A DNA stretch of 45,468 nucleotides, taken from contig JAQUNW010000008.1 of NCBI GenBank assembly GCA_028717385.1, forward strand, positions 1 through 45,468, in the 5' to 3' direction. Each line of letters opens with the position of its first letter. The stretch's first letter is position 1. Made by a program: the position numbers and the translations under genes. Positions 1 to 45,468 of this stretch are shown piece by piece. The notes under the pieces were generated by a model that was not told where the DNA came from, did not search any database, and worked only from the letters and a program-made list of their open reading frames with translations. The stretch is from Dehalococcoidales bacterium (lineage in GTDB: Bacteria > Chloroflexota > Dehalococcoidia > Dehalococcoidales > CSSed11-197).

Positions 1-217
1 GGAGGGCAGCATAGGTATCGAACTCCTGACCATCATAAGGGCATTTGAACTTGGCAGTAGCGGTAGTAACCGTAACCGTCTTGGTTACTTCTTCTGCGTC
101 TCCCTTGCAGGCTGCCAGAATGAACGAAGAACCGACAGCGGTTCCGCCGACTACGATTCCGGCGTTCTTCAAAAACTGCCTTCTGGAGATTTGTTTGGTC
201 TCCTCTTTTTCGGACAT
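1..217 (-). CDS. Tat-exported lipoprotein, N-terminal fragment (runs off window start)
   Basis: The first 72 residues are visible; the rest lies beyond base 1. Residues 11-17 read SRRQFLK, a classic twin-arginine motif. A hydrophobic stretch (about 19-35) follows and ends in the lipobox LAAC with Cys37, so the mature protein should be a Tat-exported, lipid-anchored protein. A Thr/Val-rich linker leads to a piece reading KFKCPYDGQEFDTYAAL, which resembles the first half of a zinc-finger or rubredoxin-like knuckle. The start is supported by a strong Shine-Dalgarno site (TTAGGAGGTC) about 13 bases upstream. The function cannot be told from the fragment. The Tat motif alone is not evidence for a reductive dehalogenase. 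Confidence 0.75.
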   Translation of the reverse strand, partial: MSEKEETKQISRRQFLKNAGIVVGGTAVGSSFILAACKGDAEEVTKTVTVTTATAKFKCPYDGQEFDTYAAL

Positions 218-375
218 ATTTGTCTTAATCGACCTCCTAATAAATTAACCTTTTGGTCTGGAAAAAGAAGCTTTCTTTAAAAGAATCTGTTTTGTTTTTA
301 GCGCCACCTCCTTTAATAATCTGTTTGAAAAACCCTTTGCTATAATATTACAGTAGTGCGGGGTTTACTGTGGTA

Positions 376-585
376 TCATACGTTACCGTTGACAGAGCGA
401 GATCCCGGTTTATTGAAACGGCTACCGTTAACCTCTTCCCAGAGTTCAATCATCTGGCAGATAAATCCATCATAGCACTGTCCGGGAGCGCGATTTTTAT
501 CCAGCTTGCTCTTGGTACTGAGTTTAATGCCGAGGGTAGCCCTGTTAGGCATGCGTTTAGCCTTCTCGTTTGATTCTGTATTCAT
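376..585 (-). CDS. Small basic hypothetical protein, ribbon-helix-helix-like
   Basis: A 69-residue protein if started at the ATG at 583-585; a TTG at 598-600 would add five residues. The central part reads GIKLSTKSKLDKNRAPGQ followed by CYDGFICQMIELWEE. The pattern of a beta strand, 'ST..KLD', 'PGQ.YDGFI..(I/L)..LWE' is the layout I associate with small antitoxin-like or ribbon-helix-helix proteins of archaea and some bacteria. That resemblance is from memory and not a search result. The tail is basic. No good Shine-Dalgarno site precedes either start, so expression is uncertain. It lies between two lipoprotein genes on the same strand and no toxin gene is visible beside it. Confidence 0.5.
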   Translation of the reverse strand: MNTESNEKAKRMPNRATLGIKLSTKSKLDKNRAPGQCYDGFICQMIELWEEVNGSRFNKPGSRSVNGNV

Positions 586-664
586 GCGGAATAATCCCAA
601 TAGTTATAACGTTGTATAAAATGGTTTCGTTAACTATATAACATTTTTGCTTGTGTATGCAAAC

Positions 665-1177
665 TCAATATTCCGGTGGTAAATCGGTTGCTCCGCCAGG
701 TGGATAAATTACTCTCAACCAGCAATCTTCAATGATAAGGTATGTCCACTGCATTCCCGATAAAGTTCCAGTGGCCTCTACTACGTACCCCTCTCCTTCT
801 CTGATGTTATTGAGCTGAGAATGGTATTTTACCCGGAATTTAACATTTCCCATTTGGACAAATTTATCAGTGTCTGGTGGTTCACCCAGGAAGCTCATTT
901 TGTGAACTTCTACATATGGGAAAAACAGTTTTTTGCCCCGGTACTTCTCCATGGTTCCGTTGGGATCCGCAACATATTCGTTGTAGAGTTCCAAAGGATC
1001 AACCTCGATGGGTACTTCGGCAATTGAAGAAGCTGGTGGAGGGGTTAGCACATTGTGGTTGCACCCCGAAGCTGATACGGAAATGAATAAAAGAGTTATG
1101 ATAACAGCGAGTGTCGATGTAATTTGGAAAGTTTGTTGGTAAGTGTTCCTTTTAATGCGGCCCGGCATTTTATTCAT
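665..1177 (-). CDS. Lipoprotein with OB-fold (tRNA_anti-like) domain
   Basis: A 170-residue secreted lipoprotein. The basic N-terminus and hydrophobic segment (about 21-38) end in the lipobox SASGC with Cys39. The mature part has the order 'Y.EYVADPNGTMEKYRGKKLFF...V' and then beta-rich 'VKFRVKYHSQLNNIREGEGYVVEATGTL', given here as separate stretches. This matches the small OB-fold lipoproteins grouped as tRNA_anti-like, in which 'YN.Y..D...A..KY.GK' precedes the barrel. The binding partner is unknown. The start has a strong site, GGAGG, seven bases upstream. A near-consensus promoter lies about 100 bases upstream. It stands alone, divergent from the YkgJ-type gene. Confidence 0.75.
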   Translation of the reverse strand: MNKMPGRIKRNTYQQTFQITSTLAVIITLLFISVSASGCNHNVLTPPPASSIAEVPIEVDPLELYNEYVADPNGTMEKYRGKKLFFPYVEVHKMSFLGEPPDTDKFVQMGNVKFRVKYHSQLNNIREGEGYVVEATGTLSGMQWTYLIIEDCWLRVIYPPGGATDLPPEY

Positions 1178-1278
1178 TTTTTCCTCCTATTGGTTCTGTC
1201 ACAGGACGAACTGGAGGCATCAACCATGGGTAACCCAATAACAGATATAATTAGTCCACAATATCTAAGGTTATCTAA

Positions 1279-1307
1279 ATTATAATGTTATAATACAATG
1301 TAGTCAA
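1279..1307 (-). promoter_or_regulatory. Sigma-70 promoter of the OB-fold lipoprotein gene
   Basis: On the minus strand TTGACT (1302-1307) and TATAAT (1279-1284) are separated by exactly 17 bases. This leaves a 5' leader of roughly 95 bases before the lipoprotein start. Confidence 0.7.
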
Positions 1308-1316
1308 CGTATTAAA

Positions 1317-1346
1317 TTGGAATCAGAAGTATTATTGCGATAAAAT
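1317..1346 (+). promoter_or_regulatory. Promoter placing transcription start on the YkgJ-type start codon
   Basis: TTGGAA (1317-1322) and TAAAAT (1341-1346) with an 18-base spacer. The ATG is at 1353, seven bases past the -10, which is where transcription would normally begin. The bases before the ATG hold no Shine-Dalgarno site. Confidence 0.55.
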
Positions 1347-1352
1347 AAACCT

Positions 1353-2081
1353 ATGTCATTTCAAGATAGCCTTGCCTGGCTCACAGAATTTAGAGAACGC
1401 TTTGATGAAGACGTGAGGCGGTTAACGGCTAAAGAACCATTATGGCAAAAATGCCGGAACTGCCCCGATGGGCATTGTTGCGGCCATGATATTTATCCGG
1501 TCACCGTGAGTCGTATCAATCCGTTTCGGCTTGAAGAATGGTGGCTGATGCTCGAATATGTAAAAAATTACTTTTCGGAAAAAGATAAAAAACAGCTGGT
1601 GCGTAATATTCTTTCGAAGCGTCCAGATTGCATTTTCCGCTTCGGTAACCGTTGCAGCGTACATCCGGCTCGTGCCTGGGCGTGCCGCGTCCATCCCTAT
1701 ACTATTTCGTTTCATGCTAATCCAGATTTTTTTCCAATTGGTCAACTTGCGCTTCCTTCATGTCCTGCGCTTGCTTCTTCTTTTGGCATAAAGAAAGAAG
1801 AAGTGGTAATTCAAACTCCCAACGTGCTGGCGAGAGAGCCAGAAAGCCGGTTGGTTCAAGTGAAGCTTAAAAAGAGAAGGCCGGTGTGGTTGCTTGATGC
1901 TACTGATTATGTGGTTGAATTTGAAAGACATGCACCCGGAGCAGAAAGACCAGGTGAATATTGGGAAGCCTTACTTGCACTTGCTGGAGAAGCCGGGAGT
2001 AAAGGCGGCGTAGCATTGCAGCTATATCTGGAGAACACTCAGGGTGTGATACGCTTGCCAAATGGCAATGTAAGATTCTGA
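1353..2081 (+). CDS. YkgJ-family cysteine-cluster protein
   Basis: A 242-residue soluble protein with the cysteine arrangement of the YkgJ/CxxCxxCC family, thought to bind a zinc or iron-sulfur centre. Cys34, Cys37, Cys42 and Cys43 occur in CRNCPDGHCC, and Cys93, Cys101 and Cys111 in PDC, RCSVHP and WACRVHPY. The C-terminal half (about 125-242) has no recognised motif. The enzymatic role of the family is unsettled, and some members are reported to act in protein modification. It is transcribed alone, converging on lipA, and seems to be translated from a leaderless message. Confidence 0.8.
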   Translation: MSFQDSLAWLTEFRERFDEDVRRLTAKEPLWQKCRNCPDGHCCGHDIYPVTVSRINPFRLEEWWLMLEYVKNYFSEKDKKQLVRNILSKRPDCIFRFGNRCSVHPARAWACRVHPYTISFHANPDFFPIGQLALPSCPALASSFGIKKEEVVIQTPNVLAREPESRLVQVKLKKRRPVWLLDATDYVVEFERHAPGAERPGEYWEALLALAGEAGSKGGVALQLYLENTQGVIRLPNGNVRF

Positions 2082-2128
2082 TTGTTTACCTGACTCTTGT
2101 TAAAAAGTGGTTGAATTTAATAGTTATA

Positions 2129-2995
2129 TTAATTGGAAAGAATTGTTTGGTAGTAAAGTTCTGCCGCCCTGTATGAACTCCTTACCAGTGGGGCTGAAGC
2201 AATTCCAGAAAAGCCCATTTCTAATGCAGGTTTAGTATAGCTGGAGAACTCTTCAGGCGCTATGTAGTTTATTACCGGATGGTGCTGGCTTGATGGGGAC
2301 AGGTATTGCCCGAGTGTAATTAGATTGCATTCTGATTCTCGCATTTTTTGCATTGTTGCAAGCACTTCTTCCCTTGTTTCTCCCAGCCCGAGCATTAATC
2401 CGGATTTTGTGATAATCTCAGGATTGATAGATTTAATATTGCGAAGTAGTTCAAGTGAGCGTTGGTAATTGGCAAGAGGTCTCACTGTTGAATATAACCT
2501 GGGCACTGTTTCAATATTATGATTAACCACAGCTGGTTTGGCATTTACCACTGTTTCCAGAGCGGAAGTGAGACCTTGAAAATCCGGGATGAGTACTTCA
2601 ATTTTGACATCTGGGGAAGCAAATCGTACTGCTTGGATGGTTTGCGCAAAATGAGATGCTCCGCCATCGGCAAGATCATCGCGTGTGACCGATGTAATCA
2701 CCACATATTCAAGGCCGAGCCTGTTTACCGCTGCGGCAATTCTTTCCGGCTCATCAGTAGACAATGGAGCCGGCTTTTCCTTTTTGATGGCACAAAACGT
2801 GCAGTTCCGGGTGCAAATATCCCCCATTATCATAAAAGTCGCAGTTTTTTTGGCAAAGCATTGGCACATGTTGGGGCAAAGTGCGCTCTGGCACACAGTA
2901 TTCAGCTTCAATTCTGCCAACACTGACGAAACATCAGCCATTTCATCGATTCTGGGGATTCTTTGTTTGAACCAGTCTGGGAGTCTTTTACCCAA
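2129..2995 (-). CDS. lipA: Lipoyl synthase LipA
   Basis: A 288-residue radical-SAM enzyme that inserts two sulfurs at C6 and C8 of protein-bound octanoyl groups to make lipoyl. Both cluster motifs are complete. The auxiliary cluster motif gives Cys35, Cys40 and Cys46 (VCQSALCPNMCQCF). The radical-SAM motif CTRNCTFC gives Cys61, Cys65 and Cys68. The conserved C-terminal RSSYRA, which supplies the serine ligand of the auxiliary cluster, is present. Length is normal for the family. It overlaps the end of lipB by 8 bases and is the last gene of the seven-gene minus-strand unit. Its position directly behind an exported H-domain protein suggests that this protein is a client. Confidence 0.96.
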   Translation of the reverse strand: MGKRLPDWFKQRIPRIDEMADVSSVLAELKLNTVCQSALCPNMCQCFAKKTATFMIMGDICTRNCTFCAIKKEKPAPLSTDEPERIAAAVNRLGLEYVVITSVTRDDLADGGASHFAQTIQAVRFASPDVKIEVLIPDFQGLTSALETVVNAKPAVVNHNIETVPRLYSTVRPLANYQRSLELLRNIKSINPEIITKSGLMLGLGETREEVLATMQKMRESECNLITLGQYLSPSSQHHPVINYIAPEEFSSYTKPALEMGFSGIASAPLVRSSYRAAELYYQTILSN

Positions 2996-3671
2996 GTATA
3001 CCTCCCCTGATTTGCGTGTTCGTCAACTTCTCTAGCTTAATACAAAGAATACGCGAGAGATTATCCAAAAAAAGTGGTTTAACGTCGTTCGTATCAATGT
3101 TCCTGTTAAGAAGATGGGCTATTGATGTAGCTTCTTTACCTGGTAAACCGCACAGGTTTATAACTTTAAAATCGTCCAGAGGCGGGTTGATGTTAAAAGC
3201 AATGCCATGCATGCTGATACCCCTCATGAAATGAAGGCCGATAGCTGCCAGCTGTTTTCCTCCCACCCACACACCGGGATGTTCTTTCCAGGTTTCAGCG
3301 GCGATATCAAAATAATTTGCCGTTTCAATGACTGCTTTTTCAAGATCTTGCATAAAGCGGCGAAGCTCTCCTCCTCGGACGCGCATATCCATGATTGGAT
3401 AAACGACAAGCTGCCCCGGGCAATGATAGCTTACATCACCGCCTCGGTTTGTAAGGCAGACTTCAATTCCCAACCGGGATAGCTCCTCTTCCCCCACGAG
3501 GACATTTTGTATTTTACCGAATTTCCCCAATGTTATTGTAGGCGGGTGTTCAAGAACGAGAAGCACATCTTCAATTTCTTTTTTATACCTTAAATCGGCG
3601 AGCCTTACTTGAAGATCGTAAGCTTGCTTATATTCTATCAAGCCTAGATTCCATAACCAGCATTTATTCAT
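2988..3671 (-). CDS. lipB: Octanoyl-[acyl carrier protein]:protein octanoyltransferase LipB
   Basis: A 227-residue cytoplasmic enzyme that moves octanoyl from acyl carrier protein to the target lysine of lipoyl domains. RGGDVSYHCPGQLVVYP matches the family core, with a Cys where Gly is usual in 'YHGPGQ'. The catalytic pair is present: Lys139 in GGKQLAAIG and Cys174 in INLCGLPGKEATS. It starts 23 bases after the stop of the exported H-domain gene and overlaps lipA, so the three are probably cotranscribed. No other lipoate-dependent enzyme is encoded in this window. Confidence 0.95.
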   Translation of the reverse strand: MNKCWLWNLGLIEYKQAYDLQVRLADLRYKKEIEDVLLVLEHPPTITLGKFGKIQNVLVGEEELSRLGIEVCLTNRGGDVSYHCPGQLVVYPIMDMRVRGGELRRFMQDLEKAVIETANYFDIAAETWKEHPGVWVGGKQLAAIGLHFMRGISMHGIAFNINPPLDDFKVINLCGLPGKEATSIAHLLNRNIDTNDVKPLFLDNLSRILCIKLEKLTNTQIRGGILG

Positions 3672-3694
3672 CTATTTTATAATAGCATTTCAGT

Positions 3695-4405
3695 TTAAAC
3701 GTTTGGATTCGTGTTATAAATGGCATAATCAATGCCGCTTATCAGATTATCGAGCTCTTCGGGTTTGGAGAGCTCGATTACGTATATCCAGCCTCGCAGG
3801 TAAGGTTCGACCTGCATGATAAGAGAATTAATGTATAAGTCTTCATTCACCTGTACTATAGTACCGCTTACCGGGCTATACATATCGACATTCAATTTTT
3901 GCCCTTCGAAGTTACCTAGCCAGCCGTCATAGGCCAGAACGTCCCCTTTTTTCCGAAGGGTCATTTCCCCTCTCTCAACAGCACCAAGCAGTAAGTGCAT
4001 TTTATCAGTAAGGCCTATCACAGCTAAATCATCTTGAAGTGGCTTTACCCACACATGTTCATAGGAATAGAGCCGGTCAGTAGCAACTTTACTGGTGCAG
4101 CCTACTGTATCTTCCAAAGGAGGATTTGTTGTTGGTGGTACGTATACAAATTCACCATTGTTTGTTGTAGTAGTAGGCGGCTTAGTAGTTGGTTTTGAAG
4201 TTGTGGGAGAGGTTGATGGTGGCGGAGTTGAGGTTGGTTGTTTGGTTGTTGGTTTTTCCGAATCACAGCCGGTTGAGACAACGATGGATGTCAGTGCCAG
4301 GCTGCCGGTAAGAACGCCGGTGCTTTTTAAAAAGGTTCGTCTGGAAATTGAACCAGGATTTTTCCCCCTGGCATTATTTTTTAAATCATCATTTGGGTTT
4401 TTCAT
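3695..4405 (-). CDS. Tat-exported lipoprotein with a lipoylatable glycine-cleavage-H-like domain
   Basis: A 236-residue protein. I place the start at the ATG at 4403-4405, which has GGAGGAAAGCA just upstream and lies after the stop of the preceding gene. Residues 21-27 read SRRTFLK (Tat motif). A hydrophobic stretch ends in the lipobox VSTGC (Cys47). Residues about 50-95 are a Thr/Pro/Ser-rich spacer. Residues about 110-225 are an H-protein fold: YSYEHVWV, LAVIGLTDKM, LLGAVERGEM, then EGQK and DMYSPVSGTIVQVNE. Lys170 lies six residues before the Tyr of YSPVSG, exactly where GcvH carries its lipoyl lysine. The product should be lipoylated by the adjacent lipB/lipA before folded export. A glycine-cleavage role outside the membrane makes little sense. 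I infer a redox or metal-binding dithiol carrier. Confidence 0.88.
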   Translation of the reverse strand: MKNPNDDLKNNARGKNPGSISRRTFLKSTGVLTGSLALTSIVVSTGCDSEKPTTKQPTSTPPPSTSPTTSKPTTKPPTTTTNNGEFVYVPPTTNPPLEDTVGCTSKVATDRLYSYEHVWVKPLQDDLAVIGLTDKMHLLLGAVERGEMTLRKKGDVLAYDGWLGNFEGQKLNVDMYSPVSGTIVQVNEDLYINSLIMQVEPYLRGWIYVIELSKPEELDNLISGIDYAIYNTNPNV

Positions 4406-4433
4406 TGCTTTCCTCCATTCGGTTGTCACGATT

Positions 4434-5141
4434 TTATATCTGTGTAAGATAAAATATACCAACTCCAATAAATACAATAGCCATGATAATACGCATGATT
4501 TTTTCTGCTTTGCCCAGGTTGTTGATCCACCTGGAAACTGCGGTCACTCCAGCTGCGATTAGCACTCCGAAGAAGACCACCGGTAAGCCGGTTCCAATAG
4601 CAAACAGTGGCGGCAAGAAAACTCCCCCGGTTGTAGTAAGAGCGATCGGTATAAGAACAGCGAAAAAAAGCAGGGCGCTGTAAGGGCAAAAAGCGAGCGC
4701 AAATATAATACCCATTAGCAGTGCGCCAAGCAGTCCCCAGTTGGAGACCTTGTTGCCCAGCGTTGCAATTCTACCGCTCCCTCCGAACGAGAAACGATCA
4801 ATGACCAACATCAGGATTCCTGCCAGAATAAGCAAAGGACCGAGTACATATGTTCCCACATCCTCCAAGAAGTTGCGTATAGCTGGCGTTTCCAGGCCAA
4901 TGGTAATTATTAACAAGCCGATAAGAGTGTAGCCGATCATGCGGCCTAAAGAGTATAAAAGGCTGGCCATTATAGCGAATTTGCGATCGGTGATGCGGCG
5001 GCTAATATAGGCAACAGATGCTATGTTGGTTGCCATGGTGCAGGGGCCGACAGAAGCCATCAGCCCGAGAAGTATAGCTGCCAGGAAGGTCACTTCTGTA
5101 TTGAGGAAAAGAGTATGAAAAAAATCAGATAGCCACGCCAT
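4434..5141 (-). CDS. arsG: CcdA/DsbD-like membrane protein, ArsG-type
   Basis: A 235-residue polytopic membrane protein with about six membrane segments. It has the two membrane cysteines of the CcdA/DsbD transmembrane family: Cys34 in VGPCTMATNI and Cys152 in LAFCPYSALL. Such proteins pass electrons from cytoplasmic thioredoxin to extracytoplasmic thiols. The subgroup found with ArsF-like lipoproteins is annotated as ArsG, an aromatic arsenical permease. Both readings are possible. The ATG at 5139-5141 overlaps the TGA of the preceding gene by one base (a TTG three bases earlier is less likely), so the two are translationally coupled. The neighbours are consistent with an arsEFG-like cassette. 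Confidence 0.8.
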   Translation of the reverse strand: MAWLSDFFHTLFLNTEVTFLAAILLGLMASVGPCTMATNIASVAYISRRITDRKFAIMASLLYSLGRMIGYTLIGLLIITIGLETPAIRNFLEDVGTYVLGPLLILAGILMLVIDRFSFGGSGRIATLGNKVSNWGLLGALLMGIIFALAFCPYSALLFFAVLIPIALTTTGGVFLPPLFAIGTGLPVVFFGVLIAAGVTAVSRWINNLGKAEKIMRIIMAIVFIGVGIFYLTQI

Positions 5142-5620
5142 CAACTTTCTCCACTGAGAGCTTTATCGATATTTTTCTTTAGCTCGCCAATGAATTTATT
5201 CTTGAGCTCCTGGTTGGTTCCGGTTGTATCGGTGTACAGCCATATTTTACCTACTTGCCAGGTAGTACTTTCACCATCTTTAATTGTGGTTATAAAAAAG
5301 GCGAACTTGGAAGCGTTAAACTCTTCCATGAGTGGACTGGTGGCAGGATCTCTCGTATCATAACTTTTGTAGGTAATTAATCCGCTTTCTATTTCTTCAC
5401 CGTAATCTTCATGCATAACCGTATTTACCCATTCCACCGCCAGGTTCAGGCAAAAACAGTTGTCTGATTCGTAGAAAAAGTTTACTTCCACCCCGTCTGT
5501 CTCTTCGGTCGTCAGCGGTGGAGTTGTTGTTTGTTCTGAGGGGTTATTGCACCCCGTGAGGCTGAAAACGGTAAGTAAAAAAGCTACGGCCAGCGCCGAT
5601 ACAATTTTGTTTTTGCCCAT
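5141..5620 (-). CDS. arsF: ArsF-like CxC lipoprotein (thioredoxin-like)
   Basis: A 159-residue lipoprotein started at the ATG at 5618-5620, which has AAAGGAGGC close upstream. The signal sequence ends in LTGC (Cys24). A Thr/Glu-rich linker is followed by VEVNFFYESDNCFCLNLAVEWVN. This is a thioredoxin-type first strand with a CxC pair (Cys55, Cys57) where thioredoxins have CxxC. The family is annotated as subunit ArsF of a nitroaromatic-arsenical reducing pair, known from an arsEFG operon in Shewanella; this is from memory. It is probably anchored outside the membrane and fed by the CcdA/ArsG-like protein encoded immediately downstream. Confidence 0.78.
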   Translation of the reverse strand: MGKNKIVSALAVAFLLTVFSLTGCNNPSEQTTTPPLTTEETDGVEVNFFYESDNCFCLNLAVEWVNTVMHEDYGEEIESGLITYKSYDTRDPATSPLMEEFNASKFAFFITTIKDGESTTWQVGKIWLYTDTTGTNQELKNKFIGELKKNIDKALSGES

Positions 5621-5658
5621 AATACGCCTCCTTTCAGGCACAAAATTTACGAAGACTT

Positions 5659-5904
5659 TTATCCAGCTTGTGCTTTAGTTATCATAGCCGCGATTTCTTG
5701 TTTGGAGGGTACCTTACCGGCACAAACTACCTCTTCGTTTATTACCAGTCCGGGAGTAGTGAGTATGGGATATTCCAGTATTTTACCCATGTCTTTGACG
5801 TACTCTACACTAGCTGGTATACCCATCTCGCTAATCACTTCTTTTACCAACTTCTCTAACTTATGGCACTTGGCGCAGCCAGGTCCTAAAACCTTAATAA
5901 CCAT
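5659..5904 (-). CDS. arsE: Small redox-active disulfide (thioredoxin-like) protein, ArsE-like
   Basis: An 81-residue single-domain thioredoxin-fold protein without a signal peptide. The active site GPGCAKC has Cys10 and Cys13. The cis-proline loop TTPGLVINEE (Pro51) and an extra Cys61 in VVCAGKVP are present. This is the 'redox-active disulfide protein 2' type. The start chosen is the ATG at 5902-5904 behind TTAGGAGAG; a longer reading would run into the permease gene and has no better site. It is cytoplasmic and fits a donor to the CcdA-like membrane protein or to metalloid reduction. The gene symbol is by analogy with arsEFG and is tentative. Confidence 0.8.
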   Translation of the reverse strand: MVIKVLGPGCAKCHKLEKLVKEVISEMGIPASVEYVKDMGKILEYPILTTPGLVINEEVVCAGKVPSKQEIAAMITKAQAG

Positions 5905-5938
5905 AGTTTTCTCTCCTAATATTTTTTGCACTTGTTTG

Positions 5939-6976
5939 TTAAGTAATTGCCCCAAAAATCAATCCCGAAATGGTTGCAAAACCTATCACTAGCCCAACAT
6001 AGGCCATGGTCTTTTTAGTGCCCATAATAGATCTCAGGGCCAACATGCTTGGCAGAGACAGAGCTGGGCCGGCAAGTAACAGCGCAAGCGATGGACCTTT
6101 ACCCATGCCGAGATCCATCAGGGATTTGATAATAGGTACCTCTGTCAGTGTGGAAAAATACATGAATGCTCCAAATAAAGAAGCAAAGAAATTGGCGCCC
6201 AGACTGTTTCCACCAACAAAACGACCGACTAAAGATTCCGGAAGAATTACAGTTAAAATACCAGCTATAAAAATCCCCGCCAGTAACCAGGGTGTTATCA
6301 ACCGCACAAAGCGCCAGGTTTCTTTCATCCATACACCAAATTCTTCCCGGGTAAACCATTTCCAGATTATTATCGCCAGGATTGCCAGGCTGATCCCCAA
6401 CATTATCCAATTGGAGGAAGCGGCAAATAGAAGAACCCCTACCAGTACCAGGAATAGAATTACCTGCTGCCACCATTTTTTTTCGTTCGGATCATCACAG
6501 AGACTGGCAAATGCCCCGTCATTTATTTTGTGTTTTCCTTCATCGCGGAACAAAAATGCCATTACAAGGCCAATTACCACTGAAAAGAGTATTGCGCCGA
6601 TTGCTCTGCCCAACCCCAGATCGAAACCCAGGAGCCTTGCTGAATAGGTAATCGCCAGTACGTTAATAGCGGGGCCGGAGTAAAGGAAGGCAATAGCGGG
6701 TCCAATTCCAGCGCCTCTCTTGTATATTCCGCCAAACAGGGGAAGAACCGTACAGGAACATACTGCCAGAATTGTTCCAGAAACAGATGCGACGCCATAT
6801 GAAAGAAAGCGATTGGCGCCAGGGCCGAAATATTTGAGTACCGATTTCTGGGAAACAAAAACCGATATCGCGCCAGCTATAAAAAAGGCGGGAACAAGGC
6901 AGGTTATTACATGAGCTGAGAGATATTCCAGCAGTGCATTCCATCCCCCTGCAACCAAATCGGTAATCAGTTCCAT
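5939..6976 (-). CDS. Permease of the ArsP / UPF0718 family
   Basis: A 345-residue membrane protein with about eight to ten hydrophobic segments in two halves. The first half holds AVCSCTVLPLFGGIYKRG (Cys73, Cys75) and FLYSGPAIN. The second holds STLTEVPIIKSLMDLGMG and LLLAGPALSLPSML, a repeated 'GPA' signature of this family. ArsP members export trivalent organoarsenicals, but many family members are of unknown substrate. It is the first gene of the minus-strand unit and starts behind AAAGGAGCATTAGGTAA. The CSC pair could bind a soft metalloid. With the thioredoxin, ArsF and ArsG-like genes downstream, a role in metalloid or thiol-conjugate export is likely but not shown. Confidence 0.85.
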   Translation of the reverse strand: MELITDLVAGGWNALLEYLSAHVITCLVPAFFIAGAISVFVSQKSVLKYFGPGANRFLSYGVASVSGTILAVCSCTVLPLFGGIYKRGAGIGPAIAFLYSGPAINVLAITYSARLLGFDLGLGRAIGAILFSVVIGLVMAFLFRDEGKHKINDGAFASLCDDPNEKKWWQQVILFLVLVGVLLFAASSNWIMLGISLAILAIIIWKWFTREEFGVWMKETWRFVRLITPWLLAGIFIAGILTVILPESLVGRFVGGNSLGANFFASLFGAFMYFSTLTEVPIIKSLMDLGMGKGPSLALLLAGPALSLPSMLALRSIMGTKKTMAYVGLVIGFATISGLIFGAIT

Positions 6977-7076
6977 TTACCTAATGCTCCTTTGTGAACG
7001 GGTACCCTGGATCCGTGGTGAAATCTGCCATGTTGATTCTAATCATTTTTTCAACGGGGATTCGCAGCTACATATT

Positions 7077-7102
7077 ATATAAATGCGTATATGCGCTTAT
7101 AT
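7077..7102. promoter_or_regulatory. ArsR/SmtB-like palindromic operator
   Basis: A 26-base AT-rich inverted repeat. The arms ATATAA and TTATAT are at its ends, with a GC..GC core around a TATA centre, and 20 of 26 positions are self-complementary. It lies immediately downstream of the -10 element of the permease-lipA operon, so a bound repressor would block initiation. Spacing and composition resemble ArsR/SmtB-family sites. No regulator gene is in the window. Confidence 0.55.
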
Positions 7103-7104
7103 GA

Positions 7105-7140
7105 ATTATAACTCTCGGTTTAATACCGTGTCAATACGGT
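7105..7140 (-). promoter_or_regulatory. Consensus sigma-70 promoter of the permease-to-lipA operon, with second inverted repeat
   Basis: On the minus strand a perfect TTGACA (7129-7134) and a perfect TATAAT (7105-7110) are 18 bases apart. This is the best promoter in the window and implies that repression is needed. A second inverted repeat, ACCGT-N6-ACGGT (7125-7140), covers the -35 box. The leader to the permease start is about 120 bases. Confidence 0.8.
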
Positions 7141-7186
7141 GATCCGTATCGCACTTTATACTTATGGAGTGTAATACTCTATCTGC

Positions 7187-7192
7187 TATAAT
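7187..7192 (+). promoter_or_regulatory. Putative -10 element for hemW
   Basis: A perfect TATAAT ends 11 bases before the hemW ATG at 7203, so the leader would be only a few bases. The matching -35 region (around 7164-7169, ATGGAG) is poor. Confidence 0.4.
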
Positions 7193-7202
7193 CAGGTACA
7201 AG

Positions 7203-8345
7203 ATGAATGGATCAATTGCCCTTTATGTTCACATCCCTTTTTGCATACAAAAGTGTTCTTATTGCTCTTTCGTCTCTTATGCTGGTCGTCAAAATGATAT
7301 TGAGCAGTATTGTCAGGTGTTAATCAAAGAAATTCGCAGGCGTGTTGGTAAACGGTTGGTGAAGTGCGTTTATTTTGGGGGCGGTACTCCAAGCTTGATA
7401 CCCATCAGGTGTATTGAGAATCTGATGGAAAAAATACTCAGCATTTCTCAATCACTCGATATTGAAGTAAGCCTAGAAGCGAACCCCGGAACTATTGGAG
7501 TTCAACATCTCAAAGAACTAAGACGTATCGGAGTAAACCGGCTGAGCATTGGCGCGCAAAGCCTCGATAATCGAGACCTGGAATTAATGGGGCGTCTGCA
7601 TAATTCGGCTGCTGTGATAGAAGCAATGAAAAGTGCTCGTAGTGCCAGATTTGATAATATTAATCTTGATTTAATTTATGGAATCCCCGGGCAGTCAATA
7701 TCATCATGGAAGCAGACTCTTGAAGGGGCTATTGACCTCGAACCGGAACATTTATCTCTTTATGGCTTAAGCCTTGAGTCTGGCACTGAAATGATGAATT
7801 TGATAGAGTGTGGAGCACTGCCTCAGATTAATCCGGATGATAGCGCTGATCAGTACGAGTTTGCGGAAGAAATACTGGCTGGAAAAGGGTATCACCATTA
7901 CGAGATTTCAAACTGGGCAAAAGCAGGGTATGAGTGTATTCATAATCTGGTTTACTGGAAACATGAGGAATATATTGGCGTGGGCGCCGGAGCCTGTTCG
8001 TATCTGGGTGGTCATCGTTTCAGTAATACTCCCAGCCTGGATAAATATTTAACATCGTTTACTGAAGAGGGTGGTGAAGTAACCGAAAGCGATGAACCCA
8101 TCAATCCCGAATTGGCAGCTGCCGAAGCGGCAATCCTGTCCCTAAGGCTCGACGAAGGTATTAATATCGAAAAATATAACCAGGATTACAATACAAACCT
8201 TATATCTGTGTATAATAAGCAGATAGATGAGCTTGAGAGCTACGGATTACTAGAAAACGACGGGGTTAACATAAAGTTAACCCCGAAAGGCAGATTATTG
8301 GGCAATGAGGTTTTCTGGAGATTTCTTCCAGAAGCAATAGAATAG
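7203..8345 (+). CDS. hemW: HemW-like radical-SAM protein (coproporphyrinogen oxidase homologue)
   Basis: A 380-residue protein. I prefer the ATG at 7203 (MNGSIALYVHIPFC) over the ATG at 7164, because the family begins close to 'LYVHIPFC'. The radical-SAM motif CIQKCSYCSF gives Cys14, Cys18 and Cys21 followed by Phe. CxF rather than CxC separates HemW from the true oxidase HemN. HemW proteins bind haem and are proposed haem chaperones. GGGTPSLI and the C-terminal winged-helix part are present. It is followed after 32 bases by lepA, a pairing seen in several bacteria. Confidence 0.9.
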   Translation: MNGSIALYVHIPFCIQKCSYCSFVSYAGRQNDIEQYCQVLIKEIRRRVGKRLVKCVYFGGGTPSLIPIRCIENLMEKILSISQSLDIEVSLEANPGTIGVQHLKELRRIGVNRLSIGAQSLDNRDLELMGRLHNSAAVIEAMKSARSARFDNINLDLIYGIPGQSISSWKQTLEGAIDLEPEHLSLYGLSLESGTEMMNLIECGALPQINPDDSADQYEFAEEILAGKGYHHYEISNWAKAGYECIHNLVYWKHEEYIGVGAGACSYLGGHRFSNTPSLDKYLTSFTEEGGEVTESDEPINPELAAAEAAILSLRLDEGINIEKYNQDYNTNLISVYNKQIDELESYGLLENDGVNIKLTPKGRLLGNEVFWRFLPEAIE

Positions 8346-8377
8346 ATTGACATACGCTTGATAGTGATGGAGCAAAA

Positions 8378-10198
8378 ATGAACCAGGACTCAATTAGAAA
8401 TTTCTGTATAATCGCACATATTGACCATGGCAAATCAACCTTGGCTGACAGGCTTATTGAGATCGCAGGGGGGATGGGGCGGGCTAAAATCACCGAGCAG
8501 GTTATGGATAGTATGGAGCTTGAGCGCGAACGGGGAATTACCATCAAGGCCAAGGCGGTCAGGCTGAATTACAAAAACCGTGCCGGTCATCAATTCCTGC
8601 TGAATCTTATCGATACCCCGGGCCACGTTGACTTTTCTTATGAAGTTTCGCGTACTCTGGTTGCTTGTGAAGGGGCAGTGTTGGTTATAGATGCAACCCA
8701 GGGAATACAGGCTCAGACCTTAGCTAATATCTATATTGCCATGGAGCACAACCTGGTTGTGATTCCGGTGATAAACAAAATTGATCTTCCTGGTAGCGAG
8801 CCTGAGCGTGTTATGGAAGAAATTGAAAGCGTTTTGGGGTACAAGCCTAGCGAAACCTTTTTAATCAGCGCAAAAACCGGTCAAGGGGTATCTGAACTGG
8901 TGGAGGCAATTGTAGAACGGATTCCTCCTCCAGCAGGGGATTTGAACCTTCCTCTCAGAGCTCTCATTTTCGATTCCCGCTACGATGATTATAAGGGAGT
9001 AATTGCCTATGTGCGGGTCGTTGACGGCAGGCTGCAAAAAGGCAGCAAGGTTCGGCTGATTGGAGAAGGCACCCAAATGGAAGTACTGGAGCTGGGTTAC
9101 TTTTCTCCTGGACCCACTCCGGCCGACTCTTTGCAGGCGGGTGAAGTTGGTTATATAGCTACCGGTTTGAAAAGCGTTGCAGAATGCCGGGTTGGTGATA
9201 CGGTAACCGTTACTCCAGGCGGAGCCCGGGAACCGCTTATAGGTTATGAGTTACCCAAGCCAATGGTGTATGCCGGTGTATATCCCACCCAGGCTGATGA
9301 CTATGCAGACCTCAGAGAGGCAATTGAGAAGCTGCATTTAAATGATGCCTCACTGACCTTCGAGCCAGAATCAAGCCCCATTTTAGGGCAGGGTTTTCGT
9401 TGTGGATTCCTGGGTCTGTTACATCTTGACATTGTTGTTGAGCGGTTAGAAAGAGAATTTTATCTTTCCCTGGTGGTAACTGTTCCGGGAGTAAAGTTTC
9501 TGGTCACTATGACGAGCGGTGAAATATTAGATATAACCAGTCCGGTAGATTTCCCTGATCCATCCGAAATTGCAAAAATCGAAGAGCCCTGGGTAAAGAT
9601 TTCTGTGGTTACCCCTTCCAATTTTATTGGAGCATTAATGGAAGTCATGCAGGAATACGAAGGAGTTTACAAGCATACTGAATATCTTGGCCAGTTTACC
9701 GCTTTGGGCGAGACTGGGCAAAGAGTGCGGCTTGAGTATGAGATGCCGCTGAGAAGCATGCTTACTACTTTTTATGATCAGCTTAAAAGCCGCAGCCGTG
9801 GATATGCATCTCTAGACCATGAATTATTAGGTTACAGGGAGGCACGTCTGGTAAAACTGGATGTTTTGGTTAATGATATGAAGGTGGATGCTTTCAGTCG
9901 GATAATTCCGCCAGAAAAAGCTCATGAAATTGGAAAGGCTGTAGTAGCCAAGCTGAAAGAGGTGATTCCGCGCCAGCTTTTTAAAGTTCCTCTTCAAGCT
10001 GCTATCGGCGGCCGTATTGTGGCCAGAGAGGATATTTCTGCCCGGCGCAAAGATGTTCTTGCCAAGTGTTATGGTGGTGATATTACCCGTAAAAGAAAAC
10101 TTCTGGAAAAACAGAAGGAAGGCAAGAAAAAGATGAAAATGATAGGGCAGGTTGAAGTACCAAAAGAGGCTTTCCTGAGTATTATGAAGTTGGGGTAA
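8378..10198 (+). CDS. lepA: Elongation factor 4 (LepA), ribosome back-translocase GTPase
   Basis: A 606-residue translation GTPase of full family length. G1 is AHIDHGKSTLADRL, G2/switch I is ERGITIKAKAV, G3 is DTPGHVDF and G4 is NKIDLPG. The C-terminal LepA-specific domain is present and ends with basic helices (KRKLLEKQKEGKKKMK). The start has TGGAG eight bases upstream. It is probably cotranscribed with hemW. Confidence 0.97.
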   Translation: MNQDSIRNFCIIAHIDHGKSTLADRLIEIAGGMGRAKITEQVMDSMELERERGITIKAKAVRLNYKNRAGHQFLLNLIDTPGHVDFSYEVSRTLVACEGAVLVIDATQGIQAQTLANIYIAMEHNLVVIPVINKIDLPGSEPERVMEEIESVLGYKPSETFLISAKTGQGVSELVEAIVERIPPPAGDLNLPLRALIFDSRYDDYKGVIAYVRVVDGRLQKGSKVRLIGEGTQMEVLELGYFSPGPTPADSLQAGEVGYIATGLKSVAECRVGDTVTVTPGGAREPLIGYELPKPMVYAGVYPTQADDYADLREAIEKLHLNDASLTFEPESSPILGQGFRCGFLGLLHLDIVVERLEREFYLSLVVTVPGVKFLVTMTSGEILDITSPVDFPDPSEIAKIEEPWVKISVVTPSNFIGALMEVMQEYEGVYKHTEYLGQFTALGETGQRVRLEYEMPLRSMLTTFYDQLKSRSRGYASLDHELLGYREARLVKLDVLVNDMKVDAFSRIIPPEKAHEIGKAVVAKLKEVIPRQLFKVPLQAAIGGRIVAREDISARRKDVLAKCYGGDITRKRKLLEKQKEGKKKMKMIGQVEVPKEAFLSIMKLG

Positions 10199-10248
10199 AC
10201 TCTCGTCTTTTCTTCTTTACCCCTGCTCAGTTTCAGGTTTTGTGCCGA

Positions 10249-10677
10249 TTACATTATTTCTACAAGTGTCAAATCAAAGGTAAGGTCTTTGCCAGCCAGC
10301 GGGTGGTTAGCATCGATGGTGATAGTGCTGCCGTCAATTTTTATTATGGTGACTACTACACCTGCCCCATCAGGTTGGCTGGCACTTAGCTGCTGGCCGA
10401 CTCTGGGCTCTAGTTCCGGAGGCAACACTGACCGGTCAACAATAGCGACAGCATTTTCATCACGCTCCCCGTAAGCCTCGGTAAAGGGAATGGTGACCGT
10501 TTTATTCTCTCCGACTTTCATTCCATTTATAGCTGCATCAAAGCCAGCTATAACAGACCCCTCTCCCAGGGTGAACTCCAGGGGCTCTCGATTGACGGAC
10601 GAATCAAATACCCTGCCATCGCTGAACATGCCTGTGTAGTGTACTCTTACGGTGTTACCATTCTGTGCGGTTAGCAT
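10249..10677 (-). CDS. FKBP-type peptidyl-prolyl isomerase, SlyD-like
   Basis: A 142-residue isomerase and likely chaperone. It has the FKBP core NTVRVHYTGMFSDGRVFDSS, GSVIAGFDAAINGM and the insert-in-flap region typical of SlyD (about 65-125). ANHPLAGKDLTFDL is the usual closing segment. The His-rich metal-binding tail of enterobacterial SlyD is absent. It has no signal peptide, so it is cytoplasmic. It starts 39 bases after the ppa stop on the same strand with AAGGAGAAG upstream, so the two probably share a message. It converges on lepA. Confidence 0.9.
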   Translation of the reverse strand: MLTAQNGNTVRVHYTGMFSDGRVFDSSVNREPLEFTLGEGSVIAGFDAAINGMKVGENKTVTIPFTEAYGERDENAVAIVDRSVLPPELEPRVGQQLSASQPDGAGVVVTIIKIDGSTITIDANHPLAGKDLTFDLTLVEIM

Positions 10678-10716
10678 TCCTTCTCCTTAAAAACATATAC
10701 CTAGCTTAAGAGCCAG

Positions 10717-11202
10717 TTATAGATGCGTATTTTTAAACCTGTTTCTGGATTCTTCAATGATCTTGATAGCAGCGTCCTGATCTTCCCAGCCATAAATACC
10801 GGTCTTCTTGGCTTCAAGCTCCTTGTAAACTGTAAAAAAATGTTCGATCTCCTTTAGCATATGCGGGGGAACATCCCCCAGGCTTTTGATATGGTTCCAC
10901 ATAGGATCATTTACCGGTACGCAAAGAATCTTTTCATCCGGACCTTTTTCGTCTCTCATTTTGAAAAGACCAACTGGATATGCATCTATTACACATCCGG
11001 GGAAAGTTGGTTCCCACACCATCACCAATGCATCCAGGGCATCGCCATCACCAGCCAAAGTGTCCAGGATAAATCCATAATCACTGGGGTAGTGAACTGC
11101 TGAAAAAAGCATACGGTTTAATTTTATAGCCTTGAGGTCAGGGTCATATTCATATTTATTTCGACTTCCCTTGGGGATTTCAATCATTACAGTTACCAGC
11201 AT
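10717..11202 (-). CDS. ppa: Soluble inorganic pyrophosphatase (family I)
   Basis: A 161-residue family I enzyme that hydrolyses pyrophosphate to drive biosynthetic reactions. EIPKGSRNKYEYD, YPSDYGFILDT and the metal-binding signature DGDALDALV are visible, with Ala in place of the usual Pro in 'DGDPLD'. FPGCVIDAYPVG is also family-typical. The start is the ATG at 11200-11202. AAGGAAG lies upstream at a somewhat long distance. Confidence 0.95.
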   Translation of the reverse strand: MLVTVMIEIPKGSRNKYEYDPDLKAIKLNRMLFSAVHYPSDYGFILDTLAGDGDALDALVMVWEPTFPGCVIDAYPVGLFKMRDEKGPDEKILCVPVNDPMWNHIKSLGDVPPHMLKEIEHFFTVYKELEAKKTGIYGWEDQDAAIKIIEESRNRFKNTHL

Positions 11203-11503
11203 TTATCGTCTACTTCCTTCTCTCTTCTTTATCTGCTAACAAGCCTGGATTCCAGGCAAAATAAAATACTAAGGAGCAAATATCGTCACAGTTTAATTCT
11301 TCAGGGAAACAAAACACAAACAGCTTTAAGTCTTTGGTGCAAGTTTACCCGGTTATTATATTACTTGGGGAGTTGGCGTACAAATTACCGCCTGATTGGG
11401 GAGCGATGTAATATTTACCAGGTACGCTCAGATTCAGGCAGCTTGTCAAAAATCAACTCGTTTCCTAAAATATAAACAAGCTGTTTAAGGGAGGTTTAAA
11501 ATA
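11203..11503. other. Divergent intergenic region with a perfect 7-base inverted repeat
   Basis: About 300 bases between ppa (minus) and the tailed hypothetical protein (plus). It holds an inverted repeat, GCCTGGA-T-TCCAGGC (11243-11257), about 40 bases upstream of ppa that could be an operator, plus the plus-strand promoter listed separately. I see no credible gene or riboswitch in it. Confidence 0.45.
11443..11471 (+). promoter_or_regulatory. Promoter of the tailed hypothetical gene
   Basis: TTGTCA (11443-11448) and TAAAAT (11466-11471) with a 17-base spacer. It is followed by a strong ribosome site, AAGGGAGG, before the ATG at 11504. Confidence 0.65.
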
Positions 11504-12265
11504 ATGGCAGAAGAACTTGGCAGGATAATCAAACCTGAAGCAGAGCAATTCAAAGATGGCAGGCGCCTTTTCCTTGTTCCTCTAATTTTCACGCCTTTTT
11601 CGCCTCCCGGGGAACTGCAGGCGATTGTTGAACGGTATTGGCAGGAAGCACTAAGCCAGATAAAAGGGTTGGAGTCACGCATTGGCCGTGTAAAGCGCGT
11701 ATATCATGAGATGGTTGCGCTCGATGAGGAAAGCGGACTTTCGACTTTGGAATCGTTAAATACAGGCAGCCATAATCTGGTAAAAAGCATAATTGAGCGC
11801 GGAGGTAGCCTTACTTCTATCGAAGATAGCGATCTACTAAATGAATTTATGGATTGGGGGCGTTGTCTGTCAACCGGGCTCTATAGCCATAAAGTTCTCA
11901 CAACTGTATTGCAATCCTATCAGGAAACCCAGGAATGTCGAAACAAAGAGATGGCATCACGGCTCGATAAAAGCCTTGGCGTCGATGAAATAGGCCTTTT
12001 AATTGTCACGGAAAACCATCGTATACAGTTTCCTCCAGATATAGAAGTCTTTTACGTAGCTCCACCTGCATTAGATGAATATAAACGGTGGCTCAGGCGG
12101 CAGGAAGAATCCCCTAAGAAGGAAAAACCAGCTAGCCAGGAAAAGCCGGAGAAAGGCGAATCCGCGAAGGCAGAAAAAAGCCCAGAGGCTGAGCCGAAAA
12201 CTGGCGAGAATAAAAGCGAAACTTCGAAACCGGCCAAGAGAACACGAAAGAAGAAGTCTTCCTAA
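11504..12265 (+). CDS. Conserved-looking hypothetical protein with Lys/Glu/Pro-rich tail
   Basis: A 253-residue soluble protein I do not recognise. The first 200 residues form an ordered alpha/beta domain: LFLVPLIFTPFSPPGELQAI, a helical middle with LESRIGRVKRVYHEMV, and a closing part reading GLLIVTEN, IQFPPDIEVFYVAPP and ALDEYKRWLRR. Residues from about 200 are a low-complexity run of Lys, Glu, Pro and Ser ending in KRTRKKKSS, which could bind nucleic acid or the ribosome. It has its own promoter and a strong ribosome site. The structured RNA candidate starts within about 15 bases of its stop. No function is proposed. Confidence 0.8.
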   Translation: MAEELGRIIKPEAEQFKDGRRLFLVPLIFTPFSPPGELQAIVERYWQEALSQIKGLESRIGRVKRVYHEMVALDEESGLSTLESLNTGSHNLVKSIIERGGSLTSIEDSDLLNEFMDWGRCLSTGLYSHKVLTTVLQSYQETQECRNKEMASRLDKSLGVDEIGLLIVTENHRIQFPPDIEVFYVAPPALDEYKRWLRRQEESPKKEKPASQEKPEKGESAKAEKSPEAEPKTGENKSETSKPAKRTRKKKSS

Positions 12266-12275
12266 ACTATGGATC

Positions 12276-12520
12276 GCCCCCATCTGCTGTAACGTCCTTG
12301 ATGAGCGCTCCATATTCTCTCTGTCTTCCTTGAGGAGGGCAGTAGCCCTGCGAAGGATCTTCCCCGTAATAGTGCCCGTTGTTACATACGCAGATCTCCC
12401 GCGGACAGTCTTCCTGGTCACATGGCAGCGTTTGCGTATGTACGGGCGCAACCCGTGTGAGATTCTTCGCTTTGACCAGAATTGCACTGTATAAAGCCCT
12501 GGCTCCGAAGGCAGATAAAT
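12276..12520 (+). ncRNA. Structured RNA candidate with 6S-like architecture
   Basis: The region folds as a long interrupted arm. GCGAAGGATCT (12350-12360) pairs with AGATTCTTCGC (12460-12470), with one G-U. GCCCGT (about 12374) pairs with ACGGGC. ACATACGCA pairs with TGCGTATGT across a 40-base loop. Outside this lies a wide bubble containing a small GGGC/GCCC hairpin, closed by ATCTG...CAGAT, CCTT...AAGG and GAGC...GCTC. The G-U pair favours the plus strand. The layout of closing stem, bubble and terminal arm resembles 6S RNA. The length is somewhat large and I cannot confirm the family. A CTCCG/CGGAG stem followed by five T's (to 12544) could be its terminator. tmRNA, RNase P and SRP signature sequences are absent. 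Confidence 0.5.
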
Positions 12521-12525
12521 CCTTC

Positions 12526-13242
12526 CTAGGCGGAGGCGATTTTTGATACCAGTAAGGGAAGATCGGACATCGAGCTTATCCGATAACCTTCAGGTAGATC
12601 TTCATCAACGAGTTGGTCGCGATCGACCAATATTCCGGTCATGCCCGCTCTATTAGCCCCAACGACATCAATCTGGTACTGATCGCCCACGTAGATTGCC
12701 TGATCAAGGTTGACATCGACCGTCTGACACGCCAACTGGAAAATTTCAGGGGATGGTTTATAAAGACCTGTTTGGTGTGAGGTGAGAATTATTTCAAGGT
12801 AGGGTGAAAAACCCATTTCTTTGCACATCGGATTGATATCACGGTCTATATTGGAGATAATCCCCAGTTTATATTTCCAAAGTTTTAAATTTTCGAGTAC
12901 GGGAAGCACATCATTAAAAGGCGCCATTTTGTATTTTACTTGGCCAAGATCTTGCAACACCTTATTGACAAGATCTGGTTCAGGTTCAATGCCAGCCTGA
13001 TTCAGGACTGCCACTTCATAATCGTACCAGAATTGTTTTTGCTCTTCAGGAGCTCGATTTTTAACAAGGGATTGAGAATTTTCACGGTAAAAATACTCGT
13101 CCCCAGCTTTAATGGCTGGAGAGATTGCTTTTTTTGTTAAATTAATTCCATGTTTTTTCAATAAATTGATATGTGTTTCTTCCCGCGGGGGATCGTAGGT
13201 GACCAGGGTATTATACAGGTCAAAGAAAATAGCCTTTATCAA
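12526..13242 (-). CDS. HAD-superfamily hydrolase
   Basis: A 238-residue HAD fold protein with a helical cap (about 15-90). Motif I reads FDLYNTLV with Asp8. The second Asp of the phosphatase motif is replaced by Tyr10, as in L-2-haloacid dehalogenases. Motif II is GIISN, the motif III lysine is in LYKPSPEIF and motif IV is GDQYQID. The intact acidic motif IV favours a magnesium-dependent phosphatase over a true dehalogenase. The start is a TTG at 13240-13242 with GGAGG nine bases upstream. It is monocistronic and divergent from lysA. Confidence 0.88.
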   Translation of the reverse strand: MIKAIFFDLYNTLVTYDPPREETHINLLKKHGINLTKKAISPAIKAGDEYFYRENSQSLVKNRAPEEQKQFWYDYEVAVLNQAGIEPEPDLVNKVLQDLGQVKYKMAPFNDVLPVLENLKLWKYKLGIISNIDRDINPMCKEMGFSPYLEIILTSHQTGLYKPSPEIFQLACQTVDVNLDQAIYVGDQYQIDVVGANRAGMTGILVDRDQLVDEDLPEGYRISSMSDLPLLVSKIASA

Positions 13243-13405
13243 TGTGTTTTGCCTCCATGAACGATTTTCTGGGAAAAAACCTTATCAACTTTGGCTGATT
13301 GTATATTAAAAAAGAAAGTGTGTAAAGCTAATAAACAGAATTTAGAAATGTGCTCGGGAGAGAAGGAGTGAATATTTGTATGCAGAAAAGGACGAGTCTG
13401 TTAAA

Positions 13406-13434
13406 TTGACTATCTCAACTGCCTGCTTTATCAT
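13406..13434 (+). promoter_or_regulatory. Promoter of lysA-holB-ricT, predicted leaderless start
   Basis: TTGACT (13406-13411) and TATCAT (13429-13434) are exactly 17 bases apart. The lysA ATG is at 13444, nine bases past the -10, so the 5' leader would be only about three bases. The bases before the ATG (CTTAACATT) hold no ribosome-binding site. Confidence 0.65.
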
Positions 13435-13443
13435 CTTAACATT

Positions 13444-14763
13444 ATGAGCATAGATAATATATCACTATTTCCACAAAGTACGACTGTTAGCCCTGATGGC
13501 CATCTTGTAATTGGAAGATGTGATGCAGTCTCTCTTGCATCACGTTACGGAACACCTTTGTATGTTTTGGATGAAGACCATATTCGCAGCAAATGCAGGG
13601 AATTCAAAACTGCATTTACCAGGTTGTACCAAAATACGAATGTTGCTTATGCTTCAAAAGCTTGCCTCAATAAAGCTATAACAAAGATTATGGCTCAAGA
13701 AGGAATGGAATTGGATGTGGTTAGCGGGGGAGAGCTGGCAATCGCACTATCCGCTCGTTTTCCGGCTGAGAAGATTTATTTTCATGGCAATAACAAGTCT
13801 GAAGAAGAACTCATATACGCCCTTGAGAATAAAATCGGTCATATCGTGGCTGACAATGTTACTGAATTGGAAATTATTGACCGGCTCGCACGACAGATTG
13901 GCCACTATCCAGATGTATTTATCAGGATTACTCCAGGAGTACAAGCGCATACGCATCACCACATTACTACCGGTCATTCGGGAAGCAAGTTTGGGGTTTA
14001 TCTCGATGATGCTCCAGAAACTATTCGGCTGGCTGGGAAACTGAATGGAATTAATCTGGTGGGATTGCATTGCCATCTTGGTTCGCAGCTTCATGAGACT
14101 ATACCCTATACCGATGCGCTTGAAGTATTGCTAAAATTGGGTAAAAAGATGCACGATGAACAAGGATTTAACCTTAAGGAGCTTAGTTTGGGAGGCGGCT
14201 TCGGAGTAAGTTATACTCTGGAAGATAATGCACTGCCAGTAGAAAATTACGCAGTTGCCATTACCGGTTTAATGGTTTCCATGTGCGAAAGATTGGAGAT
14301 ACCTCTCCCCAGACTTATTATTGAACCTGGCAGATCTATCGTTGGACCAGCCGGAGTAACTCTTTACCGTGTCGGCATGCAAAAACAAGCTAAGGGATAT
14401 GAAAAATATATAGCAATTGATGGCGGAATGGCGGATAACATTCGTCCAGCTCTCTATGATGCTAAATATGTGGTAGCAGCTGCGGGTAAAATGCTAGATA
14501 CCTGCACGGAGAAGGTGACCATAGCTGGAAAGTATTGTGAATCTGGGGACATATTGGCCAAAGATGTGATGCTGCCTTCGGTTAAGGCTGGGGATATTCT
14601 GGCAGTTCCGGTAACCGGTGCATATTGTATTCCCATGGCTTCAAACTATAACGGCGCGCTTAAACCAGCTGTAGTTATGGTTGGCAGCGGAAGAAGCCGC
14701 CTGGTGCGCCGGAGGGAAGAGTACGCAGATTTGATACGTCTGGATCAGGATGAAGGAGTATAG
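13444..14763 (+). CDS. lysA: Diaminopimelate decarboxylase
   Basis: A 439-residue PLP enzyme making lysine from meso-diaminopimelate. The PLP lysine is in NVAYASKACLNKA. HCHLGSQ, the phosphate-binding GGGFGVSY, EPGRSIVGPAG and the C-terminal YCESGDIL with the substrate-site Cys/Glu are all present. Length is normal. Its TAG is followed three bases later by the GTG of holB, and AAGGAG for holB lies inside lysA, so translation is coupled. Confidence 0.96.
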   Translation: MSIDNISLFPQSTTVSPDGHLVIGRCDAVSLASRYGTPLYVLDEDHIRSKCREFKTAFTRLYQNTNVAYASKACLNKAITKIMAQEGMELDVVSGGELAIALSARFPAEKIYFHGNNKSEEELIYALENKIGHIVADNVTELEIIDRLARQIGHYPDVFIRITPGVQAHTHHHITTGHSGSKFGVYLDDAPETIRLAGKLNGINLVGLHCHLGSQLHETIPYTDALEVLLKLGKKMHDEQGFNLKELSLGGGFGVSYTLEDNALPVENYAVAITGLMVSMCERLEIPLPRLIIEPGRSIVGPAGVTLYRVGMQKQAKGYEKYIAIDGGMADNIRPALYDAKYVVAAAGKMLDTCTEKVTIAGKYCESGDILAKDVMLPSVKAGDILAVPVTGAYCIPMASNYNGALKPAVVMVGSGRSRLVRRREEYADLIRLDQDEGV

Positions 14764-14766
14764 CCA

Positions 14767-15792
14767 GTGTGGAACGTTTTTGGACAGGATGCTGCCCTAA
14801 CCCATCTTGCCACCGCGGTTAAAAAAGGTACTCTTCATCATGCTTACTTGTTTACTGGTCCTGATAAATCCGGCAAAAAATTAATGGCAATGGATTTGGC
14901 AAGAGCCGTCAATTGTGAATCAGAAAACCCCCCATGTGGGTGCTGTGATTCATGTAATCGTATCACTGTCTTGATCCATGCCGATGTCTGGCTGATTGAT
15001 TTAGAAAACCGGGGTGATGAGCCAGATAACAGAAAAGAAATTAAAACCGAAGAAATAGAGGATCTACAGCATTCGGCTAATCTTCCACCCTTCGAAGGAA
15101 AAGCACGAGTTTTTATTATTGACGGCGCGGAAGCTTTATCATCTTATGCAGCTAATCGTCTTTTAAAAATCCTGGAAGAACCACCACCCAGAGTAATATT
15201 TATCTTGCTTTCAAAAGCGCTGGAAAGCGTTTTACCTACTATAGTGTCAAGATGTCAGCACCTTGCCTTTAGAAACGTTGCATACGGTGAATTGGAGGCA
15301 TATCTTACAGAAAGATTCGGAGTGGACGCCTTAAAAGCAAAGCTTGTTGCTCGGCTAAGCGGCGGTCGCCCCGGATGGGCAATATTAGCTTTGAACGACG
15401 AAAAATTCCTATCCGACTTTTTAGAAAACAGAAACAAGCTGCTGGAGTTGTATAAGGCCAGCCGGACTGAACGGTTTGACTATGCTGAAAAAATTGCTTC
15501 TCAGTTTGCCGGCAACCGTTTGTCTGTAATGGATGAGCTAAAGTACTGGCAAGTTTTGGCTCGGGATGTTTTGTTTATGCAATTTGGCCTTGAGGGCAAT
15601 ATAATAAATTGTGACGCGCTGGAGCAGTTGCGGGTGCTGGCCGGTAGATATAAACCATCCGACGTTCGAAATATAATAGGTGCCATCAGCCAAACCAGAG
15701 AGCAGTTGCAACGTAATATTAACCCCAGGCTGGCACTGGAGACTATGGTGCTGGCTTTGGAATGCCCCGAGAGGGTTCCGGCAAAAATATAA
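14767..15792 (+). CDS. holB: DNA polymerase III delta' subunit
   Basis: A 341-residue clamp-loader subunit. It begins with GTG (MWNVFGQ), preceded by AAGGAG. It has a Walker A-like GPDKSGKK, a zinc-binding cysteine cluster (Cys50 and Cys57-63, NPPCGCCDSC), FIIDGAEAL as the Walker B region and LPTIVSRCQHL containing the SRC motif. The C-terminal helical collar domain is present. The order lysA-holB-ricT places it with a conserved holB-ricT pair known from Firmicutes. Confidence 0.93.
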   Translation: MWNVFGQDAALTHLATAVKKGTLHHAYLFTGPDKSGKKLMAMDLARAVNCESENPPCGCCDSCNRITVLIHADVWLIDLENRGDEPDNRKEIKTEEIEDLQHSANLPPFEGKARVFIIDGAEALSSYAANRLLKILEEPPPRVIFILLSKALESVLPTIVSRCQHLAFRNVAYGELEAYLTERFGVDALKAKLVARLSGGRPGWAILALNDEKFLSDFLENRNKLLELYKASRTERFDYAEKIASQFAGNRLSVMDELKYWQVLARDVLFMQFGLEGNIINCDALEQLRVLAGRYKPSDVRNIIGAISQTREQLQRNINPRLALETMVLALECPERVPAKI

Positions 15793-15812
15793 AAAACTTG
15801 GGAGAACATCAA

Positions 15813-16634
15813 ATGCCTTTAGTTATAGGAGTACGTTTTCGGCCTGTTGGCAAGATATATCACTTTGATCCAGCTGGTCTTGAGCTTAAGGACGGTGACC
15901 AGGTAGTCGTAGAAACTGCCAGAGGACAAGAACTAGGCAGAGTGATAGGCGCGCTCAAGGAAATATCAGAAGAAGAAGTCCCTGAAGGGCTGAAACCTGT
16001 TTTGAGGCTAGCTGATGATTCCGATATAGAGCAGGCACGTAATATGGAAAAGAGAGAATCAGAGGCTATAAGCGAATGCGAGCAGCTGGTGAGGCAGCTG
16101 AACCTGCCGATGAAACTTTTACGTGCTGAATATAGCCTTGATGGAAGCCTGGTAACAATATTCTTTGGGGCTGAAGGTCGGGTAGATTTCAGAGAGCTTG
16201 TACGTGATTTGAGCCGAAAGTTGAAGGCTCGTGTAGAATTGAGGCAGGTAGGCCCGCGGGATGAAACTCGTTTGCTGGGCGGATTTGGGCGTTGTGGCAG
16301 GTCACTCTGCTGCGCTACTTTTTTATCTGATTTTTCTCCGGTATCGATCAAAATGGCTAAAGAGCAGGATTTGCCTTTGAACCCGATGAAAATATCCGGT
16401 TTATGCGGAAGGCTGCTTTGCTGTCTTGGCTACGAATTTGAACAGTATCGTGAGATGAAAAAAACCATGCCAAAAGAGGGCGAGAGGGTCATGCTTCCTG
16501 GTGGAGAAGCAGTGATTATTTCAAGCCGGCCCCTGGAAAACAAAGTTGTTGTTGAACTTGGGGATGGTTCCCGAAGTGAATTAGATATATCTACATTGCC
16601 GAAGCGCGACGAGAACTCCGGAAAGCGCGATTAA
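15813..16634 (+). CDS. ricT: PSP1-domain regulator RicT (YaaT)
   Basis: A 273-residue PSP1 C-terminal domain protein. I start it at the ATG at 15813 behind GGGAGAACATCAA; an in-frame ATG at 15762 lies inside holB. The conserved cysteines are in GRCGRSLCC and GLCGRLLCCLGYE, which in RicT bind a [4Fe-4S] cluster together with its partners. In Bacillus the complex influences mRNA maturation by RNase Y. The partners RicA and RicF are not in the window. It follows holB after 20 bases. Confidence 0.93.
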   Translation: MPLVIGVRFRPVGKIYHFDPAGLELKDGDQVVVETARGQELGRVIGALKEISEEEVPEGLKPVLRLADDSDIEQARNMEKRESEAISECEQLVRQLNLPMKLLRAEYSLDGSLVTIFFGAEGRVDFRELVRDLSRKLKARVELRQVGPRDETRLLGGFGRCGRSLCCATFLSDFSPVSIKMAKEQDLPLNPMKISGLCGRLLCCLGYEFEQYREMKKTMPKEGERVMLPGGEAVIISSRPLENKVVVELGDGSRSELDISTLPKRDENSGKRD

Positions 16635-16659
16635 CTTGGGTAGAAAACGCACTCCTTCG

Positions 16660-17190
16660 CTAGTTATTGCTTGAAAGGTACTTGCCCCAGGAAGGGATTC
16701 CTATTGTATAGCGATGCGGCAGATAGAAGCCGGCGTACGCAGTGGGTTTAAACGGTTTGCGCATTAACTTCATGCTGGCTTCTTCAGGGGTGCGGCCAGC
16801 CTTGCGGTGGTTACATTTAGGGCAAGCGCTTGTAACGTTTGTCCATTTGTGTTCACCCCCGCGGTGGCGGGGTACGATATGGTCTATAGTGAGCAGGGTG
16901 CTCTGCTTTCCGCAATATTGGCAGGTATAGTTGTCACGGCGAAATACGCCTATCCGTGTGAGTTTGTTTTGATGGCAAGGGGGGCGAACCATATAATCCA
17001 GTCGGATAACTGTGGGTAGGGGAATTTCCCGTGAAATGGTATGGATAAAGCCCATGCCGTTTTCTACCATCTCTGCCTTCCCTTCGTGTATTAGCACTAT
17101 GGCACGCCTCACCTGGCAGATGCTAAGAGGTTGAAAGCAACTATTAAGCACCAACACCGGCAATCTTTCTTTCATATGCTGGGTAGACAT
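16660..17190 (-). CDS. HNH endonuclease
   Basis: A 176-residue protein with a complete zinc-HNH module: CQYC (Cys90, Cys93), TIDHIVPRHRGG with the catalytic His104, WTNVTSACPKCNHRK with Asn118, Cys123 and Cys126, and the final His. The N-terminal part (PVLVLNSCFQPLSICQVRRA) is the layout of a stand-alone, broadly distributed HNH family that is chromosomal rather than intron-borne. The target is unknown. It has its own promoter overlapping the stop of the upstream loader gene and no ribosome site before its ATG. Confidence 0.9.
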   Translation of the reverse strand: MSTQHMKERLPVLVLNSCFQPLSICQVRRAIVLIHEGKAEMVENGMGFIHTISREIPLPTVIRLDYMVRPPCHQNKLTRIGVFRRDNYTCQYCGKQSTLLTIDHIVPRHRGGEHKWTNVTSACPKCNHRKAGRTPEEASMKLMRKPFKPTAYAGFYLPHRYTIGIPSWGKYLSSNN

Positions 17191-17198
17191 TTGCTTAA

Positions 17199-17227
17199 AT
17201 ATTAGCCCCGTTGTTTTCCAAATTCAA
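17199..17227 (-). promoter_or_regulatory. Promoter of the HNH gene, predicted leaderless start
   Basis: On the minus strand TTGAAT (17222-17227) and TAATAT (17199-17204) have a 17-base spacer. The ATG (17188-17190) follows the -10 by eight bases, with no Shine-Dalgarno site. The -35 overlaps the stop codon of the tandem AAA+ gene. Confidence 0.5.
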
Positions 17228-18639
17228 CTTTTGGAATTATATCGTCGGCTCTGCGAGCGTTGTGATTTCCCGCGGGAGGTGTGGGAAGCTATATCGGCTC
17301 GGTAGTCGGGCACTGTAAGGGCGAAGGGAGTGCTGATTTTTGGATCAAGAAACCTTGAACGTATCCGGCTATCCAGTTCCTCCAGCGAACGAGTGGTAGT
17401 AATCACAGTTGCCAGACGAGCGTTGTAACGATAGTTGATAACCTGATACAGCTTTTCTTGTGCCCATGGTGTTGCAGTTTGCTCTCCAAAATCATCAAGT
17501 ACAAGGAATGGTGCTATTTTGACTCTTTCGAACATCCGATCGTAAGAAACCCTGGAATCCGGGCTAAATGTTGAACGAAGATGATCAATGAATTCTGGCA
17601 CTACTATAAACAGTGCCTGCTTGCCTGATTGGAAAAGATAATTCACAATAGCTGAAGCCAGATGAGTTTTTCCGCTGCCGGTCACTCCCTGCCATACTAA
17701 CCAACCATCAGGAGAACGAGCATAGTCAACTGCGAGACGATAAGCTTTTTCAAGGTTTTCCCGCTGTTGGAGCGGCAGGTTAACTCTTTTCCAGTCAAAG
17801 GTTTCAAACGTCATTTGCTTTTGCAGCTCAAGGCCAGGTTCCCAGCTATAACCGGAGCCGACATCATCTTCTGTTTCCAGATAAAATATCCGGCTGACGA
17901 CTGGGTCGTTGATTCGAGTTAGAACGCGCTGGTCTAGTTCGCTTAACGAGAGCAGTGTTATTAGTGTTGGTAATTCACGGTTAAAGCGGTAACTGAGCAG
18001 CTGGTCCAATTTTTCCTTCGACCATGGGCTTCCGGCATGTACTCCGAGGTCATCCAATAAAAGCATGGGCGCATTGCGAACTTCATCCAGCAGGTTATCA
18101 AAAGAGGTTTCGTTCGTAGGATTGTAACTTGCGCGCATGTGTTCCAGTAAATCTGGAACAGTGATATACAGCACTGACCTTTGCCTGTTTAATTGTTCAA
18201 CGGCAACTGCAGCGGCAATATGGGTTTTGCCTGAACCACTGGGGCCAATAAGCACAAACCAGCCGGAAGGATTTTCGGCAAAATCTTTAGCAGCTTGATA
18301 CGCTGCCTTGAAAAGAACCTGGTTTGTTTTATAACCACTGCGGCCTTCGGGCAGAAGGTTGTCAAAAGTCAGTCGGCTGAGTGGGCCAAGGTTGCTCGAT
18401 TCAAATAACATTGCCTGTTTTTGTTCTCCGCTTGTGCGGTTGAGGCAACTGCAACTTACTACCCTGGCGTAGTCGATCTGTCCATTGGCCAGCTTTGGAT
18501 GGTAGAATCCCACTCCGCCGCACCTGCTGCAGGCTGGTTGGTTATTTGTATTGGGTTTAATGTTGGACAAATCGCTGATACTTGCCGGTGGTATATTTTG
18601 ACGGGTCGTCTGCCGGATTATTTTGCCGATGTGCTCCAT
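17224..18639 (-). CDS. Tandem DnaC/DnaI-like AAA+ ATPase, putative replicative helicase loader
   Basis: A 471-residue protein with an N-terminal zinc knuckle (Cys37, Cys40, Cys63, Cys65) followed by two complete AAA+ domains. Domain 1 has Walker A IGPSGSGKTH (about 132-140) and Walker B LLLDDLG. Domain 2 has Walker A GVTGSGKTHL (about 318-326) and Walker B LVLDDFG. Each is followed by the same run of a PW..(E)KL element, YR(F/Y)N, a threonine-rich sensor strand and an SR finger (VVSRIF; IRSRF). The zinc knuckle before the ATPase resembles DnaI/DnaC loaders, which have only one ATPase domain. It starts behind AAGGAAAGG and overlaps the end of the DnaD-like gene by 83 bases in another frame. 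Confidence 0.88.
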   Translation of the reverse strand: MEHIGKIIRQTTRQNIPPASISDLSNIKPNTNNQPACSRCGGVGFYHPKLANGQIDYARVVSCSCLNRTSGEQKQAMLFESSNLGPLSRLTFDNLLPEGRSGYKTNQVLFKAAYQAAKDFAENPSGWFVLIGPSGSGKTHIAAAVAVEQLNRQRSVLYITVPDLLEHMRASYNPTNETSFDNLLDEVRNAPMLLLDDLGVHAGSPWSKEKLDQLLSYRFNRELPTLITLLSLSELDQRVLTRINDPVVSRIFYLETEDDVGSGYSWEPGLELQKQMTFETFDWKRVNLPLQQRENLEKAYRLAVDYARSPDGWLVWQGVTGSGKTHLASAIVNYLFQSGKQALFIVVPEFIDHLRSTFSPDSRVSYDRMFERVKIAPFLVLDDFGEQTATPWAQEKLYQVINYRYNARLATVITTTRSLEELDSRIRSRFLDPKISTPFALTVPDYRADIASHTSRGKSQRSQSRRYNSKS

Positions 18640-19264
18640 TGACCTTTCCTTCGGTTAACCATCTTTCCAGTATTCGTGATATATAACGCCAGTTGCGTTT
18701 ATTATTCATTGCTGCTTCCCCAATAGCCTCGATAATCCAATCTACAGGATAATTCTGTTCCGCCAGGCGCAGCTCATCCGAGATTAAAGGTGTAAGCATT
18801 CCGATATTCTCTTCATAACAGGTAAATATATTGGGCATTTGTTCAATCGGGGTGGCGGGATTACGAGGTATTGTTGCGTTGCCTGTGGTTATTTTGCCGG
18901 AGTCTGCAGCCTCTCTGTTTGCCGGAGTATTCAAAAAATAGACAGACTGGCGGGAGTTATTGTCCCCCACTTCGACCGTTAGTACGATCCCTCTTGCAAG
19001 CACTTTGGATATGGTGGCATCGAGGACTTCTTCAAAGGGGCGATTGTTTGTTTTGAGGCATTCGATGATTGCTGGATCGGCAATCAGTTCGCCCCGGCTG
19101 ATATATTGCACACTACCCTTTTTCCGGCTAATTAATCGGAATATTTGCAGGCTGAGTTTCAGCTCTTCAAGGCTGTCAACCCAGGGCATAACCACATTTA
19201 GATAGTAGCTGGGTACGGCGCAGTAGTCCATCCTGGCGGGAAGCCCTGGCAACTCTCTGGTCAC
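18557..19264 (-). CDS. dnaD: DnaD-domain replication-initiation protein
   Basis: A 235-residue protein. The N-terminal part (about 1-115) is a winged-helix-like region. The C-terminal part is a DnaD/DnaB_2 domain: IFTCYEENIGMLTPLISDEL, YPVDWIIEAI and NKRNWRYISRILERWLTEG. A tail with DPSKYTTGKYQRFVQ is typical and argues that the long overlap with the loader gene is real coding sequence. In Firmicutes DnaD helps load the replicative helicase. Its ATG overlaps the dnaB stop by four bases. Confidence 0.9.
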   Translation of the reverse strand: MTRELPGLPARMDYCAVPSYYLNVVMPWVDSLEELKLSLQIFRLISRKKGSVQYISRGELIADPAIIECLKTNNRPFEEVLDATISKVLARGIVLTVEVGDNNSRQSVYFLNTPANREAADSGKITTGNATIPRNPATPIEQMPNIFTCYEENIGMLTPLISDELRLAEQNYPVDWIIEAIGEAAMNNKRNWRYISRILERWLTEGKVNGAHRQNNPADDPSKYTTGKYQRFVQH

Positions 19265-20655
19265 AGTACTTCGCTTCCCTTTAATTCAACGCTATCAGCA
19301 GCCAGATTTTCAAAATTGGTAAGCCGGCTGTTGAAGCGGAGTTTCACCTGGCCGATTGGACCATTACGATGTTTGGCAACGATAATATCGGCAAGCTCTC
19401 GCGGATATTCCTGATTTTCGTGTGTGCGATACCATTCTTCTTCGGTAAAGTAAACTTCTTCCCGATATACAAAAGCTACTACGTCAGCGTCTTGCTCGAT
19501 AGAACCACTTTCACGTAGGTCAGAAAGTTGGGGTACATGTGACTGCCTCCATTCAACTGCCCTGCTAAGCTGGGAAACGGCGATAACCGGAACGTTGAGT
19601 TCCCGTGCAAGACCTTTAAGGGCTCTGGATATGTAGCCGATTTCCTGAACGCGGTTATCAGTTCTCGTATCTCCCTGAAGGAGTTGCAGATAGTCGACAA
19701 TAATCAGGTCGAGACCATGTTCATAATGCAAGCGCCTTGCCTTGCTTCTCATCTCTACCATGCGTAACTGGGGCGAATCATCCAGGTAAATGGGTGCTTC
19801 GCTCAGTGTTCCAATTGCATCCATGATACGTCCTTCGTGCTCATCGTGAATATTATGATACAATCCCAGCCGGATGCGCTTGGCGCTGACGCCGCTTTCC
19901 GCCGAGAGTAACCGGCTTACCAGTGATTCCTGGCTCATCTCCAGACTAAAGATAGCAGTACAGGCTCTTTCTAAAACAGCAGCGTTACGGGCAATATTTA
20001 ATGCAAAACTGGTTTTACCCATACTGGGGCGTCCTGCCACTATTACCAGATCAGAGCGTTGGAAGCCCCCAAGCAACTCGTCCAATCCGGTAAAACCAGA
20101 ATGAACGCTTGTTTTAGGCTGCAGTGCTCCTGGTTCCAGTTCAGGCGGAGCTTCAAAGTATTGTTCAAGCAATTCCCTGATATGTACAAAATCGGCGTCG
20201 CCCCGTTTGTTACGGAGGCGGAAGAGCACATCTTCGGCTTTGTTCAAGGCTGTTACCGCGTCGGCTTCTCCTCCATAACCTATGTCGGCAATTTTCTCCG
20301 AGGCCAGAATCAATTGCCGCATTACCGACAACCGCTGCACAATGCGTGCAAAGTGCAGAATTTCAAGGGAGGTAGGAACGATTGATGCAAGGTGACTCAG
20401 GTAGGCAAGATTGCCGCTCTTTTCCAGATTGCCTAAACGACTTAGTTCTTGAGAAACTGTAATTTTATTAATTGCCTCATCCCTTTGGTACAGATTGAGG
20501 CAGGACTGATATATCGATCGGTTGGCAGGACTAAAGAAATCTTCCGGTCTCAGAAAAGTAGCAATCTCGTAAATAGCCTTACCATCGATTAACAGGGAGC
20601 CGTTAACCGCTTCTTCTGCGTCCAGGTCATGGGGTGGGAGCCTGGTTTCAGCCAC
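19261..20655 (-). CDS. dnaB: Replicative DNA helicase DnaB
   Basis: A 464-residue hexameric helicase. The N-terminal collar domain starts LPPHDLDAEEAVNGSLL. The RecA-like domain has Walker A GRPSMGKTSFALN, Walker B LDLIIVDYLQLL, the SQLSRAVE loop and the KHRNGPIGQVKLRFN arginine-finger segment. Length is normal and no intein is seen. It begins two bases after the rplI stop and is coupled to dnaD by an ATGA overlap. The unit thus reads rplI-dnaB-dnaD-loader. Confidence 0.97.
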   Translation of the reverse strand: MAETRLPPHDLDAEEAVNGSLLIDGKAIYEIATFLRPEDFFSPANRSIYQSCLNLYQRDEAINKITVSQELSRLGNLEKSGNLAYLSHLASIVPTSLEILHFARIVQRLSVMRQLILASEKIADIGYGGEADAVTALNKAEDVLFRLRNKRGDADFVHIRELLEQYFEAPPELEPGALQPKTSVHSGFTGLDELLGGFQRSDLVIVAGRPSMGKTSFALNIARNAAVLERACTAIFSLEMSQESLVSRLLSAESGVSAKRIRLGLYHNIHDEHEGRIMDAIGTLSEAPIYLDDSPQLRMVEMRSKARRLHYEHGLDLIIVDYLQLLQGDTRTDNRVQEIGYISRALKGLARELNVPVIAVSQLSRAVEWRQSHVPQLSDLRESGSIEQDADVVAFVYREEVYFTEEEWYRTHENQEYPRELADIIVAKHRNGPIGQVKLRFNSRLTNFENLAADSVELKGSEVL

Positions 20656-20657
20656 GG

Positions 20658-21113
20658 TTAATCCTCCTCCTGGGGTACTACTTTGACAATTAATTTGGGC
20701 ATATGGTTTCTTGCCAATTTAACAATCACTTCAAAAGTACCCAGTTCATGGAGTGGCTCTGATAGTTCAATTTTACGCTTATCCAGTTCCAGGCCATGCG
20801 CTTTTTTAAGTTCAGTGGCGATATCGTTACTGGTTATCGAACCATAAAGCTTTCCCCTGGTGCCGACTTTAGCCTTTAACGTAATTGTTTTACCGTTAAG
20901 AGCTTTGGATTGGTTCGCAAGATCAGCTTCTATTTCTGCTTTTTTCTTTTCTTCTGCTTTTTTCCGGGCTTTAAGCTGGGCAAGTGTTTGATCGGTAGCT
21001 GGCATCACCAGGTTTTGGGGAATAAGGAAGTTGATAGCATAACCATCAGCAACCTCTTTAATATCGCCCTGCGATCCAGAGCCTGGTACATCTTTAAGAA
21101 AAATCACTTTCAT
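20658..21113 (-). CDS. rplI: Ribosomal protein bL9
   Basis: A 151-residue large-subunit protein. The N-terminal RNA-binding domain carries [17 protein letters not shown] and [18 protein letters not shown] long charged connecting helix ([18 protein letters not shown]) and the C-terminal domain ending in [13 protein letters not shown] follow. The start has GGGGAGAG upstream, and a TATAAT (21132-21137) stands about 20 bases before it as a likely -10. No rpsF or rpsR lies beside it. Confidence 0.96.
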
Positions 21114-21162
21114 AACATCTCTCCCCTAAATATTATACCTTACTATTGACAGTGCTTGGAAA

Positions 21163-22080
21163 CTACGATTCCAGATATTCCCTGATATGAAAAGCCGCAT
21201 GAGCCCCATCTCCGGCTGCGGTGACGACCTGGCGAATTGAATTGATACGTACGTCACCAGCAGCAAAAATTCCCGATACCGAGGTTTCCAATCTTTCATC
21301 TACTTCAATGCTGCCCTGTCGGTTCATATCAACCAGACCTTTCACAAATTCAGTGTTGGGGGAGAGCCCTACAGCTACAAATATTCCATCTATTTTCAGG
21401 TTTGAATTCGAGTTATCACTGACGTTTTTAATTTCGATATTATTAACCCGGGATTCGCCGGATATTTTGGTTACAACGCTGTTTAAAACCGGTTCAATTT
21501 TGGGATTTGCATTTATTTTTTCAACCACAGCCATGGTTGCCCTGTAAGCATCGCGGCGATGGATTAAATATACCTTTTCGGCAAATTTGGCTAGGTGAAT
21601 TGCTTCGTAAAGCGCAGCGTTACCCCCACCGACTACCGCAACGGTTTTATTTTTGAAAAAAGGCCCATCGCAGGTTGCACAATATGATACCCCGCGGCCG
21701 GTCAGTTCTTTTTCTCCCGGCACATTGAGCTTAACCCGTTCTGTTCCGCTAGCAATTACCAGGGCTCTGGCGAAAAAATCTCCTTCAGAAGAATGGACGA
21801 TTTTTTTTGAACCAGACACGTCTACAGTATTGACGTTCGCATTAATTGTTTCTGCGCCGTGTTTTGTGGCTTGTTCATGCATTTTTGCGGTCAGTTCAAA
21901 GCCGGTGATTCCCTCCGGAAAACCCGGATAATTTTCAACATCGTCGGTGGTGGTAATGTTTCCGCCGATCAGAGCTCTTTCTATGATCAGGGTACTGAAC
22001 CGATCCCTGGCAGTATAGATACCAGCAGCGAGGCCGGCTGGCCCACCTCCGATGATTATAACGTCATATTCTTTTTTCAT
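21163..22080 (-). CDS. trxB: Thioredoxin reductase
   Basis: A 305-residue FAD/NADPH flavoenzyme. I use the ATG at 22078-22080 (MKKEYDVIIIGGGPAGLAAG) behind CAGGAGATG; a longer reading would extend into the upstream gene. FAD motif GGGPAG, redox-active CATCDG, NADPH motif VGGGNAALYEA and C-terminal FAAGDVR are present. It is the third gene of a minus-strand unit with an M20 hydrolase and a dehydratase activase. It may supply reduced thioredoxin to the small CxxC protein of the lipoyl operon, but that link is only inference. Confidence 0.95.
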   Translation of the reverse strand: MKKEYDVIIIGGGPAGLAAGIYTARDRFSTLIIERALIGGNITTTDDVENYPGFPEGITGFELTAKMHEQATKHGAETINANVNTVDVSGSKKIVHSSEGDFFARALVIASGTERVKLNVPGEKELTGRGVSYCATCDGPFFKNKTVAVVGGGNAALYEAIHLAKFAEKVYLIHRRDAYRATMAVVEKINANPKIEPVLNSVVTKISGESRVNNIEIKNVSDNSNSNLKIDGIFVAVGLSPNTEFVKGLVDMNRQGSIEVDERLETSVSGIFAAGDVRINSIRQVVTAAGDGAHAAFHIREYLES

Positions 22081-22093
22081 TTTACATCTCCTG

Positions 22094-22939
22094 TTATCTG
22101 TTGAGTGAAAGGCAATTGAATCCCTTGAAACGGCTTTCTCCCGGATTTTTTTCTGCCAGGCAGAGTAGGGCTGCTCCAACCGCTCCAGTTAATTCCGGGT
22201 GGTCAGGAATAAGTAAATCTATACCAAGTTCTTCTCGAAACGCCCGCTGTATTCCCTTGTTGCGGGCTACTCCTCCCTGGAATACAACCGGCTCGCGAAC
22301 CATTCGTGACTGTATCACCGAACGGCGGAAATTGGCAACAAGAGCTTTACATAACCCATATACAATATCTTCGCAGCCAAATCCTGTTTGCTGGTGAGTT
22401 ATCATGTCTGACTCGGCAAAAACTGTACAGGTTGCGTTTATGGTTACCGGGTTGAGGCTTTTTTCAGCCAGCTGACTCATATCTTCGAGAGAAATCCCTA
22501 ATCTGGATGCCTGATGGTCAAGAAAACTGCCAGTGCCAGCAGCGCATACTGTGTTCATGCCGAAATCCGCCACCAGTCCATTACGAATTATAATTAGTTT
22601 AGAGTCTTGGCCGCCGATCTCTACCACTGTTTGTACGTTCCTGTCAGTACGCAATGCGGCTATCGCCTGACAGGTAATTTCGTTTTTGATGATATCTGCT
22701 CCAAGCAATTCACTGGCCAGTTTACGTCCGCTACCGGTAACCGCGACGCCAGCTAGCTTATCTGAAGGAAGCACCGTCCTTATTTGGTCCAGGGCTTCCT
22801 TCAGGGCTTTTGTGGGATTTCCTGCAGTTGGTAGGCAGCATCCGGCTTTCATGTGCCCCTGGTTATCAACAATAGCCAGTTTGGTGCTTACGGAGCCGAT
22901 ATCAACTCCCATATAAGTAATGTTATCGGTTACGTTCAT
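22094..22939 (-). CDS. 2-hydroxyacyl-CoA dehydratase activase (BadF/BadG/HgdC family)
   Basis: A 281-residue ATPase of the ASKHA fold. The phosphate-1 loop is GVDIGSVSTKLAIV, the adenosine-binding part QGGVARNKGI and EIGGQDSKLI is present. The cluster cysteines are Cys132 (NTVCAAGTGSFLD) and Cys171 (NATCTVFAESD), 39 residues apart as in HgdC, and would bridge a [4Fe-4S] cluster in a homodimer. Such activases fire electrons into a dehydratase or reductase. No dehydratase alpha/beta pair is in the window, so the target is unknown. Its ATG overlaps the M20 stop and trxB follows after 13 bases. Confidence 0.92.
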   Translation of the reverse strand: MNVTDNITYMGVDIGSVSTKLAIVDNQGHMKAGCCLPTAGNPTKALKEALDQIRTVLPSDKLAGVAVTGSGRKLASELLGADIIKNEITCQAIAALRTDRNVQTVVEIGGQDSKLIIIRNGLVADFGMNTVCAAGTGSFLDHQASRLGISLEDMSQLAEKSLNPVTINATCTVFAESDMITHQQTGFGCEDIVYGLCKALVANFRRSVIQSRMVREPVVFQGGVARNKGIQRAFREELGIDLLIPDHPELTGAVGAALLCLAEKNPGESRFKGFNCLSLNR

Positions 22940-24105
22940 TTTTTACTGTGGAAATCTGTATGAATATCGGATATTACATTTGGATGACCGAGGATATCAG
23001 TAATGGTAAGTGCCATAGCCAGCATGCCATCCATCATTCCTTTTATTCCTTCATCAGAAGCAGCAGCGTTTAAAAAATCTATCGAGTGTAAAGAAGTACC
23101 AGCTGGTGCGATGGCTATGACTGGATGAATTGAAGGTACTATTTGGCTAACGTTACCCATGTCTGTAGAGGCGAAATCCACTTCTTTTGTTTCCATGACC
23201 CGGCCTGTAGTTGCCATGTTCTTGTTAAAAATTTCTGCCAGCGTCCGGTTGTTTTTCATTGGTTTGCAGTAAACATTTGCCCATCGGTATTCAAGTTTTG
23301 CACCTGTAGCCAGAGATGCGCCCTTAAAACAATTTATTACTTTGCGTTGCAGTTGTTCAAGATACTCCATGGTGGTTGCTCTTACCATAAACATTGCCCC
23401 TGAATGAGCAGGTACGATGTTGGCGGCTTGACCCCCATCTGTAATAATACCATGTATTCGGGCTGATTCAGGGATATGTTGCCGAAGTGAATTGACAGCG
23501 TTAAAGCTGAGGAGCATTGCCTCAAGTGCATTAACGCCTTCTTCCGGATTAGCAGATGCATGGGCTTCCTGGCCAGTAAATTCTATTTCAAGGTTTACAC
23601 ATGCGAGGGTGGATATGACGGATGCATTCTGGCTGCCCGGGTGGATCATCATTGCTATATCAATGTCCGAAAAAATCCCTTTTCGAATAAGTAATTCCTT
23701 GCCGCAATGGAATTCTTCTGATGGTGAGCCGATAACTGTTATCATTCCTCCATAACTATCAATGGCGTGTTTGGCAACGACTGCTGCTCCTGCTGCGGCT
23801 GTGCCAATGATATTGTGTCCGCAGGCATGGCCAAGCTCGGGGAGTGCATCGTATTCAGCCAGAAGGGCAATATGCGGTTTTCCTTTACCATAATTTGCCA
23901 GAAAGGCGGTAGGAAGTCCTTCGATTCCACGGTTTATCACAAAGCCGTGGCTTTCAAGGAATTCTGTAATCCATGTTGAAGCATTGAATTCCGCCATGCC
24001 CGTTTCAGGAGACGCATGAATCTTGAGACACAAAGCCATCAGATCTTTCTTGCAGGTTTTGACATCATGAAGTATTCGTTTTATTAATTCTTGTTTGTTA
24101 TTCAT
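22936..24105 (-). CDS. M20 family amidohydrolase/peptidase (AbgB-like)
   Basis: A 389-residue dizinc hydrolase. LLAEYDALPELGHACGHN carries the first metal ligands and GSPSEEFHCGK the catalytic glutamate pair. MIHPGSQN and a small lid domain (about 175-290) with GQEAHASANPEEGVNALEA follow. The C-terminal ASTDMGNVSQIVPSIHP and GTSLHS complete the site. The AbgB-type sequence suggests cleavage of an amide such as p-aminobenzoyl-glutamate or an N-acyl amino acid. The exact substrate is open. It is the first gene of the M20-activase-trxB unit and has no Shine-Dalgarno site. Confidence 0.9.
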   Translation of the reverse strand: MNNKQELIKRILHDVKTCKKDLMALCLKIHASPETGMAEFNASTWITEFLESHGFVINRGIEGLPTAFLANYGKGKPHIALLAEYDALPELGHACGHNIIGTAAAGAAVVAKHAIDSYGGMITVIGSPSEEFHCGKELLIRKGIFSDIDIAMMIHPGSQNASVISTLACVNLEIEFTGQEAHASANPEEGVNALEAMLLSFNAVNSLRQHIPESARIHGIITDGGQAANIVPAHSGAMFMVRATTMEYLEQLQRKVINCFKGASLATGAKLEYRWANVYCKPMKNNRTLAEIFNKNMATTGRVMETKEVDFASTDMGNVSQIVPSIHPVIAIAPAGTSLHSIDFLNAAASDEGIKGMMDGMLAMALTITDILGHPNVISDIHTDFHSKK

Positions 24106-24116
24106 CTGTATGTTGC

Positions 24117-24157
24117 ATTATAGCTTAAGATGGTTAAGGTGACTACAGCCGGCTGTA
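24117..24157 (-). promoter_or_regulatory. Promoter of the M20-activase-trxB unit with a 14-base palindrome over the -35
   Basis: On the minus strand TAGTCA (24140-24145) and a perfect TATAAT (24117-24122) are 17 bases apart. The ATG follows the -10 by 11 bases, so the message is nearly leaderless. A perfect palindrome, TACAGCCGGCTGTA (24144-24157), touches the -35 and is a good operator candidate. Confidence 0.6.
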
Positions 24158-24176
24158 TCTGGTGCAGTCATCCAGT

Positions 24177-24205
24177 TTGTTAATAGGTTGGGGCTGGGGT
24201 AAAAT
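24177..24205 (+). promoter_or_regulatory. Promoter of uvrA
   Basis: TTGTTA (24177-24182) and TAAAAT (24200-24205) with a 17-base spacer, followed by GGAAGGAG at 24214-24221. No clear SOS-box palindrome is seen next to it. Confidence 0.6.
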
Positions 24206-24229
24206 AAAAGTTTGGAAGGAGTCCGTTAC

Positions 24230-27082
24230 TTGCCACAACAATATATCACAGTTAAAGGTGCACGAGAGCACAATCTCAAGAATGTTGACGTAACAATCCC
24301 GCGCGATAAACTGGTTGTAATAACCGGAGTTTCCGGCTCTGGAAAAAGCTCGCTGGCTTTCGATACCATTTACGCAGAGGGGCAACGCCGTTATATGGAG
24401 TCCCTGTCCGCCTATGCCAGGCAATTCCTCGGCCGCATGGAAAAACCGGATGTAGACTATATTGAAGGCTTGAGCCCTGCGATATCGATAGATCAGAAGG
24501 GTGTCAGCAACAATCCCAGATCAACCGTAGGAACAGTTACCGAAATATATGACTATCTCCGCCTATTGTTTGCCCGGGCTGGACATCCTTATTGCCCACA
24601 GTGCGGGCAGGAAATAACTGCCCAGACTGTCGAGCAAATTGTTGATTCTCTCTTGCAGTTGCCAGAGTTTACAAAAATCATGCTGATGGCTCCGTTGATA
24701 AAAGGGCGCAAGGGTGAATATGTACAATTGTTTGCTGATTTACGTCTCTCTGGCTATTCCAGGGTCAGAGTGGACAGTAAAATCATTGATTTGTCAGAAG
24801 ATATTTCACTGGATAAGAATAAGAAACATACAATTGAAGTTGTTGTTGACCGTCTGGTGGTTGACAGGGAAGGGAATCCCAGCCGAATGGCTGGATCAGT
24901 TGAAACTGCACTCAAGCTTGGCGGTGGATTACTGCTTGTTTCTATCGTAGATGGTGAGGAATTGCTTTTCTCGGAGCACTATAGCTGTGCCCATTGCGGT
25001 ACAAGCTTGGGCGAAATCGAGCCCCGAACATTCAGCTTCAACAGTCCCCATGGTGCCTGTACTGCCTGTACTGGCCTGGGATTTAAACAGGAATTTGATC
25101 CCGACTTGATCTTTCCCGATAAAGAACTATCAATTGCGGAAGGGGCGATCCACCCTTACCAATCTCAAAACTGGTATTTGCATCAACTGTCAGATGTAGT
25201 GAGCCGTTATGGTTTTTCCACGCATGAACCTGTCAAAGATTTTACCCGGGAGCAGCTTGACCTGATACTTTACGGCGAAGGAGAGGAGCCGAAACATTAC
25301 CGCAACCAATTTGGAAAGATAAGAGATTATTATAACGGTTTCGAAGGTGTTATCCCACGTATGAAGCGTTTGTATCGAGATACGGAATCGGAGCAATCGC
25401 GCCAGTTTATGGAGCGCTATATGATAAATCTCCCTTGTCCAGGATGTGAGGGCAAGCGGCTCAAGCCAGAAGCACTCGCGGTCAGGGTTGCCGGTATAAA
25501 CATTGCCGAAGCCACTTCCATGCAAGTCAGTGCTCTTCTGGACTGGGTGCAGATATTAAGAAGTGAAAATGGATCGCTAACCTCAAGGGAAAAACTAATT
25601 GCCAGGGAAATTCTCAAGGAAATAGAGTCCAGGCTTAATTTTTTGGTTAATGTGGGGCTCGATTACCTTACACTTGATCGGGTTTCATCTACCCTGTCAG
25701 GCGGTGAGGGGCAACGCATACGCCTGGCAACCCAGGTGGGGAGTGGATTGATGGGGGTATTATATGTGTGTGATGAACCGACTGTTGGATTGCATCCTGC
25801 CGATGACGAGCGCCTGATAGCTACACTCACTCGCCTGCGCGACCTTGGCAATACTGTGCTCGTAGTTGAGCATGATGAGTCTATGATGCTCACTGCAGAT
25901 TATATTATAGACATGGGCCCGGGTGCCGGTGAGCATGGCGGACAGCTGATAGCCTGTGGAACCCTGGAAGAAATTAAAAGATCTCCGCATTCACTCACCG
26001 GGCAGTATCTGAGTGGTAAAAAGACTATACCGATACCAACTAAACGCCGGCCGGGTAATGGCAAGAGTATTACTATCCGTGGTGCAAGGGAGAATAACCT
26101 TAAGGACATTGATGTCAGGATACCTTTGGGATGCTTCGTAAGCGTAACTGGTGTGTCGGGGTCAGGTAAGAGTACCCTGATGCATGAAGTCCTTTATAAA
26201 AAACTCGCTCAAAAGCTGTACCGCTCTCGCGAAAAACCTGGATTATGCAAAGATATCGAAGGTATTGAACACATCGATAAGCTGATTCATATCGACCAGG
26301 CTCCGATTGGAAGAACACCTCGAAGCAATCCTGCTACTTATACCGGAACATTTACCCTGATTCGTGAGCTGTTTGCAACTTCTCCGGAAGCTAAAGTCAG
26401 GGGGTATGGACCCGGTCGGTTTTCTTTCAATGTCAAGGGTGGCCGGTGTGAAGCCTGTGCTGGTGATGGCTATACACGAATCGAAATGCAATTTCTGCCT
26501 GATGTAACCGTACCCTGTGATGTTTGCCGTGGAAAGCGGTACACACGTGAAGTCTTGACGGTAAGGTTCAAAGGTAAAAATATTGCCGAAGTACTGGATA
26601 TGACCGTGACCGAAGCATTAATTTTCTTCGAAAACTTTCCAAGGATAAAACGTAAACTGGAAACTTTACATGATGTCGGCTTGGGTTATATTCGTTTAGG
26701 GCAGCCGGCAACTACGCTATCCGGTGGTGAAGCACAGCGGGTTAAACTGGCTACAGAACTTGCCAGAAGGCCGCTTGGGCATACCTTGTATATGCTTGAT
26801 GAGCCTACAACCGGGTTGGCTTTTGAGGACGTATCTCTTTTACTTAAGGTTCTCCAAAGGTTAACTGACGCTGGTAATACAGTACTGATTATTGAGCACC
26901 ATATGGATGTAATAAAAAACTCGGATTGGATTATTGATCTGGGGCCAGGCGCTGGAGACAAGGGCGGGGAGCTTGTGGCTGCCGGGCGTCCCGAAGAAGT
27001 TGCGGCTAATCCCTCTTCGGTTACCGGGAGATTTTTAAGTAAGCTGTCCAGTATTGAAAGCACTGTTGCGGAAACAGCCTGA
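24230..27082 (+). CDS. uvrA: Excinuclease ABC subunit A
   Basis: A 950-residue damage-recognition ATPase of nucleotide excision repair. I choose the TTG at 24230 ([18 protein letters not shown]), eight bases after GGAAGGAG; the TTG at 24212 lies within that site. Walker A motifs are [14 protein letters not shown] and [13 protein letters not shown]. Zinc fingers include CPQCGQE, CAHCG and CEACAGDG. Signature motifs [14 protein letters not shown] and [14 protein letters not shown] are present, with Walker [14 protein letters not shown] and [11 protein letters not shown]. The HD-domain gene follows after 23 bases. Confidence 0.97.
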
Positions 27083-27105
27083 GCCTATTCCTGGAGGATA
27101 TTAAA

Positions 27106-27657
27106 TTGGATAGAGAAAAAGCATTCTTGAAAGTACAAGAGAACGTTGGTAGTCAAAACCTTATCAAGCATATGCTAGCTACCGAAGCAATCATGCGAGC
27201 GCTGGCGAATCGCATTGGGGAGGACGAAGCCCTCTGGGGGCTAACCGGACTTTTACACGATATTGATATGGAAATTTGCGATGGTGACATGCAATCTCAT
27301 TCAAAAATTGGAGCTCAGATGATTCATGATATGGATGTTGGGGTAGAGGTTGTCAATGCAGTGTTACGCCATAACGAAGCTCATGGCTATGAAGTTCAAA
27401 CCCGTCTGGATAGAGCATTATTCTGCTCAGATGCCTTGACCGGATTGATCACCACCACCGCACTGGTAAGGCCAGATAAAAAAATCTCCTCCGTAGAACT
27501 TAAATCGATTAAAAAGAAGTACAAAGAAAAAGGTTTCGCAGCCGGGGTGAGTCGTGAGCAGATTGAAACCTGCAGAAATCTTGGTCTTGAGCTGGATGAG
27601 TTTATAGAGCTAGGATTAAAAGCCATGCAGGCGATTTCGGACGAATTGGGTCTTTAA
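27106..27657 (+). CDS. HD (HDIG-type) phosphohydrolase
   Basis: A 183-residue HD-domain metal hydrolase. LIKHMLATEAIM gives the first His, GLLHDIDME the HD pair, and HSKIGAQMI and NAVLRHNEAHGY further ligands. LFCSDALTGLITTTAL ends the core. This is the small HDIG-type family related to putative nucleotidyl or cyclic-nucleotide hydrolases; the substrate is unknown. It starts at a TTG (27106) preceded by CTGGAGG and probably shares the uvrA message. Confidence 0.85.
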   Translation: MDREKAFLKVQENVGSQNLIKHMLATEAIMRALANRIGEDEALWGLTGLLHDIDMEICDGDMQSHSKIGAQMIHDMDVGVEVVNAVLRHNEAHGYEVQTRLDRALFCSDALTGLITTTALVRPDKKISSVELKSIKKKYKEKGFAAGVSREQIETCRNLGLELDEFIELGLKAMQAISDELGL

Positions 27658-27674
27658 TAAACCGATTGGTTTAT
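27657..27674. terminator. Short stem-loop between convergent genes
   Basis: ATAAACC-GATT-GGTTTAT forms a perfect 7-base stem in the 13-base gap between two convergent genes, overlapping both stop codons. It lacks a clear T tract, so termination is only possible. Confidence 0.3.
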
Positions 27675-30241
27675 ATTATATTAACAACCGAACCTTCTGA
27701 CGTTTTTGTTACCTCTATACGATTATTGAAAGCGTTTTTCAACTCATCAATATGAGTAATCACCAGGATAACCTCAAAATCGTCTTGAATTGAGTTAATA
27801 GCCTCCTTTACCTTTTCCAGTCCGATATTATCTTGAGTGCCAAATCCTTCATCGATAATAAGGGTTGGCAGGGGGGCTCCGCTTCGATTGGCAAGTAATT
27901 TGGACAGGGCTATTCTAAGGGCAAAATCAATCCGAAAAGCCTCACCGCCACTGTACATTTCATAGTCACGCGTACCTTCTTCATCTGAGATATGTATATC
28001 AAGCGTTTCCGCTTTGCCCCCAGTTTTTTTCTCCCTTTGTGATTCCAGTTTCATATGCATTCGGTTGTCTGTCATTTTACCAAGGATGCGGTTCGCTTCG
28101 TTTTCAATTTCTGGGATAGCCATGTCAATCAACATGCCCTGAATTCCATTTTTACCAAAAGCCCGGGCAAGATGCTTAAATATACTTTCTTCGCTGCCAA
28201 CGGTTTTTAGTTTAATCTTATTTTCAGCCAATTTGCTTTCCAGTTCCGTAAAGGCTTCCAGTTTGGCTTGCAGTTTATAAACCATCTCCCGGTTATTGTT
28301 AAGCGAATGCTCAGATTCTTTTAGAAGCGTTTCTGCTGTCGTGAGTTTGCTGGTCACCAAAGGGAGTTCTTTTAACTCTTGTTCCATCTTGTTTATCGCA
28401 GCCATATCAAGATCTATTCTGTCCTGGAGGTTTTTGATTGCTCCTTCAGCTTGGGAAAGTTTTTCTTTTTCTATGTCGATCTGGTTTCTGGCTTCGGCTA
28501 GCTTAAGGTGCTGTTCTCGATAAGATTCAGTTGCAGAAAGGATTTTTCTGGCTTCTCTGTAAGTATCTTCGTTGTAGTCGATATCGGCAATCAGCTGGTT
28601 GACCTTGGCCAATTCAGCCTGTTCGTTTTTTGCATAATCGCCAGACGTCAAACAGTTCTCAAGTTGTTGGAGGATTGTTTTTTCGGTTGCGAGCTTGTCT
28701 GATGCCTGGTTGCATTCGCTGATGCGATGGTTTAAGACGCTTATATTCTGCTGATTCTGCAGTATCTTCTTTTGCAGATCTGACTGTTTGAGTTTTTGCC
28801 CTGCCAATTCTGCATTCAATGTTTTTACGATTTCAGATTGCCTGACCGATGCTTCTTTTATTGCAATGGCTAAACTGTTTTTTTCTTGCACGTATTTTTC
28901 TATAATAAAGTTTCGTTCTTCATCGTTTAGGGGTTTTTCACATAGAGGGCACTGTGGTTCGACATTATCGGAAACCAGTTTTATCCTGCTGTCGATATCA
29001 CGTATTCTCTCAGCGGATTGTGCTGATTGGAACCTGGTTTCCCTGAGTTGTTCCTCCAGGGATTTTAGCTGATTTTCCTCAGTTGAGATTGCATCCTGCT
29101 GTTTTTTTAAATCTGTTTGTTCTGCCCTGGCTTTTTCCAGAGCGGATTCTAATCGAGTCAGTTCGGAAATTTTCTTGTCCAATTCAGATACATTTCGTTT
29201 GGTAACCTCAACCTGGCTATTTAGCCGGGCTCGTTCTGATTGTATAGACTTTTCCCAGGTGTTTTTTTGTACCGAAAGGCGGTTCAACTGATTTAGCTGC
29301 AGGCTCATTCTTTCGAGGTTTTTTTCTGCATCTTTGTGAAGCTGGTATCCTTCCTCGATGGTTCGGGCTTGTTGCAGTATTATTTCGTAGTTTGTAATCA
29401 GCAGGCGGATTGATTCAGCGCTTTTCCTCCATTCAGTGAGCTGTCTTTTGCGTTCGTCAGAATCATATCTAAGCTGGATTGACTGTTCCTGTCGGTCCTG
29501 GAGAGAGCGAGCTTGTTGCCGGAGTGTTTCATGGAGGCTTTTTGCCTTCTCATATTCCTCTTCTGTATTTTTAAGACCAGTTGTTGCGTTCTCCAGTTCG
29601 GTTGATACCTCTTCACGTGCTGCAAGTTCGTTTTTTATTTCTTCTATTGCACGTTCAAGAGTTTCTTTTTCGGCTTGTCTTTCTCTGGTTTTTTGCCTGG
29701 CTATGTCAGCCAGTTCATTATACACTTCCAGCTTTAAAATGCTGGCGAGTACTTCTTTCCTTTTGGCGGGTGTCTGCCGGCTGAACTCGTCAGCATGTCC
29801 CTGGCGCAGGTATGCGCTGTTGATAAAGGTATCATAATCCATGCGAAGAAGGTTTTTAATCGACTCCTGGGTTTTGGTTAAGGTGTCACCAGTAATGGAA
29901 TTAAATCCTTCATCAGAATAAATCAGCAAATCAAGACCGGGGAGTCCTGCTGATCCGGCTTTTTTGGCTTTACTGCGTTTGCGTATAATTCGATACAGGT
30001 TTCCTGAGGCATTAAAATCAAACTCAACCTCCACCTCATCAGCTCCGATGGATATCAGTTCGTCGTCGCTGGTTGCCCGTGTCTTGCCCCATAACGCCCA
30101 AGTCATAGCGTCAATCAGGGAGGACTTACCGGCACCATTGTCGCCTGAGATGCAAGCGGTATGAATACCAGAAAAAGAAAAAGCCGGCAAGTCTCCTTTG
30201 TAGGACATAAAGTTACGTAGCTTAAGCCGTACGGGGATCAT
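27671..30241 (-). CDS. SbcC/Rad50-type SMC-like ATPase
   Basis: An 856-residue DNA-repair ATPase. The N-terminal half has the Walker A region SGDNGAGKSSLIDAMTWALWG. Two long coiled coils (about 170-430 and 460-700) are separated by the zinc hook CPLCEKPLN. The C-terminal half has the signature YSGGEAFRIDFALRIALSKL and Walker B TLIIDEGFGTQD. It is shorter than E. coli SbcC and closer to Rad50. Its nuclease partner SbcD/Mre11 is not beside it. The ATG follows the rpoD stop by two bases, an unusual placement that suggests co-expression with dnaG-rpoD. Confidence 0.9.
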   Translation of the reverse strand: MIPVRLKLRNFMSYKGDLPAFSFSGIHTACISGDNGAGKSSLIDAMTWALWGKTRATSDDELISIGADEVEVEFDFNASGNLYRIIRKRSKAKKAGSAGLPGLDLLIYSDEGFNSITGDTLTKTQESIKNLLRMDYDTFINSAYLRQGHADEFSRQTPAKRKEVLASILKLEVYNELADIARQKTRERQAEKETLERAIEEIKNELAAREEVSTELENATTGLKNTEEEYEKAKSLHETLRQQARSLQDRQEQSIQLRYDSDERKRQLTEWRKSAESIRLLITNYEIILQQARTIEEGYQLHKDAEKNLERMSLQLNQLNRLSVQKNTWEKSIQSERARLNSQVEVTKRNVSELDKKISELTRLESALEKARAEQTDLKKQQDAISTEENQLKSLEEQLRETRFQSAQSAERIRDIDSRIKLVSDNVEPQCPLCEKPLNDEERNFIIEKYVQEKNSLAIAIKEASVRQSEIVKTLNAELAGQKLKQSDLQKKILQNQQNISVLNHRISECNQASDKLATEKTILQQLENCLTSGDYAKNEQAELAKVNQLIADIDYNEDTYREARKILSATESYREQHLKLAEARNQIDIEKEKLSQAEGAIKNLQDRIDLDMAAINKMEQELKELPLVTSKLTTAETLLKESEHSLNNNREMVYKLQAKLEAFTELESKLAENKIKLKTVGSEESIFKHLARAFGKNGIQGMLIDMAIPEIENEANRILGKMTDNRMHMKLESQREKKTGGKAETLDIHISDEEGTRDYEMYSGGEAFRIDFALRIALSKLLANRSGAPLPTLIIDEGFGTQDNIGLEKVKEAINSIQDDFEVILVITHIDELKNAFNNRIEVTKTSEGSVVNII

Positions 30242-30243
30242 TT

Positions 30244-31758
30244 CTATTCAAGATAGTCCTTTAATTTTCGGCTCCGGCTGGGATGGCGTAATTTGCGCAG
30301 GGCTTTTGCTTCAATTTGCCTGATGCGTTCACGAGTGACGTTGAATTCCTTGCCTACTTCTTCAAGAGTTCTGGAGCGACCATCCTCAAGGCCAAATCTA
30401 AGCTGTAAAACTCTACGTTCCCGGTGCGTCAAACTGGAAAGCACTTCACCAATTTGCTCTTTTAACAGTTGCCGGGACGCCGCATCCGGAGGAGGTACAA
30501 TGTTTTGGTCTTCTATGAAGTCTCCCAGATGACTGTCTTCTTCTTCGCCAATTGGTGCCTCCAGCGATACGGGAAGTTGACTAACTTTAATAATCTCTCT
30601 GACCTTATCCGGTGGAAGTTCCATTTCTGCGCCGATTTCTTTGGGGGTTGGTTCTCGTCCATATTCCTGCGAAAGCTGCCTGCTTACTGATAGCAATTTA
30701 TGAATGGTTTCTACCATGTGAACAGGTATTCGAATTGTGCGTGCCTGATCGGCAATAGCACGAGTAATAGCCTGGCGAATCCACCACGTGGCGTATGTGG
30801 AGAATTTGAATCCGCGATGATAATCAAATTTTTCAACTGCTCTTATCAGGCCGATGTTGCCTTCTTGCAGTAAGTCAAGCAAGGGCATGCCCCGACCAAT
30901 GTGCTTTTTAGCCACACTAACCACCAGTCTGAGATTAGCTTCTGTAAGGTGTTTCTCTGCTCTTTCAGCTTCAAGTTCGAGGTTTTTCAGGTAAGTTTTA
31001 AGCTTGGCATCTTTTAATTCGACCGAGTCGATAAAAGTTTTATCGTGAGTCAGCCATTCGATGTTTTCCAGAGTGGCATCTTCGGGTATTGCTATTAATA
31101 GCTCCTCCGGCATCAGCCGTATGTTCAAAGAAATGTTGATAAGCTCCTGTTGTACTTCTGCCAGGCTTTTCCCGGTCTTGTTGGCGATATTTTGGGTAAT
31201 AGTCTGGTCGATTTCATTAATCAGGTTTTGCTGTATAGCTGGTTCGGTAATGGCTTTCTTGAAATTAGCAGTTTTTTCGAGCCCCAATTCCTCCTGAAAT
31301 AAATAGAAGGTCTCCCGGGCTTTACCCAAATCGATGAGCATGTTCAATACCAGTTGGATTGGTGTTGGGGCAATGCCGTAGGTATCTATGTAGCCTTCAC
31401 GAATCTCACGAATGCGCTTCCCGGCTTCCATTTTTTTTGCCAGTACTTTTTCATCATCCGCGCTAAGCAGGGGGACTCGCCCGATTTCGTGCAGGTACAT
31501 TCTTACCGGATCATCGACAACTCCATGATCGTCGATCTGATCCAGGGGTATTGTGAGATCCTCTTCCTCTGCTTCAAGGTCGTCTTCAATCTCATCATCG
31601 GGATTTAATTCATCTTCGAGTAAGCTTTCTTCAGTAGGTATGTCTTCGTCTGAAGGCTCTTCTTCGGCTTCTTCTTCTACCTCGACGGTAGCAATATCAT
31701 CCGATTCATCCTTGATATCAATATCCTTCTTTTTCTTCTTCTTTTTTTCTGGTGCCAT
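30244..31758 (-). CDS. rpoD: Primary sigma factor RpoD (sigma-70)
   Basis: A 504-residue housekeeping sigma factor. The N-terminus begins with a poly-lysine run and a long acidic stretch (about 12-75) in place of a typical region 1.1. Region 1.2 is [16 protein letters not shown]. Region 2 includes [20 protein letters not shown] and [20 protein letters not shown]. Region 3 ([14 protein letters not shown]) and region 4 ([16 protein letters not shown] and [17 protein letters not shown]) follow. The start at 31756-31758 has GGGAG 11 bases upstream and lies 41 bases inside dnaG in another frame. Confidence 0.96.
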
Positions 31759-33532
31759 CAGTGCTTTTCTCCCTTTTCATTCTTTCCAGGCCCTTGGATT
31801 TTTCATAAAACAATTCTTTTAATTCATGGTTGACGTCGAAACCTTGCCGGATCAGGGCATCCTTTTCTTCCTGGGTAAGATCGGTCGAGCCTAATATAGC
31901 TTCCTGGTTTTGCAGGACGCGTCTCAGGTAGCTTTCTTTCAGCAACAAGATGCATTCCTTGAGCTTGATTTCCAGTCCCTGGGGGGCAACTGTCTGGTTA
32001 GCCAGCCGGTCATAATGCTCCACAGTTGCTCCATCGAGTCCGTCTCTCACTGACGCCGAATCGCTGCTTGCTAACAGCGCAGAAAACACTTCTGCATTCT
32101 CGCTGTTAGAAAAATATTCAAGTTTCAATCCAGCTGTTTTATCTTTCAGCTGGGGGTATTGTATCAGCATAGCAAGACAGAATTCTTCACGCGGGCTGGA
32201 AAACAACTTGTTTCCGGATTTTTTCCTGGTGACAGGCGCCTGATATGAACCTGATGGCCGACGCCTTCCGAGCTCATTGAGAGAAGACTCCAGCCTTTGC
32301 TGATCTACTTTTATCATGCCTGAGAGTTTTTGCAGATAGTGTGCTTGGCGTATAGGGTTTTGAATTTGGGCTATTGTTGGTAAAAGTATTTCTGCCAGGC
32401 GAGACTTCCCAGCAGCGCTATCCAGGTCAACTTCTCTAGCTGCTGTAGAAAATGAAAAATCAAGCAATGGTTCAGCCTTCTCCAGCAATTGCTGCCAGGT
32501 CTTGGGTGAGCGGTTGATAACTTCATCTGGATCCAATCCGTTGGGGATAGTAACAACTTTAATTTCATGATTGAGAGTATTTTCGTAATCAATCAACCTT
32601 ATCATGGCTTTTTCGCCAGCTTCATCGGCATCCATAGCCAGGAAAAGATTTCTGGTTATCTTCTTTATCGCATCTATTTGACGATCACCTATAGACGTTC
32701 CCATCGAGGCCATGGTATATTTAAAACCGTATTGATGCGAGATAATGGCATCCATATAGCCTTCTACCATTACTATCATATCCTGTTTCCTCGCTTCTTC
32801 ACGTGCAAGGTCAAAGCCATATAGTAAGCCGCTCTTATCGAATATCGGAGTTTCCGGCGAGTTGAGATATTTAGGTTGGGAACCGTCCATTTCTCGCCCG
32901 CCGAAACCCGCAGTTTTACCTTCAGCATTAGAAATCGGGAACATTAACCGGTTGTGGAAACGGTCAATAATACCGGATTCAACTTCTATTAACAATCCGG
33001 CTTCTAACATTTCCTCAACAGAGAACCCACGCTCAAGCAGGTGTTTTCGCAGGTTATCCCGGCCAGTTAGACTATAGCCAAGCTTGAAATCTGACAGAGA
33101 ACGAGCGTTGATACCGCGTTTGTTTACATAATTTCGTGCTTTTTCGGCTTCGACAGAATTTTTTAATTGCTCATGATAGTAATCTCTGGCAGCATCATTG
33201 ATTTGAAATAGACGGTCGTGTTTGTTTTTATCTTCTTTAAGCCTGGCGGGAGAGGGTAACACAACCCCCGCTCTAGATGCCAACAGTTTAAGTGCGTCAC
33301 CAAAATCCATGCCTTCCTTTTTCATTACCAGGGAGAATATATCACCACCGGTAGAACAGGCTCCGAAACAGTGCCAGCTCTGCCGGTCAGGAAAAACAAA
33401 AAAGGACCCATGCTTTTCCTGGTGGAAGGGGCATATACCCTTAAAATTCTTGCCTGATTTGGCGAGTTGGGTATACTGTCCGGCTATTTCGACGATGTCC
33501 AGTTTTTGCTTGATTTCTTCGATAGCACTCAT
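31718..33532 (-). CDS. dnaG: DNA primase DnaG
   Basis: A 604-residue primase. The N-terminal CHC2 zinc finger reads [11 protein letters not shown] and [12 protein letters not shown]. The Toprim core has [10 protein letters not shown] and [13 protein letters not shown]. The C-terminal helicase-binding region ends in a charged tail ([10 protein letters not shown]) that lies within rpoD. Its start is close behind a perfect TATAAT. The order dnaG-rpoD is the classic macromolecular-synthesis arrangement, here without rpsU. Confidence 0.96.
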
Positions 33533-33542
33533 TAATAGCCCT

Positions 33543-33548
33543 ATTATA
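33543..33548 (-). promoter_or_regulatory. Putative -10 element for dnaG
   Basis: A perfect TATAAT on the minus strand ends ten bases before the dnaG ATG. The -35 region is weak. The only ribosome-site-like sequence is AGGG directly after the -10, so the message could be very short-led. Confidence 0.4.
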
Positions 33549-33586
33549 CAATATTATGGAGTTTACATAAAAAATAAAGAAGGTAA

Positions 33587-34630
33587 TTAAAGGTTGAGCT
33601 TTTCTGCCAGCCGGGAAGCATATTGATCTGTCATGCCGGCAATGTAATCCACAACAGCTCTGGTTGTGTCACCTCGGCAGATTACCGGATAATCTTTAGG
33701 CAGTAGTTCCGGATGGCAACAAAGATGTTCAAACAGGTTTGCAACTATTTGTCTGGCAGGTTCCGTTGCGTCGAGCATAGACCTAATTTTATATACTCGG
33801 GTAAAAAGAAAATCCTTCAATTCGCTAGCGGCTTCTCTCATTGTAGGGCTCATGCCTATCGATGGTGCCGGAGAATCAACCTGGCCGGTAACCGACCAGG
33901 AAGTCATAATAATGTCAGTGATCATATTGTTGATACGTTCACGGTGAGTGTTGCCCATGATTTTCCTTGACGATTCCGGAAGATCGGTGGCAACTATCAT
34001 GCCTGCGCGGATGGCATCCTCAACGTCGTGATTGATATAAGCGACCAGGTCAGACAGTTTCACCACATCTGCTTCAAGGGAACCGGTTTCCCCCCAGCCT
34101 TCCCCCAAAATTTCTTCCATTGATTTGGAGTGGTTTAGAATACCGTCCCTAACTTCCCAGGTAAGGTTCAACCCATTTCCATCATTTTCAAGAATATCCG
34201 CTACCCTTAGGCTCTGCTGGTTATGTCTGAATCCGGGTTTATAAAGCTGGTTCAATACTTCTTCTCCGGTGTGGCCAAAAGGTGTATGCCCCAAATCATG
34301 ACCTAGCCCAATTGCCTCGGCCAGGTCTTCGTTAAGGTTTAAAGCTCTTGCAATAGTGCGAGCTATCTGAGTCACCTCGAGTGTGTGAGTTAGCCGCGTA
34401 ACATAGTGGTCTCCCGTTGGGGCAATAAATACCTGGGTTTTATGTTTTAGCCTACGGAAAGCCTTGCAATGGATAATGCGATCCCTGTCGCGCTGGAATT
34501 CAGTGCGTAGATCACAGAGTTCTTCGGGCTTATCCCGGCCACGGCTTAACCTGCTTTTACATGCGTATGGCGAAAGGAGTGTCAGTTCTCTTTCTTCTGC
34601 TCGAAGGCGGACTTGGCTCCAGCTTGGCAT
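33587..34630 (-). CDS. dgt: dNTP triphosphohydrolase (dGTPase-like)
   Basis: A 347-residue HD-domain enzyme that cleaves dNTPs to nucleosides and triphosphate. FRRLKHKTQVFI, DHYVTRLTHTLEVTQIAR with the first metal His, GLGHDLGHTPFGHTGE with the HD pair, and VAYINHDVEDAIRAG form the site. It belongs to the shorter, non-enterobacterial group. Its ATG overlaps the ppsA stop by one base, coupling it to ppsA, and dnaG begins 54 bases downstream with its own -10. Confidence 0.92.
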   Translation of the reverse strand: MPSWSQVRLRAEERELTLLSPYACKSRLSRGRDKPEELCDLRTEFQRDRDRIIHCKAFRRLKHKTQVFIAPTGDHYVTRLTHTLEVTQIARTIARALNLNEDLAEAIGLGHDLGHTPFGHTGEEVLNQLYKPGFRHNQQSLRVADILENDGNGLNLTWEVRDGILNHSKSMEEILGEGWGETGSLEADVVKLSDLVAYINHDVEDAIRAGMIVATDLPESSRKIMGNTHRERINNMITDIIMTSWSVTGQVDSPAPSIGMSPTMREAASELKDFLFTRVYKIRSMLDATEPARQIVANLFEHLCCHPELLPKDYPVICRGDTTRAVVDYIAGMTDQYASRLAEKLNL

Positions 34631-36876
34631 TATTTTTTTAGCTTTGCTTCTGCCTTGGCAATTATTTCCCGGGTGACACCTATCATATCCGGGCTTACCG
34701 AAACGGAGGTAATGCCCCAGCTTACTAATTTTTCTGTAAGTTCCGGGTGGACCGATGGTGCCTGGCCGCAGATAGAAGAGGTTACGCCCATTTCTTTCGA
34801 TATGGTTATGGCCCTCTCCAGTGCCATAAGTACAGCTTCATTGCGCTCGTCGAATGTTTTTGCCAGGCGATCGGAATCACGGTCGATACCCAAAATAAGC
34901 TGGGTAAGATCGTTCGAGCCGATGGATATACCATCTACGCCCACACTTAAAAACTTGTCGATAAGGAAAATATTGGCCGGTACTTCAACCATCATCCATA
35001 AACGAAAATCCCTCGAGCGCTTAAGACCTTCAGACTCAAGCAGATCTTTAGTAGCCTGAAGCTCCCCAATAGTGCGAACGAATGGTATCATTACCCAGAG
35101 ATTGGGGTAATCCTTGCGCACTCTTCTGATGGCCTCTATTTCAAGCTTGAATGATTCAATATCAGTGATATAACGAGAAGCGCCACGATATCCAAGCATG
35201 GGATTCTCTTCAATTTCTTCGAATTCCCTCCCACCGATAAGATCGCGATATTCATTGGTTTTAAAGTCAGTAGTTCTATAGACAACCGGCCTGGGATAGA
35301 AAGCCTTGGCAAACGTTAGTATGTTATTATAAAGTTTATCAACAAATTCATGCTCGCGTTTGTGTTTTAGCATGTATTTAGGATGTTCGCCAATCTGAGC
35401 GACCATAAATTCCGCTCTCAGAAGGCCGACACCATCTACATTTCTCCCTGCTACCATTTCTGCCAGTTCAGGCTGGGCGAGGTTGACATATACTCTTGTT
35501 TTGGTTTCAATTGCTTCTCTTAATACATTGGCGGCAAACGAAGAGGCAGAATCAGCACCCACCTTACCTTCGTATACTTTGCCGTGGCTGCCATCTACGG
35601 TGATTATCTGATCATTAGCCAGCTTGCCGGTTGCCTGGCTGGCGCCGACAACACAGGGTATGCCCAATTCGCGGCTGACGATGGCAGCGTGAGCAGTTCG
35701 TCCGCCACGGTCGGTTAAAATAGCCGCCGCTCTTTTCATGGCTGGTACAAAGTCGGGAGTCGTCATTTCGGCAACCAGAATGTCTCCTTCTCCTACCTGG
35801 TCAAGTTGGGTGGGGTCAAGGATAATTCGTACTGGTCCGGATGCCAAACCAGGAGAAGCAGCATCTCCGGTAAGGAGCACCGGTGCATCTATCTCTATCT
35901 CTTCCTCCATACTTTCTTTAAGTGCGGTTACCGGCCGCGATTGAACTATGTAAAAGGTGTTGTTCTCTCTTGCCCACTCGATGTCTTGAGGTTGGCCGTA
36001 GTGGTCTTCAATCAACCTGCCCATATTAGCCAGCTGGAGAATTTCGGCATCAGTGAGCTTTTGCTGTTTTTGAATTCTTGCTGGAAGCTGCAACCATATG
36101 TTAGGCTCCTTCTCTCCTGGTGCAGGATTACGGGTGAGTTGTTGTTCTTGCCGACTGATTTTCTTTGAGACGGTCTTCATCTCTTTCTTGTCGATAATAT
36201 AAAGGTCTGGGCTCACTTCTCCGGAGACCAGACCTTCACCAAGGCCGTATATGGCTTCAATTACCATTTTCTGAGTATCACTTGTAACTGGTTCTACGGT
36301 AAACATTACTCCTGAAGTACGGGAGTTAACCATTCTCTGAACTGGTACAGCTATACCAACCTTGAGATGCTCATACCCCTGCTGCTCACGATAGTAAATG
36401 GCACGTGATTCAAAAAGTGACGCCCAGCAGTGTTGCACCGCCTGGATTACATTGTCCTCTCCTTCTATATTCAAATAGGTACTTTGCTGGCCGGCGAAGG
36501 AGGCTTCTGGGAGATCTTCAGCGGTTGCTGATGACCTTACGGCTACGAGGCCTTGACCTAACTTAATGTAAGCTTTTTTGATAGCTGTTTTTATTTCCTC
36601 AGGCATTGCAGCCGATGATATTACCTGTTTAATTTTTCTGCTGGTTTCTTGTAACTGGCGGGAATTGTTGGCATCGAGGTTTTTTAACAGGGTTTGAATT
36701 TTTGCGGTTAACTTTGATTCTTCCAAGAAACTGTAATAGGCCTGTGAGGTGACTATAAAGCCCGGGGGTACTGGTATATTGGCTTGGGTCATCTCTCCAA
36801 GGTTGGCGCCTTTTCCGCCGACCGTGGCGATATCACCCTTGCCGACTTCTTTGAACCACACTACGGCCTTTTCCAT
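34630..36876 (-). CDS. ppsA: Phosphoenolpyruvate synthase
   Basis: A 748-residue enzyme converting pyruvate, ATP and water to phosphoenolpyruvate, AMP and phosphate. The N-terminal ATP-grasp part has VGGKGANLGEM and AVRSSATAEDLPEASFAGQQ. The swivelling domain carries the phospho-histidine in GGRTAHAAIVSRELG, with Ala where Cys or Ser is common. The C-terminal PEP-binding barrel has LLRAEFM, NDLTQLILGIDRD and the catalytic SICGQAPS. It is slightly shorter than the E. coli enzyme. It starts behind AAGGAGATAATTACGT. In an anaerobe it would feed gluconeogenesis. Confidence 0.94.
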   Translation of the reverse strand: MEKAVVWFKEVGKGDIATVGGKGANLGEMTQANIPVPPGFIVTSQAYYSFLEESKLTAKIQTLLKNLDANNSRQLQETSRKIKQVISSAAMPEEIKTAIKKAYIKLGQGLVAVRSSATAEDLPEASFAGQQSTYLNIEGEDNVIQAVQHCWASLFESRAIYYREQQGYEHLKVGIAVPVQRMVNSRTSGVMFTVEPVTSDTQKMVIEAIYGLGEGLVSGEVSPDLYIIDKKEMKTVSKKISRQEQQLTRNPAPGEKEPNIWLQLPARIQKQQKLTDAEILQLANMGRLIEDHYGQPQDIEWARENNTFYIVQSRPVTALKESMEEEIEIDAPVLLTGDAASPGLASGPVRIILDPTQLDQVGEGDILVAEMTTPDFVPAMKRAAAILTDRGGRTAHAAIVSRELGIPCVVGASQATGKLANDQIITVDGSHGKVYEGKVGADSASSFAANVLREAIETKTRVYVNLAQPELAEMVAGRNVDGVGLLRAEFMVAQIGEHPKYMLKHKREHEFVDKLYNNILTFAKAFYPRPVVYRTTDFKTNEYRDLIGGREFEEIEENPMLGYRGASRYITDIESFKLEIEAIRRVRKDYPNLWVMIPFVRTIGELQATKDLLESEGLKRSRDFRLWMMVEVPANIFLIDKFLSVGVDGISIGSNDLTQLILGIDRDSDRLAKTFDERNEAVLMALERAITISKEMGVTSSICGQAPSVHPELTEKLVSWGITSVSVSPDMIGVTREIIAKAEAKLKK

Positions 36877-36912
36877 ACGTAATTATCTCCTTAGGGAATT
36901 TAAAGTGCCATT

Positions 36913-36918
36913 ATTATA
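36913..36918 (-). promoter_or_regulatory. Extended -10 element for ppsA-dgt
   Basis: On the minus strand TATAAT is preceded by TGT, giving an extended -10 (TGnTATAAT), about 37 bases before the ppsA start. The -35 is weak, as expected for this promoter class. Confidence 0.5.
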
Positions 36919-37026
36919 ACAATAGTGGGGTACTTGAATAAAGTAATGTCGACAACAGCTTGAAAAAGCAAGGATTCCCACAGCTCGGTTACTGTATAAT
37001 GTTCCTGTTGTATTTTATGCCGGTAT

Positions 37027-37055
37027 TTGACAGTATAATTTACCCAGAGTAGAAT
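37027..37055 (+). promoter_or_regulatory. Promoter of the bifunctional-nuclease-family gene
   Basis: A perfect TTGACA (37027-37032) and TAGAAT (37050-37055) with a 17-base spacer, leaving a leader of about 40 bases that ends in a strong GGAGG. Confidence 0.75.
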
Positions 37056-37103
37056 TTCCCTGCGAAAGCAGTCTGTAGCCAAGATGCCTAGGAGGTGCCA
37101 TAT

Positions 37104-37676
37104 ATGATTGAGGTTACTATTGATAGTGTTCGTATCGGACTGATGAACCGAAAGCCGGAGTATCAGTATGTTGTTCTTTTAAGAGAGCGGTCGAGTAAAA
37201 GGTACCTTCCAATATTTATTGGCCAGGCAGAAGCCCGCGCGATACTTATCAAACTGAAGAATGAAACCGTCCCGCGGCCTATGACCCATGATCTTCTGCA
37301 AAAAATGATAGATGCGTTAGGCGCTTCAGTAGATTCTATTATTGTAAATTCGCTTGAAAATGATATCTTTTATGCAAAAATTATTCTTAACCTAAATGGG
37401 CGTCAATATGAAATTGATGCTCGGCCAAGCGATGCGCTTGCATTGGCAATCAGGGCGGACTCACCTATTTTTATTGATGAAAGTGTGCTTGATAAAGCAG
37501 GGATATCTCTTGACAGGGATAAAGAAACCGATGATTTGATCCTGGATAGCACTGATGGTCTGGAAGCGGAAGGAAAGGGTGGTAAAGTGAGCGAAGAGGA
37601 AATGAGACGGCTCGGCGCTTTTCGTGAATTTATCGATACCCTTGATTTAGATGACTTCGATAAAAACAAATCCTGA
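37104..37676 (+). CDS. Bifunctional nuclease family (DUF151) protein
   Basis: A 190-residue protein of the DUF151 family, for which DNase/RNase activity has been reported in plants. The core reads YVVLLRERSSKRYLPIFIG, EARAILIKL, VPRPMTHDLL, the FYAKIILN segment and ARPSDALALAIRADSPIFI, with a charged C-terminal tail (about 150-190). I start at the ATG at 37104 because GGAGG (37091-37095) is eight bases before it; the GTG at 37095 overlaps that site. It lies just ahead of the ATP synthase operon and is transcribed in the same direction. Confidence 0.88.
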   Translation: MIEVTIDSVRIGLMNRKPEYQYVVLLRERSSKRYLPIFIGQAEARAILIKLKNETVPRPMTHDLLQKMIDALGASVDSIIVNSLENDIFYAKIILNLNGRQYEIDARPSDALALAIRADSPIFIDESVLDKAGISLDRDKETDDLILDSTDGLEAEGKGGKVSEEEMRRLGAFREFIDTLDLDDFDKNKS

Positions 37677-37731
37677 AAAAGTCTGGTTTTGGGGTCAAGA
37701 ATTCTTGTTAACATAATATTTATTCCAGCTT

Positions 37732-37761
37732 TTGACTTGCTTTAAGTGGTTTTGTTATGCT
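37732..37761 (+). promoter_or_regulatory. Promoter of the ATP synthase operon
   Basis: TTGACT (37732-37737) and TATGCT (37756-37761) with an 18-base spacer; TGT before the -10 makes it an extended -10. It would give a leader of about 230 bases before atpB, containing the hairpin at 37868-37913. Confidence 0.55.
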
Positions 37762-37867
37762 ATCCTCTTGGAAATAAAAATTGCAGGTTTCACCTTATCA
37801 AGCGCAATATGTATATGCAGGTCCGGCTGGTAAATTTAAATTGATGTCTCTTAATTTTTGTACCCAT

Positions 37868-37913
37868 AAAGCTTGGTTTAGTAATTCTGCGTTTTTGTAA
37901 CCAAGCTTTTTTT
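37868..37913 (+). terminator. Terminator-like hairpin in the atp leader (terminator or attenuator)
   Basis: AAAGCTTGGTT (37868-37878) pairs perfectly with AACCAAGCTTT (37899-37909) over a 20-base loop, followed by a T run to 37913. It may end transcription from the upstream nuclease gene. Because it lies between a good promoter and atpB, it may instead attenuate the atp operon. Confidence 0.7.
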
Positions 37914-37995
37914 ATGGATTTTTATAAACGAATTTAGGCTATGCAGGATGCACTTGCATTCTTTGCGAAAATAATTCAGGTAAGGGGGATAGCTA

Positions 37996-38955
37996 GTGGC
38001 TAAGAAGAAGGGCTGCCTTGGCTGTTCACTACCGGTAGCCATTGTGCTCGTGGTTCTGGTTTTGGCAATAGTCATTTTAGGACTTCTTGCGGGGCCCCTG
38101 GGCAGAGCGTTTGGTGTTGAAGGGCTTCCTTCGTGGATGACCCTGGACACGCCTCATATTAAATTACCGGCAGATGCCATCTTTAATCTTTTTGGTATTC
38201 CGGTTACCAACACGCTAATTGCTACTTGGGTCACTATAATTGTATTGAGCCTTGTTTTTTGGGCTGGTTTTAAAAAGCCTAAAATGGTTCCCGGGAAACT
38301 GCAGAGCGCTTTGGAAGCAGCTCTCGGCTGGATTTACGATCTCTGCGTCTCTACAGCTGGTGAAAAGGACGGAAGGCGGTTCTTTCCGTTTATAACTACG
38401 CTGTTTCTTTTTATTATTACTTCTGCCTGGCTTGCACTCATTCCCGGGTTTGGTTCCATTCTGGTGCATTTTAGTGGTGGCGAACATGTGGAATTACTGC
38501 GGAGCACCGGCACCGATCTGAGTACTACCCTGGCTTTAGCCCTTATTACCTTCTTTACGGTTGAAATTATCGGCTTTAAGCGACTCGGCTTCGGGTACCT
38601 CAAGAAATTTTTCGTATTTGGCGGATTAGCACGCGGTTTCAAGATGCTTTTCTCAAAAGAAACTCGTGGTAAAGCCGCTATGGAAATAGTAACTGGCTTT
38701 ATGACTGCATTTGCCGGTCTTCTGGAATTGATAAGTGAGATGGTTAGGATTTTAAGCCTCAGTTTCCGGTTGTTTGGTAATATGCTGGCAGGAGAAATCT
38801 TGCTGCTTATGATGGCATTCCTGATTCCTTACTTGTTGCCATTACCGTTCTATGGTCTTGAATTGCTGGTTGGTTTCATTCAGGCCCTGGTGTTTGCCAG
38901 TTTGGCGATCGTATACCTCTCAGTGGCAGTGACTCCTCATGCTGAGGAACACTAG
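37996..38955 (+). CDS. atpB: ATP synthase F0 subunit a
   Basis: A 319-residue membrane subunit forming the proton half-channels. It has an extra N-terminal hydrophobic segment after MAKKKGCLGC (about 11-32). DTPHIKLPADAIFNLFGIPVTN and the later membrane helices follow. The essential arginine is in LSFRLFGNMLAGE, and the last helix has FASLAIVYLSVAV. It starts with GTG behind AAGGGGGA. A loop of about 60 residues (IGFKRLGFGYLKKFF to RGKAAMEIV) is longer than usual. No atpI precedes it. Confidence 0.93.
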   Translation: MAKKKGCLGCSLPVAIVLVVLVLAIVILGLLAGPLGRAFGVEGLPSWMTLDTPHIKLPADAIFNLFGIPVTNTLIATWVTIIVLSLVFWAGFKKPKMVPGKLQSALEAALGWIYDLCVSTAGEKDGRRFFPFITTLFLFIITSAWLALIPGFGSILVHFSGGEHVELLRSTGTDLSTTLALALITFFTVEIIGFKRLGFGYLKKFFVFGGLARGFKMLFSKETRGKAAMEIVTGFMTAFAGLLELISEMVRILSLSFRLFGNMLAGEILLLMMAFLIPYLLPLPFYGLELLVGFIQALVFASLAIVYLSVAVTPHAEEH

Positions 38956-39008
38956 ACAGTAGATAACATAAATTTAAATAAGTAAATAATTGAAGGGGGA
39001 TTATACAC

Positions 39009-39239
39009 ATGGAATTGGAAGCCGCTAAATTACTTGGTGCAGGCCTGTCCACTGGCCTGGGTATGCTCGGGCCTGGTATCGGTTTGGGTTTGATTGGTGC
39101 TAATATGCTCCAGGGTATTGCCCGCAATCCGGACGCCAGGGGTGCCATGTTTACCAACATGATCCTTATGGCCGGCCTGACAGAAGCAGTTGCTATTTAT
39201 GCTCTGATTGTTTCAATCCTGCTTATCTTTGTGGCCTAG
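39009..39239 (+). CDS. atpE: ATP synthase F0 subunit c
   Basis: A 76-residue hairpin forming the rotor ring. Helix 1 has GPGIGLGLIGANMLQGIARNP with a polar-loop RNP, quoted as adjoining GPGIGLGLIG and ANMLQGIARNP. Helix 2 carries the ion-binding glutamate in LTEAVAIYALIV. The glutamine of sodium-binding rings (in 'GPGVGQG') is Leu here, and the Ser/Thr after the Glu are Ala and Val, so proton coupling is expected. Confidence 0.96.
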   Translation: MELEAAKLLGAGLSTGLGMLGPGIGLGLIGANMLQGIARNPDARGAMFTNMILMAGLTEAVAIYALIVSILLIFVA

Positions 39240-39290
39240 TATTTTTAATTTAATGATGGATCTTCATTTAAATCCCAGGGAGTAGGAATA

Positions 39291-39788
39291 ATGGAATTAG
39301 AAGGTATGGGTATCAACATTCCCCTGCTTATTTCGCAGGCTGTAAGTTTCGGTATCCTGTTTTTTATCCTTTATAAAGTCGGTTTCAAAAAATTTCTGAA
39401 AACCATGGACGAACGTTCCATGCGCATAAAAGAGAGCCTTGAAGCCGGTGAGAAAGCCAAGCTGGAAGCTGCTCAGGCTGAAGAAGAAGTTGCCAAACGT
39501 ATAGAAGCTGCAAATCTTGAAGGGCAAAAAATTGTTGACCGAGCTGTTCAGACAGCTGAAGAGATTCGCAAAAAAGCGGAGCAGGATGCCAGAAAACAGG
39601 CCGATGCTATTATTGTAAAAGCCCAGGCTGAAATAGCTCGCGAAAAAGAAGCTGCCCTGGTGGAGCTTCGTAAAGAGGTTGCAGACTTAGCCGTTGTTGT
39701 AGCCGGCAAGGCGATTAGCAAATCTCTCGACGAAAAGGCTCATCAGGACCTGATCAATTCCGTGCTTAAAGAAGCAGCCGTTTTATAG
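39291..39788 (+). CDS. atpF: ATP synthase F0 subunit b
   Basis: A 165-residue stator subunit. One N-terminal membrane helix (about 9-28, LLISQAVSFGILFFILYKVG) is followed by a long charged coiled coil rich in Ala, Glu and Lys (about 45-150). The start at 39291 has GGGAGTAGG upstream. Only a single b gene is present, so the stator should be a homodimer. Confidence 0.94.
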   Translation: MELEGMGINIPLLISQAVSFGILFFILYKVGFKKFLKTMDERSMRIKESLEAGEKAKLEAAQAEEEVAKRIEAANLEGQKIVDRAVQTAEEIRKKAEQDARKQADAIIVKAQAEIAREKEAALVELRKEVADLAVVVAGKAISKSLDEKAHQDLINSVLKEAAVL

Positions 39789-39830
39789 TGTTGAAAGATA
39801 GAGCAAGGCCTCTTAAAAGAGGGGAAAGAT

Positions 39831-40367
39831 ATGGCTAATAATATATATTCAAAAGAATTAGCAAAAGGGCTGTTTGAAGCCGCCGGAAAAGAAGGGCGAA
39901 CAGTAAAGTGGCTCGGCGAACTCAGGCTACTTGCTGACCTCCTGCAAGACAAGGCACTTTTAGAAAAGATCGCAAATAAAAATATTGCGATGGAAAAAAA
40001 GACAGTGCTGCTTGCTGAAAGAGGCAGCGAGCTTAGCCCTGAAATGACAAGCTTGCTTAACTTGCTTGTCGAGAAGCAAAAGGTTGACTATATTAACGCG
40101 ATTTCTATCGAATATCAAAGGCTTATTGATCAACAGCATGGTATTGAAGGGACTCGCATAGCCAATGTTGTTACGGCTGTTGAGTTGGATGAGGCAGCCA
40201 GGCTTGATATCGGCAAACAGCTTACAAAAATGTTTGAAAAGCCGGTTGTAGTTGAAAGCCGGGTAGACCCCGAGATACTGGGAGGAATGATAATCCGTAT
40301 TGGAGATAAATTGATTGACGGCAGTGTAAGAACCAAGCTGCAAACTATAAGCAAGGAGCTGGTCTAA
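39831..40367 (+). CDS. atpH: ATP synthase F1 subunit delta
   Basis: A 178-residue stator subunit linking b to the top of F1. Typical features are the N-terminal helical bundle ([17 protein letters not shown]), [14 protein letters not shown] and the C-terminal [19 protein letters not shown] with [12 protein letters not shown]. Its TAA overlaps the atpA ATG by one base (TAATG). Confidence 0.94.
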
Positions 40368-41893
40368 TGGCAAAATCAGCCGAAAAAGATATAATCGCTG
40401 TTTTAAAACAGCGCGTCGAAAAGTACGAGGATAAGATCAACGTAGTCGATGTCGGTACCGTTGCCGAAGTTGGTGATGGTATAGCCCGTATCCACGGGCT
40501 TAGCTCCGTTGGTTCAAATGAACTTTTACGGTTTCCCGGAGATGTCATGGGTATTGCCATGAACCTCGAAGAAGATTACGTTTCTGCAATTATTCTTGGT
40601 GAAGATGCCGGCATTAAAGAAGGGGATGAAGTTAAGGCTACCGGCCGTGTTGCAGAAGTTCCGGTTGGCTCTGCAATGATAGGCAGGGTTATTGATGCTC
40701 TTGGCCGCCCCATCGACGGCAAGGGAGATATCAAGACCAGCAGCACTCGCCCCTTGGAAAGAATTGCCCCCAACGTTGTTGCCCGCAAATCAGTTGATAC
40801 GCCGGTTCAAACTGGTATTAAAGCAGTAGATAGCATGTTCCCTATTGGGCGAGGGCAGAGGCAGCTAATCATTGGTGACCGTTCCACCGGCAAAACCGCT
40901 GTAACCATTGATACTATTATCAATCAACAGGGCGGAGATCTTACCTGTATATACGTTGCTATTGGCCAAAAAGCATCCAAGGTGGCTCAGGTTGTTGCAC
41001 AACTTGAGGCCAACGGCGCCATGGAACACACCATTGTAGTAGCTGCCAACGCATCTGATTCAGTTGCAATGCAATATCTGGCTCCTTATGCCGGATGCGC
41101 AATTGGTGAAGAGTTTATGGAACAGGGCAAGGAAGCTCTGATTGTCTACGATGATCTGTCAAAACATGCCTGGGCATACCGCCAGATGTCGCTTCTTCTG
41201 AGGCGCCCTCCGGGGCGAGAAGCCTATCCGGGTGATCTTTTCTATCTCCACAGCAGATTACTGGAAAGAGCGGCAAAGCTTGATGAAGCACATGGCGGAG
41301 GATCGCTGACGGCGTTACCTATTATTGAAACCCAAGCCGGTGATGTATCGGCTTATGTTCCTACCAATGTAATTTCAATTACTGACGGGCAGATTTATAT
41401 GGAGCCCGATCTGTTTAACGCCGGTATACGGCCTGCTATTAACGTTGGTCTTTCTGTATCCCGCGTTGGTAGTGCAGCCCAGATTAAAGCCATGAAACAG
41501 GTAGCTGGTAAATTGAAGCTGGAAATGGCTCAGTACCGCGAGCTGGCAGCTTTTGCCCAGTTTGGGGCTTCGGACCTCGATCGAGCTACCAAGAACCAGC
41601 TGGAGCGCGGCAAGCGGATTACAGAAATCTTGAAACAGCCGCAGTTCGCACCAGTGTCGGTCGACAAACAGGTTATGATGTTTTATGCCATTACCAATAA
41701 TTATCTTGATGACGTTAGTGTAGAAGATGTCAGGGATTTTGAAACTTCATTCTACAGTTATATGGAGAGAGGGTATTCAAAAATCGGCGAAATCATAGTA
41801 AAAGAGAAAAAGCTATCACCCGAACTTGAAAAAGAGCTAAAAGAAGCTATCGAATCTTTTAAATCAACCTTCATGGCTGGTAAGAAGAAATAA
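40367..41893 (+). CDS. atpA: ATP synthase F1 subunit alpha
   Basis: A 508-residue non-catalytic nucleotide-binding subunit. The P-loop reads [10 protein letters not shown], with Ser where Gln is common (GDRQTGKT). [39 protein letters not shown] and the arginine finger in [14 protein letters not shown] are present. Length is normal. It is translationally coupled to atpH. Confidence 0.97.
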
Positions 41894-41903
41894 GGAAGAG
41901 CTT

Positions 41904-42800
41904 TTGGCAAACATTCGTTTAATTAAAAGGCGCATACGCAGTATCCAGAATACAGCCAAGATAACCCGTGCCATGGAAATGGTGGCTGCTTCAAAGATGC
42001 GCAGAGCCCAGGAACGGGGTCTGGCAGGCCGCCCGTATTCTAAAAAGATGATTGAAGTCATTAGTGATTTAACCAGGGCAACCAGGGCAAGCGGTGGAAG
42101 CGCACCTCATCCCCTTCTGGATACCCGGGGTGAGGTAAAGAATATAGCCCTGGTTTTTATTTCGACAGACAGGGGAATGTGTGGGGGCCTGGTAAGCAAT
42201 CTTAATCGTAAAGTCGGCCATTTTTACATGGATAAAGCAATATCGGTTAATTCAATTGCAGTCGGGCGTAAAAGCGTAGACTTTTTGAGGCGCACCGGGC
42301 GCAATGTTATGGCAGAATTTACTAACTTGGGGGACCGGCCTTCATTTGTAGAAACCCTTCCGATTTCACGCATTGTTCTCGATGAGTATTCCAGAGGTGC
42401 AGTGGACGAGGTATATATTGCCTATAGCAGTTTTGTATCAACCGTTTCACAGTTGCCAATTATAGAAAAACTGTTGCCGGTGGATACCGAACAATTTAAG
42501 TCTAGTGAAAGTGATAAATCTGATGCCAAGGCGGTTGAACATATCTATGAACCAGATATTGCCGGTGTATTGAACGAACTGCTGCCACGTTATGTGGAAA
42601 TGCGGATTTATCAGGTAATTCTGGAATCAATTGCCAGTGAACAGTCAGCGCGCATGGTAGCCATGCGTAATGCAACCAGTAATGCCAAGGATTTGGTTGA
42701 AGACCTTACCCTTCAATTTAATAAGGCTCGCCAGGATGTGATCACCAGGGAGCTTCTGGATATTACCGCCGGTAAAATGGCTTTAGAGCAGGAGAAATAA
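41904..42800 (+). CDS. atpG: ATP synthase F1 subunit gamma
   Basis: A 298-residue central-shaft subunit. It starts with TTG at 41904 (MANIRLIKRRIRSIQNTAKI) behind AAGGAAGAG. The N-terminal helix continues TRAMEMVAASKMRRAQ, the Rossmann-like middle has FISTDRGMCGGLVSNLN, and the C-terminal helix has RMVAMRNATSNAKDLVEDL. Length and order are normal. Confidence 0.95.
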   Translation: MANIRLIKRRIRSIQNTAKITRAMEMVAASKMRRAQERGLAGRPYSKKMIEVISDLTRATRASGGSAPHPLLDTRGEVKNIALVFISTDRGMCGGLVSNLNRKVGHFYMDKAISVNSIAVGRKSVDFLRRTGRNVMAEFTNLGDRPSFVETLPISRIVLDEYSRGAVDEVYIAYSSFVSTVSQLPIIEKLLPVDTEQFKSSESDKSDAKAVEHIYEPDIAGVLNELLPRYVEMRIYQVILESIASEQSARMVAMRNATSNAKDLVEDLTLQFNKARQDVITRELLDITAGKMALEQEK

Positions 42801-44216
<1,416 letters not shown>

Positions 44217-44226
44217 AGCACAAGCG

Positions 44227-44649
44227 ATGTCAAAAATTAAACTGGATATAGTTACTCCGGAAGAGGCAGTGTTCTCTGATGAAGTAGATATGCTGGTAGC
44301 ACCGGGAATTGAAGGTGAGCTGGGCATACTCCCTCATCACGCTCCGCTGATGACAGTTCTCGGGATTGGGGAATTGATAATCCGCAAAGGCAATAATGAG
44401 CAATATCTGGCGATTGGCGGCGGATACCTTGAAGTTCAACCGGATAGAGTTATTGTGCTGGCTGATGTAGCTGAGAGAGCTGAAGATATTGATGTTGCCC
44501 GCGCGGAAGCTGCTAAAGAAGCCGCTCAGCGCAGCATGGCTGAACGACCTTCGGGGATGAATGCTGCACAGGCTGAAGCCGCTCTCAAGCGTTCGCTGGT
44601 AAGATTGAAAGTGGCCACCAGGCGAAGGAAAAGGCATCAGGAGATGTAA
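44227..44649 (+). CDS. atpC: ATP synthase F1 subunit epsilon
   Basis: A 140-residue subunit that brakes rotation. The N-terminal beta sandwich reads [41 protein letters not shown] and [22 protein letters not shown]-terminal helical hairpin (about 88-135) is rich in Ala, Glu and Arg. It is the last gene of the atp operon, followed directly by a strong terminator. Confidence 0.94.
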
Positions 44650-44650
44650 G

Positions 44651-44677
44651 AAAAAGCCCGGTTTTACCGGGCTTTTT
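44651..44677 (+). terminator. Rho-independent terminator of the atp operon
   Basis: AAAAAGCCCGGT and ACCGGGCTTTTT form a 12-base stem around a TTT loop, starting two bases after the atpC stop. The symmetry of A and T tracts would let it act on both strands. Confidence 0.95.
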
Positions 44678-44711
44678 AGTGCCTTTGTATTCATTATAAA
44701 TAATCTTTAGA

Positions 44712-44767
44712 AAGCAAAAACCCTCCCTAAAACTCATCTTTTGAGCCTTAAAAAGGGGGATTTGCTT
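44712..44767. terminator. Long stem-loop between atpC and khpA
   Basis: AAGCAAA (44712-44718) pairs with TTTGCTT (44761-44767). Inside, a CCCTCC strand faces GGGGGA, and a small CTCA/TGAG hairpin caps it. It sits 23 bases past the khpA stop on the minus strand and could end the rpsP-khpA message, but the T tract is broken. Confidence 0.4.
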
Positions 44768-44790
44768 GGTTGTTCGGGTCTGGGTAATTT

Positions 44791-45021
44791 TTAGATGATT
44801 TCCAGAGAGGCCTTGGTTCCAGCCTTGGCTGCTTTAACCCGGATGAGTGTACGCATAGCCTGGGCGATGCGCCCTTGTTTGCCAATTATGCGCCCTTTAT
44901 CTTCATCGGCGACCTGGAGTTTAAGAACAATGCCGTTCTCCTCACTTGCTTCCTCAGTAACCACCACGTCATCGGGTGCATTTACCAGTGATTTTGCGAT
45001 GAATTCAACCAGTTCCTTCAT
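44791..45021 (-). CDS. khpA: KH-domain RNA-binding protein KhpA
   Basis: A 76-residue single KH-domain protein. The GxxG loop reads IIGKQGRIAQAMRTLIRV, preceded by the VVVTEEASEENGIVLKLQV strand region. KhpA proteins bind many RNAs and often act with KhpB/Jag. It follows rpsP with a two-base gap, the standard rpsP-khpA arrangement. Confidence 0.95.
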   Translation of the reverse strand: MKELVEFIAKSLVNAPDDVVVTEEASEENGIVLKLQVADEDKGRIIGKQGRIAQAMRTLIRVKAAKAGTKASLEII

Positions 45022-45023
45022 GG

Positions 45024-45287
45024 TTACTCCTTTGCTGACTTGATCTTATCCATTATGCCGGCCTTGGTCAGCAACCTGGCGGCGGTAGCAGTTGGTTGCG
45101 CCCCTTCCTTCAACCACTTGATGGCAGCCTCTTCCTGTATTTCGACAGTTTCTGGCTGAGTAAGGGGATTATAGAAACCAATTATTTGAATAAAGGCACC
45201 GTTCCGGGGTGACTGGCTGTCAGTCACTACCAGCCGGTAACTTGGTTTTTTGGGTGCACCAATACGTCTTAACCTGATTTTAACCAC
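45024..45287 (-). CDS. rpsP: Ribosomal protein bS16
   Basis: An 87-residue small-subunit protein. MVKIRLRRIGAPKKPSYRLV and DSQSPRNGAFIQIIGFYNPL are diagnostic. It starts with GTG at 45285-45287 with AAGGAGG a few bases upstream; an out-of-frame ATG overlaps the start. The tail ends in KAGIMDKIKSAKE. Its promoter abuts the end of a transposase gene. Confidence 0.96.
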   Translation of the reverse strand: MVKIRLRRIGAPKKPSYRLVVTDSQSPRNGAFIQIIGFYNPLTQPETVEIQEEAAIKWLKEGAQPTATAARLLTKAGIMDKIKSAKE

Positions 45288-45309
45288 ATTTCCTCCTTAT
45301 CAGGTGCTA

Positions 45310-45338
45310 ATTATGACGCATTACGCAGGTGCTGTCAA
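45310..45338 (-). promoter_or_regulatory. rpsP-khpA promoter whose -35 lies in the insertion-element terminus
   Basis: On the minus strand a perfect TTGACA (45333-45338) and CATAAT (45310-45315) are exactly 17 bases apart. The TTGACA overlaps the stop codon of the transposase fragment and is the first sequence of its likely terminus (TGTCAA on the plus strand). Confidence 0.75.
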
Positions 45339-45468
45339 TACTGTGTAAGGGTCCAGCACATATTGGACTTTTCAGGGTTAGCGATAAATTTATCCAGATA
45401 ATAACGCAGGGGAGCCTTTTTGCCAATACCCCGGTGAACCTTTTCGGTGTTGTACCATATAAGGTATT
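45333..45468 (-). mobile_element. End of an insertion element (IS481/IS3-type), truncated by window end
   Basis: The terminus appears to begin with TGT at 45333, as is usual for these families. It carries an internal inverted repeat, GTCCA...TGGAC (45351-45369), inside the transposase 3' end. Only one end is in the window, so the other terminus and any target duplication cannot be seen. Confidence 0.6.
45335..45468 (-). CDS. Integrase-core transposase, C-terminal 44 residues (partial)
   Basis: The reading frame enters from the window edge and ends with TGA at 45335-45337. The visible residues include YLIWYNTEKVHRGIGKKAPL, the C-terminal end of an rve-type DDE integrase core ('W.Y...R.H..LG..sP'), then LRYYLDKFIANP and NMCWTLTQY. 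I cannot tell whether the full gene is intact. Confidence 0.75.
   Translation of the reverse strand, partial: YLIWYNTEKVHRGIGKKAPLRYYLDKFIANPEKSNMCWTLTQY

Follow-up and report, generated by a model that had tools for sequence, protein, structure and literature searches.

Lipoate biosynthesis genes behind a predicted Tat-exported H-domain lipoprotein in an arsenic-type operon of Dehalococcoidales

Which proteins does the lipoate pathway serve in a Dehalococcoidales bacterium whose lipB and lipA genes stand directly behind the gene for an H-domain protein? Lipoate is described as a cofactor of the cytoplasmic 2-oxoacid dehydrogenases, of glycine cleavage and of the sHdr system. The stretch of DNA analysed here (45,468 nucleotides, referred to as the window) forms contig C8 of a draft genome (G000) that comprises 1.37 Mb in 71 contigs and is 96% complete. 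The three genes lie on the minus strand (Table 1), and the gap of 23 bases between the H-domain gene and lipB (3694-3672), as well as the overlap of lipA with lipB (8 bases), agree with the arrangement given in an earlier note on this DNA. The start codon of lipA is TTG, preceded by AGGGGAGG. LipB and LipA both scored above the NCBIfam cut-offs; LipA contains the two Fe-S cysteine motifs of lipoyl synthases, CxxxxCxxxxxC and CxxxCxxC, as well as RSSY, and could be aligned with the solved lipoyl synthases 4u0o, 5exi and 8tsk. The catalytic Cys174 of LipB (codon 3152-3150) is present, and this cysteine was invariant in the 37 LipBs compared. The position of the canonical catalytic lysine (Mtb K142) is occupied by Gln in the window LipB and in its clan (see below), by Glu in the E2-linked LipBs of the same order (families f4, f84 and f101), and by Lys in the remaining LipBs compared. 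Since operons joining H, LipB and LipA recur in three Dehalococcoidales families, the three-gene arrangement is not attributed to chance. On the 3' side of lipA (window 1353-2081 and the region of 665-1177), a CxxCxxCC-type protein on the plus strand, with a weak match to PF03692 below the cut-off, and a small lipoprotein on the minus strand were observed, neither of them clearly part of the operon.

Table 1. Features of the operon and of its H-domain protein (positions in the window).
Feature	Position	Strand	Support
lipA, lipoyl synthase, 288 aa	2129..2995	-	TIGR00510 370 bits (cut-off 310.25)
lipB, octanoyl transferase, 227 aa	2988..3671	-	TIGR00214 155 bits (cut-off 83.55)
Predicted exported H protein, 236 aa: Tat signal, lipobox, Thr/Pro-rich linker, C-terminal GcvH-fold domain	3695..4405	-	PF01597 71 bits (cut-off 22.2)
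Predicted lipoyl-lysine K170 (FEGQKLNVDMYSPVSG)	3896..3898	-	Falls in the lipoyl-lysine region in an alignment to E. coli GcvH
Lipobox Cys47 (SIVVSTGC)	4265..4267	-	Cys kept in all aligned members reaching that position
Twin-arginine motif SRRTFL, residues 21-26	4328..4345	-	RR in 20/20 exported H proteins with complete N-terminus
ArsG/CcdA-type membrane protein, DsbD transmembrane family	4434..5144	-	PF13386, PF02683; NF040495 (ArsG) 239 bits, above cut-off
ArsF-like lipoprotein, CxC motif, thioredoxin-like fold	5141..5641	-	NF040494 below cut-off; conserved DxCFCL
ArsE/MTH895-type thioredoxin (CAKC)	5659..5955	-	TIGR00412 98.9 bits, PF13192
ArsP_1-family permease, first operon gene	5939..6976	-	PF03773 261 bits
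Candidate ArsR-type operator TATAAATGCGTATATGCGCTTATA, 5' of the operon (ArsP)	7078..7101	.	20/24 identical to the site before arsR in sister genome G215

By its twin-arginine motif and lipobox cysteine, both present, the H-domain protein is predicted to be a Tat-exported lipoprotein, and a weak match to the Tat-signal model was also obtained. The AlphaFold model of its H domain had pLDDT values mostly above 90, and Foldseek returned target-normalised TM values of 0.87-0.92 to most of the GcvH structures in the top 22 matches. A set of 22 exported H proteins was assembled from 14 genomes belonging to three families of Dehalococcoidales; the lysine K170 was invariant in all of them, at identities to the window protein as low as 32%. 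Glu at -3 and Gly at +11 around the lysine matter for H-protein lipoylation, and both are kept in the window protein. A search for relatives with the domain alignment recovered one near relative (86% identity, Dehalococcoidales bacterium STD1_49), a distant one (42%, Dehalococcoidia KR_bin-3015), and elsewhere canonical GcvHs. Across the class, no Tat signals were found in long open frames with GCV_H matches in the 30 loci checked. The long frame of G251 encodes a different protein with an H domain, in whose translation no Tat signal was seen, and G113 (L043, 1498-2259) encodes an H-domain lipoprotein paralogue that lacks both the lipoyl-lysine and the Tat motif.

The clients and enzymes of the pathway were sought in the whole genome. 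GCV_H domains above the cut-off were detected in the window H protein, in a second exported H protein (contig C9), in a cytosolic GcvH-like protein (C4) and in a carboxylase-type protein (C2). The PF00364 protein on C2 was considered as a lipoyl E2 and rejected, being of the carboxylase type with the biotin motif EAMKM at its site. Neither the catalytic domain of a 2-oxoacid dehydrogenase E2 nor GDC-P (GcvP) was found in the whole-genome search, which extends to the 96% complete genome the earlier observation that the window encodes no GcvP or 2-oxoacid dehydrogenase. A check for other lipoate enzymes, which the same note had proposed, returned the window LipB as the only protein with the LplA/LipB fold (PF21948 search). 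LipA occurs as the window copy and as one copy directly behind the exported H gene of C9; a single Lpd-like protein (459 aa) fell below the curated Lpd cut-offs shown.

Judged from these sequences, the pathway has at most three likely clients, of which two are exported, and none among the classical complexes searched for. The description of the window H protein as a single dedicated client was thus too narrow, as the second exported H-lipoprotein, with its own lipA, and the cytosolic GcvH-like protein are further probable clients. The suggestion that the whole lipoate pathway may serve an envelope protein holds for the most part: because E2 and GcvP are absent and the only LipB sits behind an exported protein with a lipoyl site, the pathway appears mostly to serve the envelope, though not as a whole, since the cytosolic GcvH-like protein is also present. 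Among the findings named at the outset as speaking against that suggestion, no E2 and no second lipBA pair were encountered, but an additional lipA and an H protein that is not exported were. In two relatives (G113, L048 6934-8702; G241, L106 3966-5783), the cytosolic GcvH-like gene adjoins a dihydrolipoyl dehydrogenase gene, and its neighbourhood in G113 includes likely sulfur-transfer genes (TusA/DsrE-like, judged from the translations).

For the order as a whole, 156 Dehalococcoidales genomes were searched for exported H, LipB, E2 and GDC-P. A clear LipB was found in 44 of the 156 genomes. In the 13 genomes with both LipB and exported H, E2 or GDC-P over the cut-off was never detected (0/13), whereas the LipB genomes of other families had E2 or GDC-P in 27/28 cases and exported H in 0/28; the E2 matches of G224 and G228 were weak fragments. 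GDC-P over the cut-off was absent from every exported-H genome. Fisher's test of the association gave p ~5e-8 without correction for phylogeny, although genomes within a family are not independent and the effective contrast is one of three families versus about ten. LipB genomes with neither exported H nor E2/GDC-P were G302 and G303, where the contig with LipB is short or cut, G243, in which only an H fragment lies beside LipB, and G317, which is 61% complete. The LipBs of the three exported-H families formed one clan with 100/100 support, apart from the LipBs of the E2/GcvP families, and 16/18 of them have LCG instead of PCG at the catalytic cysteine. The exported-H genomes appear to have lost the usual uses of lipoate and to have retained the pathway for the exported protein; as the usual lipoate complexes are missing and the biosynthesis genes are kept beside exported H, lipoic acid probably works outside the cytoplasm in these bacteria.

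The genes 5' of the H gene, in the same direction and with short gaps or overlaps as in one operon, encode an ArsP_1 permease, an ArsE-type thioredoxin, an ArsF-like lipoprotein and CcdA/ArsG (ArsP, ArsE, ArsF and ArsG being family names). The arsenic type of the operon goes unmentioned in the earlier note. The best Foldseek matches of the ArsF-like protein were thioredoxin/PDI folds, all weak (E about 0.003-0.05). The window holds ArsE/F/G/P-type genes and a candidate operator, with no adjacent arsR, arsA or acr3; ArsR, arsenic genes and a candidate operator were found together in relatives. The order ArsR-ArsP-ArsE-ArsF-CcdA-H-LipB-LipA (type A) was found whole or almost whole in G215, G211, G241 and, arsR excepted, the window, and in part in G242, G297, G298 and G214; the GPCT and FCPY cysteines of CcdA were kept in 8/8 type-A copies. 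A second order (type B), detected in G113 (with Acr3 alongside), G213, G241, G304, G301, G300 and G302, comprises ArsR, ArsD, ArsA, a membrane-anchored protein X, CcdA and H, followed in several genomes by LipB-LipA; homology of protein X to ArsF was looked for and could not be shown. In the ArsR regulators, the motifs ECCVCE or ICECVG were found, which belong to the metalloid-sensing type. Within 2.5 kb and on the same strand, the 22 exported H genes were accompanied by CcdA in 15 cases, by LipB or LipA in 14, and by arsenic-type genes in 15.

The C9 locus of the same genome represents a further order (type C: activase, double-cubane reductase pair, NapH-like, CcdA, H, LipA), with parts in G213, G296, G241 and G243, and includes no named ars genes. 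There (L041, 6150-14001), the second exported H gene and its own lipA were observed with genes for an aldehyde ferredoxin oxidoreductase, an acyl-CoA dehydratase-type activase, two double-cubane reductase-like proteins, NapH-like and CcdA-like proteins, a radical SAM protein and a 425-aa protein. Three H paralogues of G113 are near neither ars nor lip genes. In this genome, exported H genes were observed directly after a protein with two CxxCxG motifs (L045 7886-8485 and L046 7475-8083) and after a cupredoxin-like lipoprotein (L047).

The 20-base core of TATAAATGCGTATATGCGCTTATA occurs once in the window, versus 0.01 expected. A related palindrome, wATGCGCATAT, was present at 10 sites in the 282 kb that cover exported-H loci and related ones (0.3 expected) and at none in 319 kb of control loci, an excess that is descriptive rather than a blind test because the pattern was written after the loci had been inspected. 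These sites precede arsR-arsP operons, the SDR-LipB genes and ArsD of G113, the Acr3/ArsA pair and LipB of G296, the orphan H of L047, the H gene of G214, and the start of the C9 exported H in the window's own genome.

The reading that we favour, with moderate confidence, is that the operon, of the arsenic type, serves redox reactions in the envelope, with a lipoylated, Tat-exported lipoprotein that acts on arsenicals as its central soluble component. The features on which it builds, as read from the sequence, are the gene order, the predicted Tat signal and lipobox, the invariant lysine, the GcvH fold, the missing E2/GcvP, the co-occurrence in three families, the linkage to arsR, arsD, arsA and arsP, and the common palindrome. 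In the cytoplasm, LipB would transfer octanoate to Lys170 of the H domain, already folded, and the sulfurs would then be inserted by LipA; the Tat system would carry the folded, modified protein across the membrane, on whose outer face it would be anchored by the lipobox cysteine. ArsE, as a cytosolic thioredoxin, and CcdA/ArsG would relay electrons across the membrane and keep the lipoyl group as a dithiol, either directly or via ArsF; the cysteines that CcdA would need for this relay are those kept in type A. Dihydrolipoyl groups are classic ligands of arsenicals, which they bind with high affinity and also reduce. At the cell surface the dihydrolipoyl arm would bind or reduce arsenic compounds together with the efflux parts ArsP or ArsA/Acr3. 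The steps that we infer are the lipoylation, the route of the electrons and the identity of the substrate as arsenic; the arm may bind arsenite, reduce a pentavalent or organic arsenical, or reduce something else. The wider claim, namely that lipoic acid is an extracytoplasmic cofactor, that the exported lipoyl protein binds or reduces arsenicals outside, and that the whole pathway is kept in three families only for an arsenic-regulated system, seems to us evenly balanced. Several observations count against the proposal: the Gln at the canonical LipB lysine position in the exported-H clan, though that position is Glu in the E2-linked LipBs of the order; the C9 locus, the three G113 paralogues and the window itself, for want of named ars genes, of ars/lip neighbours and of an adjacent arsR, respectively; the ArsF match below the cut-off; and the H paralogue without lysine and Tat motif.

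In a different reading, the exported lipoyl protein serves as a dithiol carrier of general use outside the cytoplasm, as a client of DsbD/CcdA that reduces disulfides, sulfur compounds or envelope enzymes, and the arsenic-type genes are incidental or only co-regulated by thiol stress. CcdA is indeed the most constant partner in types A, B and C, the C9 locus joins the second H and LipA with CcdA, NapH-like, activase and double-cubane reductase genes, and some H genes of G113 lie beside a cupredoxin-like lipoprotein or a cysteine-rich protein. However, 15/22 exported H genes are near ArsA, ArsD, ArsP or ArsF, As(III)-type ArsR motifs occur beside several operons, and the common palindrome also precedes the C9 H gene and the orphan H of L047, so that we consider a general carrier possible, if rather unlikely.

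It is improbable that LipB and LipA mainly serve the cytosolic GcvH-like protein, working with Lpd and an AhpD-like or sulfur-transfer partner as LbpA does, with the exported H proteins as unmodified scaffolds and the adjacency as operon history. The cytosolic protein occurs in this genome and in most relatives, adjoining Lpd in G113 and G241, and an Lpd-like protein is encoded here; against this, 22 diverged exported proteins all keep the lysine, lipB and lipA lie beside exported rather than cytosolic H, the second lipA follows the second exported H, and Tat export fits a protein modified before export. Ordinary lipoate metabolism, with E2 or glycine cleavage genes in the 4% missing from this 71-contig draft (96% complete), is very improbable, given that neither E2 nor GDC-P turned up in any sister genome or in any exported-H genome of the three families, several of which are 91-97% complete.

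The preferred reading, of an exported lipoyl protein in an arsenic-type operon, was compared with known systems. The window H protein shares with GcvH (PF01597) the fold, the lysine position and the E(-3)/G(+11) residues, and probably the same LipB/LipA chemistry; it differs by its Tat signal, lipobox and linker and by the absence of GcvP from the genome, and scores below the gcvH equivalog cut-off (59.2 vs 115.85 bits). LbpA of the sHdr sulfur-oxidation system is likewise homologous to GcvH, with a lipoylation set of its own and a function other than glycine cleavage (PMC6067878, PMC10332631), and is lipoylated via sLpl(AB) with LipS1/S2 (PMC10332631). The window system instead combines LipB and LipA with Tat export and ars-type genes; no sLpl(AB) was found, LipB being the sole LplA/LipB-fold match, and no mention of a signal peptide or Tat was found in the eLife paper on the LbpA system. 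CcdA, a thioredoxin and redox-active disulfide protein 2 had already been noted in ars operons (PMC2963123); these operons resemble the present ones in CcdA/ArsG, the ArsE-type thioredoxin and the ArsF-like protein, and in ArsA/ArsD of type B, and differ in that the H protein and lipBA are added in the window system. No mention of glycine cleavage was found in PMC2963123, and its sole 'lipo' match is a species name.

The window system is assembled from known families. In the open-access literature, we found no description of exported lipoyl proteins, of ars operons containing lipBA, or of lipoyl H proteins with Tat, CcdA or arsenic. If the protein proves to be modified and exported, lipoate would be put to a new use here. 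We know of no earlier case of a lipoyl group used outside the cytoplasm, and the window H protein would be the first if its lysine is modified. Lipoate is a cofactor classically poisoned by arsenic, and would here be tied to a bacterial arsenic-response regulon. In the lipoyl-dependent peroxidase systems, such as AhpD with a lipoyl E2 in mycobacteria, lipoyl is likewise a thiol reductant rather than an acyl carrier, but these are cytosolic and use E2 proteins. In the genome analysed here, the cytosolic GcvH-like gene of C4 adjoins an AhpD-family gene (L040, 6164-6945; also L109), a pair kept in the sister genome G214, and the nearest NCBIfam relatives of this AhpD-family protein include the arsenosugar-associated and ArsM-AhpD families.
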